A stretch of DNA of 64,000 nt. Source: Leucocoprinus leucothites. Its lineage: Eukaryota > Basidiomycota > Agaricomycetes > Agaricales > Agaricaceae. Below, one piece after another: positions 1 to 64,000 of this stretch. Every line of letters starts with the position of its first letter. The first letter of the stretch is position 1. Made by a program: the position numbers and the translations under genes. The notes under the pieces are model-generated. The model did no database searches. It had not been told where the DNA came from and was given only the letters and a program-made list of their open reading frames with translations. The DNA is taken from positions 372,001 to 436,000 of the forward strand of contig JAACJO010000014.1 of NCBI GenBank assembly GCA_013368445.1, read 5' to 3'.

Positions 1-152
1 CCATCAAACTCTAGGAAAGCGGTAAGTGGTGAATGAGTGCCACCAAAAATACATATAAATACATGCAAATGAACGCGAAATAATGCAATGAAATGTCAAG
101 TATGCAAACAAAAAATGAATGTAGAAGGTTACAAAGCAACGGAGCAACAAGA

Positions 153-1801
153 TCATCTGTCACCACGACCATGATACGAATTGATGACATCCACATATCC
201 AGGTGGCCGTTCGTCTGTCAATGCTTGGGTATATGGAGAGTTCTGCTGCGCGCGTAGATACTGTATCTGGTCCATCATAACTTGCATCTGTTCTCGCATA
301 TCAGTCAACATTGAGGGAGTGACCGTCTGTTCTCCAGTATGCTGCAGCTGGGCATGAGGCATTGGATCCCTGCCCAGATTCTGTCCTAGGAGTGGATCCG
401 GCATACCCCCTGGTACGACGTGCATGACAGGTGGATATGTATCATTATTTTCTCCCGTATACCCATTGTGTCCATTCCGCTGCATATGTCCTTGCAGATT
501 CTGCAATCGTTGATGATCTTGCAAATAAGATGATTTTAGTGAGCGCATTTGAGTTGTCACCGCGTCGAGGCTATGATTCAATTCACGCTGGCGTTCTTGT
601 CGGACTTGATCTCTGGAGTCAGGGTTCGGGTATGGATCTGGAAGACCAAAGCGGATTGTTGTTGGCGGGTGTAAATTTGGAGGTTCGTTAGAGGTTGGGG
701 ACTGTAATGTGAAAGGGGTTACACCTGTCATTGCCGACGTGTGGGTGCTGAAGTGCCGACTTGTTGGGTGACTCTGATGGTTGTTGGATTGTGAGATAGA
801 ATGCGACATCAGGTGACGCCGCTCCTCGCCTGACGATGGAGTTGTAGCGCCCGTGTTCGAGCCTGAGTTTGTAATAAACGGATGCGCCGTGTCTTCTAGC
901 TCCTTTAGCCGTCTGTGTCGATAGAATGATGCCGCGACAATGAGCGCGACAATCGCGATGAAACCTCCCACGACGCCACCTGCGATAGCCTTGGCTGTTT
1001 CGTGCGAACTTCCCGTCGGTGATGGTGAAGGGGATGAAAGAGATGATGAGGAGAGAGTGGCACTGCCCGACGGGAGATTTGAGTCACCAATTGTACGAGT
1101 TGCGAGGGTGGTAGAGCGACTGTAGCCCTTGCATGAGATCTTATGAATAATAGGTCTTAGCAAGAGACGTACTTGAGCTGAGCATAGTCGAAATTGAGGT
1201 AGTTGGCTGTGTCTGGCGACCCTACCGCTTTGATTTTTAGTTCGTGCATTCGTGCGTCTAGCATTGTTGATGAAAACGCCAGTTTCTGGTATTGGTAGAT
1301 ATCCGTTGTGCTCGCACTGAAGTGCGTCGAATTTCCATCGAGAACGAAGTCACAGCTTGTCGGTGCTTGGTTTGAAAGGATGAGGTAGACATCGATTTGG
1401 GAGCCTAGTCGCGGCTCAGACGAGGGCAAATCCACGAAGGTATTCCACGTACCATTGAATTGGAATGAGATGTCGTACGTGTATGAATCCCCAGCCGGAA
1501 TGTATACTGCTGTATATGTTGAGTTCTTGACGTTTTCCAGTGCTGGTCTAGGACCTGGACATGTGCTACAGTCTTGTGTTGTCCATCGAGAAATACTAGG
1601 ATCGTTTGTGTCTTGTGGAATATTTGATCCAACAATTGGAGAGGTGTAAAAGTCTGAGGCACCGCCAGCGTCGTCAAGGATGAGGATGTCAGTACCCTGT
1701 GATGTGGGTGCGCAACTAATGGTCGTTGAAAGGATAAGCAGGAAGAGTGTCTGTAGAGCTCTAGGTCCACTAGGAGCGAGGGAGCGCCCACAGCGAGGCA
1801 T
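153..1801 (-). CDS. single-pass membrane protein with secreted N-terminal domain
   Basis: Two exons (1801-1173 and 1119-153) joined by a 53-nt intron with a GTACGT donor and a CTACAG acceptor give about 531 residues. The first ATG, at 1801, starts a hydrophobic signal peptide. It is followed by a roughly 190-residue extracellular part with several N-glycosylation sequons and a possible galactose-binding-like beta fold. A Ser/Pro/Thr-rich stalk leads to one membrane helix (residues beginning AIAGGVVGGFIAIVALIV) and a basic stop-transfer stretch (YRHRR). The cytoplasmic tail is long, polar and probably disordered. This layout is common among agaricomycete surface proteins of unknown role. The membrane topology is well supported, but no function can be assigned. 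Confidence 0.75.
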
Positions 1802-3968
1802 GATGAAGAGACCAAAAAAGGCGTCGCAATGTCCAAGGGAGTGGGATAAAGGAAGGAACAAGACAACAATGAGACGCTACCATCAACAAGTGGGCGGTTC
1901 GTACAGGCCAACCTGTCTTGATGTCGTATCTAGGCCGGAACAGAAAAGGATTTCCTTCATTGATACAGATTGATACAATGCTTCTAGCGGTAAACGATGT
2001 ACTGATGGTGTATAGCCCCAGGGTTAATTTTGATCTGCATAAGTATAAATAGCAACTTTGTGCCACCTGGGGAAATATAAGCTCCCTTCGAAGCATTGCT
2101 TGAGAGGATTGGGCGTGGAGCAGCTAGAGACGATATACTTGGGCAGTTTGAGATAAGACAAAGACTAGCAAGGTTTTCACATAGTCACTGGCCCTATTGA
2201 CAGTAGGACCGTCCAGAAGGTGAAACAACGACCAGTGTGTTGAAACTCCCGGTGGATTGGCGCTTAGCAGCAAAAAGACTTGCCCTCATTTGGGAGACTT
2301 CAGGTTACTGCGAGCTCTGAGAACATAGCATCGTCCGGAACCCTGGAGCGTTGAGTCCGAACTCCCGGCTTCTATTGTTACTTGAAAGAGTAGCTCCTTG
2401 GTACCAATGACCGGACCTGTACGTTTGTAGTGTGTCGCTTAGACCTATAGCCAGGGAATATGCTCCTACCATGGGCAATACCTTTCAAGTATTCTTTGGT
2501 GAGAACAAGGGCATCGTTGGATTGCGGTGTGATGAGAATTATTTATTATTATGTCTCCAGCCCGGTCTTTGCCGAAAATATGGTCAATGTTCATTCAGGA
2601 CTGTTCTGTTTGCTGATGACGCTCCTCTTGCTACCTATGAACTCAGAATCCCTTGGGTCGTAAACGTGAAGCACCCGTTTCTTCTTGTTCCGACACCCGT
2701 CAAGTTTCCTTTCATCAGCATTTCGACCGTCAATGACTGGGACACGCCACCGCCGGGCATACTACTCAGACGCGCATGCATGCTTGAGTAGTCTTCGAGC
2801 GCGCGTCATTTATCGTTTATTCTGGGATGACTCTCATCCTTGGCATACCGTGGTAGCCCGAATTTGCAAATCATGACGAAAAAATCACACTCGTAACCGG
2901 GGACGGACACCCAGTGTTCCAACAAAGGATTTGGCTACCCTCGGAGCGGAACCCGGGAGTCACCACTCCCGATTATTCTCCAATATCTGCGAAAAATACT
3001 GGAATTTGGGGCTATCAAGCTCGAAGTACTCCTACGTTCAACTCTTCCCGTGGAGACCTCCCAAGGGCTCGCAAATGCTCCATTTTTCAGTGGTCTATCC
3101 GCTGGAGGTGGAACCAAGTGCCAATGTTACACAACGCTTAATATAGAAGATTGCTTTATCGCTGGCAGCAGCTTTTCATTCCGATCACCATGGTCAGAAT
3201 ATAACATCATGAGATCAGTCCAATGTATCGTCTGACCGACGTTGCGCTGGCAGCCAGCAATATAAATGACTCGCTGCCGCGGTGGGTAATTATATCTCTA
3301 TCTTGTTGATATTTATAACACTTATCCAGGATAACAGATGTATTCCCCGCGGCCGCCGCCAAACCTCCTTCGCCCTCCACGTCTTGCTCGCCAGTCCAGA
3401 AAACGAATCTTCGTATTTCACATGATCAGTGGCACCTGGATGTCAAATCTCCATCATCTGTATTCTATACACCCGAATCTGGGTTGGCTCAGCATCTCTA
3501 CATCCAGACAATCGCAAGCAAAGAAGCATTCTACAAAAATAGAGCAGCCTTCAGCCCAAGGCTCCGGGTGTGCCTTCTTGTCGAACCACGAATCACCACG
3601 TTCTGGCCAAGGCTCATGACTGCCCCTTAGGCGCGTGCAGATGGAGCAGACGCAGAGTCTATCAAGGCCAAGCAAACCTTTAAGCGGCCTGGTATCATGC
3701 GCGAGGGTGATAAGGGCCGGGGATGGGGGAAGGCTGTTTAACGGATGGCACAGCTGTGGCAGGTCATCCTCTTATTCAATTCCATCTGCTTCTTGATTAC
3801 CTTAATCGAGGTTTTCATTCTCGTGAGTACCCTTGCCCGCGAATCACTGTATTTCGGCATATATACGCTAACTGACCTATATACTGTGATACAGAATACC
3901 CGCCTCCCTTTCCCCCTGATTCTTATCCGTCCTTGCGAGGTTTCAACACGTTACGTTGAATATCCAAA
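1802..3968. other. gene-poor spacer with 5' leader of the F-box gene
   Basis: About 2.1 kb without a convincing gene. Open frames up to about 119 codons occur at 2432-2791 and 3338-3619, but they lack recognisable domains and credible splice structure. Near the right end, a GTGAGT donor at about 3824 and an acceptor CAG at about 3893, with a GCTAAC branch-like element between them, look like a 5'-UTR intron of the F-box gene that starts at 3969. Confidence 0.4.
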
Positions 3969-5897
3969 ATGCATCCATGCCTCCAAACCTACGATATACA
4001 AGAGCGTATTTGCCAACATCTCGCATTCACGGATTCATTAGACGCTCTCGCAAACCTTGCGAGGACGTGCTCGGCTTTTCTCGACCCGGCGCTTAATGCG
4101 CTGTGGCACACGATACCGAGCCTTGAGCCACTCGTCAAATGTTTACCTGAAGATGCATGGGCCGTACGGCGAATGCTATACCGTCAGTCCGTATTGGTGA
4201 GCGTAGCCTCCAGTCAACTCCTCTGTGCCACTCACTGAGCGTCAAGTGTAGACTCTGAAGCGTAAAACGACGCCTGAAGATTGGGAACGATGCAAGTTCT
4301 ACGCGCATCGAATACGACGCTATGGGATCGAGGACGTCGATAAACTCGATTCAATGAAAGGCGCGATGCAAACAGACAAGACATTCTACCTTGCCTTCAA
4401 ACCTCCCTCTGACCCTGATTGCAATAAAAACAACGACCTTACTTCCGCTCCGGCACCGCTTTTGGCATTGCCTAACCTCCACGCTTGTCGGCTCGTGCCA
4501 TACACTTCATATCCTATACCACACTATTCTCCGTTTCTTGCCCCAACACTAAGGTCACTTGACATGCGGATACCATCACCTATATGTGTTGGTGAGACGA
4601 CGATCATCGGCCTCTTGCGCACTCTACCCACTGCCTGCCCAGATTTACGGAACCTTTCTCTGTATGGAGTTGACATTGGTCTTAAAATACGAGGAGCCTG
4701 CCATTATGAGGCAACCTCTAGAGAGAGCGAAATCGATGAACTATTAATCAACACTCTCCGCGGTCTGCGGCATCTTGAATCGCTCCAATGTCCTTATATC
4801 TGGTTCCCCACGGAGGCTGTTAGGCATCTCGCAACTCGTTTGAAGCTCCACACGCTGAGTGTGAAGAACACAGCCGAGAACATTGTGAATGCGCTCAAAC
4901 TCGACAATCAGGAGGAAGAGAAGGAGCATCCATGGTTCGAGCACCTGAAAGATCTGAGCGTGGAATGTAGTCCTCGAGGTGGACTGTTGGAAGCGGTGGA
5001 ACTCCTCAAGCACGTACCCAACATCACAAGAATTACAACTCTGGACGTTGCGAGAACTGGGGGTATCCCAACCGAAACCGAACTTCGAGGCTTCATCCAA
5101 TCCCTCTCAGACTTAACTATTGCCACACCTCGTAACGCAAAGGTGAACTCGACACTCAAATCCCTTCACATCCACCAAGGCGACGAAACCGGCTTCCTCA
5201 CACCTGCTGAACGACCAACTCCAGTCTCGAAGTATACCACGACCCTGTCCACTCTCGCGCCCCTCCTCGACTTTCCTCAGTTATCTGAACTGAGTGTCAT
5301 GGTCGACACGCGATTCTCACTTGACGATGACGACGCGCAACAAATGGCACGTGCTTGGCCAAAGCTGAAGCAGCTTGAGCTAGGGTTTTGTGGAGGTGGC
5401 TGGGGACAAGAGGGCAGGACTTTCAGTCTCGATGGTCTGAGAGCGTTTGCGAGCAATTGCCCAGATCTTGAGGAGCTAGGAGTATCAGTGACTATCTCTT
5501 CTGCGGAGCCCGTACCTGCACTTGCAGGAGGTGAACAAGGAGTGGAGCAGCAGCAAGGGAACGAAGGGGAAGAGACGACGGGTACTGTCGTTGACTGTGA
5601 GGATGATGAACCCGGGTGTCATAAACTACGATACTTGGAATTGGGAGATTCAGTGTACTTTGGCGAGCCCGAGCGTGTCGCCAGAAGCTTGTTAAGTATA
5701 TTCCCATCGCTATCTCGTGTCTACGGGCCGGGAATGGCTATGTCACCGGAGTGGGAGAAAAAATGGATGCGGGTGTCGAAACTTGCGCAAGAGATGCAAG
5801 GGTCTAGTTCTGTGAGTACTTCGTCGGACTCAATGTCTCAGCTATCAGAACTAATTGAACCTCGTTGCAGGCTGCTACAACAAAAACAGCCCCTTGA
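3969..5897 (+). CDS. F-box/leucine-rich-repeat protein
   Basis: Three exons (3969-4196, 4252-5811, 5871-5897) encode about 604 residues. Introns of 55 and 59 nt have GTGAGC and GTGAGT donors, and both junctions are in phase 0. The N-terminus has the F-box pattern of small helices with conserved Leu, Ala and Trp positions (IQERICQHLAF, then LARTCSAFLDPALNALW). The remainder is an LRR-like array of short alternating hydrophobic segments with an acidic insert near residue 470. Proteins of this kind recruit substrates to SCF ubiquitin ligases through SKP1; the substrate here is unknown. Skipping the last splice would instead end the frame at 5907. A 5'-UTR intron is likely upstream. The F-box is divergent, but the overall type is typical of agaricomycetes. 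Confidence 0.8.
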
Positions 5898-5998
5898 TAT
5901 TGATTAGGTAGATGGATACGAGCCACTAGGGGACAGGACGATGTTAACGATACATTTGGTCTAATGGATGAACAACTAATAACTCAATGGCAATACAC

Positions 5999-7364
5999 CT
6001 ATGCTTCAACCATTTCTACATCTGTTGTGCCCTCTAGCTGAGCTTTGAGAGCTTCAGCGGCGTTCCGGATGATAGATATTTTTTCTCGCATTACCCTCAC
6101 TGCTTCTGGGAAGAGCCGTTCAGGCGGGTACGCGCTTTCAGTTTCTATATTAACTATGAGAGATAAAGGTTAGCTCAAGCTCAGGAAGAACTTTGGGTAC
6201 ATCAGACGGACATAGGAAGAAATCGCGGACGCGACTGAGTTCGACAGAATCGGCAAACTCGGGATGACGGAGAGCCTCGCGACTGACAGAGTCCTTGCGT
6301 ACGTTCTCTTCGTCTACAGAGACTTCTCCAGTATTGGGATCAATCTTGATCACGCCTGGAGAGAAGCACTTTTGGAATTTTTTGCCCAGAGGGGGAGGGA
6401 TTGGTTTTGTGATTTTGATATGAGGGAGAAGACGATAGGACGCAGTCGCTAGCGACAAAGACTTAAGCAAATCGTTCCCTAACGAACAGGAGCCTGGTAC
6501 TCACCAACTGGACTGAATTTGGCATGATCCTTTCCAACGCCTTTTACAGCGTGCAGTTCCATCGAAATAGCCTGTCCTGGTCGAAGTTTGGCCAGTACAA
6601 TGTTTGGGTTCGTCGGTCCAGGTGGGGAAAGCCCCTCGAACACACTTTCTTGGTCACCTGCAGGTTTCCATACGAGATGTTTTGAGAGAAGTTCATGGTT
6701 GAGGTAGAGGTCAGAGGGGGAGGGCTCTTCATTTGGCTTTGGTGGGGGTGGATTGGGATTGCGGGTACATGTAATGTCGACGTTGAAGACGAGAGTGTTG
6801 CGGTCCGTCGCTACATCGTCTGTATCTGCATATCTCACGATCAAACCTAGGAACGAGATTGAGGTTGAGGACCACATACGAGATTTGAAGGCCATAAGTG
6901 CCGGGTCGATGTTAAGTGGTATGAGACCCAGCCGATGTGAAAGGACTTCATCCACAATAACGGAGGTGTTGTCCCAGACATATACGCGTTCTATGGCTAT
7001 GGTAGGCACCTTGGTTACTTGAATGACAATACGGAGGGGGAGGAAAGAATTGTGACATACCTCGGCAATAAGTATTCGACGAAACGCATTTGCTATCGAG
7101 GCGTCGACTCCAACAAGATCAAAATCTATCGACCGATTTGACAATCTCTGTATTTTTACTTGAAGTCTCTATCCTTGCCATCCACCAAGTCAGATATATG
7201 AATCATTCCTTGTGAACTAAAGCCAAACGTACCTCCTTGAATTTCTGGAGATTCCATGAATGATCTTCATTGGGATAATGTCCTGGAAAATCGGTGCTGG
7301 AAACATTCGAGACTCTCTCTGCACCAATATGGACGAGTCGTCTTGAGTCGTAATCTTTAGCCAT
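5999..7364 (-). CDS. RPC40: RNA polymerases I and III subunit RPAC1 (AC40)
   Basis: Five exons (7364-7233, 7147-7061, 7009-6505, 6448-6212, 6153-5999) join in phase into 371 residues, close to yeast Rpc40 (335). The alpha-like dimerisation core is recognisable: ASIANAFRRILIAE, then VPTIAIERVYVWDNTSV and EVLSHRLGLIPLNIDP. The second half of the RpoA/Rpb3 fold follows, with the late motif ESAYPPERLFPEAV. The product forms the AC40-AC19 heterodimer at the base of RNA polymerases I and III in the nucleus. The last intron uses a GTCCGT donor; this choice restores the conserved residues just before ESAYPP, so the model is firm. It is transcribed divergently from the SFM1-like gene, with only 71 bp between start codons. 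Confidence 0.93.
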
Positions 7365-7435
7365 TCGAAGATGGAAAGAGAAAAAAGTGCAAAACGCAAA
7401 AATTAAGAAAGTTCCCACGATAAACCACTCTAATC
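7365..7435. promoter_or_regulatory. 71-bp bidirectional promoter of RPC40 and SFM1
   Basis: The two start codons, at 7364 on the minus strand and 7436 on the plus strand, are separated by only 71 bp. Both 5' leaders and the core promoter must fit here or overlap the opposing gene. No obvious TATA box is present. Co-expression of the polymerase subunit and the methyltransferase is inferred from this arrangement. Confidence 0.6.
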
Positions 7436-8460
7436 ATGGCTTTCACATATGTCATCGAGCACATGGAGGACGATGAGCAGACTCCTGCTGCTATCCCTCC
7501 CTGGGTCAAACTCGAGTACGCGGTCCGTAGGAAACATAAAATCTCATGCTGGATGACAGTTATGAATTCTGGATCAACAGCACATGCGCACTCTGGCAGG
7601 CCCAGGCGCTCAGATTCACTTCACGAGTCTTTCGAAATCTTCCTCGTCCTTCCTATCTACAGAATTCCAATCAACATCAGAATCTCTAGCAGATGCTCAA
7701 TGCCACCAGCTGGGCATACTTGATCTGATGAAAAGTCATGGCATCAGCCTAGATCGCGTCTGTCTCCTCGATCCAAAAGCCGAAAAGGCACTTTCACCAG
7801 AAGACGGCGGTGGAACATTCGACTGGTTCTTGTTCGGTGTGCGTTCGCCTCCCTTCCATATTCTTCAATCTCCGTTCTCTCAATCAACCCTTCTCACACT
7901 CACTGCACCCGTGGTCCATGGGTCTTCAGGGCATTCTAGGTACCTTTCTTCTTCCAGTCTAGCCTCTCCACTATCCCGGCTAATTGATGAACGAACGAAT
8001 GAACGACGATTTCGAAATCCATCCGATGATTGCCTTTGTCAATTCATCGGTTTGTCATTCGCTTTCTCTTTGCAGGCGATGATCCCCCACGCGATAGAAC
8101 CTCCGAGCTCCGTGTTCTCGGTTTTCCGAACCGCCATTTAGGCCCTGTCCAAATGACAACTGACACCGCATTGGGCGTTACCAAGCTTGTGGTTCAAGAT
8201 AAGATTCCACTGGAGAAGATTCCCTACATTGTAAGTATTACCCCTATCATTCAACTGCCCATGTCTTTCATTTCGGGTATCTACCGAAACTTAACAATTA
8301 TCGTGTCCACTATTAGGACTTCCCAACGATTCGGTTCAACGCTAAAGAATCCGTCGAGATGCCTTTCCGATATGTGGTTGAAAAGGACAATGAACCGAAA
8401 CTACCCCCGGGCATGCGCCACCTACTGCATGAAGATCTCAACAAGTCCTTCGACTTTTGA
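7436..8460 (+). CDS. SFM1: SPOUT-fold protein methyltransferase, Sfm1 family
   Basis: Five exons (7436-7522, 7581-7838, 7930-7939, 8076-8230, 8317-8460) give 217 residues, against 213 in yeast Sfm1. Conserved pieces in order are YVIEHME at the N-terminus, RVCLLDPKA, FGGILGDDPPRDRT, QMTTDTA and MPFRYV near the C-terminus. Yeast Sfm1 methylates an arginine of small-subunit ribosomal protein uS3 with S-adenosylmethionine. The third exon is only 10 nt long: it supplies Gly-Ile-Leu plus one base of the next Gly codon in the conserved loop. Without it the loop is broken. The first intron has a GTCCGT donor. The gene shares a very short promoter with RPC40 and converges on ATG1. Confidence 0.92.
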
Positions 8461-8797
8461 TTTCCAAAGGCGAAAGTGCTGATCATAGATTGCGGTGTTA
8501 AACGTGGGTAAAAAGTCGCGTGTAGATAATGTACATCAAAATGCCAACAGACACAGTATGTAAAGAAGCCTAAAGTACAAATGGCAAGAACCATGAAACA
8601 GAAATACTCGAGAGAAAAGTCTGATCGGGGAAAAGAAACCCATATAAATGAGAGCATTAAAATGCCGGAGGTGACAGTCGAAAGAAATATAGAAAGTACA
8701 AAGAATTCATTCCAAAGAGAAAAAACGGAAACGTACAATCACCATCCACCGCCGGGACCTATCCAGGCGACTGGTAACTTGGATGTTGACGATCACA
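8461..8797. other. convergent 3' intergenic spacer
   Basis: This 337-bp A-rich spacer lies between the stop codons of the convergent SFM1-like and ATG1-like genes. It presumably holds both polyadenylation regions. I see no gene in it. Confidence 0.5.
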
Positions 8798-11700
8798 TCA
8801 CGACGAAGTATTGATCACCTGGGGCACATGGTGTCCATTACCAATACCATCCTGAGGCTTTATGTCCCAAGGCGCTGGTATTCTCGCAACATCCGCCAAG
8901 TTCAAGTCCGCGCGTGCATCATTCAGTCGATCTCGATCATTCATAGCCATCCGAGCGCGACACCGAACAAGCCTCAGCTTAGTCCTCTTGATCCCTACAA
9001 TGAAATAATACAACGTGCGCAACCCTATCAGTTAGCACTTTCGTAAACAAAGAGGAAAGAATACAAGGCGTACAGGTAGCTATTGTTTCTCGGTCTTCTT
9101 CCATGAATGGATTGCCGGTTTGTAATAGATCGTCTTGCAGGGCGTAGAGACACCACAGGCTCTCCTCATAGAGCTTCTCGCATTCATCGGGACTTGATGC
9201 TTGGTCAAGAAGCTCTTTCCGTGCCGCAGTTCGTGACTACAGAAAACCAGGGTCAGTTGATGACGTTGAGGGGGGATGATAAGAAAACCGTACAAGTACA
9301 AGTGCGCGATCGTACACAAGTTGGTCCAGCCAAGCTTTCGGACCTTCGTATTGTGCTGGCAGCCAGGTCTTCACAAGACTCGCGCGTTCATTACATTTCA
9401 GGAAATGCTCTTTGAACCAGTTCAACGCTAGCACCAACGACATGTCAATACGTGTTCTTAGAGGAGTAGCTTGAAAAGCCGTCGGAGGCACGTCGAACTC
9501 ACCATCGTCAAAGCCCTCACTGACGACATAACTACCGTCAGGATACTTCATTGACATGTGCTCCTGAAACTCCCTCAACATATTAATCCCCTTCTGCGAA
9601 AAGGACATGAGAAGCATGTACACTGCGACACACGTCACAGCGTTATACTCTGCCTCCATATCTGCATGTTTCCGTCTCCTAGCATGTTTCTCTGGCTCGC
9701 CTTCCCGCTTTGTAAACTTTGTGGGATCAGGTAAAGGTTCTGTACAAAATGTCACATCAGCCGAGATGCAATATGAAGTAAAGAAAGAAACCTACTCTGT
9801 GGTATGGCTTTCACATATTCATACATCTCATCCGCCCAATGCGTTAAAACATCCGTCTTCTGCGCCAATTCCTCCAACCCAGCCAACAGCTCATCCTCCA
9901 TTGGATCTCTTTCCCCATTAGGTCCACCACTGACGGCACCGTCCACATCCAGTGTGATAATCGGTCTGCGTGGTGATGAAGTAGTACTCGAATTTGAATG
10001 TGCGGAAGTTGAATGTGAATGTGAATGACGAGATGTACCAAAGAGTTTCTTTGAAGCCAGATTGAGCGCGCGATGAAGTGCGTTTGATGCTGCACGAGAA
10101 GCCATACTAGATGGTGACGAGGATAATGGAGGTGCAGCAGCATGAGGAGGTGGAGGGAAGGTAATGGTGTTGGTGCTCTGGTTGTTCGTGTTGGGACCTG
10201 GGCCGTTCGGAGTATTGGCAATACTGTCCGGGGGATACTCTTCCATTGAGGGTGTTGGTGGAATGCGACGATCATGTAGAGGTCTTCGTGGATGCGATGA
10301 TAGTTCTAAAAACCATACGTGAATAACATTCTTAGAGTCAGAGACAAACATACGCACCATCGACGGCACGATGAAATTCCACAGCCCGTGTATCATCCAC
10401 AAGTACATACTCCCTCCTCAAATTCCCATCCTCCTCCGTCTCTCCAGGAATATATGATCCCTCAGCAGAAAGTGGCTTCCCGGGAGCTTTCTTCTTCTGA
10501 TTATCCACAGATGGAAATACCGCCTTACTGGCCTCTCCCTGCCCACTAACAACCCTACCCCGCCCTTGGGGCAGGGCAACATTTCCTCCTCTCGGACTCC
10601 CATTAACACTCAGTGCCGCAGGTGACTGCTGTGAAGGCATCGGGTCATCCGAAGGTCGACGGAAATTGAATCGGCTAGGAGGGATCATGGCCTTCGGATC
10701 TAATACCTCTGGAGGGATGACCTTGTGATGTTCCGGCGTTGGTGGCCTGCCAGCCCATGTCCCCGAGTCGCCATCGACCTCTCCTTCACCTACCGCAGAT
10801 CCTTGCAGTGATGATTGGGGTTCCATACCCTTCGGACGAGGGAATTTACTCTTTGCTAACGCATTACTGTTGAAAAATTCTTCGAAGCTGGCGCGTTCGG
10901 CTGGTTGGCGTTTGAGCAACGCACGTATTAGTTGTTTGATATCTTCGGGTACGGGTCGTGGGGGTTCTAGAGTTGCACCATTGGCTGCTGTTGTTCTACG
11001 GGGTGGGGGGTCTTCATCAGGGAATTTGATGCTCTTCGCGTGTTCAATCCTCTTCAGCAATTCAATGTGGTTGTTCGCTCGAAATGGTGGTTTCCCAACC
11101 GCCATCTCGTATAACACTGCACCAACGGACCATAAATCAGCCTTTGCATCATACTTCTCGTATCGGAGTATTTCTGGTGCCATGTACAGCCTAAGTAGCA
11201 CAATAATAACCAATAAAGACGTCATTGTGTCGATAAGCGCCGATACAGCAGCCAGTGGCAAGAAGGTAGACGTACGGAGAACCACAGAGTGTTTCTGCCA
11301 TCATTGCATTAGGTAGCGATCGGGCAAAGCCAAAGTCTGCAACTTTGAGAATAGGAACCCCGAGGGGGTGTCCCCGAGCGAGTTCTTCTGGAGATGCGGG
11401 GTTGAGCAGTAAGTTCTGTGGCTTGATGTCACGATGTATGAGATTTCGGTGGCGCAGAAACTTGAGTGCACGAGCTGCAGGATAATATCGTATCGAGTCA
11501 GAAAGGATTGTAACAAAGGGCGGGGAAACTGCGGGAAGCTTGCCTAATTGCCGGAGAAAACTCCGCACTACGATCTCGTCTAGCCCTCCCGCTGAGGGAT
11601 GTGGGTAATATTGAGGAGCTAAACCAGGAGAGGGAATATACTGCAGTCCATCGACGCGTCCGCGTTTCTTGATATAGTTCGTCAAGTCACCACCTGCACA

Positions 11701-12147
11701 AAACTCCATGATAAGATACACATTCCGCTCTGCGCGCTGCATAAAGTGGGGGACATGCTCAACTCTCGAGCGTTGGTGCTTTAGTAGCAAGGGAACACGT
11801 ACGACAATGTCAATGAGCCGAGTTATATGTCGATGAGATAAGGACTTGAGGATCTGGATTTCGCTCTGGAGGTTCTCGAACAGCTTGGAGGAGAGCTTGT
11901 CAGTGACAACGGTCTTGATAGCGACCTGCTGGTGAGTTTCCTGCGACAGTTTGAGAAGATTATTGAGTACTTGAAAGAAATACTTGCTGGGAGTACTTAC
12001 CTCGTGGTAGCCTTTGTACACAGTAGCGAAGCTGCCCTTGCCGATGTCGCTGACAATGACATACGGGCGCAACTCCTCGTCGCCAGTTGTCCGTCTCTGC
12101 GACGAGCTGCTGTGTGTGCGCCGCGAGGGCGAGGGTGCTTTCTGCAT
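8798..12147 (-). CDS. ATG1: autophagy-initiating serine/threonine kinase Atg1/ULK
   Basis: This multi-exon gene starts at the ATG at 12147. The kinase domain is complete: glycine loop [15 protein letters not shown] lysine, hinge [15 protein letters not shown], catalytic [11 protein letters not shown] in [10 protein letters not shown], and [12 protein letters not shown] with an intron inside. A Ser/Pro-rich linker of roughly 350 residues contains REYVLVDD, which fits an Atg8-interacting motif at the place where yeast Atg1 has YVVV. The C-terminal early-autophagy-targeting region (about 9755 down to 8798) is helical and would bind Atg13. In fungi Atg1 phosphorylates Atg9, Atg13 and other factors at the phagophore under TORC1 control. 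Exact internal splice sites were not all resolved, especially near 10300 and 9060. Confidence 0.9.
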
Positions 12148-12280
12148 TCGCGAGGGGTATGTTCAGTATTGTAGTGGCAGCAGTGTTAAAGTGCTTAAAT
12201 GAATCGGTCTGCGAGTTCACGCTAATGTCAATCACTGACTAAGCTTCCCTCTTTCGGATGAGCAGGCCAAAAATCCAAAA

Positions 12281-12362
12281 TGGACACTGTGGGAATTGAA
12301 CCCACGACCTTTCGCAGACGCGGTAATGCGAAGCGAACGTTATACCCCTAAACTAAGTGCCC
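12281..12362 (-). tRNA. tRNA-Ala (CGC) with 10-nt intron
   Basis: On the minus strand the acceptor arms GGGCACT (12362-12356) and AGTGTCC (12288-12282) pair over 7 bp with G3:U70, the main identity element of alanine tRNA. The anticodon stem TTCGC/GCGAA encloses anticodon CGC (12328-12330). A 10-nt intron (12317-12326) lies at the canonical 37/38 site. The T arm reads GTGGGTTCAATTCCCAC. Just downstream, runs of T at about 12270-12280 fit a polymerase III terminator. The gene lies between the starts and ends of ATG1 and a membrane-protein gene. Confidence 0.93.
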
Positions 12363-12426
12363 GTCGCAACAGGTTATCCCCCCAGCATATCAGCTTCAAG
12401 GGCTGTCTCGGTGTATTTCCTACAAA

Positions 12427-13508
12427 TTAACGGCGTTTATCCACCCAGTAGCCTAAATTGTTACTTGCACTCTCTGAGGCATGCATGTAAGGTTCATAAC
12501 CCTGCTCCCTTGGTGGACCAAAGCTCGGTGGGCCTGGCGTCATCATATACTCCATCGGCGACGAGCTCTTCATCAACGGAGGCTGCTTCAGTATCTTCTT
12601 CCTCTCCTGAGGTTTCCTTTTTGGCATAACAGTCGCAACCGGCGTGCCATTATATAGAGGGCTGTCCAAGGGCCATGTCTCCATTCTAATGGCTGAGTAT
12701 GGCTGAGTCTCGTTGAGATACGCCGAATGCGTCGGGTCGATGACTTGACGATAGTAATTGTACACCACAAGACAGTAGATGGTCGAAGGGAGAAGAGAAA
12801 AAACGAAAATAGCAATTGTTTGGGATGAGCCTTCGCTCGTCCAAGCGGCCTGACACGCTGACGCAGACATGTATGAGTGATCCGTCGTGACTCGAGGGAT
12901 TGACATAATTGATTACCTTGCGATGCCTCTCTACTACTCAGGCTATGTTGCGTTAGCGGCCATGGTCGGCCTCTCTAAGGGTACGTCAGCAGCTTTAAGG
13001 CGGCAGAGTAGATCAATGGACGGACAAAAATAGACTTGCTCGTCAGGTCGCCAGTCATAGCCAGTGCGATGCATTCCTGAATTAGGTCAGCCTATATTAA
13101 ACGAGTAATTGATGAGTAAATTCAAATGAAAGGAGAAAAACGCACGGCAAAGATGTGAAATGTCAGGCTGGCCACCCCTCCTGCAACCACAACAACGAGT
13201 GCAGAGAATACCGCCAGAAAGGCATAGATACGGGTAAAAATAGCACGTCGCTGGAAATGTCATAGTCAAAATTATATGCAAATACCATAAAAAAGCCGGT
13301 AACACAGCTTGAGATACGCACCATCGCCAGACTTAGAATACCAAAAATATCAATCAAGCCCCTGATGAGGTACATGCTACACAAGAACGACGATACACCG
13401 GCTAGGTGCGAAAAGTTCACTGATGTACAGCAATATTGGTTAAATCAGTGGATGATGGTTCAGATCGAGACCTACGACTGTTGTCGACATCCACATCGTG
13501 ATATGCAT
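12427..13508 (-). CDS. four-helix membrane protein of unknown function
   Basis: About six or seven exons run from a likely ATG at 13508 to the stop at 12427. Hydrophobic segments lie around 13430-13330 (HLAGVSSFLCSMYLIRGLID), 13240-13150 (IYAFLAVFSALVVVVAG), about 13080-13030 and 12840-12770 (IAIFVFSLLPSTIYCLVVY). A roughly 100-residue Pro-rich hydrophilic C-terminal tail follows. A conserved-looking ACQAAW motif sits in the last extracellular loop. The tetraspan layout with a polar tail resembles many uncharacterised agaricomycete membrane proteins. The middle exons are approximate, and no biochemical role can be inferred. Confidence 0.6.
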
Positions 13509-14677
13509 CGAGCTATTCCAGGGTTAGCCCCGCAGTAAATTTGCTGATATAGTGGGTCACCTACCGCACTGTATCATAATGTCGTCTCAGATTAAGAGCA
13601 GAGAAGGTACGAAGTGGCGGACGCACGACAATGTAAACCTCAAAGTATTTATCCCAGACACTGTGCCAGCGCCCGTACTTGTCAAAACCTCCATCATTTT
13701 GTGGACAAGATGTTGGCACTCACCTACAAGGACAACATTTCTCCAATTCGAGCGATACAGCTTCTCCCAAAACGATCTCGCTTCCTCACGGACCGCGTGA
13801 ACTTCTTTTCAAAGAACACGATCAGCTTCAAGCCAACGCCGCGACCATCAATTCAAGCACCACATCAACATACCTGGAAGTCTATTATCAACTTGAAAAA
13901 ATCAGCCAACAACTTAAATAAACCAATACAGTGCTTACTTTTCAGTTGAAGTGGGGGAGGACGCATTTTTAACTCTATTCCGCTCAGCAGAAAGGGATGG
14001 GTGGTACCAGACACAGGACCAGTAAGCGGCGGCCGCGTATTATGTAGTCGAGTACCTTATAGCCATGTTCCATGTCAGTGATGCAACCATCTGCCGGTCG
14101 TCGCAAGTAACAGTGCCATCGTTAGGGCGCTTGATAAGCTGTTTGATTCCTGAAGCAGCCTGTGCTGCGACATATCGATAACCCTGGCCCTGAGCAGATG
14201 CAATAATTCCGCAAAGCCGAGCAACATATTCTTATTTCACTGCAGTGTGGTCAGGTCTTTGTCTTATGTCATGATCGTCCACTGAGCGTACCCGCCGACA
14301 CCGCCCAAAAATACTAAGAGAGAGCACAGCCTAGATAGAATGATGATGATGGCGATCTCGGGGATGAAGGCTTTCAGCCTCTCTCCTTAATTTCCCTGCC
14401 AAAGAGGTACCGTATGCCAAGACAAAAGGATACATTGGACGGTATCAAGTAGCACAACATCTCGAGAGCCGGTCCTTGTCGAGGAGGGAAATAACAAGAA
14501 GCCACTGCTTGTCTTGTTTCCAAGGGCTGGACAATTAGCATAAACAAGGACAAATACCACCCCCAAGCTGCGGGCACCGCCTTGACAAGGGAATCCATTC
14601 ATAACAGCGTCTGTCACGATCTCCCCCACTGTTCACGACCTTTTCTCCCTCATACACTCTTGCATTTATCCATCAGG
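13509..14677. other. intergenic region between two membrane-protein genes
   Basis: This 1.2-kb stretch separates the divergently transcribed membrane-protein genes. It holds scattered short open frames (for example 13552-13949 plus and 14374-14629 minus) without domains. It is probably promoter sequence for both sides. Confidence 0.4.
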
Positions 14678-16154
14678 ATGGATTCCAGGCCTCCCCCTCC
14701 TCAAGGTGTGTATTTTAAAGGCTCATTCTATACTGACTCACTAACGAAGTTGGTTAGGTATGTATTTGGTTATCATGGCGCTTAATTGAGCACCCTTTCA
14801 CCATTTCTTCGGTGCAGGACCCCCACCACCTTATGCATTCGTTTCACGGGTGTATAGAAAGAATCTAAGACCTGTTGTACTGGCTAGTGAGTGTTAATTC
14901 TTATTTGAGTTCAAACAGGAAGCTGAGTTTTGGCTAGTTGCTTTCATTGCGTTTTTCTGGACGCTCTTTGCGTAAGTCATTAATTTTTAAGTCATTGAAG
15001 TTCAGGACTAACTGTCGTGTCCAGTTCTGTATGTCTTTACCTTCGTAACTCCTTTCAACCCTCCTTATGCATCGCCTTAGATTGGGTATTTCCGCAATGC
15101 GTCGCTCCACGATCTCCGTACGTCATCTCACCACCCAGAGGACCCGACTCCTAACCTTACTGCACAGAGAGCTTCCCCAAACTACGAATTGTCTACATCA
15201 TTCTCGGTGCTCTGTACATGTTTGCTGCAGCTATCGAACTGTTGGGATTGGCCGCAGCAGGAACGGTATGTACCGCTGTTTGGTCTCCGTATAAATACTC
15301 ATCTAACCTTTTGTGGTTCTTCTAATCAGCAACGCCTTCCATTGATTCGAGCGTATGCGTACGCTTCAGGTCTATCAGTTCTGATCATTGCTGGAAGTGG
15401 GTTACTCGAGGTTGTGACCCACTTCACCTTGAAGGTGAGCATCAACATCTGTAGTGGTTCTCTTGTATTGACACAACGTAGAGTAATATCATCAATATGT
15501 GCACAACTCTCCTAGACGGAGATAGAATCGTCTACGTATGTTTTACTATTCACTATGCCAAATCCTTTGGGCATTTGATCTCAACGCGCTTCTAGTTCGG
15601 TTTCTGGGGTCCTTCAACCAGCACAACGTTAAATACAAATGATGCTAACGATTGTGAGCCTTATCTACCATTGATTCTCCATTGATTCCTAATTCATTTT
15701 TTAGTATGCCAACGTTACTGGGACCGCGACTCATGGCAGGACATTGTGGCTTTCATCTTCACTACCTGTGAGTATATCATCTCAGCTCGTCTCTACGTTC
15801 ACTATCTCACGATTTGACCCCTTTCCAGTGATTGCCCTGTTCTTCTCCTCTTGTGCCTTCGCCTACCTCCGGCAAATGCTCGACCCCTCAAGCCCAGCAA
15901 ATGCTGCTCGTGCACCATCCTATGCCCACCGTATGGGTGACTATCCATCACACTACAACCCTGCCTACAACGCAGGTTATGGCCAGGGATACTATGGCCA
16001 GCAGCCCCCGTACGGCTACGGCAATGACGCATTCGTGCCACCGTATGAGCCCAAGCCCGGATACACACCTCCGGAGGGTAAAGCCGGATATAACGAGGAT
16101 TCAAAAGACCCGTTCGCAGACCAACCTCATGAGCCATCAGGTTCAAGAGCTTAA
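14678..16154 (+). CDS. four-helix membrane protein with Tyr/Pro-rich tail
   Basis: At least eight small exons join in phase from ATG 14678. Membrane segments are seen at VVLAIAFIAFFWTLFA (about 14870-14970), IVYIILGALYMFAAAIELL (about 15185-15270), GLSVLIIAGSGLLEVV (about 15365-15415) and the last one at about 15740-15880. Between helices 3 and 4 is a Cys-containing extracellular loop. The C-terminal roughly 90 residues are rich in Tyr, Pro and Gly (GYGQGYYGQQPPYGYG) and probably disordered. The plan is MARVEL/tetraspan-like, but I cannot name a family. The very short first exons mean the exact N-terminus is less certain than the tail. Confidence 0.65.
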
Positions 16155-16704
16155 TCGATGGATGGAGCGAGAAAGAGGTTTCTTTGTGTAAAGCCTTTTG
16201 CTTGATTCTACTTTCTTGAGTACGATGTAGTCTTTTCTTCCCGTTCTGCATGCACATCTGCACGTTGTATGTACTCTATAGTAATATATATATGTCTCTA
16301 CTAGTTGATTCTTCGACCATGCTGGCTGCAAGACAGTACTCGGGGTGACGTCACAGGTCAAATCCAAATATTCTTGCCCACGTTCATATCTCTGTCCACA
16401 GGTAATCTCCCTCAAGGATAGTGTTCTTCTCGTTCACGCCGTTATGAACGCGCCTTTAACTAGACTCAGCCTCTCAAGGTGAATTTATCATTCCGTCTGT
16501 AGCTTCTAGGGCTACCACATGGCAAACAGTTACATAAATCTCCTGTCAGGCCTTTTATCCGGCCCTTGATCGCTTCTTGCCCCCAGGTTTCCTTTAACGC
16601 CATTAGAAGTGGGACCAATTTTCTACTCTTTTTCTCCTGACCAGCTTGTGCGGTTAATCGCCTCAGACTCGCCTCCTTCCCTACCCTTAACCAGCTACCC
16701 GAGA
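16155..16704. other. intergenic spacer
   Basis: About 550 bp between a membrane-protein gene and an F-box gene on the same strand. No gene is seen. Pyrimidine-rich tracts near 16610-16680 fit the promoter and leader of the downstream gene. Confidence 0.4.
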
Positions 16705-18632
16705 ATGATGTGCACTAATAAAATGACTACTTCGCACTCTTCGTGAGTCCCTGCCCAGCACATATACCGCATCAAGCACTGACTCTCGCATCCATGTTTT
16801 GCAATCCAGAAGAAGACAGACTTCTACTTCGTCGTCAAAAATATCATCACACCTAGAATCCCTCCCTGACGAAGTACTTGATTCAGTGTTCGAGTGGACA
16901 GTTCTTGCATACCAGAACAACTACCGTGTGCGGGCAACACTGAGAAGAGTCTGCAAACATTGGAATACTCTCGTTCTTGCAAATCCGAGATTATGGACCA
17001 GAATTAGCATCGGAGTTTCTGTGGCTGCAATTTCGGAGCCTGAGCACACCCGAGCTCCCTTGAATACAAGGATATGCAGCAATGGCGTGATTAGTGCCGA
17101 CAGGCATGATGGCGCTCAGTGTGGCGGGCGCGAAATGACTAGTAAGGATGGTAACGAGATGCAGGATTTCGCCTGCAGTGGCCGCGGGGGAAATGCTATT
17201 TCTAGCTACGGGGCGGTGGCGGGAGGAGGATGTGCAAGGAATGGATTGGGGAGTATGCCTCCGCTTGAGTTTGTGCAGGAGCTTTTTGCTAGGTCCGGAG
17301 AGTTGAAGATTTCTTTGGGAATGACGGTTTGTGATTTGGATGCAGATACAGTTATGATTCGGCCCGTGCGCCCTAATAATGTGACGCCGAGATATGAGGA
17401 TGAGAATGTGGGATTCTGGATGGCGGAGACGTGGATGGGAACGGTAATGGGGATGCTGATGAACCGGCCGATGCTCCTCTGGATTCTTCTGTGGGCATTG
17501 ACACCAAAGCTCAAAACGCCGGCGCACCACTCGACCCCGCCCAGAGGCTAGTGGAATATTTCCATGGCGTCATTAAAATCCTCAATGCTTGTATCCATCG
17601 AGCCACAGATTTCCATTTGTACTTTGTCTCGGAGCACGCAGCTGTGGCGCCTTCCTCTTCTCCCAAGACCTCTCCTCCTTTCCCATCCCTCATTGCGAGT
17701 CTTCCTCTATACAGAGGGTATAACCTGCGCAGCGTGTCAATAACGTCACATCTTATCCGCTCGACGAACTCTCATTCTTTGACACATACCGCGAACCACA
17801 CAATTTTCAACTCTCTCGTTTGTCGGCTTCCGTCCTCCGTGCGCAAGCTCAGATGGCAAGGCAACACTCCACATATTGATTTCCCGTCGTTTTCCGGGTT
17901 GAAGGACCTTCTGCACGTCGACGTCCGGGTCTCTTGGATTCCGAAGGTGTTCTTGGAATACTCAGCAAAGTCGAGAATGCAAGGACAATCCGGGTGCATG
18001 TTGACTGCATCTTCGCTGGGTTCGTCAACCCCTCTAGCCATTTCCTGGTAATGGAAAACTTGGAAGGGTTGACAGTCAAGTCCGGATGCGAGGTATTCCA
18101 GGTTTTAGGAACATGTGTTAAAATGCCGAAACTGGGTATCTGTTGTATCGAGGTTCCACATAAAGTCCCGAAACAATTTTGGCAAGACCCGAGCCCCAAC
18201 GCCAATGGGATTACTGCGAATAACAACGAGATAACAATACGAAACGCTTGGGAATGGCTTTGCACATTCCTTCATCACTGCCCCAAACTGAAGGTTTTAC
18301 AATTATACGATCCTCATGGAGCAATACCCATAGATATGATCAAGGACTTGGTTTGTGCCGTTAAAGATGCTTCCGCTTGTTTTATCGTAACGCCTGGAGC
18401 AGAGTGGTCACAACGGCCAGAGGTTGATGAAGCTTTCTGGGAAATGCTGCGGGAGACGAGACATCCAAGAGAGGACGATATCGGAGTTACGATGTTGAGA
18501 GATAAGGATGGTAAGCCTTGGGTCTCGGTTGGTTGGTTTGTGGAACCATTTGCAGAGGATTGGTTGAGGAGTGAAGAGTGTGTGAGAGATACTGGGTTCA
18601 GGTGGGATATATTGGATGAGTATTATGTCTAA
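16705..18632 (+). CDS. F-box protein with two internal frame changes
   Basis: A short first exon (16705-16742) is joined by a 67-nt intron to an exon encoding a clear F-box: LESLPDEVLDSVFEW and then RRVCKHWNTLVLANPRLW. An LRR-like body continues to the stop at 18632. The reading frame changes between about 17404 and 17551, and again near 17931. The first change could be a 101-nt intron at 17444-17544 (GTAATG..CAG) or an indel. The second has no good intron; a lost base just before the codons for LDSEGVLGILSK explains it better. So the gene is either a decaying copy or carries assembly errors. If intact, it would be an SCF substrate receptor of unknown target. Confidence 0.65.
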
Positions 18633-18797
18633 TACCGGGTTGACTTTCTTGATCTTCGGATTTCTCTGGGCTTCTGGAAAACAGTAGTGTAAACTTGCCG
18701 TGATAATTATCTCTCAGAATAGGTCTTAGGAATCTTCTGATCGCTTCGCCTCCCGGTCCTGTGACCTTGGCATTTTAAGGCACTTTGCCGCCGGATT

Positions 18798-20678
18798 ATG
18801 TACACCCGAAACGAATCGTGGAGTGTTTGCAACAGCCAGGGATGTAATGGGGATGCCAGTAGGGACTCCCAAACCCCACTCAGGCGCTCTCTATACCCCA
18901 GATTTAACACCATGACGTCCAAACTTGCAGTCGACGGCACGCGAGCTCACTCTACAAGCTGCTCTGCTCCAATTCCGCCTCTCACAGAGGATGAGCAAGT
19001 TTCTTTGATATCTCTCCCAGTCGAGCTGCTAGACCAAATTGCGGAACATCTCGACAATCAATCCCTTCTCTTGCTTTGCAAACTCTCTAGAAAGCTTAAT
19101 GACATCGCTACCCGCGCGTTTCTCAAAATCAACGGTATATCAGGCCCTACATCCTCTACGCCCTATCGTTATCTCGTCACCCGCCTGGATCCTCCAGGAC
19201 TCATACCAGCTCTCTACGCCGCACTATGGCTCACCTCACTTACATCTATCACATTTTACTTCAGCCCGGATCTCAAGCGACTGGTGTTTGAAACCAGGGG
19301 TCTGGCAGATCTCATTCAACGCCTGGAAGGACGCGTAGAGCACTTGGAGCTGAATTTCGGGGATGTGGACTGGTGGGTGAACGACCGACTGCAAAGAATA
19401 AGGGCTGCGAAAGAAAATGGGGAAGAGGTGCATGAGCTATGGGAAGCATTGAGGATGGATAAGACGGTGTGGAGAGCGGTATTTGAAAGGTTATTGGACC
19501 GCGCCTTTGGAAAGGGGATTAAGACGTTGATGGTGGTCAATGGAGACAAAATACGGGATGTATTGATCGATCCAGATCGCGAGAAGCGCGAGGCAGAAGA
19601 AGCCGCCGCTGCTACCGTACTTGCTGCTCGAGCTCCTGTCGATGTTGGGCTTTTCTACAAGCTCTCGGAGTGGGTACATCGATTCTTCGAAACGGGGCAG
19701 ATATCAACTGCTTCCCTGCCTCCTTTCCAGCCAAGAATTTCGAGAAGGGTTCACGATACCTACGGCGGGCTCAAATACGCCTCCGACCAAAGAGCTTGCT
19801 TAAAAAAACTCGACCTTCACAGTTCAATGCTTCTTCAACCTCTGTTCTTTCAGAAAACCTTGAAAATCTTTCGTACACATGCCCCTGTCCTCCACACCCT
19901 ATGTTTCATCGGTGTCAGAGTCTCGAGTGGCGCCTGGCAAGATCTACTATCAAGTATAACTCTTCCAGCGCTCACATCGTTCATATATATGCTCGACACG
20001 CTCCTGGTTGACTACCCCACTATCACTGTATCAACACTTCAAGACTTTCTCGTTCGGCATCCAACAATCACATCTCTCACCCTTTACGGCATACTCTTAC
20101 CTTCTCAGTTCCCGGAACTCAAGAGCGAAGATATCTTGCCAAATCTGGAGTTCCTTGAAGCACATCCCAAGGTCGTAACATGGCTTTTGAAAAATGCGGA
20201 GACATTACCAACATTGACAACGGTGGCTATAAGATCCGAGTATACCGCCTCTTGGATGGATCATCGGAACTCCTACGGGGATTTCGACTGGGCTCTTCTC
20301 GCTATATCTAGACTTCCTCGCGAGATCAAGTTACAGCTCAAGCTCAACAAAGAGGCCAACTTTGTCGCTTGGATTACTGTGCACGTGGAGAAATACTCTC
20401 CGGAGGGAAGAAGCGAGTTTCCCAAGTTGACAAATGTGAAAGAGTTCACAGTGTCTTGTCAGTATCTGGTCAAGCTGGAAGAGAGTACCCTCCTGGATTT
20501 GGTGCCGAAGTGGGTTGCACTCCTTCCGTGCGTGGAGGTGTTCAATTTGGTAGAAATTTCGAATCAGGAGGGGACACTTGCGATCAAGCTTGCTGATAAG
20601 TTGGGAAAGTGCTGTCAAAGCTTGAAGAAATTCATGGTGGAAATGGAGGAGGTTCCAATTCCCCGTGCTAATAACTAG
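18798..20678 (+). CDS. F-box protein, tandem paralogue A
   Basis: An uninterrupted frame of 626 codons starts at ATG 18798; an in-frame ATG at 18912 is an alternative start giving 588 residues. The F-box lies near residues 70-115 (ISLPVELLDQIAEHL, then LLLLCKLSRKLNDIATRAFL). The body alternates predicted helices and strands in the LRR manner. It is a clear paralogue of the next gene: both share a YLVTRL/YLVSRL block, LQPLF, DTLLV/DTLIV, NLEFLEAHPKVVTWLL against NLEQLDAHPKVVSWLL, and SEYTAS. A presumed SCF adaptor; the substrate is unknown. The intronless form contrasts with most neighbours. Confidence 0.8.
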   Translation: MYTRNESWSVCNSQGCNGDASRDSQTPLRRSLYPRFNTMTSKLAVDGTRAHSTSCSAPIPPLTEDEQVSLISLPVELLDQIAEHLDNQSLLLLCKLSRKLNDIATRAFLKINGISGPTSSTPYRYLVTRLDPPGLIPALYAALWLTSLTSITFYFSPDLKRLVFETRGLADLIQRLEGRVEHLELNFGDVDWWVNDRLQRIRAAKENGEEVHELWEALRMDKTVWRAVFERLLDRAFGKGIKTLMVVNGDKIRDVLIDPDREKREAEEAAAATVLAARAPVDVGLFYKLSEWVHRFFETGQISTASLPPFQPRISRRVHDTYGGLKYASDQRACLKKLDLHSSMLLQPLFFQKTLKIFRTHAPVLHTLCFIGVRVSSGAWQDLLSSITLPALTSFIYMLDTLLVDYPTITVSTLQDFLVRHPTITSLTLYGILLPSQFPELKSEDILPNLEFLEAHPKVVTWLLKNAETLPTLTTVAIRSEYTASWMDHRNSYGDFDWALLAISRLPREIKLQLKLNKEANFVAWITVHVEKYSPEGRSEFPKLTNVKEFTVSCQYLVKLEESTLLDLVPKWVALLPCVEVFNLVEISNQEGTLAIKLADKLGKCCQSLKKFMVEMEEVPIPRANN

Positions 20679-21012
20679 ATTATTCGTTGACACAGCGAGA
20701 TCACATAATTGATATTTATCAATCATTAGCTCGACCAGGCATTAATAACGATAACGTGGACCAGAGTAAAAATAGAGCCCCTATTCCATGGGCGCATGAC
20801 GTCGGTGGAGTTCCCGCGACATTGAGCTGGCGAAGATCACCGCATCTGCAAATTGGTTCATGATAGGTATGCCCCTTGTTCCTGCGTCATCCGATGACTT
20901 GGATGTAATCTAGGGGCGAGTGCACAGCCCATTCGTGGACTGTAGCCTACTCATAAAAGCTGTAATAACTCATTGTTACTCTCTGTCCTAAAGACGTCCC
21001 GGGTGAAGGACC
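20679..21012. other. short intergenic spacer between tandem F-box paralogues
   Basis: A 334-bp spacer between two co-directional paralogous F-box genes. It must contain the 3' end of the first and the promoter of the second. I see no gene in it. Confidence 0.4.
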
Positions 21013-22923
21013 ATGCCAGAACTCGCAACCTGGAAAGACCTCCCAGTAGAAGTTGTGGACGAAATAATTGCGCACTGCGACACACCGACTCTCCTCACTC
21101 TGTCTTACCTTAACAGCCAGCTTAACACGCTTGCGCTCGAACTTCTCTTCAAACGCGAAAACGTCACGAGTCCTAAACAGGGCTACCTTGTTTCTCGCCT
21201 GGCCAAACCAGAAATTGTACCTGCACTCAACGCTGCCTTGTGGTTGAGAAATCTCCCACACGTAACGTATTACCTCAACCCGGACGTGAAAAGGCTTTTC
21301 TCTGAAGTACGCGGACTGGAGAGGGTCATTGGTCGATGTCAAGTGAATGATAGGCTGGATTTATATTTTAGTAGCGTGGATCGGTGGTTTGGGGATACTG
21401 GACTTAGGAGGAGATCAGGTGAACAGATATGGATTGAGCCGGAGCTTTGGGAAAACATATTTGTGCGCCTCTTAGAGACAGCACTGAAGAAGGGATGTAG
21501 ATCCTTACGCGTGGAGGGAGCGCATACGATGGAGCTGTACTATTTGGGCGATGAAGGCGGCAAGAACAGTCAGAGAAATCTCAATGCTGACCAGGTTGAG
21601 TCGTCATTACCAAGCGCTCATACATCACCCTTGCCTCCCAAACTCTTGGTTCCTTCATCGCCCGTTCAATTATTTGAGGCACCACCTAGTAAGCCCCCAT
21701 CGGTTTCCAATCGGCCATCTCCCAAGAAAAGGCTTGTTCGTTGGGTCTGGAAACGACTAGGTCTCAACAGGTCCAGCTTGAAACCCTCGGGTGCAGGGGG
21801 TTCGGCGCTCTCAGTGCCTGTGATTCAGGTGACCCCTCCAAAAGAGCTGGTGGTTACACCGCTTGAATCCAAGGACAAACCCGTGCCTGTAGAGTGCTCG
21901 ACAGTTACATCGTTTCAAACTTCCAATCCTTGTCTTCGAACTCTGAACCTCCGTTCCTCAATGATGCTTCAGCCTCTATTCTTACCCCACACACTCAGCC
22001 TCATTCAAGCCCACTCCTCCACCCTCGCAAGGTTGGAGCTTGTTAGCATAAAAGCTCCCGAGAAAATGTGGACGACGCTGTTTCAGTCCATCGATCTCCC
22101 TGCTCTGTGGCGGTTTGTGTATCTATACGATACCCTTATCGTGGAGGAACCTTTGGTTACACCGACTCTTTTGCTGGAGTTTTTTCAACGGCATCCGTCC
22201 TTGCGTATTATAGAATTATACGGTGTTCAAGTTGGTGATCAAGACAAATCCACGGAGGTCGAGTTCCCGAGTGTAGTGGAGGGAGTATTACCAAACTTGG
22301 AGCAGTTGGATGCTCATCCAAAGGTCGTGTCATGGCTTTTGCAGTGGCCGAAGGCGTGTCCGAAACTCAATCACGTCTGCCTCACTTCAGAGTATACGGC
22401 TTCTAGGGTGCCGACCATAAACTCTCACCTCAATCCCTATAAAGCATTCGATACGGGGCTTCTTGCCCTTTCAACTCTTCTCACCCCTGATACCCCTTTT
22501 CCTCCTGGTCTCGACCACATATACACTCCAGTTGACCTCCGACCAATCGACCTTCAACTCAAGTTCAGCACCGAAATCATGCTCCTTGAATGGTTTCTCT
22601 CGCACGCACCTACTCATGAGCTTGATCAAGGACCTAGCGTTCTCCGACTACTCAAGAACGTCCGGAAGCTTATAATATCGGCACATTATCATACGCCATT
22701 TGATTTCGGGCACAAACAAGCTATACCGCGATTTCTTGGGATGTTACCGTGCTTGAAAGAGTTGGAGTTGATTGAACTGCCGCATCCAGAGCAGGTACAG
22801 GATCCAGCGTTCATCGAAGATGTGAAGATGAAGGCGAAGGAGCTGGAGAGGTTTGTAATTGGTAGGAATGTTGTTTGGGATCTGAATGGGTTTGAGGGAA
22901 GTGTTGATGAAAGTTGGGAATAA
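21013..22923 (+). CDS. F-box protein, tandem paralogue B
   Basis: An uninterrupted frame of 636 codons starts at ATG 21013. The F-box is at the extreme N-terminus (WKDLPVEVVDEIIAHC, then LLTLSYLNSQLNTLALELLF). The later LRR-like region is colinear with the preceding gene. It differs by a Ser/Pro-rich insert at about residues 195-245 that leads into a basic amphipathic stretch (KKRLVRWVWKRLGLNR). That stretch aligns in position with LFYKLSEWVHRFF in paralogue A. The pair arose by an old tandem duplication, since identity is moderate. Its role as an SCF receptor is inferred only from the F-box. Confidence 0.8.
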   Translation: MPELATWKDLPVEVVDEIIAHCDTPTLLTLSYLNSQLNTLALELLFKRENVTSPKQGYLVSRLAKPEIVPALNAALWLRNLPHVTYYLNPDVKRLFSEVRGLERVIGRCQVNDRLDLYFSSVDRWFGDTGLRRRSGEQIWIEPELWENIFVRLLETALKKGCRSLRVEGAHTMELYYLGDEGGKNSQRNLNADQVESSLPSAHTSPLPPKLLVPSSPVQLFEAPPSKPPSVSNRPSPKKRLVRWVWKRLGLNRSSLKPSGAGGSALSVPVIQVTPPKELVVTPLESKDKPVPVECSTVTSFQTSNPCLRTLNLRSSMMLQPLFLPHTLSLIQAHSSTLARLELVSIKAPEKMWTTLFQSIDLPALWRFVYLYDTLIVEEPLVTPTLLLEFFQRHPSLRIIELYGVQVGDQDKSTEVEFPSVVEGVLPNLEQLDAHPKVVSWLLQWPKACPKLNHVCLTSEYTASRVPTINSHLNPYKAFDTGLLALSTLLTPDTPFPPGLDHIYTPVDLRPIDLQLKFSTEIMLLEWFLSHAPTHELDQGPSVLRLLKNVRKLIISAHYHTPFDFGHKQAIPRFLGMLPCLKELELIELPHPEQVQDPAFIEDVKMKAKELERFVIGRNVVWDLNGFEGSVDESWE

Positions 22924-25245
22924 GGGTAAAGTGTACGAATTGATTGTGCTAGTTGGCTCAGTGGCTGGGTTTGTATGATTTCTTTGTCCCTTGGTTCTTC
23001 TGATTTGATGTGGATGCTGTATGGCAAATTTAGTATCTGTTTTCGGGTGTATTTTTACTACGATGTGCTTTATCTTCCCTTCTCATCTCCTGTTTTAATA
23101 CCTTCTAAATCTCGGGGGTTTTACCATTAAATTGTTTTTTTTACTAGTCGTTGCCCTTTATGGTATCGTTTCTGGAAAAATTCACATTACCTCACTCCGG
23201 TGATTGGGTCGATAATTAACAAAGTTCTAACTTCCCTTCGGCTGATTAATTCTCTCTCCAAGGCCTGATTTCTTGCTTGGCGTTGGTAAATGCTATATAC
23301 GACGAGCTTCTGATACTTCTCTCAAAGGATCAGAAAGTTGGCCCAAGTTTGGACTGATCTGTCCACGATCGAGTTGACTGTGAGGTACTCCCCACGCTTC
23401 TCAGCCTCCTTGTTCCTTCGAGTCCTCCAGCCACATTTACATACTTCATTCCTTGGTCGTTCCTGTTGGTCTACAATTTTTCCTGCTTATCCTATCCCAG
23501 TGGCTGCTGTAATTCTTGAAGGTCGTGGCATCTGTGGTTCAAACACCTTGATACTTCTGGTAATCCGGGCTCTCTGACTTTTGGAGCTACCCTTATGATA
23601 GTTCATTCATTATGACCCCTTCTCATTACCATATGCTCATAGGATGCGATCGGTTTCTTCAGGCCGTACATATCATGGCAATCGTATCTCGGCCGGACTT
23701 TCGATAGCGACAAAATCGCATTTTTCGCCTATCGGTCTTAGGCTCATTCTCATTATGGCAGCTCTCAAAATCGTCAATGGAATGGACTCAGTCAAAGCCA
23801 CCCTGATCATCTGCTGCAGTGGCGAGAAGGTGTCGTTTCAAAAGATTCTTTCTGGAATTTCTTCACCAAAACAAAGGATGTCTATATGAACAGAATACCT
23901 CGACCACTGGCAGATTAAGAAATCCAGTCAGTCTGACATCGACAGGTTCTGATGGAGGCGCCCTGTGGGTAGTTGACATCTGACAACGGGCTTTGGGGAT
24001 TCAAGTCCAAACAATTTAACTGTTTGACATCCAACGGCTACACCTTATGTCTCTCCTCGACTAAGTACCGGCGGAGAACCACACGCCTCAAGTGGCGTCG
24101 GTAATCAGATCTCAGGTGTTTTCTGTCCAGCCATCTGTTTTTCTTGCATTTATCTCTTGAAGGAGTCTCGTCTCAACGCCACACACGTCGTTATACTTCC
24201 AGGCACACTGATATATAATTGAGAGCTGTCAAGACTGAGTAAGAAAACAAAATAAATCTGGTTTAGCTTCTCTTGTCGTCTCTTGCGCCTCGGGGCCGTA
24301 CGGGTTTACTACAGACGTTGGGGAGAGTGTCACTGGCTCCCCACCCGATTTATGCGGGCTTATCGATCAGGACCAGGTGCCACAACCACGGAGCGCACAA
24401 TCTCACTTGTCCCTGAAGCGCCGCCAACCTACGGTTTCTGATCTCTCCTTGCCTTAACTTAGTGCATGGTCACTAGGGTCTTGTCGTCCACTCTCTGTCG
24501 TCTATTCTGGATGCTAGTATCAAAAGTTTGAGAAATAGCCGCATCATATCCGGGGACATCGCGATTACCTGGCCCAGGACCATGGTCATTGATTAACCAG
24601 CCATCGGCCACGCATATGTTGCACCGATACCCTTGTGGTGTGTGCCAATTTCAAGTTGTTTGCTAAATGTGCTCCCGAGGTCGGCGGTCCGTTTTTCTCG
24701 CATAAAAAAGCCTCTACTAGTATGGGTCCTCCAAGCTAGATAACTCCGGTTTAGGGATCCGTGTATTTCGCAGGACTCTAGAGCTTGTATAATCCACATA
24801 TCTCAGTTATTGATTTTACCTTGAGCCTGCAGCATGGTATAGTCCAGCCAGATGTGGCTGAGCGACCTGTCAATTGAGGGCCCATGAATAAGCAGTCGTC
24901 GCCAGTGAACAGGGATAAAGCCAGCAACTAATTATTCTTGCCGGGACTGCTAATCATTTGAGAACGGTTTAGCTATTTGAGGCTGTTCATGATCCCTTAA
25001 TATTTTCATAATCACCGGCGCCAAATTCGGCCATGATCATGATACTCTTTCTATGGGCTGGGATGACGGCCACGGGCCAACGGGTCTTCTTTCATTGAAT
25101 ATAAGTTCAAGCACTCGTTCAGTAGCATATTAGCTATCAGCCTATCTTGTAGTTCTACCGCACTGCATGACGACGAGTGCCGCCATCTGGCGGTGGCACC
25201 GCAGGAAGGTCGCATTCGTTAGCAAGTCACCTGACCATTTTCCTC
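22924..25245. other. 2.3-kb gene-poor region
   Basis: No open frame here has domain character; the longest are about 80 codons (23338-23577, 23644-23889). Base composition alternates between T-rich (23030-23160) and mixed. It may hold decayed repeats or long regulatory sequence, but I find no inverted or direct terminal repeats by eye. Confidence 0.4.
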
Positions 25246-26366
25246 ATGCTTGCAACTTCGCCTTCGACATCGACCATAACGACAACGGCCTCCTCGTCCT
25301 ATCGTGCAGAACGGCATGATATTTGGAGATACATACCATTTTCTGGAATGATTTTCCTTCTCTTCATCTTCACTCTCATAGCCGGCCTTATGGAGGCACC
25401 AATGTCCCCCTTCCGATTTTTCTACCGGGACCCCCTCGCTATCCTCCTTTACACACGCTGCGAAGACGATTGCATGCTCGTATTTCACACACAATTCATT
25501 TTGAGTCTCGTCATGAGCTGTATGACAACCATCTGCCTCACTACCGCGGTCGCCGCTCATCCGGATATCCCTCCGCGCGGTGAAAGCGGCTACACTAGCC
25601 TAAAGAAGTTCCTCTGGCCTATAATCTTTCCTGAAGGCATGCTGCTTAAAGCATTCAGGCAGGTGCTCGCCGCGAGGACGATAGCACAGTTATATAATGA
25701 GGAGAGACGCGAAGAACTAGGTGAGTCTTATTTGACATGGAAGGGTCCTATGAGATATGAACATGCACTTAACGCACGGAATCATTCTTGGACAGAAAAT
25801 CAGAAGCTGATAGAGTCCGAGCGCGGTCCACGCAGAGTATCTCCACCGAAATGTACCACCGATTCACATCGTGAGCCTTCATTCAACCTCCCTTTGGCGT
25901 TCCCTCAATGTCCTTGAAAGAAACGCCACCTGCAGTGTGGTCAGAAACGCACGGCTTCTATGTGGTTATGGGTGGACTCATGTTGTACAAAGATAAACAA
26001 CCACTACACACTCTCCAGTATTCAACCATGGAGCGGCTATACCGAACTGGACAAATTGACCTACCTGTCGTCTCTCGAGACGAAATCATGGAACGAAGTA
26101 AAGACGGGGTCGTGTCCAAAGCTATGGCGCTTTTTCAGGTCCTGTATTTCTTTCAAGATTACGTGCGGCGGTGGAAGCGAGAGAGGTCAGTTATTGACCT
26201 CGAGATCGTCACCATGATCTACATCATCATCAATGCTTTCACGTTTATTCTCTATTGGCATAAGCCATTCTATATCTTAACTCCGACCCGAGTTCAGCTC
26301 AAACCAGAGCCGGATAGGACGCACAAGAAGAAACATTCATCTAAGAAGTCCTCCACAAATTCATAA
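25246..26366 (+). CDS. multi-pass membrane protein of unknown function
   Basis: Exons 25246-25720, 25796-25870 and 25936-26366 are joined by 75-nt and 65-nt introns with GTGAGT and GTGAGC donors. The product is about 326 residues. Hydrophobic helices occur at FSGMIFLLFIFTLIAGLM, FHTQFILSLVMSCMTTICL and VTMIYIIINAFTFILYW. A conserved block WSETHGFYVVMGGLMLY begins exon 3. This block and the overall plan recur in large families of uncharacterised agaricomycete membrane proteins. The start is the first in-frame ATG. The cytosolic tail is basic (HKKKHSSKK). Function unknown. Confidence 0.7.
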
Positions 26367-26590
26367 CTAACACAACTGTACATCACACGTGTTGCAATTC
26401 ATTCAATTTCTTGTAATATTTCTGCAAAATGATCACCCGGGCAGGATGCACTCCAGGTTGCGTTCTGAAAGTTTCAAGGATGACATAACGACCTCTTCGG
26501 TCATGGTTTTGGCGTGCATGATGGTGTATAGGACAGCGCATGAAGCATGTTGCGTGAATAAGAGTACAACAACCCCTCCGAACGACGATT

Positions 26591-27049
26591 CTACTTGCGT
26601 GAGCTGGATGCTTGCTGCTTGATGACCTTTTTTACGATCTTGGCCTCCTCAACAAGGAAGGCTCGTAGAATTCTGGCGATAGTTCATCAGAGTCTATATT
26701 GCATCAACTGCACCAACGCAACATACCGTAATTTAACACAATCACCGCATCTGGAACCTCCGTAAGCCCTCTGCACGGACTTCTGACGCTTGGAGATGGT
26801 TGCATATGCGCGAGGGCGGAGGGCAGGGACCTAATCCGATACAAATCACGTAAGTCTTGGCATGTAATCTCTATCCAGTCAGAAACGTACACCAGGAAGG
26901 GCGATACCGCAGTCACCGCACTTGGGAGCAGTTCCACGCTTTTTGAGGTGGTGGTAGACCAATTTGCCACCAGGGGTCTTGACCACGCGCCTGAGGTTTG
27001 ATTTGGTGTTGTAAGGATTGCGCTTGCGAAGAGTGACACGTTGGGCCAT
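26591..27049 (-). CDS. RPL34: large-subunit ribosomal protein eL34
   Basis: Three exons (27049-26891, 26830-26727, 26672-26591) give 114 residues, the usual length for eL34. The N-terminus MAQRVTLRKRNPYNTKSN, the block VVKTPGGKLVYHH, the zinc-type pair CGDCG, and KSVQRAYGGSRCGDCVK are diagnostic. The protein is a core component of the cytosolic 60S subunit. Introns are 60 and 54 nt with GTACGT and GTATGT donors. The short C-terminus, ending in Ser-Arg-Lys after the lysine-rich helix, is normal. Confidence 0.96.
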
Positions 27050-30000
27050 TGCTATAGCTATAGAAACAACGAAACCATCAGCATCGTCTAATCAGAACTC
27101 TAAACCATTCCTCCAGAGAAACCGTCCAGTGTTTCCATCTCCGACTAGTCACCCAGCCATGTTGATGCCAGAAACATTCACCGCACCGCTAAAAGCGAGG
27201 ATTACAACTCACATTGACCGGGATCGATGAGGAGGTCTATGAAGGCATGGTTAGCTTTAAATTCAGACGATTTAACAGCAGAATTCCTTTACCTTGTCTT
27301 GAGGTTGTCGGCGCCGATGTCGAAACGGTGATCGAGAACGATTCTGTGGCTGAAGAACTGTATAATTACTCGGCAAATACCGAGAGCTCAGAGCACTACG
27401 CCTTGAGATAAAAATACTGCCAAACACTTACGTAGCTTCCCTGATTCCAGCACTGCCACTTACTACCAGAACACCCAACGTAAGGATTAACGTCATAAAA
27501 ATACATCTTTTGTTTCTGTTTCTATAGCTGTTCTACGATAAACCCGGTGGCAGGGAGTCAGCCCGGGCATCCAGATTACACTGGAACTGAAAAAAAGCCA
27601 CCTCTGTAGCACTGGTTAACTTCAACGTTGTCGTTGAATAAGCCTTTTTAGGTGACAGACGTCCCTATGCCACGACTTGATACACGAGACGAATATTCTG
27701 CTTTTTACAATGAGATCTGATCAAAAACTAACTTGTATTAACTCTGCGCAAGCTAGATTTATTGAGCCAGTTCAAGAATGGGTCGATCAATGCTTCGAAG
27801 TATGTCATTTCCTTCTGCATGTTCCGAACACCTCAACTCTTAAATCTGCAAGGAAAACAACGTTGATCAGAGAGTGCCAATTTGTCCACAATTAGACTGT
27901 TAGATTGTGTGCTGGTGGCGCTAGCTTGTACCAAGAATAGGAAATTTATATTGAGTTGGGGTGGAGGGAATAAGAGTTAATGTCAATCAAACTGATGCAT
28001 GCGCGCTTTGTAGGGCTACCATACGCCTAGGCCAATCTATCAGCCTATTGGGCTCCAGACCCTGGCAAATACCGTCTCATTTTTCCCGGAGTGAATGACC
28101 CAGCGACATAGGAACCACCAGGTGCGAAGGTGATTCCTGCCGCTTACCCTCCTCATGACTGATCAGTGGGTTTGAGCCACTCTGTTCAATTTTATGGCTG
28201 AACTCTTGATCGAGGTCTACGGTTATACCGTGTGAACCCCGCAGACAAACCACCGCGCCTGAGCGAGGCTGTGTTCACTAGTTTATGAGCGGATGCAATG
28301 GAAGTACAAGGAAGATCAATTACAGGACCAGGGGTAACTGGCGGCGTTGAAGACTTTGTTCTTGGAGCCGAGGATTAAGAATGAAGGAGGATGCCTCTAC
28401 ACAACTCCAAGAATGGAATTTGGAATGGGAGATCTACATTTCATTCCCATCCCGTGTCGCAATTGCACTCAATATCATGACAATAACCTTGGCTGGACTA
28501 TATGACAAGCACATTGAAATGGGCGTCCGGTCAATGCGGCAGAAGTTTCGAGCATCTGCGAAGCAGCGGGAACCACGAGACTCAGCTGCCGCTCTCAGAA
28601 TAAGTCGGCCGTTGAGAAAGAATCTCCTACAATGATTGTAGCACCCCGTATACCGCCTTGCTTTTCAGTTCCGAGGGTCATCCACCTGTGGGCGAATGCG
28701 GCAAGGAGGCCCGGATCTGAATTCCTGCCATATCTCTGTTAATGCGGAGTAGGTTCTGGAGAAGAGCAGTTGGCAAGTGATTGTAATAGAGTCGGCCGAT
28801 AAAACGATCAGAATTCAGAACAAAAGATTAAATCGAGTAATCTGAAAGGAGAACCCGCAGACTGGACCTTTCCGAGTGGAGGTCGAACTCATTCATTTGG
28901 GGTTGAAATCATAAGTGTTCTGATCATGCTCCAGATCAGACGATAAAATAGCAAGTGCGCCAACACGGACAACTGCTTTTTAGGGGATGCACATATTTAT
29001 GCTGTTGACCGTTCTGATGAGGATGGAAAGTGGGACCCGGTGAATCGAAAAGCTTCCGGGCTTCAGCAATGTGCCCGCCCTTCCTTCATATGCAGCCATG
29101 CATTTTTTTGGCCTAAGAAAAATGGAGAACAGTGAGGCGGATAGTGCGGCGAGAACTGCCTTGTCAGGATCATTGTTTAATTCATAATCCTGACCACGGG
29201 CCCCCGGGATTTGAGTAGTTCGACATGTAGTGTTCCCTGTGAAGAGACAGCGCTGGGTTGTCAAACATTCGCCCTTGGAGGGATATGCGTTTATCATGAA
29301 TAATACTACGTCATTGCTTTTGTTGGCGAGCTAAAATTTCCCGCACCGCGATGGTCGGCTTGCGAAATCTGAAGGCCGCAAGGCTGCCTGATCGGTACCT
29401 CCGATAAGCCTTTTGTGCGGTATATGGTCCGATGCATGCTTGCCAGTCGGGAGCCTGCCTGAGTTTCAAGATTCGGGCGCCGCCTCGCTGGTTCGCGCAT
29501 GTCTGGAAGGTTAGGCTCGCGTGCTTGCTTGCTTGAGAGCAGTTTTGCTGATTACCGACCCATATCAACATGAAGGAGTTGCCTTGGTAGTCGAGGAGTC
29601 AATGGCAGCGACAAACAGAGCCTATGTCGCTCATCGTGTGCTCGTCGCCATGCTATTGGTTCCGCCAGGGCTCCTCGAACTTCAGTGAGAGAATTGGTGA
29701 ACCTAACCAGGTATACAATGTTCAGGGTATATTCATTTTTAGACCTCGCCGCTAGGACACCGGCAGCCGATCAAGCGGCGATATACAGGAATGCGAGTTC
29801 CCTAGGAAGCAGAGTTCGCTGTATTCTTCACATCGAGGGTGTGGCGTGTGCGTGGCTGTTTGAGGTCGAGAATGCGTATCGTGTTTTCAAGGGCGGAGTG
29901 ACTCCTCGCCTGGATTTTGAGGAAATTCTAAGGAAGTTCAACGTTCTTCCAGTTCTAACCGCATTAAGACAACGTCAGTTAGAAGGCAGCTTCTTCATGT

Positions 30001-30112
30001 TCAAGGTCAGGGTCCCAGGGACTCATCATAATATTACATATCCAGATTAGGTAATGCTTAGAGCGTTCAGGTTCGCCAATCTCAACCACCAACATCCATT
30101 CATGAACCAGCT
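27050..30112. other. 3-kb gene-poor region
   Basis: The left part is the promoter of eL34. The rest contains only short open frames (27214-27411, 28381-28635, 28980-29297 minus, 29685-30050) without recognisable domains, and some of these lack an ATG. I cannot support a gene here. The frame ending at 30050 stops 60 bp before the GPI11 start and could be part of a poorly resolved upstream exon, but there is no positive evidence. Confidence 0.4.
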
Positions 30113-31260
30113 ATGAGGAGTGCCAAGGGAATCGCAAAGGCGTCGAAAGGCGGTAACTCTCCACCGACAACTACAAACTCGAGCTTATTGTCGCTGGTGG
30201 AAGTTCTTCCAGGTAACTCGTACATCCCAATTGTCGGTGTTCATACGACACTTCTTCTCTTCAATGCACTTTTCCTCCCACGGACAACCTTCTTGCAAGA
30301 CATCGCCGGCCTGAGGGTAGATCCTGCTCAGCTCTCCTCGCTGGACCGCCCTCAGCACCCATTCCTTGAACCATTGACACTCAACCCCTTGACGACGATT
30401 GTCTACATCTGCCTTGGTGCTGCTGTTCTCCAGACATGGTGGGCTGGATATGTACGAGACTGGTTGTCCCTCATGACGATTAAAGGGTCAGAAAATGAGA
30501 AGCGCCTTGAGAAAGCGATAGTTAACCGGCAGAAAACCAAAGTAGGCATTCAAAAGACCCGTTGATGTGTATCATAATTCTGACATCACACTACTTCACT
30601 AGGCATTTGTAGTGGCATGGATTGTAACGCTGGCCGCTTCCCTTGTTATTCACTCTGTGCTAATTCTATTTGGTGCACCGCTCTCCTGGTCCGTACCCGC
30701 CTTTCTGTTGCGATGGCGTAGGTTGACGAACCCTCTTTCCGAAGGCATGCATCTCGTACCTATGGCCTTGCCCTCCTGCTCTCCGTTATAACTGTTTATA
30801 CCCCTGCATTCGTATTTGGTCCTCCTGAATTTGGGCCAAGCACAGCTTCTCTCCTGAAGCGTTTGCTCTGGACCAGATTGTTTGCCGAGTTCACGTGAGT
30901 CCTTGAGCTCAGCTCGATGGTCGAAATAGAACAAATAGAACTGACAAGAACACAAAAGGATTCGTTCCCCTGTAGAGCGTGCTATCGTTTACCCTGCTGT
31001 GGGCTCTTTTGTTGGGGCCTGGTTTGGTGCAATGCCCATTGCCCTTGACTGGGATAGACCATGGCAGGTCAGTTCTCCCATCAGTTCCTGACCAAGCGCT
31101 GGCGTCTTTACTGACAAGTGAGGCACAGGCATGGCCGCTGACACCAGCATATGGTGCTATCAGTGGATATATCATCGGTTCTCTTCTTTCCCTCACTGTC
31201 AATTCAATGAGGCAGTTGATCGTTCAACAAAGACATACAAGCGGACAGAGCTCTAATTAG
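30113..31260 (+). CDS. GPI11: GPI-anchor biosynthesis protein PIG-F/Gpi11
   Basis: Five exons encode a hydrophobic protein of about 280 residues. The PIG-F signature near the C-terminus is present: GAWFGAMPIALDWDRPWQ, then an intron, then AWPLTPAYGAISGYIIGSLL. Upstream are several membrane helices (YIPIVGVHTTLLLFNALFLP, FVVAWIVTLAASLVIHSVLI, YGLALLLSVITVYTPAFVFG). The family partners the ethanolamine-phosphate transferases PIG-O/Gpi13 and GPI7 in the endoplasmic reticulum. A 56-nt intron with a GTCCGT donor and CCGAAG acceptor, near 30690-30745, restores the frame between the second and third helices. The gene converges on a phosphatase gene, with 123 bp between stop codons. Confidence 0.9.
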
Positions 31261-31383
31261 CGACTGGTATTCCACAGAATGTCTAATTCTAGATGGTTGG
31301 AAACACAAATTTTCTTCCTTCGCTACCATATTAGCAGTCCGCTTTCCACTCAATATCCGCTGGCAGATGGTTCACCTTGTGAG

Positions 31384-32574
31384 CTAGACTTTCTCCACAA
31401 TATGGAAGTCACCAATGGATCCTGTTATAAAATTGGGTATAATTGGTGAAGCATTAGGTCCTGTGATGTCCTCTTCTGTCGTGATGCCTGATTGAAGAGC
31501 CGCCTCAATCGTCCGAAACTAAGCGATATACGCCACAGAGCGCACCTGTCATAACAAGCAGTGTTGCTAATCCACCGTTTTGCCCAAACAAGATGTCAGT
31601 ATTCAAGCGGTCTCCCACCATAATTGTCCGTTTTGGATCAAAGTTGATTCTGAACAGAAAGGTAAGCCTTAACAGCCATCAGGAGTGAAAAGAGAGATTG
31701 ACTTCGCCTTTACACAATCAAGCATAGTACTTGCTGGTTTTCCCGTGCAAACAGGATCCCGACCAAGAGCAAAGCGGAGCGGAGCGCTGATTGCCCCTGC
31801 CCCAGGCAACAAGCCATGGGCACTGGGAAAAGTACTGTCTTCGTTTGTGGCAATGAAAAGACATTCCGGGTTACGGGTCAAGAACTGGAATGCCTTTGAC
31901 AGTTTGGTATAATTGACTTGGGTATCAAGGCCGCATACAACCGCGGCAACACTAGGATCAAGGGCGAAATCCGCCAAATCAAACGGAGCCAACGTGTTAT
32001 CTTTTGGGTCCTTGCAAAAGCCATACGTGAGCATTGGTCCTCGGAAAACAGAAGAAGACTCTCACCGTGCCTCCGATAAATGCGATTCCTTCATCCTGTA
32101 GTTCTTCCTCCAGGCCCGCCTGACCAATAACATAGACTTTCTTGTCTTTCGGCAGTTTAATCACCGAAGAAATATATACAGCAGCTGCATATGCAGATCC
32201 ATAGATTTCGTCCTGCATCGCCGGAACGATCCGCGTTATTGAGCATGGAAAGACTGCCTGGTGAACTACTACGTACCACATGAACATCCAAGCCCACTTG
32301 GTCAAATTTCTTCTTGTAGCTTTTTCTGGACTTGGTTGCATTGTTGGTGACGAAAACAAGTTTTTTTCCTGGGAATGAATCATTAGAATCGGGTGGTTTG
32401 TGAAAGTAACAGCTAACAGCTCGAACCCCGTTTGCGCAAGATATTGAGAACTTGAACCACTCCATCGATCACCTGATCGCCCCGCCACAGAACTCCATCG
32501 CAGTCAAAGAGCCAGATGTCGTAGTCGTTGAGCAACTTCTCATATTCTTCAAGCGTTGAAAGGCGTGAACTCAT
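31384..32574 (-). CDS. PHO13: HAD-type p-nitrophenyl/phosphoglycolate phosphatase
   Basis: This multi-exon gene runs from ATG 32574 to a stop at 31384. HAD motif I is [13 protein letters not shown], motif II is [10 protein letters not shown], and motif III/IV is [19 protein letters not shown]. The C2-type cap, including [14 protein letters not shown], lies between them. The last exon reads GITTEEDI and ends [11 protein letters not shown]. The yeast Pho13 and mammalian PGP family dephosphorylates 2-phosphoglycolate and related metabolite side-products in the cytosol. Length is about 305 residues, normal for the family. The substrate cannot be set from sequence alone. Confidence 0.9.
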
Positions 32575-34705
32575 TTTCGCTGGGATATTACGGATGTTAG
32601 GCAACCCGGGAAGACGGTAACCCGGTCCCTGAATGAAAGCACGGCAATCTTATCAATCGGTAATTTATCAGATATACATTTCGAGAATTAATCGACTTTT
32701 TGACTCGATCAATCGGCATAACGGCAAATGATGCCTCGTTGAGATCGGGGCATTTACCCACATCCATACTTAAAGTAGTAGTCAGAGCTGCAACACTGGT
32801 GATTTCGGGAAAAACGGCAAAACATTAATATATTGTACCACACAAAGAGAGTCAGTCGAATGCTAAAGCCCAGGTCGCTTTGGTTAATCGCAGGTGAATT
32901 TCGTTTGTATGGAAATCCAGCACGTTCTACAGAGTGTGTCTGGATGAAAAGCACCAGGAGAGTGCCTTCAGGATGCCTGGACCATACAGTAAAGTATGCT
33001 TGCGATCGACCGAAACCGGGAAGGAAATCACCGAACCGGAGCCTCCGGATCATATCAGTCCTGCTCTCCGAGTCGGACTCACAGATTTCATCATGCTTCG
33101 GATGGGACGCACTAGGAGGCTTGCGGTCCCGTGTTCTGTCCTGGTAAGCGGGCAGAACCCGAAGTCTTCGTGAGCTTTTTTCACACCCAAACCGAGAGGA
33201 TGAATTGTCAGTAAGTCGTCATTTATTTTTACTCCAATGATTCAAACACTTTGGTAACTTAACCGTGCCCTCCCATTAGAAGCTCGTCGCGAGGGATCAC
33301 GAGGTCGGATACTTAGTTTGTCCCTAGCACACCGACGTTTGGATGCAAGCTACTGGCTATCCTCCATAACCACACAGGACTTGGTCAAGCTCTTGTCAAT
33401 AACGGACAAAGCTTATTTAGCGCCTAATTGCCACATTTTGGGGTGGTCCGCGGGAATACCCCAAAGTATGATGTTTGAAGAATTTCCCACCTCCAGTGAC
33501 CATGAGGCTCTTGTCAGCGACCACCCGCTGAAGTGGATCGCTTGTGGCCAAGCATATTTCACAACCGAATGCTCCGAAAGCGATATTATTAGGCTGCATT
33601 TTTCCATTTCAGGATATTTCGTGTTTTTCGGATGTGATCACCTGCGGCGGCCAACTTGTTCGAAGTTTACTAAGACACATGTGTGCGTTAGTGTATCTCT
33701 GTGCTCTGGTCTGCATGGCGGAGCCCACGAGTCGCTCGAACTTAATGCTTCGGGATCACACGGGTCGAGGAATAGGTGTTTGAGAGCCAAGCGAATGCCT
33801 GCATGAGATGCTATCAGTTATGACGCATTGGGCCCCTGCTCAGTTTATGCTCCTCAAGCTTCAAGCTACTGATGCATGATGGAGTTACATCGAACCACAA
33901 ATAACCGATTGAGCTTTCTATAGCCGATTCATCGTTCCATTATCGCACTCCAATCTCACTACGGCTTCGGAGGGCGATTACCCGGCTCAGCCATCCTGGC
34001 TCCATTGCCCCCCCATGCATGCAAAAGCCGCAGTTACGGGTTTCCGTGGGCATCAATAGCTCGTTTCTGGCATTGAACCGTGAAATCTGGCCGCTGAGTG
34101 TTCCTGAGAGGCAACCGTCCGGAGGCAGCTGTCATGCGATGCCGCGCCGTGAGATTCGCTCCAGCTGGCAAGAACTGAGCAACATTGTTCCCCGGTGTGC
34201 AGGGGTTCCTCCATGGTTTGCTAGTATGAGTGAAAGTAGATAAAGGATTTGTGTATCTCTCTAGTACGTAATGGCACACACATCTCTAAGGCTCTTACGA
34301 AACTGAGTGGTCGATCGTGACACAAGGTGTCGATGTAATCATCAACCGTCTACCTTCGCATGCCGTGAGTGCTGCAGATCGTGTAGCTTAGATCTTCTCT
34401 ATTTCATATGTGGCCATCAAGTCCGATGCTTCGAATGCTGGCAGAAGCAGCTTCCAAAAGTCAAAGTATTGAATATTATACAATATTAACGATGAGGTTT
34501 GACGAAGATTGTTAGCACCCCCAAAATGCCAGTGAGCCCAAGAACAAAGAGTACGGCGACGAGAAAGCAAGAATGACAGCAATGCAGGCGAAGATAAATG
34601 CTACAGGGTATAATAAAAGGCTTCTATGTTTCAGTAGGTGTTGGAAAGAAAGTGGAAACGGTTATGTATATAATGGCGAGAATCAGTCCATGCATGAGGC
34701 CACGC
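32575..34705. other. 2.1-kb gene-poor region
   Basis: No supported gene. Open frames such as 33318-33806 plus, 32754-33053 minus and 34019-34243 plus have no domain character and no credible splice partners. The part left of about 32900 is probably the phosphatase promoter. The right end holds the 3' region of the bZIP gene. Confidence 0.4.
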
Positions 34706-35840
34706 TCATCGATGTAATGCCCGTTCGGATGAATAGGAAGGCCAAGTATCCATGTTCGCCGAAGTTGGCGTGTGCGTATAAGGAGTGACGGGATACTGGC
34801 TATGGTGGGAAGGAGCGTTCGACTATTGCAATAAAAGGTGAGTAGACGAATATCAAAAGCAGCGGGGTGAATTACGAACCGGATAGTTTTCATCCTCCAT
34901 CTTGATCGACTCATAGCTGTGGGACTGGGAGAAACCAGACATGGAATGGTTGGTGATAGAGGAAGGTCGGTGGTTGGGCAAGTGGTGGTTCGAGGACTGC
35001 ATTTGGGCGGGCTAATGTGAAGAAGAATAAGAATAAGATGTCACTAGGATCCAAAGTAATTATCAGACCCGAACTTCGCCGTGAAAGCGAAATTGGGGCT
35101 AAGAATGAGGAAAAAGACTCGCCGAAAATGGAGGGCTAGAGGTTGCACTAGAACCTGAAGAAGCATTTGTATACATTGGTCCAGGTAGACTTAGAGGCGG
35201 ACACGAGGAAGTACCATTATGGTTTGTGACACTAGAAGGCAGGTTGCCATAGTGGTGTGCCAGAGGCTGAGGGATTGTCAGAGGAGGGGGACGAAGCGAG
35301 TCGGTGAGCGGCGCATCATTGGAGCCCTGGTTGTGCGAGGGAATGAATAGGCGTTTAACGGTGGTCTAGTGGGTGACTCACTAAATACACGCCGTCGACG
35401 TGTTTTCTTCGCTTGTAATCGTTGCGGTCGCATAACCGAGTGTCTTGGTAACTTCCATATGAATTTCTTCGCGTAGCAAAGTCTCCAGGGAGGCCTCTAC
35501 CGTTTGTGTCTGCGACTAAATTGCGCAAGTCATCGTTCTCTTTTGACAGTCGAGCAACCTCCTGCTCAAGCTCGCGAATCTTGACAAGAGGGGGAGGAAG
35601 AGCAGACACTTGTTCCGGAGTGTAGCCAAGTGCAGTCTGAAGCTTAGTGACAGTTTGTTCCAGCTGGAGAAGTGAGGTATTGAGTGGTCATGTTGAGTGA
35701 CGATGAACATTGTGCTGTTAGCTCACCTGCTCAATATAGGCCTTTCGTTTTGCACGATGACGAGCTTGGGCCTTTGCGTTACGGCTACGCTCAGGGCGTT
35801 CAACACCATGTGCCGTATGATTTGGAACAGAAGACGACAT
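34706..35840 (-). CDS. bZIP transcription factor
   Basis: Exon 1 starts at ATG 35840 and carries the basic region, with the core RSRNAKAQARHRAKRKAYIEQ. An intron cuts the bZIP domain exactly at the start of the zipper. Exon 2 continues with LEQTVTKLQTALG and then a second coiled-coil stretch, IRELEQEVARLSKENDDLRN. A Pro/Ser-rich region follows, and the last exons read GFSQSHSYESIKMEDENYP and end NMDTWPSYSSERALHR at 34706. The basic region has the fungal N-x-x-A-Q-x-x-x-R-x-K pattern, so nuclear DNA binding as a dimer is expected. The junction near 35000-35130 could not be resolved, so the middle of the protein is uncertain. Target genes unknown. Confidence 0.8.
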
Positions 35841-37564
35841 CACGTAAAATGTAGGAAGGTGGATCGGGGTTGGAAAGGTGGCAATGAGAACGGAGAGACA
35901 CTTATATCAGAAACCAATTTTCAGCGCCCATCTGCAACCTTAGAGTGGCTACGGGACCAAACGAGCGAACATTTCGAGCATTTCCCGAGTTGCTCGCTTT
36001 CCTCGATCAGGCGAATCTTATTCAGGTGCAATTGACCCTGTCAAAGCCTTGTCCGTTCCCTTAGAACCTCAGAAGCGCTCCCCAATTGTGCGCACAGCTC
36101 GTTGGATCTGCCAGATCTTCCCTTCCCCTCCTAGGTTGAATCGGATGACTACTGTATTTTCTGTCCACAGATTCGTCTGACATTTCCACTGCCAGCGGCA
36201 AGTCGCGGCAGTTGGCACTCCCTGTCCGTCCAACGCCCCGTGCCTGGCAGCACGCTTCCTTGATCGGCGATCAACACAAGAATCCAGAATCTCATTCGCA
36301 GATTTCCTGTTGCATATCCTTGTCGATTAATACTAGCTTTTCGTTTTTCCAACTCCGCGATGAATTCTTTTCGGGATTGGAAAAGGACCCAAGTGGTCTA
36401 GTGGCGCCCCCCTTCCCAGACCTCAAATAACTTGAATCATACCTACAGCCTAACTTACAGCTTTTCCCCTTCATTCCTCGGCTCCATGGGAAAACAATGG
36501 CAAGATCCACCAATCGCGGTTTTCCGATTGTCACCCGCCTTCGCTCCTCTTATAAGCATTCCTGTTGATATCAACCCGACATATGGTTCAACATTCCTCA
36601 TAAGTGGCTGAAGAAGAGGCTACTGACTTCCGTGACTCGTCGTCACAAGATCACGAAAAGCTAATCTGTTGTCATTTTCCCAGCCGCGTATCCCGCAGTT
36701 TGTGTCTGTTGGGCTGATTTTACTTTTCAGAATTTTCATTCCCCCACGTTGAAGCTAACTCCACTGGCTAGTTTTTCTGATATGGAATCGGGTTGCAATG
36801 GTGATAGTCAATTCTAAACATGAAACGTGTTTGCCTGCCCTCAATGCACCGATGGCAATTAAGTTTAAAAACCCACCATTTGTCCTTGAAGAATCCACTA
36901 GTGTACTCAGGGTCGAAGGGTCTTGTGTGCATGAGTTCTCAGGGATCTATCAGCGGCTATGCGACCAAATTTCTCGCATGTTTAAACCTGCGCTGTTCGG
37001 AACCACGGGACGGGTTTCAATACCGTTTTGGCCAGCCTTTTGAGCAGGTTCCCATGACAAGCACGCACTTAACCGAGAGCGAAGGGACGCAAAGACACAG
37101 GAAGACAGGAAAACACCAATCCTCTGTCAATCCTCTGCGCTGCATTACCGGGCAAAAAGGGACAACGGAGTTGTTCTTATCACCCTCTTCTATGCCTGTC
37201 TGTTCTGTTGATCCCCAGTTTGTCGGTCTTGCTTCAGCCTTCCTAGCCGGTAATATTTTCCTTCTGTGTCAAAAAGGATAACCAAGAAGACCGAACCCTT
37301 CATGCACAAGCGATCCAGCTTCATGGCTCCCGATTGCGACTTAGAAGCTGGCTGTTGTTTCCTGATCGGAACTCCAAAATATAGGATCCGGCGCAAAAAG
37401 CAAACGAGTGGCGCAAGCTGTTGCCTTAGCGAGACTTAGGGTCGGAATTGGACGCGAATTCTAAGCCTTTCAGCAACGGAGCAAGAATGGTTGTGAAGGA
37501 CACATAGTCATGCGAGATAGCACTGTACAGCAGGTTGGGCTTTGAGTGTAATAATTCGAGGAAA
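35841..37564. other. 1.7-kb intergenic region
   Basis: This lies between the bZIP start and the TOF1 stop. Open frames at 36149-36534, 36798-37281 and 37190-37396 overlap each other on both strands without domains. No gene supported. The left part is likely the long promoter and leader of the bZIP gene. Confidence 0.4.
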
Positions 37565-40500
37565 TCAATCATCTTCGTCATCCGAAAGAACCACCAACTT
37601 TCGTGCTCGGCTTGACGGCTCGGATCTCCCTGAGGGTAGACTATCCATGGGTGTAGGCGAATTCAGGGATGAGTCACTGTCTGCTTTGCGAGTGGGCCGA
37701 GGTCCTGCCGCACGAGAGGATATGGGCTTGGAAGAAATGTGAAGGATTTCGGTGGTGACTAAGTCGTCATCATCAGATCCGCTGACTTCACCGTCAAACC
37801 CACTTTCGTTCAAGTCTCCATTCGACGGCGATACTGATGAATCCGAAAGGTCAAGAACGCCGCCTTTCTGTTTAGCCTTGAGTTCTTCAAGAGGTGTGTC
37901 CGCCGCGCCTCTTCGCTTTCGCTTCTTCATACCATGGGCTCTCATTCCCGGAGGCCGAATAGCTTGAGAAGCTACTTCAGCGCTCGCCAGTGCAACCCTA
38001 TCGCGTAATAATTTCTCCCTCTCCAGGAAAGTATCCATATCCCCGTATTCCTCGTCACTGTCCTCGATAAACTGGGCGGATTTGTATTGTTCCTTCTCCT
38101 TTTTCTCTTTCTCCTTTCGTTTCCTCCGAGGTTCATCGTCCCCAACTTCGGCATCTTCCTCAGAGTCCGGTGATGGCGCACGACGGCGTCTCCGTCGTTT
38201 TTTGCTCAATAAGGAGGATGCCTTCTTCCCCTCCAGGTTGAACGGAGTTTCCAAGAATTGATCGATCACATTCAGCATCCCTTGGAGATCCGAAGGGAGA
38301 ATGGCAGCAGGAATGTACCATTGTAACTCGTCCTCGTCTGTCAGATATGATTCAAATAAGCTTTTATTCCCAGAGAAATTAGGACACGATCGTCGCACCC
38401 TCATCCGTTATACCAAATTTGCACAGCCGGAATAGCAACTTCAGCTGCGGATTCTTGGTAGCGGCATCAGCCTGTTCGTCCTCCACATAGGGAATCACTA
38501 AGTACAGCGGAGATCAATGAGGTGCCGCTGAAATACCGGGATTGACTTTGAGTGCACATACGATAGTCCTTAATTTTCGCGAGAGCTTCCGCTGATGGTC
38601 GATCCTTGCGTAAAGTTGTGTCAACTGCGTCATCAGGACTCTCGTCTTGTGATTGGTCACTCTCATTCTTATCTTCATCTATGATCTTTTGTCGCTGATT
38701 TCTTGACGTTGTCAAAATCTGAGAATATGTTGGAGTTCCAAGAGTAGAATGGACTAGGAACGCTGGGACATACATCTTTTGTCCAGGTAACAAGACCGGT
38801 TTGACCGGCCTCTACAAGAGCGGCGATGGCAATGCCAAGTTGGTCACTCCATGAATACCCTTTCTTGACTTGGACATCGGGTGGGAAGCGAGTGTCTTCC
38901 ACGAGTGCCTTGTCCTTCTTGGAGCGGCTTTCCGGCTCCCAGCTGGAGTACTGTTTCCAGTGTCCCCGATTCTTGGGGAAGAATGCCTGACAACCAGGGT
39001 TGGTAATAGACTCGTGAGTACGCCACTTGTATTGTACGGATGAGAGGACCGGAAATTCTCACCTCTACTGCCAGGAAAGAATCCTCAGCGAGCGCCTTGA
39101 AGAACTTCCGGAGAATAAAATTAATCAAGTTGATGAGATCCTTATAGGGTTGGTCTCGAGGTAGAGTGTCTTTCTCGGACAGGATAGTCCTAAAAAGGTC
39201 TAATGTTGACACCTGTGCGTGATGGGGGATATAGACGAGTGGAGATGAAGCGGACAGGAGGAACTACTGACATTGAAAAAGAGTCCTTCTGCTTTTGCCT
39301 TGACAGCTTGCCGGTGGAGTAGACTAACAGCTCGGCGCATATCATCAGGAGAGTCAAATTCTTTGTATCGACCCAGATAGGTCAGGAGGGTGTGGTTAAT
39401 TTCGGCGTTTGCGAATTTCTGTATCGCCGTTAGCGTCATCGACCCCAAATTAGACCCGATGCATACCATTTCGAACGAATCAAAGGTAAAGAGGGTTTCT
39501 TCAATGGTACCTTCGTACCTCTCCACCACCTCTTCCTCCTCAGCGTCTGGTATACCTTCCTCCTCGGTAACACCTTATATATTGGATTAGCGCTGCACTC
39601 TGGCATGCAATGATTCTTACCTGTTGTCTTCTTTCGCCGCCGAACAGGTTTCTTACGCACGTAGACTCCGTCACCCTTATCCTTTGTCCATCTTTCTAGC
39701 AGACGCATGAGGGAATAGGACAAATGCACGCTAGCATTTAGATAAGTTAGACTCTGCGAGCCTTCTCTATAGGCTCGAAGGCTATCTAGTGCAATGTCAA
39801 GAATGTCGCCATTGTAGATGATCTGCTGCTGGAGGAGGTCCGCGGATTCGGCCAGAGTGAGATCGTCGATATCTGACCTCGACATAGTGTCAATGAGGAG
39901 TAGGAGTTGAGTTAGACATTCGATGCCTGCTTGGAGCTCCGTCCACAGCTTGGGCTTTTGGTAAAGAAAGTGTAAGCCTGGGTTGAGGGGAAAACTAGGA
40001 GGAACCGACCTTCTCATCGACAGCCTCGCGCATACGCTTGAGCACCCAGACTATCCAATCTCGTTCGACAACCGCGGCGATCAGGCCGAAGGGCCAATTT
40101 TCATTCTCTTTTGACTTGTCCTTGTCCGATTGAGATGTCTGTTCTTGAGCACGCAGTGCTAGGAAGTACTCCAAAAAGAATTTGGTGACGAAGAGTAGTC
40201 GTAGTTTATCCTTCTCCGTAACTCTCGCTCGTTCTAATCGAATGTCTTTCAATAGAGCCGAGACAAAGGCTAAGCCAGATTCCCAGGATTTCAGCCACTG
40301 AAAAGCCACATCGTGAAGGACTAATACTCACAATTGAAACAAGCTTTGAGAAACTCATTTGCCAAGTCTTGCAGTATCTTACGGGCATCCACGGAGAGGT
40401 TGTCTTCCCGAGAGAGTTCGTCCACCGTATTTCCCTTACGCGCCCGTTGGCGTTTCTTGATGTCCAAAATTTCGACGGCTTCTTTATTCAGAGCTTGTTG

Positions 40501-41580
40501 CCGATGGAGTACCGATGAGTGGGGTTGGGGATCGCCCTGGTTGCGCTTCTTGTTGGGGTTGAGGGTGACGGAGATGGTTGTTCCGAAACGGGAGTGACGA
40601 GTAGAAGGATTGGAGAAGGCCTCGCGTCGTAAGCGAGCCTCAGTATCCAGCAAACGTTTCAGTTTCTCCTTTGGTTGCTGAATGCATGTTGTCAATATTC
40701 ATCCTCTACTTCGGTCTAGCAATGAAGTGCATACATGTTCTTGTTTCGTTGACAGCGAAGCCGGCTTGACGCCTCGGTAAAGGAGATACAGGATTTCGAG
40801 AGCAATAGTATTCCATCCCGTCAGCCAAGGGTCGTTTTCAGAGTTGGCGGTAATGGTAACGATGAATTCAATGAAGTTGGCGTCGGAAAGCTCTTTAATG
40901 AGACGAGACTGGAGGGAGGTGAATTCGAGTTGATTGGCGCTAAGATTAGCACTTTGTCGAAGGTCCTTGACAAAGGCAAGATTGCGTATGAGGTATAGAA
41001 CAACGCTAACTAGCTGAAAGTCCCTCTCTGTTCGTTCCGTTGGTGCTTTGGAAAGCGGTGGAATTACAATAGCAAACAGTCCCTTCATGACCTCCTTGTT
41101 AACGAGGGAAGCCTTGTAATATAGATGACTTTCAAGAAGGTGGGTAAAGTCAGCATTCTTGTCTTCTTCCTCGTCGAGCTCCTTCAACTCTTCCGCAAGG
41201 TCAATGGGCCAGGTCATCGCGGTCATTAGGTCAACACACGCTACTGCACGCTTATCATCGCCACTTATTTCAGTAGCAGCAAGGAGGATTGGGATCAGAT
41301 CATTCTGCAGCAAGCGACGCTCCCAGAATATACGCGCCACAGTACGATCGTCGTCAGCGTCGTCGCGTCTCCAGAGCTTCTTCAGGTCCTTCAAGCAAGC
41401 ACCGACCTGTTCTCCCATGCGGTATTCGCCTGCCTCCATGCCGCCAAGGGCGTCAATGATACGCGTGATAACCGGTTCAAGTACATCGCGAGGGTCGTAG
41501 AGGTCCTCGTGGCTCTCATGCCGCTCGTCTTCGTCGTCGTCTCTGAGCTCTGTGAGATCGATGACTTGTGTGGTCGCCAT
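37565..41580 (-). CDS. TOF1: replication-fork protection protein Tof1/Swi1/Timeless
   Basis: This large multi-exon gene, about 1,150 residues, starts at ATG 41580. The N-terminal Timeless domain is clear: VLEPVITRIIDALGGMEAGE, LLQNDLIPILLAA, LIRNLAFVKDLRQSANLSAN, and WNTIALEILYLLYRGVKP just before an intron. Later exons carry a helical middle part. The tail is highly acidic and basic in alternating blocks and ends in LVVLSDDEDD. With Csm3/Tipin, the family travels with the replisome, stabilises stalled forks and supports checkpoint activation and cohesion. It is transcribed divergently from a Myb-domain gene, with 162 bp between starts. Confidence 0.93.
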
Positions 41581-41742
41581 GGTTCGTGTTAATGAGGTCG
41601 ACGCGTCACGCTGAACGCGATCTGTCACTTTGTGACGAATGGAATCAATTTTGAAAAGAGGAAATATTTGGAGCGTGGGAATACTTCCCTTCCTCTGATT
41701 TGCACTTGGGGAGCACGCATACCCAATGCTACCACGATATCC
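41581..41742. promoter_or_regulatory. 162-bp bidirectional promoter of TOF1 and the Myb gene
   Basis: The start codons at 41580 (minus) and 41743 (plus) are separated by 162 bp. The core promoters of both genes must lie here. No clear TATA box is visible. Shared regulation is an inference. Confidence 0.5.
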
Positions 41743-43073
41743 ATGGACCAGAAGCGTGCACAGACGTATGTCCACTCTGTACTCAATGTCCTTGGCTTAT
41801 CTGACTATTTACCAGGCTCGAAGCGCTTGAAGCCTTCATCCAAAATCAAAAAACCTTGCTAGATACGACTTTTTCAGACATCGAACGCCTGAAAGCAGCG
41901 AGGGCGGCTGCTATTGCTGATCCAAAAACATTCGTAGACAACCTACACACGAATGTATGATTGTAAAACTCTCAGCGGGATTTTCTTCCTTCTTACTCAC
42001 CCTGCGTTTCAGCTCGACGCTCCAGCCTTCCGACTTAGTGCCTTGCCGGACTGGCAAGTAGTAATCCCAAAGGGAATTGATTGGGCCGTGTTTGAGGGGC
42101 ATGGTAAGTATCTGTCATCATACCCCCTCTGTTCCTTAACCCACGTCCTCCATTCTTAGATCCCGCACCACTCCAGAAATTCACACTAGACGCTCAACAA
42201 TCATACGTCTCACGAAATGAACCGCACTCCACGCAAAAATCACCACTTTCTGATCTACAAAAACTCGTAAAAACAGCCAGACGCTCAATCATAGATCCCG
42301 TCCTGGCTGCATTCTCACATATGTCAGATGTAGAGGATGAAAGTGAGTCCGAAATAGACGAAGAAGAGGCGCGTAGGCAGAGGGAAAGAGAAAAGATACG
42401 ATTGCTTAAGCAGAGAAAAATTCGGACTTGTGGACTTAAGCTTCCTGGGCTTAGGATAGAGGGATCCTCTGCCGTATTCGTTCGACACGATGTCGAGGAC
42501 GAGAGTATGGATGTCGATATATCTCTGGACCAAGACGAATCGAGTATTCCGTCAGCTACCGTCACGCCGCAACCACCACAACCACCACAACCGCCAGGAC
42601 CACTATCAAAACCTTCCCGGCCCCGTCGACCGCCGACTAAAAAGAAATATGCTGCCGAGGACCCCTTACCAAATCCTCGGTCTCCCAAGAAAGCCCGAAA
42701 AGACAATCCCTCGAAGCCGCCACCGCCGCCTCCTGACCAACAACAACGGGCGACAGAACCTTCCTCAAAGCAGGAGAAGGGGATAGGCAAATCGAAACCG
42801 GAGACGTACAAACAGGCATGGTCTGTATCTGAACAGCATTTACTCGAGCAATTATTGGAGCAAATTCCTGAGGGTGAGAAATATCGGTAAGTTTGAAATC
42901 TAGACGCTCTACTTGTGTCTGAAGGATTTATTCTGACACAACGCGTTACTGCGGAATGTAGCTGGCAGAAAATTTCACGCGCTATGAACGGGAGGCGGAC
43001 GCCGCGGCAGGTAGCGAGTCGGGTTCAGAAATATTTTGAGAAGTTGAAGAAATATGGGATAGAGCGATCATAA
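41743..43073 (+). CDS. ZZZ3-like Myb/SANT protein
   Basis: Exons join in phase from ATG 41743 (MDQKRAQT, then LEALEAFIQNQKTLLD). The N-terminal half is a helix-rich region, followed by an acidic/basic coiled stretch (EEEARRQREREKIRLLKQRK) and a Pro-rich, Lys-rich linker that looks like a nuclear localisation region. The C-terminus holds one Myb/SANT repeat split by an intron: QAWSVSEQHLLEQLLEQIPE, then YRWQKISRAMNGRRTPRQVA and SRVQKYFEKLKKYG. This matches the Myb repeat of ZZZ3, a subunit of the ATAC histone acetyltransferase complex. The ZZ zinc finger of animal ZZZ3 is absent because the protein stops right after the repeat. A chromatin role is inferred. Confidence 0.8.
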
Positions 43074-43343
43074 TGATGCCTCTTGGTCTAATGACTCATT
43101 CGCATTATCGCATGTACGAGTTTGGGATGTCAATTGATATTGATTTTGGAATTTATTGCTGTCTCTGCGAAATATGGTATGATATGATGTACTGTACAGA
43201 TCAACCATCACATGAACACATCACACGTCTGATCATGAATTTCCACCCAGTCCATTGTTGATCGCAACGCCCGGTACCAATTAAATTACTTTTTGCCACA
43301 TCACCACTTGCACAACTTTCATCCTCCTCCTAAATCCATAACC

Positions 43344-44540
43344 ATGGCTCAAAGATTTGACCCCAACAAAGCTCAGAATCTCCTTGAAGTAAGTCGCGTT
43401 TAGATATATCTCATCTCCCATTCTCCCTTTATCTAGACGCTCACTCTCCACCACTATTACCCTAGATTGAGAAACAGTGAGTCCTTTGTCAATTTGTGGA
43501 GACATGTCCTGCTTAAATCAGACAATGATGCTCCATTATCTAGATTCGCTGTCAAAGCTGTTGAACAAGCTCAGGTATGTGTACAATGCCATTGGGCGCC
43601 TCTCACCTGCGCTTGCGCTTTGGCATACACGTAGACGCTAATATAACGACCCTACTGTCGTAACAGACTTACTGGAACTTGATTGAGAAAGTTCAGCCGC
43701 GCGAACTCAAGCTCACCAAGTACGTCGTCGATATCCTTCTCCCTGTCTTTACATCTGTTCCGAATCCTGGACTGGCCGGAGCTGACGTGTCAATCTATCT
43801 ACTTTCCAGGCTCGACGATGAAATCTTTGAACACACGATGAAAGCCTTCCCCGAATTCGCGGAAGAGCCACATGAGAAACTCATCAAGCTTGATGAAGAA
43901 TGGATGAAGAGTGATGATGGCAAGAAACGCTGGAGGGAATTTATCGAAGAGTATGTCGTTATCATCGGACCACAGGTCTTGTGCTTCTCGTGTTCTGATC
44001 GACTTTGACCTTTATTACCCCTTCATTTCACGCAGATATAAGGAGAAAGTCAAGGATCATAATTTTGGATCGCTGATCAGGACCGACGCGAAAGAGGAGT
44101 ACGGAGAGACTAACACGATCTTTGGTGCGTTCTCGTCACAACTTTCGTACTACTCCCCCCTTCTTCCCGCTTCGCTTCCGCCGGTATGTCGATCAGAATA
44201 CAAGCATTAACTTTTTGTCTTTTGATTAGTTACGCGGATACAGGTATGTTGATCCTAAATATCACAAAGCGAAGTCCAGCCACAAACCATTCCCTCTTTG
44301 CAATTCATTACTTCTTGCCACCGCCACCATTCCCAGTTCTACGCCATCGAAGTACGTTCCCGAATTCTACACTAAGATAAATCTGATCGCGAGCCCTTCA
44401 TTATTATACTCTAGATCTCGAGAAATCGTCTTGGTTTGAACGATAGAGCACATGAAGTCGCAAAGGCTGAAGCGGAGAAGGAACGTTTGAAGCAGCAGAA
44501 CGAGAAACCTGAGAAGGAGAAGAGCAAGAAGCGTAAATGA
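43344..44540 (+). CDS. PBDC1: PBDC1/YPL225W family protein
   Basis: Seven or eight small exons start at ATG 43344 (MAQRFDPNKAQNLLE). Conserved segments are FAVKAVEQAQTYWNLIEKV, LDDEIFEHTMKAFPEF, KRWREFIEEYKEKVKDHNFG and the C-terminal FYAIEISRNRLGLND, followed by a charged helix ending KEKSKKRK at 44540. This is the polysaccharide-biosynthesis-domain family named PBDC1; yeast YPL225W has been described as a co-translational chaperone for the translation factor eEF1A. The protein is small, soluble and cytosolic. Retained introns in frame near 43965 and 44110 could mislead automatic models. Confidence 0.88.
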
Positions 44541-44892
44541 GATTTTCTCGAAAAGCATTTTTTCATGGGCGGCCCCTATGAATTATATGACTATATATCT
44601 ACTACGCTTTGGGTTGGTTGGAAATCTGAGAGACAGAAAAAAGGGGGATATATACAGTTCATATTATTATCAACATACGTATAAAAAATGTCCATCCTAT
44701 AAACCCGGGAAAGAAAAAGCTTGTTATAAGTACTTGAGAGTTATTTGAATTTCGTAGTTTTGTTTCTTGTCGTTCATCGAGGTCGTGAAAAAAAAAAAGT
44801 ACTAATTCTTCAAGCCTGAGATCAAAGTTCCTATCTTTCGGATAAACCGTTGTTCAAAAGGGGATGATGCGCAGAGGGCGAAATGGCAATCA
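44541..44892. other. convergent spacer with A-rich and T-rich tracts
   Basis: This 352-bp spacer lies between the stop codons of two convergent genes. It contains a run of ten A at about 44790 and AT-rich stretches consistent with polyadenylation signals. No gene. Confidence 0.4.
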
Positions 44893-45844
44893 TCAATACG
44901 TCTCATAGTCGAGCGTCCGGCTGTTTATTTGGGCCACGTTCACGGAAAGTCCAGCTCCTGTCTTCTTCGAGCCTAGCCAAATCAGGAGAACCGATATTCC
45001 GGCTAGAAGAAGAACAAAACAAAAGGGAAAAGAACATTCAGTGATCGAACAAGGGAAAGAAGAAAGAAAGAAAGAAAAAAAGAAGTTCAGAAGACCGAAA
45101 GGGATGGATAAAGAAAGGACAAAGAACAAAACAAGAACTGAAGACTTACAGAATGTTCCGGTCAAGAAGGCCAGCGCTGTCGAGAAAGACGAGGCCGCAC
45201 ACCACAGGGTCTTTGATTTGCATTCGAACACAACTTGGGTTGTCAGCATTATGCCAATGCCTGTCAAAAGAAGAAAAAAAAAACGGCGTCGATCAAAGAG
45301 AAGTGATGTTGAAATTTGACTCGAGTCAGATACGGAGAAGATCTCTTTGGAAGTCAAACTTCGACGTACCGAGCCATACTAGTCCGAGAACGACGAAGGA
45401 TGTGAAATGCGCAAAGGATCTTGTCAATGGGCTCGTGGAAAGTGGTCTATTGTTGAATCGAAGCCTGATGGATGAGCGATTTATTATTTTTTTGAGCAAA
45501 TTAGTTCCGGCGGTTTGTGGCTGCGGTCTGGATAAAAATAACAAGAAATGTACTCACAGTATCCCGATCCACAACCACGTCGCAATGGACGCTGCACCCG
45601 CAATTTTACCAAAAATGTCTGGAGAGAAGATGTATTAATATGAAAAGCGCTTCTGGTGGAGCCTTAGTTGGGCGGACGAACAGAGCAGTGGCGATTTTCC
45701 GTTGATGAAGCTCGCTAGGAAGCCGAAGAACGTTTGGAGCACGGCTGTGAAAAGTGCGAGGCCTGAAAAATCGGAGGAGGTCAATAAGGCTGGTAAGCGA
45801 GGATGGGTGGTTAGCGTACTGTAGAATGGCGTCCGGCTCAGCAT
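44893..45844 (-). CDS. multi-pass membrane protein of unknown function
   Basis: Five exons run from ATG 45844 to the stop at 44893. Helices are FSGLALFTAVLQTFFGFLAS (exon 1), IAGAASIATWLWIGIL (exon 2), FAHFTSFVVLGLVWLG (exon 3), GIGIMLTTQVVFE and AALAFLTGTF-like segments in exon 4, and ISVLLIWLGSK in exon 5. The tail is short and polar. Four to five helices in about 180 residues suggest a small integral membrane protein. I do not recognise the family. The intron between the last two exons is long and A/G-rich, with GAAA repeats near 45055-45090. Confidence 0.6.
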
Positions 45845-46152
45845 GGTGGAGGTTGGGGAGCAAGAAGGACTAGAAGGGCGTTTCGAACCCGCGGGCAGAG
45901 ACTAATGGCGTCCGAATTAGGTAGGTAAACCTTTTCAGGCCCTGTTCAAACGTTCAGGGTCATATTTAAATTCATGGGGTGAACTCGTTCGACCACAATC
46001 ATCATACGAGAACCTTGGCATTAGTAGAGTTGTGACGCCAGCACAACACTTTAAGCTTCACAGCTCAAGGTGTCATCGGTCTAGCCCCCCGCCAATCATT
46101 CTTTGAGTTTACGGCTCCAGCCTTGGTTTCTTGACAACCCACAACCACCAAC
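45845..46152. other. divergent promoter region
   Basis: 308 bp between divergently transcribed genes. A T-arm-like string near 45880 does not fold into a tRNA. No gene is seen. Confidence 0.35.
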
Positions 46153-46938
46153 ATGGCAAGATCGAGAGAAAGGAGGCGCTATGATGGTTTTACTCCTGAA
46201 TCAAAGGAGCACATTGATTTGATACGAGCTTTGAGAACGGAGCACACGCTGGACTTGACCGCACACCTGGTCAAGCATCTCCGTCGCGAGAATCCCGAGC
46301 CCGAACACGGACGTCATAACCGCGATCAATGGACACGGTGGCCTCTGCCCGATGCACCGCAATCAGACTGGGATCTCGAAGACGAAGTAGAAGTAATGAT
46401 CGAATGCCAATTTGCAAAAAAGCGATGCGACACGGAGCGCAATCTGGACTTGGACGGGGAGGAGCTGAAGACTATGTTGAAACATTGACTAGGCTAATTA
46501 CGCCGATTTTGATGCAATTTGTGGAAAGAATTTTGGTGCTTGTGGAAGGACATACGTTTCCACGTCCGCCAAGTCTGCAGGACAGGATTAATCCGCTTAA
46601 CTGGCGCGATCTGGCAAATATTCTGGCTTCACCGACGGCTAGTGGCTTGATTGACGGGCGGTGAGTGGAGATGTCCATTGTGTGTGAGAGACTTTTGAGG
46701 TTGACATTCTGAAGGCTGGTAGAACGATACGTGGAACGAATGGAGCGTATGCTTGGATGCGTTGAGAGGGAATCGGTGAGAAGAGGTTCGCCACCTGTAT
46801 GTATGATTTGGGCCAAGTGATCTGACCATAAGTGTATGAACAGCGATCGAGCGGCGTGATATGTTTGATCGACAAATCGCCTGCAAACGCGACCGCGACA
46901 ATCGTCTCATGTCCTTATTATTTGAACGCTCTCCATAG
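46153..46938 (+). CDS. Rrn9-like protein with a frame break
   Basis: ATG 46153 opens a frame with a basic N-terminus, then LDLTAHLVKHLRR and DQWTRWPLPDAP. This resembles the Rrn9 domain of the yeast RNA polymerase I upstream activation factor, in which a WxxWPLP motif is characteristic. The frame stops at 46488, but the coding pattern continues in another frame (EDYVETLTRLITPILMQFVE, then PPSLQDRINPLNWRDLANIL). A GTGAGT donor at about 46662 and an acceptor near 46716 join this to RLVERYVERMERMLGCVE. A single lost G near 46467 would explain the break. The C-terminus, probably ending near 46938, is uncertain. Family assignment is from motif only. Confidence 0.5.
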
Positions 46939-47108
46939 TGCTTTGGACATATATAAGCGTTGGTACTCATGCCGTTATGCAGCAAAGCTTGTTGATGAAT
47001 GTGAGAGATAGACCGTGAGAATATATTCCTGTTGTGTTATCCTCAAGACTTGCACCGTCCTCGCCGCCGCCAGCCCAAGTTCCTGGCCCTTCGTGCTTAT
47101 CGTCGCCC

Positions 47109-49965
47109 ATGATGGCGACGTCTCCTTCACACAGACCTGCACGATCTATGACTACGAATGTTCTTCAGGCGCCATCCCCTGGAGGCGCCCGACCCCGACG
47201 CATGACTTCACCTTCACAAACCTCACTTAGCATCGTGCGTTAATCTTGTTACCAGAGTCGCCAGTTGTGATCTAAGGCGCCCACCAATTAATCACTAGCC
47301 CGAGGGAGGACAACCGCAATCATTTGCTCGTCCACCTTCACCTCTGCGGAACGGGTTCATCCCAGATACAAGCACTGGCATCGATCCTCACGACCTTGAC
47401 TCTGAATCTGGTTCTGACGATGGCAACCACGATAACGCGCACCCACCTTGGAGTGCCCGCTCCCCTTCACCATCAGGCTCTTCAGTCTCCCAACTCGCAG
47501 CAGGTTTCGCACAACGCGTCGGTTCCTTTGTTGAAGGAATCAATAGATCTCGATCCACACTTCCAACAGACGAAGAGCTGGAAGCCGAAGCTCAACGTGA
47601 ACGCGATCGCAGTCGTCGTGAGGCCGAAATGATTCTCACAAGGGAAGCCGAGCAGCGGCGCCTTGTTGAAGAACGCGTGTTGGCTATGATGGACAACGCG
47701 AAATCTCTTCCACCTCCTCCATCTCGTTCTCCTGGACACATGTCTAACCCACCCTCACCTTCGCCCTCGCAAAAGGAGAAAGAGGGTGGTCTGAGTTGGT
47801 GGACCGCTGCAAAGCAGAGGCTTACCCCGACAAAGGATAAAGAGCTTCTTACGCCTGCTCAGCAGGTTATTCAAGAAACAAAGTCCAGGGAGAAAGAACA
47901 GAAGAAACTTTCGAAAGGGAAGGAGAGGGCTTCAGGTGAATGGCCCGCCAATCTCCAGGGCAAATTCGGCGATCCTTCATTCCACAATCTCAATATTCCT
48001 CCTGCTTCGCCTCAACGAAAGCCTGTTCCCACCTCTCCGGCTTCTCCTACTCCCTCTCGAAACATGGCTCCCAACTTGACGCCTTCGCCTATGCGTTCCC
48101 TCGACAACCTTTCTGTTTCACCTTCCCGTGAAGCTCCTCCCTTGTATGCGACATTCAACGACCAAGGAACGCTTGACGTCCCAGGTACTCTTCTAACCAT
48201 CGCCAAGCGTTTCGAGAAGCTGGAGAAATGGACTGTTGGTCATGTCCGTGCGTTGGAAGAACGTATGAACGACGTTGAACGTTGGCTCGTCGATAAAGAG
48301 AGAGAACGTGAACAGCAAGAGAAAGAGAAAGCCACTTCTACTTCCAACACTACTACACCTGCTTCGACCACTGCAAACCCTGACATCCAATCAGATCTAA
48401 ACGACATTCGTGATGAAGTCTCTGAACTACAAGGACGTGTAGGCGAACTTGGCCGCGAGATGGCGAAATTGGCTACCGCACCGAGTAACCTATCCTCCGG
48501 TCCCTCAAGGCATTCGCCTGTCGTCAATACATCATCGCCTACAAATTCGATGATTGCTACCCCCTACCATCATAGTCCTTCCGCCTCGATGTCAGCGTCG
48601 ATTTCCGTATTGGGCACACCAGCACACTCGCGTTTGGCTTCCACCACCGCGAGAGACTCTACTAGTCCACCTATGGTTCCTGGTTCCGGTGGCGAACGAG
48701 GGTCGAGAAGTTCGGGAACGAGGCTCCCTTATCCTACTGGTGATTATGCCAGTCCCAATGATTCGTTCTCTCCGCCCAGTTCACCGCCTGCTTCTGGGAA
48801 TTCCAAGACGAGAGGAATGTCTATCTCTGGCCTTCCTTCCAGTTCTACACCCTCCAACACTAATGCATCAGCTGCGAATTCGATTCAACGTGCTGTGTCG
48901 CCTACTTCCTCTCTTACCAACCACAGTTCCAGTTCGAACCTCAATCTCGGGTTTAACCTCGGTCGCGCGATGTCGCCAAATAGTTCAATTACGAGTTTAG
49001 CTACCAAGGGAGGGACTAGTCCAAATGCCAACAACAACCTCAATGCACCGTCACCCTCAGGCTCAAAGACGCAGCAGAAGCGACAATCGAGCGTTAGTCC
49101 CACGCCGAGAAAGAGGTATACTGTTGCCTTGGGGGAACCCATAAGATCTCAGTCGCCCCCTGCACATGATCATGATATAGATGCAACGCCTTCAAGGAGA
49201 GGGACGAACGGGGGCGGTGTGCAGCCAGTTTCGTTTGGGACTGCTATGTTTTCTACAGGTGGTGGTGGTGGGTTGCTAAGTTCGGCGTTTGAGGACCGAG
49301 GTGGAGGGGAGGGTGGGGATAGGGAGGGGGCGAGTGAGGGCGAGGGCGAGGGAGATGGGTTCCAGGATGAGACGATTGGGAAGAGTGCTGCATTGCGGCT
49401 TGTTAGTCCCAGCTCCGGTCCTGCGCAGAACACTGCGAACAACGCAAGTGATAACTCGGACCCGTTCACGTTCCCTTCAAGCAAACCATCCCTTCCTCAA
49501 TCCCAACCTCAATCCCAACCCCAATCTCAAACGAACACAAATCCGAGACCACCACGTACCCGCCCGCGCCCACAATCAACATACACATTCGGCTCCTCCT
49601 CAACTCTCATGTCTTCTCTCTCCTCTCTCGACAACCACACACCACACCATCACAGTCTCAATCCACCACCCCAAGCGACAATTCAACCACTCAAACCACG
49701 TATCAGATCTAAATCCACAGATCAGCGGTTTGGATCGACGGAGAGTTTGAGTAGTTCGGTGTCTACGGCGTCGAGTGTTTCTAGTACGAATTCAATGGCT
49801 GGTGGTGGGAAGTTTGTGGATCCGTTGGAATTGAGGAGGCAGGAGAAAGAGAAGGAGAAGGAGAAAGGACAGAAGGGAGGGGCGGTGAGAGGGAGGACGA
49901 AGGTTCCCGTGGGTCAACTGGTTGCGTTCTTTGATGAGAAGAAGAAGGGGAAGGAGAGGGGGTAG
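47109..49965 (+). CDS. long disordered Ser/Pro-rich coiled-coil protein
   Basis: Exon 1 (47109-47234, 42 codons) and exon 2 (47299-49965) are joined by a 64-nt intron (GTGCGT..CTAG) to give about 930 residues. Most of the protein is low-complexity Ser/Pro/Thr with Gln-Pro-Ser repeats near 49500. Structured parts are a charged helix RRLVEERVLAMMDN, the block GLSWWTAAKQRLTPTKDKEL, LLTIAKRFEKLEKWTVGHVR with a coiled coil to about residue 420, and a basic C-terminal block GRTKVPVGQLVAFFDEKKKG. The pattern suggests a cytoskeletal or cell-polarity scaffold, but I cannot name a family. Its 3' third is duplicated downstream at 52573-53520. Confidence 0.75.
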
Positions 49966-50869
49966 TGAGGTGTTGTCGGAGAAAGGCTCACGGTAGTGGT
50001 TGGGGGTGGTATGAAGGATATGTTGAGTCTTCTTGGCGTGGAAGATGGGGCTTTTCGTTTGATTTTGCTACAGATCTTTTTCTTGGTGCTTTTTTCCTGG
50101 ATGGTGTATATTGTCTTTTGTTTTCTGTAATTTTGTCGTGACTTACTGGTGTTGCTGTGGAGGATACCCTCGTTGAATTAATGTATGCCTACTGATGTGG
50201 TTTGACCCTTTTTTGAATGATGACTGGGAACGCTCTTCTCATCTCGCTCCCTGATGGATGGAAAATAAATGAGTAGAGTACGTGGTCCTATAGATGATAG
50301 TGTCCGATCATCCCCGCTGGGATTTCTGAGGGAGATGGAGAATAAGCAGTCGAATAATTGATGAATAATATATATAATATATAAATTGCGATAAACTTTT
50401 GTAATTACTTAGTATGTAGTGTCCATCGCTGTTCTTTCAGCACCATCGAGCCACCGATCCCGAGTTCGCCCACTCGCTTGTATTGAGGCCCGCTGGCAAT
50501 CAGGAAATAAGTAGTTGCATTTCACCAGCTCGGTCTCCTTTAACACTCTAGTCCCTAGGTGGATTTCGATCAGGGACCCGCAGAAGTATCATATTTTTGA
50601 CCAGCTGGAATTAATGGATTTGAGAAGACCAGCAAGCAATGGAACTCAAGCGCTGGAGTTTAAGCTTTGTTAGCAATACCCGAAGATGGCGGATATATAT
50701 ATTAAACGCGCGTATAAAACAGTGGGGGGTTCTTCCCGGACCACTGCCCTAACTTTGTCGTCCTGCTTGCTATTACATTTTACTTCGGAGCCTAGTGAAG
50801 ACCTTTCGGCGATCTTTACATCCTAGCAAATATTCGCCATACATTACGCGCATAACCTCCCTCACGAAG
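49966..50869. other. 3' flank of the long gene and promoter of F-box copy 1
   Basis: No gene. There is an AT-rich stretch near 50365-50400. A consensus TATA box, TATAAAA, lies at 50713-50719, about 150 bp before the F-box ATG; the same position in copy 2 reads TATGACA. The part from about 50270 to 50670 is missing from copy 2. Confidence 0.5.
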
Positions 50870-52483
50870 ATGCCAGCCTATCCTTCAAGCTTAGAAACGG
50901 GCGGCAATCTTGACATCTGGCTCGAGATACTCAAATACCTTGTACCAGACCCACAGATTGATTCCAAGGATGAAGAAGGCCTGAAACGAAGGACGGTACT
51001 TTCCATCGCTTTATCGTGCACACTCCTGGAGGATGTTAGCTTGAGCGTTTTATGGAGACATATGACAACACTGGAGCCCGTTGTTCACGTCATCAACTCG
51101 GACACTTCAGACGCGACAGAGAAGTTCCTTACCTACCAAGCAGATTCTAGCTTTTGGGTAAGTATTCGTATACACCAATACAGTGTTCCTGCGGCGCGCT
51201 GTGCAAAGTGTTCATCGTTCGTTTTCTAGGTTCCGCGCCGTCCAATCCTTGATACCACTCATCGTCTCCGAATCCAGAAATACTTAGCCTATATTCGAAG
51301 CTTTCATCTTCAACAACTCAATACCAGAGAGATGATGCTATGGCCGACACTTGTTGCATGCCTTGGCCTTGACACTCCTCTCCTTCCCAACCTCAACACT
51401 TTATCCATTGCCTATCAGCAGACCAGCATGCTCTCGTCTTGGATTTATGTTAACCCCCTCATCACTTCCAGCATTAAATCATTTTCCTTGAGCGTTTCTT
51501 CCACGCGAGTCGCTGAGGTTTTTACTACCCTTCTCCAAGCACATCATGTTGCGCCTACGCACATAATCTATAGGGGAAGTCCTGCGAAGAAAACTGCGCA
51601 GAATCTTCTTCAGTTTCCGTCCCTTCAGTCCCTACGCCTTGACTTCAGTAGCCATCCCTCCGAGCTGAAGAGCTCATCTATACCCATTATACACGTGTTC
51701 GAGACGTTACCACACCTCGTCGAGCTTGAGATCGATCTTCGGGTATACCCGATTTCTCAAGTGGAGAGTCCTCCTCATACCCTGTCAAACCTATTGACGT
51801 TGGGTGTGACTGGAGATATACCTGACATCTACAAACTTTTGAAAAGCGTTCAGTGCCCTTCTCTCCTGTCCCTGGATATCTCCTTCCCTCAAGAATGGAT
51901 ATCCATAGGAGGTTCCCTTTGCGACCTCATTCCTAAAACTTTCCCCGGCCTTCGCCATCTCACAATCGGCCGGACAATCAGTGACTGGTCGCAAGTAGTC
52001 CACATTGCAGACCTTAAAGGGCTACTGTCTGGACTGGATCTGCGATCGTTTAAATTGGTCAACATAGCAAACGGCCTCTCTCAAGCTGACTTCGAGCTCT
52101 TGATCTCGTCATGGCCACACCTTCGTGTACTTGCCATTCCCGGAGGATATGGATATCCCTTTGTGGGTACCCGTTGCCTTATTCCCTTGGCCCAGAATAC
52201 CTCCTTGCACACTATTGACTTGCCCTTGTGCTTCAGGGGTCTAGTGGGGAAGTCTCAAACCGGAATGATCAAGTCGAAGAGCCTTGTGACGGATATAGAA
52301 TGCTCGGCTTATAGAGGGGTTCCAGGGAGCCTGTCTGAGGTTCTAAACCTTGTTCAGAATTTACTCCGTTTATTTCCTATGTTGAGAAGGATAACTGGTG
52401 GGGTGTGCCACGAGGATGGAAATCTCGTTCAGGTTCAGCAAGCTATCAATACTTTCCGAGAACTACTCTTGGACCACATATGA
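50870..52483 (+). CDS. F-box/LRR protein, segmental copy 1
   Basis: Exons 50870-51157 and 51230-52483 (72-nt intron with GTAAGT donor and TTTCTAG acceptor, phase 0) give 513 residues. The N-terminus has a divergent F-box: LDIWLEILKYLVPD, then RTVLSIALSCTLLEDVSLSVLW. The body is an LRR-like series of repeated hydrophobic segments (LQSLRLDFSSHPSE, HLVELEIDLRVYP). The gene is nearly colinear with the copy at 53719. Both keep open frames and splice sites, so both may work. A presumed SCF substrate receptor; target unknown. Confidence 0.8.
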
Positions 52484-52572
52484 AGAGAGTGAGTCTGTTT
52501 GTCCTCCTTCCTCCATTTTGGTCATCTTGAGCGTCGTGCAGTGTTTCCGGCCCGCTTCTTGAACAAATATGT

Positions 52573-53207
52573 AGAGGGTGAGAGTAGGGAGGGGGAGAGA
52601 GTGAGGGAGATGGGTTCCAAGATGAGACGATTGGGAAGAGTGCTACATTGCGGCTTGTGAGTCCCAGCACTGGTTCTGTACAGAACACTGCGAGCAGCGC
52701 GAACGATAACTTGGATCCATTCACGTTCCCTTCAAGCAAACCATTCCCTCCTCAATCCCAACCTCAACCTCAAACGAACACAAATCCACGACCACCACGT
52801 TCCCGCCCGCGCCCACAATCAACATACACCTTCGGCTCCTCCTCAACTTTCATGTCCTCCCTCTCCTCTCTCGACAACCACACACCACACCATCACAGTC
52901 TCAATCCACCACCCCAAGCGACGATTCAACCACTCAATCCACGTATCAGATCTAAATCCACAGATAAAAGTTTGGATCTATGGAGAGTTTGAGTAGTTCT
53001 GCGTCTACGGCGTCAAGTGTTTCCAGTACGAATTCGATGGCTGGTGGTGGGAAGTTTGTGGATCCGTTGGAGTCAAGGAGGCAGGAGAAAGAGAAGGAGA
53101 AGGAGAAGGGGCAGAAGGGAGGGGCGGTGAGGGGGAGGACGAAGGTTCCTGTGGGTCAGTTGGTTGCGTTCTTTGATGAGAAGAAGAAGGGGAAGGAGAG
53201 GGGGTAG
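52573..53207 (+). pseudogene. orphan 3' fragment of the long coiled-coil gene
   Basis: This fragment matches 49307-49965 closely, including the Ser/Pro tract, the His-rich NHTPHHHSLNPPP block and the C-terminal VPVGQLVAFFDEKKKG. It has no start codon or upstream exon. Relative to the intact gene it lost one base near 52968, so the frame breaks just before the SLSSSASTASS stretch. It was created by the segmental duplication and is not expected to make a protein. Confidence 0.85.
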
Positions 53208-53718
53208 TGAGGTGTTGTTGGGGAACGGCTCAAGGTAGTGGTGGGGGTGGTATGAGTGTGGTGGTGCCTTGAGAGTGGATGGAGTACTGTGGATGTGCTG
53301 GGCTTTTTTGAGGTGGAGAATGGGCGTTTCATTTGATTTTGACGCAGATCTTTTTCTTGGTGCTTTTTTCTTGGATGGTGTAGATTGTCTTTTGTTTTCT
53401 GTAATTTTGTCGTGACTTACTGTTGTTGTGGAGGATACCCTCGTTGAATTAATGTATGCCTACTGGTGTGGTTTGACCCTTTTTTGAATGATAAATGGGA
53501 AGTTGGAATGTTCTTATCATCTCACTCACTGATGGATCGAGAGTTAGTAACACCCGAAGATGATGGCGGATGTATTATTAATAAACACGCATATGACATG
53601 GGGTCCCTCCACTGCTCTAACTTTGTCGCCCTCCTTGCTGTTGCCAACGAGGGCCGCTCAGCGATCTCTATCTCCTAACAAATATTCGTACATTACACAT
53701 ATCACACCGCTCACGAAA
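53208..53718. other. promoter region of F-box copy 2
   Basis: This holds the duplicated 3' flank of the long gene and a shortened upstream region. The TATA box of copy 1 has decayed here (about 53592-53598). No gene. Confidence 0.4.
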
Positions 53719-55341
53719 ATGTCAGCCCCTACTTCAGGCTCAGAAACACGCTGCAATCTTGATATCTGGCTCGAAGTACTCAAGTACCTTGAACCAGACC
53801 CACAGATTGATTCCGAGGATGAAGTAGGCCTGAAACGAAGGACGGTTCTCTCTATCGCTTTATCGTCCCCAGTCCTGGCGGACGTTAGCTTGAGCGTTTT
53901 ATGGAGACATATGACAACGCTAGAGCCTATTGTTCACGTCATTAACGCAGACACTTCAGACGCGGCCGAGAAGTTCCTTATCTACCAAGTCCTCCCGCCA
54001 GACTCTGGCTTTTGGGTAAGTATTCGTGTTGACCAGCATAGTGCCCGTGCGGTGCGCCTTGCAAAGTGTTCATCTTTCGTTTTCTAGGTTCCGCGCCGTC
54101 CAATCCTTGGAACCACTCAACGTCTCCGATTTCAGAAATACTTGGGCTATATTCGAGGCTTTCATCTTCAACAATTCGATATCAGAGAGATGATGCTATG
54201 GCCGACACTTGTCACATGCCTTAGCCTTGACACTCCTCTCCTTCCCAACCTCACCACCTTATCCATTGCCTATCAGCAGACCAGCATGCTCTCCTCTTGG
54301 ATTTACGTTGCCCCGCTCATCACTTCCAGCATCAAATTATTTTCTTTGTCCGTATCGTCTACACCAGTTGCTGAAATTTATACCACCCTTCTCCAAACAC
54401 ATCGCGTTGCCCCTACGCACATAATATATAGGGGAAGTCCTACGAAGAAAGCTGTGCAGAATCTTCTTCAGTTCCCTTCCCTTCAGTCTCTACGCCTTGA
54501 CTTCAGCGGCGATCCTTCAGAAAGGAAGAGCTCATCTGTACCCGTTATACGTATGTTCAAGGCATTGCCGCACCTCGTTGAGCTTGGGATTGATCTTCGG
54601 GTCTGCCCGATTTCTCAAGTGGAGAGCCCTCCTCTCAATCTTTCAAACCTACTGACGCTGGGCGTGACTGGAGATACACCCGACATCGGAAAGCTTTTGA
54701 AAAGCGTTCAGTGCCCTGCTCTTCGGTCGCTGGATGTGTCCTTCCCCCAAACCTGGAACTCCGCGGGAAGTCCTCTTTGCAGCCTCATTCCCAGAACCTT
54801 TCCCAACCTTCACTACCTCACAATCGGCCGGACGATTAGTCATCGGTCGCAGGCAGTCTACATAGAAGACCTTACAGGGTTATTGTCTGGACTGAACCTG
54901 CGATCATTACGACTGAACAACGTAGCTAGCGGTCTCTTACAAGCCGACTTCGAGCTCTTAATCTCGTCATGGCCATATCTTCGTGTACTTGCCATTCCTG
55001 GAGGATGTGGCTATCCCTTTGTGGATAGCCGCTGCCTTATTCCCCTCATCCAGAACACCTCCTTGCATACTATTGATTTGCCCTTGTGCTTCAGGAGTCT
55101 AGCTGGGTGGCTTCAAACTAGAACAGTCAAGTCGAAGAGCATCGTGACGGATATTGAATGCTCGACCTACAGAGGGGTTCCGGAGAGCCTGCACGAGTTT
55201 CCAAACCTTGTTCAGAATTTACTTCGTTTATTTCCCATGCTGAGGAGGATAACAGGTGGGGAGGCCCACGAGGATGGAAGTCTCGTCCAGGTTCAGCAGG
55301 CTGTCAATACTTTCCGAGAACTGCTCTTGGACCACATCTAA
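53719..55341 (+). CDS. F-box/LRR protein, segmental copy 2
   Basis: Exons 53719-54015 and 54088-55341, joined by a 72-nt intron in phase 0, give 516 residues. The sequence is colinear with the gene at 50870, with three extra residues just before the intron (VLPPDSGFW in place of ADSSFW) and many substitutions through the LRR-like body. The F-box (LDIWLEVLKYLEPD, then LSIALSSPVLADVSLSVLW) and both splice sites are kept. Substitutions without stops or shifts suggest that the copy has stayed under constraint. Function is inferred as for its partner. Confidence 0.8.
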
Positions 55342-55884
55342 AGTGGTTTTGTACGGTGTATTTCGGAGCTTCTATGACATAACCTAAGATAAGCCTGGAG
55401 GAGTCTGTTTGTCGTCTTTCCTCGATTTTGGTCATCTTAAACATCGCGCAGTGTTCCCACCCTAATCCTTGAGCAGATGCGCGACATTCTTATTCGTTTT
55501 AGGAATTTGACAAAATGGATTACAATGTAAACGTACAATTTCGGAGAGAGTAGAAATATGATTGCATATCAGGGAGCACGGAATAAAAAGTGTAGTAATC
55601 ACAGGATACAAGGTATCCAGAGGTGTGGCAGGAAAAAGTTCAGGATTTTGTCTTTCTTCCCCATTGTCCTTCCCTACGTGCCCAGGATCGTCTTCATGCA
55701 CACCCAAGAAAATATCATTGGTGATCTGGGGAGTTGGGAGTTATGAAGGTAAACCACAACTTTTATCGACCGACATGTGCTGTTGGCTCGGACGAGGAGT
55801 TGAGCACGGCTCCCAAAGCCTCAGGAGTGTCATCGACAACCTTTTCCCGTAAACGCACCCCCGGAAGCTTGCTGGGAAACTGTC
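55342..55884. other. convergent 3' spacer
   Basis: 543 bp between the stops of F-box copy 2 and the NACHT gene. The first ~130 bp are duplicated sequence; the rest is unique and without a supported gene. Confidence 0.4.
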
Positions 55885-58800
55885 CTATGTCCGTTCCCTC
55901 AGCTCATCGGAGATCTCATCGAATGCCCGGTCCGCGATGCTACGGAATTCCTTCCGCGTCTCCCAGCCAGTGGCGCCAAATACTACGTCCGTTTTCTTCG
56001 TCTGCTGCTGCTTGAGGTCGAGGAGAATACATGGGAGATTGGGAGATTCTAAAGATGAGCCACTATTTCCGATGGTCTTGTCGATGGCATCAAGTATATC
56101 TTTTTTGACATGTGCTTTGAACGTTGCTTTTATGCAAGCGGCCGCATCAGGGCTACATCTAGCAATCTCCCAGATATTTTTGAAGTGGCGGCATGATGAG
56201 TCATCACTGGTATCAAGGAGCTCCTCAAACTTTGCGTACATCTCCTCCCAGTGACCCTTCATAAGGTCTCTGCACATACCCGCAAAACGTCAGGTATGGT
56301 GCTAGAAGGATAAGAGAGAGAGCGTGCATTTCCCCTTTCCTCCAAGACGCGGTCTGCTACATGGTTAAGATTGGACAGCAATGTGCGTTTGGGACAGAAC
56401 ACGAGTTCTGCGGCATAATAGGCCTCCGTAGCGTCAAGCAGCTTAGCCTTGACACGTTCCGCATGTGAGCCGAGGCCAATTGTAGCTAGTGTAAATAGGG
56501 ACTCGAAATATGCCTCGAGCAATTTGCGGGTACAGCTTGGTACTTGATTCGGGAGAAAGGCCCCGTCGCGTTTCCGTTGCACAATACAAAGGGCCGCTTC
56601 GGTAAGCCTGTGGTTTTCCCCTTCCATGAGGTTGAAGAAGTCTTCCCAAGGCGATAGAGCCGCCTGATGGAGAATGTTAGGACGTTCAAATTTCCAGGGT
56701 CATACAAGCTATTGGAACTCACCCGAGTAATGGCCTGATCGGCGCGAGTAAATTTGTGCGTGTGTTCATATTCATGCCACTCGTAGGAATAATAGTCCAT
56801 CAAGTGAAGGTCATCCATAGTTTCCGTGTTGAGTTTCTATGTGTAACATTGGGCTTTAATGGACTCCTCGGGTTCACTAGCGCTCGAAAAGTCGTACCTT
56901 GACTGCTTGCACCAGAACTTTGATACGCTCAGAAAAATAATGAGTTATCTGTGAATAAATATAGTCTGAGCAGCCTAAGTAGGTGATCGTCAGTCTCGGT
57001 TGACGTGTATTCATAAGTTGGAATCTTACCGGGGTCCTTGCAAACCTCATGAATGAGTTTACCGCAGTCGCTCAGCTCAGTTTCATAAACCGCGTCTGAG
57101 GTAAAGAGCACCGAGGCCATATATGCACAAATCTGTTTCACAGGAGCAGTGGATCGGGGGTATGCGACCTTCGGTAAACTGGGCATTGCGTATCCAGGGG
57201 ATCGGAGGCATTTCCAACGCTTAGCATTATTCGAGCGAAGGTCTGCAAGTATGTCCTCGGGAAGCTATCCACGACCATATCAGGAACATCAGCTGATGAG
57301 CAGAAATTGACGATGACCACATACTCCTTTAGTTTCGAAAACATAATTCGTCCTCAATTTACGCCTCCAGATGTTCGTCATATCAGCATTACGGAGCTGT
57401 TCTAGAACTTCGCTTTCCCGTCCAGAGTGACCGCACCACCGAAAAATACCATAACCAAGGTATTCATTCATTAAGTCATCACAAAACCTAAGGCATTCAG
57501 TCGAAGTGAAGCTTTCATCTGGGAAAACAGATATTAGTTCCCATATCTTCTGGATTTTATCATCTAGTTGTTGCGTCAGCCAGGTCAATTAATGTATATT
57601 AATTCAACATAGACGTACCACGTGGTAATCCGTCCAACATGTACATGTCATTCCAGAGCTGCAGTCCTCTCACAACGAGAGCGCTGTAGTGGTGCTTATC
57701 CCGGATCCAGTATCCCTTTGACCTGTTCTGGTCAAGCAAAAATTCCATAAATGAAGCGTGGTAGAAAAGGACCCTTGTGGACCCAGGCCACCAGGGTGGG
57801 TCACGATCAAACGAGCTTTTCTTCTCCAGTGGCTTAAATCTCAGGACTGAGCGGAGCCTCGACAACAAGTTCTCCAATTCCTGTAACGTGAGCCCAAGAT
57901 GAATTGCCGGAAATCGTATCGGTGAATTGGCATATATAGTATCCTGATATGACGACCTCTTTTTTTCCTGAGCGAAGTCGTGGCATGTGAGAAGGATTTG
58001 TTGAATGGCAGGAAGGTGTATGAAGGGAAGACGGCCCATAATCATTGAATAGAACGCATCCAACTCAGCCGTAACAGTAGACTGATTTCCCGAGTGTATC
58101 GAGTGTAGTTGTAGTTGCGAGTAGAATGACAGTACGTCATTTAATTGTCTTTGAGGGCTAAGGGCATCTGGATCCATAATGAACCTGGCAACAGTGGCAG
58201 TATAGATGAAGAGCCCGGCCGCCATCTGGACAAGGGTGTCAAGGTCTTTATCCGACGGCCATGCAGTTTCGAGTCCAACTGAAGACGAGCGGATGACATC
58301 GCTTGATGGGCTCGGAAGCTGAAGGGTATGGCGTAGGTAGAGCCTGATATCACTATCATAGTCCCGCGATACCGGCAATTCAACTTGCCAAAAGAGGGGA
58401 GACTTGGAAAGCGTTGAAAATACTTTGTCGATATGACGTTCAGGGCGACTGAAGAATGCCCAAAGCAAGGGAACTCTTGACCCGTACTCCGCGATCGATT
58501 TTCCAACAAGCTCAACAATCCTGGTCTGTGGGGAGTCGCCGTTGCATTCATCGAGGCCGTCAATAATCACAGCTCTTTGCGACACTGGTACATTCTGGCT
58601 CTCGAGCTCCAAAAACGGTTTGATGATAAGCTCGCGAAACTGAACCTCAAGCCCTTTTGTAAGCAAGTTTGGGTTGCTTTCGACTTTGGTTCCTAAGACT
58701 GACTTGTAGTCGATAGATGTGGTGGCGATTTGGTGGGCAATAGTGGTAAAAAAGCGAGATGGATCGTCCACGCGGTTGTCACGCGAGAAGAAAAAGGATG

Positions 58801-59165
58801 CCCCTAACATTCCGTGTGCGGCTATCGTCTCCGCGCAGGACTTTGCGACCGCTGATTTGCCAACTCCAGCTGGACCGTACATCCACAGCATGCGCTCTTT
58901 TCGTATTTGGTTCATGCTGCTCGTCCACGCGGTAATGTCTTCGATGTACTGTGTTCGAGTTCCTTTGAGGCAACTTGCCTTGGATTCAGCCACGTACGAG
59001 TCGTGAGCAGCATCTGGGGTGGTGTAATCGAACAATCTGTCAATACCTGTCCACCTGGGATATTAGATAGAATGATTTAAAACACTGTCACTTCGTACCG
59101 TTTCGACCAGATACGCTGACGAAGGTGCCTCCGTCTATCTTGAAGTTGCGGGCTTGGTTGAACAT
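55885..59165 (-). CDS. NACHT-type STAND NTPase fused to cullin N-terminal repeats
   Basis: Eight exons (59165-59099, 59046-57619, 57563-57325, 57264-57030, 56974-56898, 56836-56723, 56663-56280, 56229-55885) join in phase into about 962 residues. After a short N-terminus comes the NTPase: Walker A GPAGVGKS near residue 80, Walker B AVIIDGLDEC near residue 180, then winged-helix-like segments typical of agaricomycete NLRs. From about residue 605 the chain is colinear with cullin repeats 1-3. DLHLMDYYSYEWHEYEHTHK matches the region where CUL1 has its W-x-x-Y helix, ALSPWEDFFNLMEGENHRL the next repeat, and LLDATEAYYAAE and ILLDLKQQQTKK the later ones. The chain ends before the cullin homology/RBX1 and neddylation part. 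The last intron (56230-56279) could instead be coding sequence with one lost base. STAND NTPases oligomerise on sensing ligands; the fusion's role is unknown. Confidence 0.8.
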
Positions 59166-60667
59166 GAAATACAAGGAGGTGAGTGAGAGACTGTTAGTAA
59201 AAGGATGATGACAGGAAGTGAGGGTATCTAGCACTGCCTGATCACATTGCTTAAAGTGGTAGCCAGTACAGACTGATTGGCGCCGGCACTGGAAGTGAAT
59301 GCAGCACCAGCTTCTTGTTTGTCTTCTTGTGTTAAGTAGTAGCCAATGTGGACCCCAGTAAAAAACCTAGTCGCTGAAAGCACTCCCTAAATACGGCCGA
59401 ACAAGATGCGCAGGACAGGTGCTCCAAGCACTGGCTGAAATCTCAGTCCCTCTGCGCTTGCTTGATCGTAGGAAAAAGGGGAAAGCTTGGAATTTCCTAA
59501 TCTTCCTTTCTGTGGTCAAACTCTGATAGACACACATCTTATCAATCGGGGAGATTCCTAGCGATTCTGATTTTGTCATCTACCTCCACTTGTGACAGCA
59601 TTCGAATCCTTCTCTTTTTGTAGCCTTGTAAATTGTGACATTATCATCGACAAGTATTTGGGGTAGAGAGGTAGGGCCCGTTCCAGAGAATGTGTTCGTT
59701 CAGCGCTCAGCGCTCAACTGTTGAACACAGTCACCGCGACTTGTACAAGTCTCGTGCTGCTGGCTGCAAGATGAGCCCTTGATACTTATGTCCCCGTTCC
59801 AGGTCCCATCAGAGGAGGATAGGCATCTAAATGAAAATTACACATATACAAACAATACGTTTACACGGTCTCTTCTCCCTCTGTTACCTCGTCGGGTAGT
59901 TCCCCCCTTGTATCGCCTTCTGCGTTCTTTTATGCCTCTCAAGACTTTTGGCTATGTTTACTATCGGTGCTTCTCATGTTGTTCCACGTCTTTCGACCGT
60001 GGCAAATTCGATACCCAACCCATCACAATTCGGTCACCTTCAATGAAGCCACAAAGTCCGTTGTCACTGCTCTCATGGCGACTGAGTGGACGCGGGATAA
60101 TCAATATGTGGACCACAATATTTGGAGAGGGTAATGACCCCATTTTATCCTGACATTCTTCCAACAACATCCAAGTATCTGCAATTCAAGGCTCCAGTCC
60201 AGACACAATATCACACTATACATGAGTGTTTCTTACGCCCATTCTCTCACACATGGAGATTATTTCTCTCCATCATCCTCTGATCTTATCTGAGCGTGAA
60301 ACATCATATCCTAATTGCCGATTGGAGTTCCTTGCCCCTTCCCATCCCCAAACGCCATGCATTCGGTGAACATTACTCGCGCAGTGAATGTAGTTATTTC
60401 TGGAATGACAACTTGAATGCCGTGACTTACAACCCTGATTTCTCTACCACCTATTCTGGATTTCCAGCCATCAGGTAAATGATCATATGAGCATGACTGA
60501 TCGACCTGGCTCACACGGCAGGCACGCCATGTCGTCTTCTTGAACTTCGCTGTATGGGTGATGACATTATTAGTGTACACTTTTTGGGAGCAGAACCATG
60601 GAACCGTGTCTGTTAAAACGAGAGAACTCGTAAGGGGCAATCGCTTCCCCAGCTTGCTTTCTTCACC
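59166..60667. other. 1.5-kb divergent intergenic region
   Basis: This lies between the divergent NACHT and UNC93-like genes. Open frames at 59367-59579, 59779-60153 and 60311-60724 overlap without domains. It probably holds both promoters; I see no gene. Confidence 0.4.
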
Positions 60668-62619
60668 ATGTCCCCTGATGCGGCCAGTATGCCTCCGCCA
60701 GAGATGGTGTCTTACAATGTCCACTGGTTCCGCGGCACTGTTTTCCAGGTGTTTGTTATGGGAGGTGTATACTTCTGCGTATGTTTGTTTCTATCCTCTG
60801 GCCGTCAGATCTATAACAATTTACCGTTTTCTAAGGCTCCTGGCATGTACAATGCCCTCAGCTCCTTGGGTGCTGGTGGGCTCGCTACACCATGGTATGC
60901 AAATGCAACTGCCGCTGCTGGGCTCGGTGAGCAGCCATCCCATTATTCGAAAAGGTGCAACCATCTAAGCTGATCTAGTTTTTATGGCTGTCCTGTGTAT
61001 AATAGGAGGTGTTATTGTCAGCAAGATCGGTGTACGACTTGCGTTATTTGTGAGTTTACCTACCTCTCATCATATCTGATGGGCTTAGTCTGGTTAGATT
61101 TCGACCTTTGGCGATATCATGTGAGCACCTTGCCTCTGGACGAGAATCAAGCTGATTAGTACCTATCAGATATGCCAGCAGTCTTTATCTCAATTCCAAG
61201 AATGGCACCCAGTGGTTCCTTCTCTTTGGATCGATCATTTCTGGAGCGACTGACGGTCTGCTCTATGCGATCGAGGGGCCAATTATCACAGGTGGGAACG
61301 TGCCTTTTCCGAGTCTCTTCCATTGAAGAATTTATTCCCTGGCAGCATATCCCGAGCCTGACCGTCGAGGTCGTATACTGAGCTTATGGGCATTCATGCA
61401 CAACGCAGCAAAAATCGTCGGTGGCTCGATAATTTTCTCCCTCAACTCCCACCGTACCACAAAAGGTGCTGTCTCTCTTCAGACGTACCTCGCAATCATC
61501 GGCGTCATGTGTATTGGACCTTTCCTTTCGCTCCTCCTCTCTAAACCGGAGAAAGTACAAAGAAGGGATGGCGTCAAGATCACGTTTAGAAAAATGAGCT
61601 GGTCTCGGACTTTGTATGAGTTTTATAAAGTCGTTAGCTCACGGAGTGTGAGTAAGGGGGTTTTTCATGTGGCGTGAGCGTTATGTGTGCTGAGATTGGT
61701 ATCAAAGGTTCTCCTACTTTGCCCCTGGTTCTTTACCCAATGGCTTTATAACGCCTACGTTGGTACGTATCTGCGTTCATTTCATTTCATTTTTAGCTCC
61801 TCTCACCTGTCAACGGCGTTTCTGATTACGCTTGCTACCAGGTACACTTCAAACTCAATTCTTCAGCGTCCGTACTCGCGCACTGTGTTCGCTTCTAGTG
61901 CCATGGGGGGATATCTTTGGCGCCTTCATCATGGGCCACTTCCTCGATCACGCAAAGCGACTTTCCATCAACCAACGTGCACGATTTACTTGGGCCTTTC
62001 TTATGGCTTTGACTCTTGGTCTGTGGGTCTGGGCTGCGATTATCTCGAAACAACTTGAGGGTCATCCATCTGGTATCGATTGGTCATCAGGGGCTATCTT
62101 TGGCAAGATATTCGGTTTGATTTTCATGTTTGAATTTACATCGATGGCTACGCAAACGCTTTTGTATTGGTTAATTGGTCACAGTGAGTTTTTTCTGTGT
62201 TCGTTTGATTGTTTGATGAAGTACCGTTTACGCGAGTGCTGGTTAGTGTATAGTGATTTCCTCGTGCTTTTGTATATGGTTGGAACGCTACGTGGTATGG
62301 AATGTATTGGACAAGCCGTTGCGTATGGTATCAAGTCCAAGAATTTATCGGATTGGGTAGCCATTGGGCTGAATATTGGTCTCAGTGAGTGTCTTGTCGC
62401 TCTCGATCTCGGCTTGGATAGTGCTGACCTCCCCTTGCAGTTGTGTTTTCGATGCCATTTGCTTGGGTGGTAATCCGTAAGATTGGGGTAGAACGGTTTG
62501 AGGAGATTGATTTCGGATCTGCGAATGCTGTTGATGAGAAGAAAGATGTCACCGATGTGGAGGTCAAGGAGAGGGACCTCGAAGATGATAGTGTGACGGA
62601 TAGCAAAAGTCTTCAATGA
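60668..62619 (+). CDS. UNC93-like major-facilitator membrane protein
   Basis: About nine to eleven exons run from ATG 60668 to the stop at 62619. Hydrophobic helices fill most of the product. Recognisable UNC93/MFS landmarks are WFRGTVFQVFVMGGVYF at the first helix, PGMYNALSSLGAGGL in the first loop, IIGGVIVSKIGVRLALF, and IISGATDGLLYAIEGPII across an intron. A central charged loop (KPEKVQRRDG) and WGDIFGAFIMGHFLDHAKR follow in the second half. The C-terminal tail is acidic and basic. Fungal members of this group are plasma-membrane or vacuolar transport-like proteins with unknown cargo. Several introns near 61000-61150 and 62200-62440 were placed by continuity of helices only. Confidence 0.8.
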
Positions 62620-62859
62620 GCTTTAACGATTTTTAATATGGTGTATCTACTCAATATCAAGGTTACGAGTGTAACAATATCCTTAACTGGGTTGATGTAC
62701 AACAACAATCCCAAAATACGAGAAGAGTTAACATCCATAACAATACTTGAGATTGTCAACACAACAACAGCCCGTGCGTGATCACAACTAAAATACCCAA
62801 TGAGCCAATGACTGAGCGGGCAGGGAAAAAAACAGCACGTTCAAGTGAAGAGTACAAGG

Positions 62860-64000
62860 TTACAACCACATACTACGATCATGTCTAACAAGTACCGAAC
62901 TAGGGTCCATAGATTTATTCGGCATTCTCTCCCATATAGGATCAACATCTGGTCCGTCGAGGTCTCCTGCACCGTCCCAGCCCCAACACCAGACTGAACA
63001 CAAAGCAGTCATTCCTAAGTTAAGGAGGCGAAGTAATAGAGTGGATACGCACCATATTCAGGACCGCTGATGAAATTTAACTCTTGACTCTCTTCTTCCG
63101 TGAATAGTCGATCGTGAGGGCCGAACCATGATCGGTCTTGGGGATCTGTCCGTGGATCGTCTGGGAGTCCGCCTAATCGGGCATACCCGCGAATGGCGGT
63201 GAGGTTACGTCTTGAGGGGTGGATGATGTCGAACACACGCTGCATGCGAGGAATCATTAGCGCACAGAGTGGAGGAAGAAGGAGAGTGGGGACATACGCG
63301 GTCGTATGCCAGTTTGACCCTCGGCACCATCAAAATTCTGCCATACCCAGCTTCCCAATAATCATTACAAACCAAACTACACTCGCTAGCCGAACATTCA
63401 CCCTCTGTAATCTTCGCCATCCTGAATCTCACATGTGGATATGAATAAAAAGGTGCTGGATCCAATACCGCTATCCCGTTCCAACAGCTTTGCACTTGAA
63501 CAGGTAAATGTCGCTGGAACCTCTGTGCGCTTTCTTCGTGGTGGAATATCCTTTCAAACGGCGCATTTTCCAGTGCAGTGCCGTTGATATCCCTCGCTAC
63601 CCAGTTATCGTAAAATACCGGAGCACCAATTTCATCGTGGTACATGTAATCCGCGGCACATGTGATGCCGGCGTTGTTTTTCCTGCTTTGCCAGATCAAC
63701 TCGAGGAGGTCGTCGACACAGGGGAGGATGTCGTTCATAAAAATAATAGTGTCAAAGTACTCGTTTTCCGAGTCTCGGAGTTCATGGAGGGGTACAAAGG
63801 CCGAGTTACGGACTTCTGCGAGGTATTCAATGCGGTGGTTAAATTGACCACGGGTGCGTTGCGACGTGTGTATCGCGACGCGGAGACCGACGCTTCTCGT
63901 GAGTGCGGAAAAGATTCGGAGGAGAGCTTTGGTTTGGTCGTTGGACCCGTTTTCGTATATGGACACAAAGACGTTGTGGTACCCCAGAATAGAGGCTACC
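62860..64000 (-). CDS. CAP59-like glycosyltransferase (GT69), 5' part cut by window edge
   Basis: The gene enters from the right edge and ends at a TAA at 62860. The GT69 core is visible: VSIYENGSNDQTKALLRIF, RIEYLAEVRN, FDTIIFMNDILPCVDDLLEL, GAPVFYDNWVARDING and SCWNGIAVLDPAPFY. Short C-terminal exons follow: FDIIHPSRRNL, then VWCWGWDGAGDLDGP. Cryptococcus Cap59 and Cmt1 belong to this family; Cmt1 is an alpha-1,3-mannosyltransferase, and the proteins act in Golgi polysaccharide or glycan synthesis. The N-terminal membrane anchor lies outside the window. In a mushroom a cell-wall or glycan role is more likely than a capsule. Confidence 0.88.

Follow-up and report, generated by a model that had tools for sequence, protein, structure and literature searches.

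A NACHT NTPase fused to the N-terminal half of CUL1 in Leucocoprinus leucothites: a fungal NLR family with a candidate integrated decoy

We analysed a 64,000-nucleotide stretch of the Leucocoprinus leucothites genome (the window; C14:372001-436000, within a 47-Mb genome of 110 contigs) and rebuilt from its DNA a minus-strand gene at 59165-55885, in which a NACHT NTPase is fused to the N-terminal half of a cullin (Table 1). The seven exons are separated by six GT-AG introns of 52, 55, 60, 55, 61, and 59 nt (phases 1, 1, 0, 1, 0, and 0, respectively), and the reading frame stays free of stops from the NACHT part onward into the cullin-like region; spliced with these six introns, the gene encodes 854 residues. 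The N-terminus encoded by exon 1 is similar to those of related NACHT proteins from agaricomycetes, which are short as well. The translation of exon 2 contains Walker A (GPAGVGKS) and Walker B (IIDGLDEC) motifs and matches NPHP3_N (3.2e-20; about 58469-58933) and NACHT (9.4e-7), i.e., the NTPase domain that characterizes NLR/STAND proteins.

Table 1. Features of the fusion gene in the window
Feature	Position (nt)	Strand	Basis
Exon 1: start codon and short N-terminus, MFNQARNFKIDGGTFVSVSGRN	59099..59165	-	gene model
Exon 2: NACHT/NPHP3_N NTPase, up to the HASF region	57619..59046	-	gene model, Pfam
Exon 3: helical linker from NACHT to half-cullin	57325..57563	-	gene model; related exons at other loci
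Exon 4: equivalent of the CUL1 start (first helices)	57030..57264	-	gene model, CUL1 alignment
Exon 5: half-cullin, CSDYIYSQITHYF..VQAVK	56898..56974	-	gene model
Exon 6: half-cullin helix H5, YYSYEWHEYE	56723..56836	-	gene model, alignment
Exon 7: cullin repeat 2 and the beginning of repeat 3, read in frame up to TGA 56259-56261	56259..56663	-	gene model, Pfam
Possible seventh intron, donor GTATGT at 56279	56221..56279	-	frame-restoring span; other copies without intron
Further cullin repeat 3 sequence in another frame, ~126 codons and stop	55885..56265	-	translation

The cullin-like character of the C-terminal region had been claimed in an earlier note from motifs (W-x-x-Y and others), all of which are present in the translation, and a profile search bears the claim out: exon 7 matches Cullin (PF00888) at 1.2e-5 over profile positions 111-238, with 24.8 bits, under the Pfam cut-off of 33.2 bits. 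The window gene itself was not among the matches of a six-frame PF00888 search of the genome. Aligned to the organism's own CUL1, the cullin-like region scores 202, far above the highest of 1,000 shuffles (71), and still scores 114 (shuffles reaching at most 62) when the part past a frame break near 56262 is removed; chance similarity is thereby ruled out. Adjoining the fusion gene in tail-to-tail orientation are two tandem plus-strand genes (50870-52480 and 53719-55338), F-box-like/LRR-type by our reading, which are 80% identical in their long exon, with no Pfam match in these long exons. Three neighboring genes at 16727-17551, 18765-20678, and 21007-22923 (plus strand) give F-box or F-box-like Pfam matches, the last of them just under the cut-off. 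A link between the fusion gene and the two adjoining genes was considered and rejected, because no relatives of the pair occur in the DNA examined around the other copies and F-box-like matches are common genome-wide (150 of 371 candidates were scored and gave at least 142 matches).

Near 56262 the frame of the window copy breaks and exon 7 runs into its TGA, while the cullin-like sequence runs on to 55888 in another frame. Accordingly, the earlier statement that all exon junctions are in phase stands for the six introns but not for the last ~126 codons, which are out of frame unless a seventh, weak intron is admitted. We found 56 GT..AG spans of 8 to 260 nt that restore the frame, three of which combine the donor GTATGT at 56279 with lengths of 50, 56, or 59 nt; the acceptors of these three are AAG or GAG and hence weak. 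The 50-nt option yields 962 residues (854 - 134 + 242) and is probably the model behind the 962 residues given in the earlier note. The six other copies of the gene described below read open across the site without an intron, and a seventh intron would excise residues that are conserved in them. Given the weak acceptors, the six intron-free copies, and the conserved residues encoded by this stretch, it appears more likely that the frame broke recently, or that the assembly is faulty here, than that a seventh intron exists, and the window copy is probably damaged unless that intron is spliced. Past the break, it is as similar to the copy on contig C2 as before it (pN/pS of 0.395/0.751 after and 0.35/0.706 before, with pS near saturation), and its codons there look no less constrained than the earlier ones.

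The six-frame PF00888 search of the genome gave 25 matches, exon by exon. At seven loci, a half-cullin is immediately preceded by a NACHT: the window gene, L022 and L023 within 20 kb of it, C17a and C17b on contig C17, and one locus each on contigs C7 and C2. All six intron positions are identical at the seven loci. Genome searches with two other half-cullins revealed no further members and no free-standing half-cullin of the fusion family. The genome also holds CUL1 (C1:652k), a second CUL1-type gene (C3:1629k; apparently full-length, at about 3050-5600 of L032), CUL3 (C4:1916k), and CUL4 (C1:2430k). Two further cullin-like fragments, seemingly broken, lie at about 3900-4500 of L028 (C4:259k) and about 3970-4380 of L027 (C3:2281k), and no NACHT match was found in the 9 kb covered around each. 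The NPHP3_N/NACHT repertoire of this genome is very large (at least 150 matches scored of 467 first-look candidates).

The source of the C-terminal half is a CUL1 gene. From its exon 4 onward, C17a aligns to residues 3-421 of the own CUL1 (28.7% identity, 1.4e-42); the start of the half-cullin coincides with the start of CUL1, and the fused fragment corresponds to about CUL1 1-410. Three half-cullin introns, read by eye, match CUL1 introns in both place and phase, as is the case for those flanking exon 5; for the first matched intron, the phase was taken from the C3 gene, the donor in the C1 gene not being settled. The CUL1-type genes at C1:652k and C3:1629k, elsewhere in the same genome, have introns in common with the fusion. 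Since the alignment begins at the CUL1 start and the introns match, a NACHT gene acquired the 5' part of a CUL1 gene, whose exons now lie behind NACHT exons 1 to 3 in a fusion at the DNA level.

The predicted fold agrees with this origin. In the AlphaFold model of the sister protein P0001, residues 610-976 match cullin N-terminal domains by structure comparison and the NTPase part matches ORC-type NTPases, whereas pLDDT is <50 for residues 978-1094 and for the N-terminus (two short strands), and 41 to 64 for residues 611-650 (the area of helix H2). As modelled, the helical cullin N-terminal domain, with its three cullin repeats, occupies the position of the usual C-terminal NLR repeats. The second half of CUL1 is missing, as the earlier note had maintained. 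No PF00888 match on the contig extends past profile position 326 (of 620), so that the C-terminal cullin part, including the RBX1-binding cullin homology domain, was not found there; likewise, the fusion loci gave no match to the end of the Cullin profile, where the neddylated winged-helix B domain would lie, and the alignment of the relatives to CUL1 ends near residue 400.

An alternative is that two adjacent genes, one NACHT and one cullin-like, have been wrongly merged by gene models; neither Pfam nor the fold shows co-transcription. Several features make this extremely improbable: (i) the intron positions are identical across the seven loci; (ii) a single 580-aa open frame of L022 holds both NACHT and exon 3, whether intron 2 is spliced or not; (iii) in 7 of 21 aligned fusion sequences (two of the seven being partly missing there) no Met occurs between the first cullin helix and H5, so that a separate cullin start would remove conserved sequence; (iv) the NACHT and half-cullin trees are largely congruent (see below); and (v) the genome searches found no free-standing half-cullin of this family. 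The earlier assignment, a NACHT joined to the adaptor-binding half of a cullin, is upheld by the seven loci, the fold match, the introns in common with CUL1, and relatives in GenBank.

These relatives were identified by a protein search with a five-sequence alignment as the query, which gave 806 matches at 1e-10, the best 120 of which were examined. Among these 120, precomputed Pfam annotation places NPHP3_N and Cullin together in 11 proteins (3 from L. leucothites, 7 from L. birnbaumii, and 1 from Leucoagaricus sp. SymC.cos, which GenBank calls 'Cullin-1'), and a separate Pfam scan of 25 of the listed proteins again detected Cullin in 11. Outside L. leucothites, we counted 17 related GenBank proteins in two species, 8 with a Pfam Cullin match and 9 that align without one; 15 L. 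birnbaumii proteins are among the matches listed. Nine of 20 fusion candidates receive no Pfam cullin, being strongly drifted or short; P0021 stops before the cullin repeats and P0011 is without the H4-H5 part. Some L. birnbaumii fusion genes carry neighboring locus tags (NP233_g2650-2652; g4634, 4635, and 4637). No Cullin was present in the Macrolepiota, Agaricus, Collybia, or Candolleomyces proteins among the best 120 of 806 matches. With L022 exon 3 plus its cullin half as the query, a protein search matched only the L022 and L023 products, and region 480-980 of P0006 matched P0006 alone; as relatives of P0006 are known from the alignment search, these single-query negatives do not show that the fusion is absent elsewhere. 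Judged from the best 120 matches of the alignment search, the family appears specific to the Leucocoprinus/Leucoagaricus lineage; where a taxon's NACHT differs, this basis is weak. Five L. birnbaumii proteins (P0006, P0009, P0011, P0017, and P0023) end in a basic tail, e.g., FFRRSFKRR or RRIFKRS, which might possibly serve membrane or nuclear targeting. The GenBank model of P0004 has an actin-family domain ahead of the NACHT-cullin part, probably because annotation merged two genes.

A quick tree of 47 NACHT domains (22 from fusions and 25 hand-picked others) united all fusion NACHTs in one group with an SH-aLRT of 100, together with five metagenome ORFs; owing to these ORFs, mapping the fusion label onto the tree takes three changes. 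The five ORFs (P0019, P0024, P0026, P0028, and P0029) are single-exon, and those inspected by eye seem to end where intron 2 would start; our guess is that they come from ant cultivars. In a second tree, of 21 half-cullins rooted with two CUL1 sequences, both from L. leucothites, the half-cullins separate from the CUL1s at 100/100 and mostly repeat the NACHT subclades, the C17a, P0006, and P0009/P0015 groups being placed differently.

We then compared the evolution of the two halves by calculating dN/dS for two locus pairs (Nei-Gojobori counting, own script). For L022 versus L023, dN/dS was 0.20 in NACHT, 0.27 in exon 3, 0.52 in exon 4, and 0.33 in exons 5 to 7. For C17a versus C17b, it was 0.26 in NACHT (325 codons before the break in C17b), 0.56 in exon 3, 0.46 in exons 5 and 6, and 0.61 in exon 7, with exon 4 reaching 2.5 on a dS of 0.047 over 75 codons. 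By these ratios, both halves of the fusion are constrained, the half-cullin less so, bar exon 4 of the C17 pair; faster half-cullin evolution also fits relaxed constraint. We weighed whether the family is a set of remnants without present function, the fusion being on its way out. A frame break or stop affects four of the seven loci: the window copy is broken as described, L023 has a stop in frame ahead of its P-loop, and in C17b and C2 the frame breaks within the NACHT exon; these lesions fit decay as well as they fit turnover or assembly errors. Loss of function is nonetheless very unlikely, given that no stop or frame break interrupts three of the seven (L022, C7, and C17a, the last judged from all but one of its bases), that dN/dS lies at 0.20 to 0.61 in all but one small segment, that the window codons past the break look constrained like those before it (at near-saturated pS), and that 15 related L. 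birnbaumii proteins are among the matches listed.

Divergence from CUL1 is strong and uneven. Using segment borders of our own choice, identity of the half-cullins to the own CUL1 ranges from 0.05 to 0.30 (i.e., 0.187 in H1, 0.092 in H2, 0.047 in 126-152, 0.301 in H4/H5, 0.255 in cullin repeat 2, and 0.199 in cullin repeat 3), and positions 131-140 of the own CUL1 are present in just 1 to 3 of 21 fusion rows. This divergence would suit a half-cullin that is now a mere alpha-helical repeat scaffold, recruited to bind diverse ligands in the manner of the ankyrin, TPR, or WD repeats of other fungal NLRs, its CUL1 ancestry no longer relevant, as would the half-cullin dN/dS above that of NACHT, several pairs present in both trees whose branches are longer for the half-cullin than for NACHT, and copies that adjoin on the window contig and bear consecutive locus tags in L. 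birnbaumii. Certain CUL1 residues are nevertheless kept in nearly all copies (Y111 in 20/20 and W115 in 20/20, both in H5, W159 in 20/21, L174 in 21/21, and E264 in 20/21; counted over 21 fusion rows, P0021 left out, with the rows having a residue at the position as denominators). These residues may be structural, and we regard the scaffold explanation as somewhat unlikely.

A different function would follow if the half-cullin still bound SKP1 or SKP1-F-box units, acting as a dominant-negative or adaptor-collecting CUL1 in an NLR oligomer and thereby either inhibiting SCF or protecting the NLR against turnover by SCF. Passages of one study describe CUL1 1-452 as SKP1-binding, not RBX1-binding, and dominant negative, which is close to the fused fragment of about 1-410, and also report that CUL1 with Y42A/M43A, or minus its first 53 residues, cannot bind SKP1 (PMC4737497). 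Moreover, according to the title of a reference in PMC6032283, SCF controls the stability of plant NLRs. In the fusion proteins, helix H5 is conserved, in keeping with the SKP1-binding mechanism proposed earlier, but helix H2 (identity 0.092) is not. We tentatively take Tyr48 of the own CUL1 to correspond to human CUL1 Tyr42, with both the H2 alignment and the model weak there. At this position of uncertain helix alignment, Tyr occurs in 0 of 19 fusion rows, two having Phe and one Trp. With H2 poorly conserved and no Tyr at the putative Tyr42 position, capture of SKP1 is the weaker reading, and we consider it unlikely.

The explanation we prefer, at a probability of roughly 0.5, is that these proteins form a fungal NLR family restricted to one lineage, whose sensor is an integrated CUL1 decoy that evolves fast. 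A CUL1 half that can make no ligase, as it is without the RBX1-binding and neddylation parts, that has lost the hallmark of SKP1 binding, that sits at the sensor position, and that evolves faster than the NACHT fits such a decoy. The CUL1 N-terminal domain would replace the usual C-terminal repeats of a NACHT NLR and act as a mimic of the SCF scaffold CUL1. An intruder factor that targets CUL1, or tampering with SCF, would engage this bait, whereupon the NACHT would switch and oligomerize, and the short N-terminus would hand the signal to a cell-death executor. Sensing, oligomerization, and N-terminal signalling are here inferred, and the signalling role draws on resemblance: the fusion N-termini are short, with an NFxIxGGxF-like pattern, and recall the amyloid-like NLR05/22 group at the very terminus of basidiomycete NLRs, as given in passages of PMC9815663, by position and by our own reading of the pattern. 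That the Leucocoprinus/Leucoagaricus group made CUL1 an NLR sensor guarding SCF, possibly also in ant-cultivated relatives, we propose only tentatively, at less than even odds.

If the half-cullin is a decoy, it would point to an attacker of SCF ligases that these fungi encounter, be it a mycovirus, a bacterium, a mycoparasite, or a non-self hypha, and would be a ready bait to fish out the attacking factor. Integrated-decoy immunity would then be extended to Basidiomycota and to central components of ubiquitination. With the CUL1 introns in common and seven loci of graded divergence, the family is a good system for following how a housekeeping domain becomes part of a receptor.

Fungal NLRs and integrated decoys are known already; from the sequences compared here, what appears new is a CUL1 half as the integrated domain. 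Passages of PMC9815663 note that basidiomycete NLRs are insufficiently represented in Pfam, and 'cullin' as a domain is absent from the passages of that paper, PMC12258605, and PMC5819176 that we consulted. The integrated domains of wheat NLRs include, in part of a published list, an item 'cullin-repeat' (PMC7422411). This is the nearest phrase among the open-access papers listed by our searches, which showed no account of a NACHT-cullin fusion, in line with the earlier view that none has been described. Presumably, the wheat label may cover the Exo70-type 'cullin repeat-like' superfamily and not cullins.

Compared with known systems, the fusion proteins share with the NACHT-NPHP3_N NLRs of fungi (HET-E-like) both Walker motifs, a domain of NACHT type, a short N-terminus, copies that cluster, and a large genome repertoire, but the WD40, ankyrin, or TPR C-terminus of the latter is replaced by the CUL1 N-terminal domain. 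With the CUL1 N-terminal domain and its dominant-negative fragment they have in common the cullin N-terminal fold and CUL1 ancestry by sequence and introns; in contrast to these, the fragment is fused behind a NACHT, the H2 Tyr is not conserved, about ten residues after H5 are missing in most fusion copies, and there is no RBX1-binding or neddylation part. Finally, like the integrated-decoy NLRs (plant NLR-IDs and the Sordariales NLRs, in which passages of PMC12258605 describe a CHK2-like kinase domain as a fungal precedent), they carry a copy of a housekeeping domain at the NLR C-terminus that was then duplicated, the integrated domain here being a CUL1 half and its decoy function putative.
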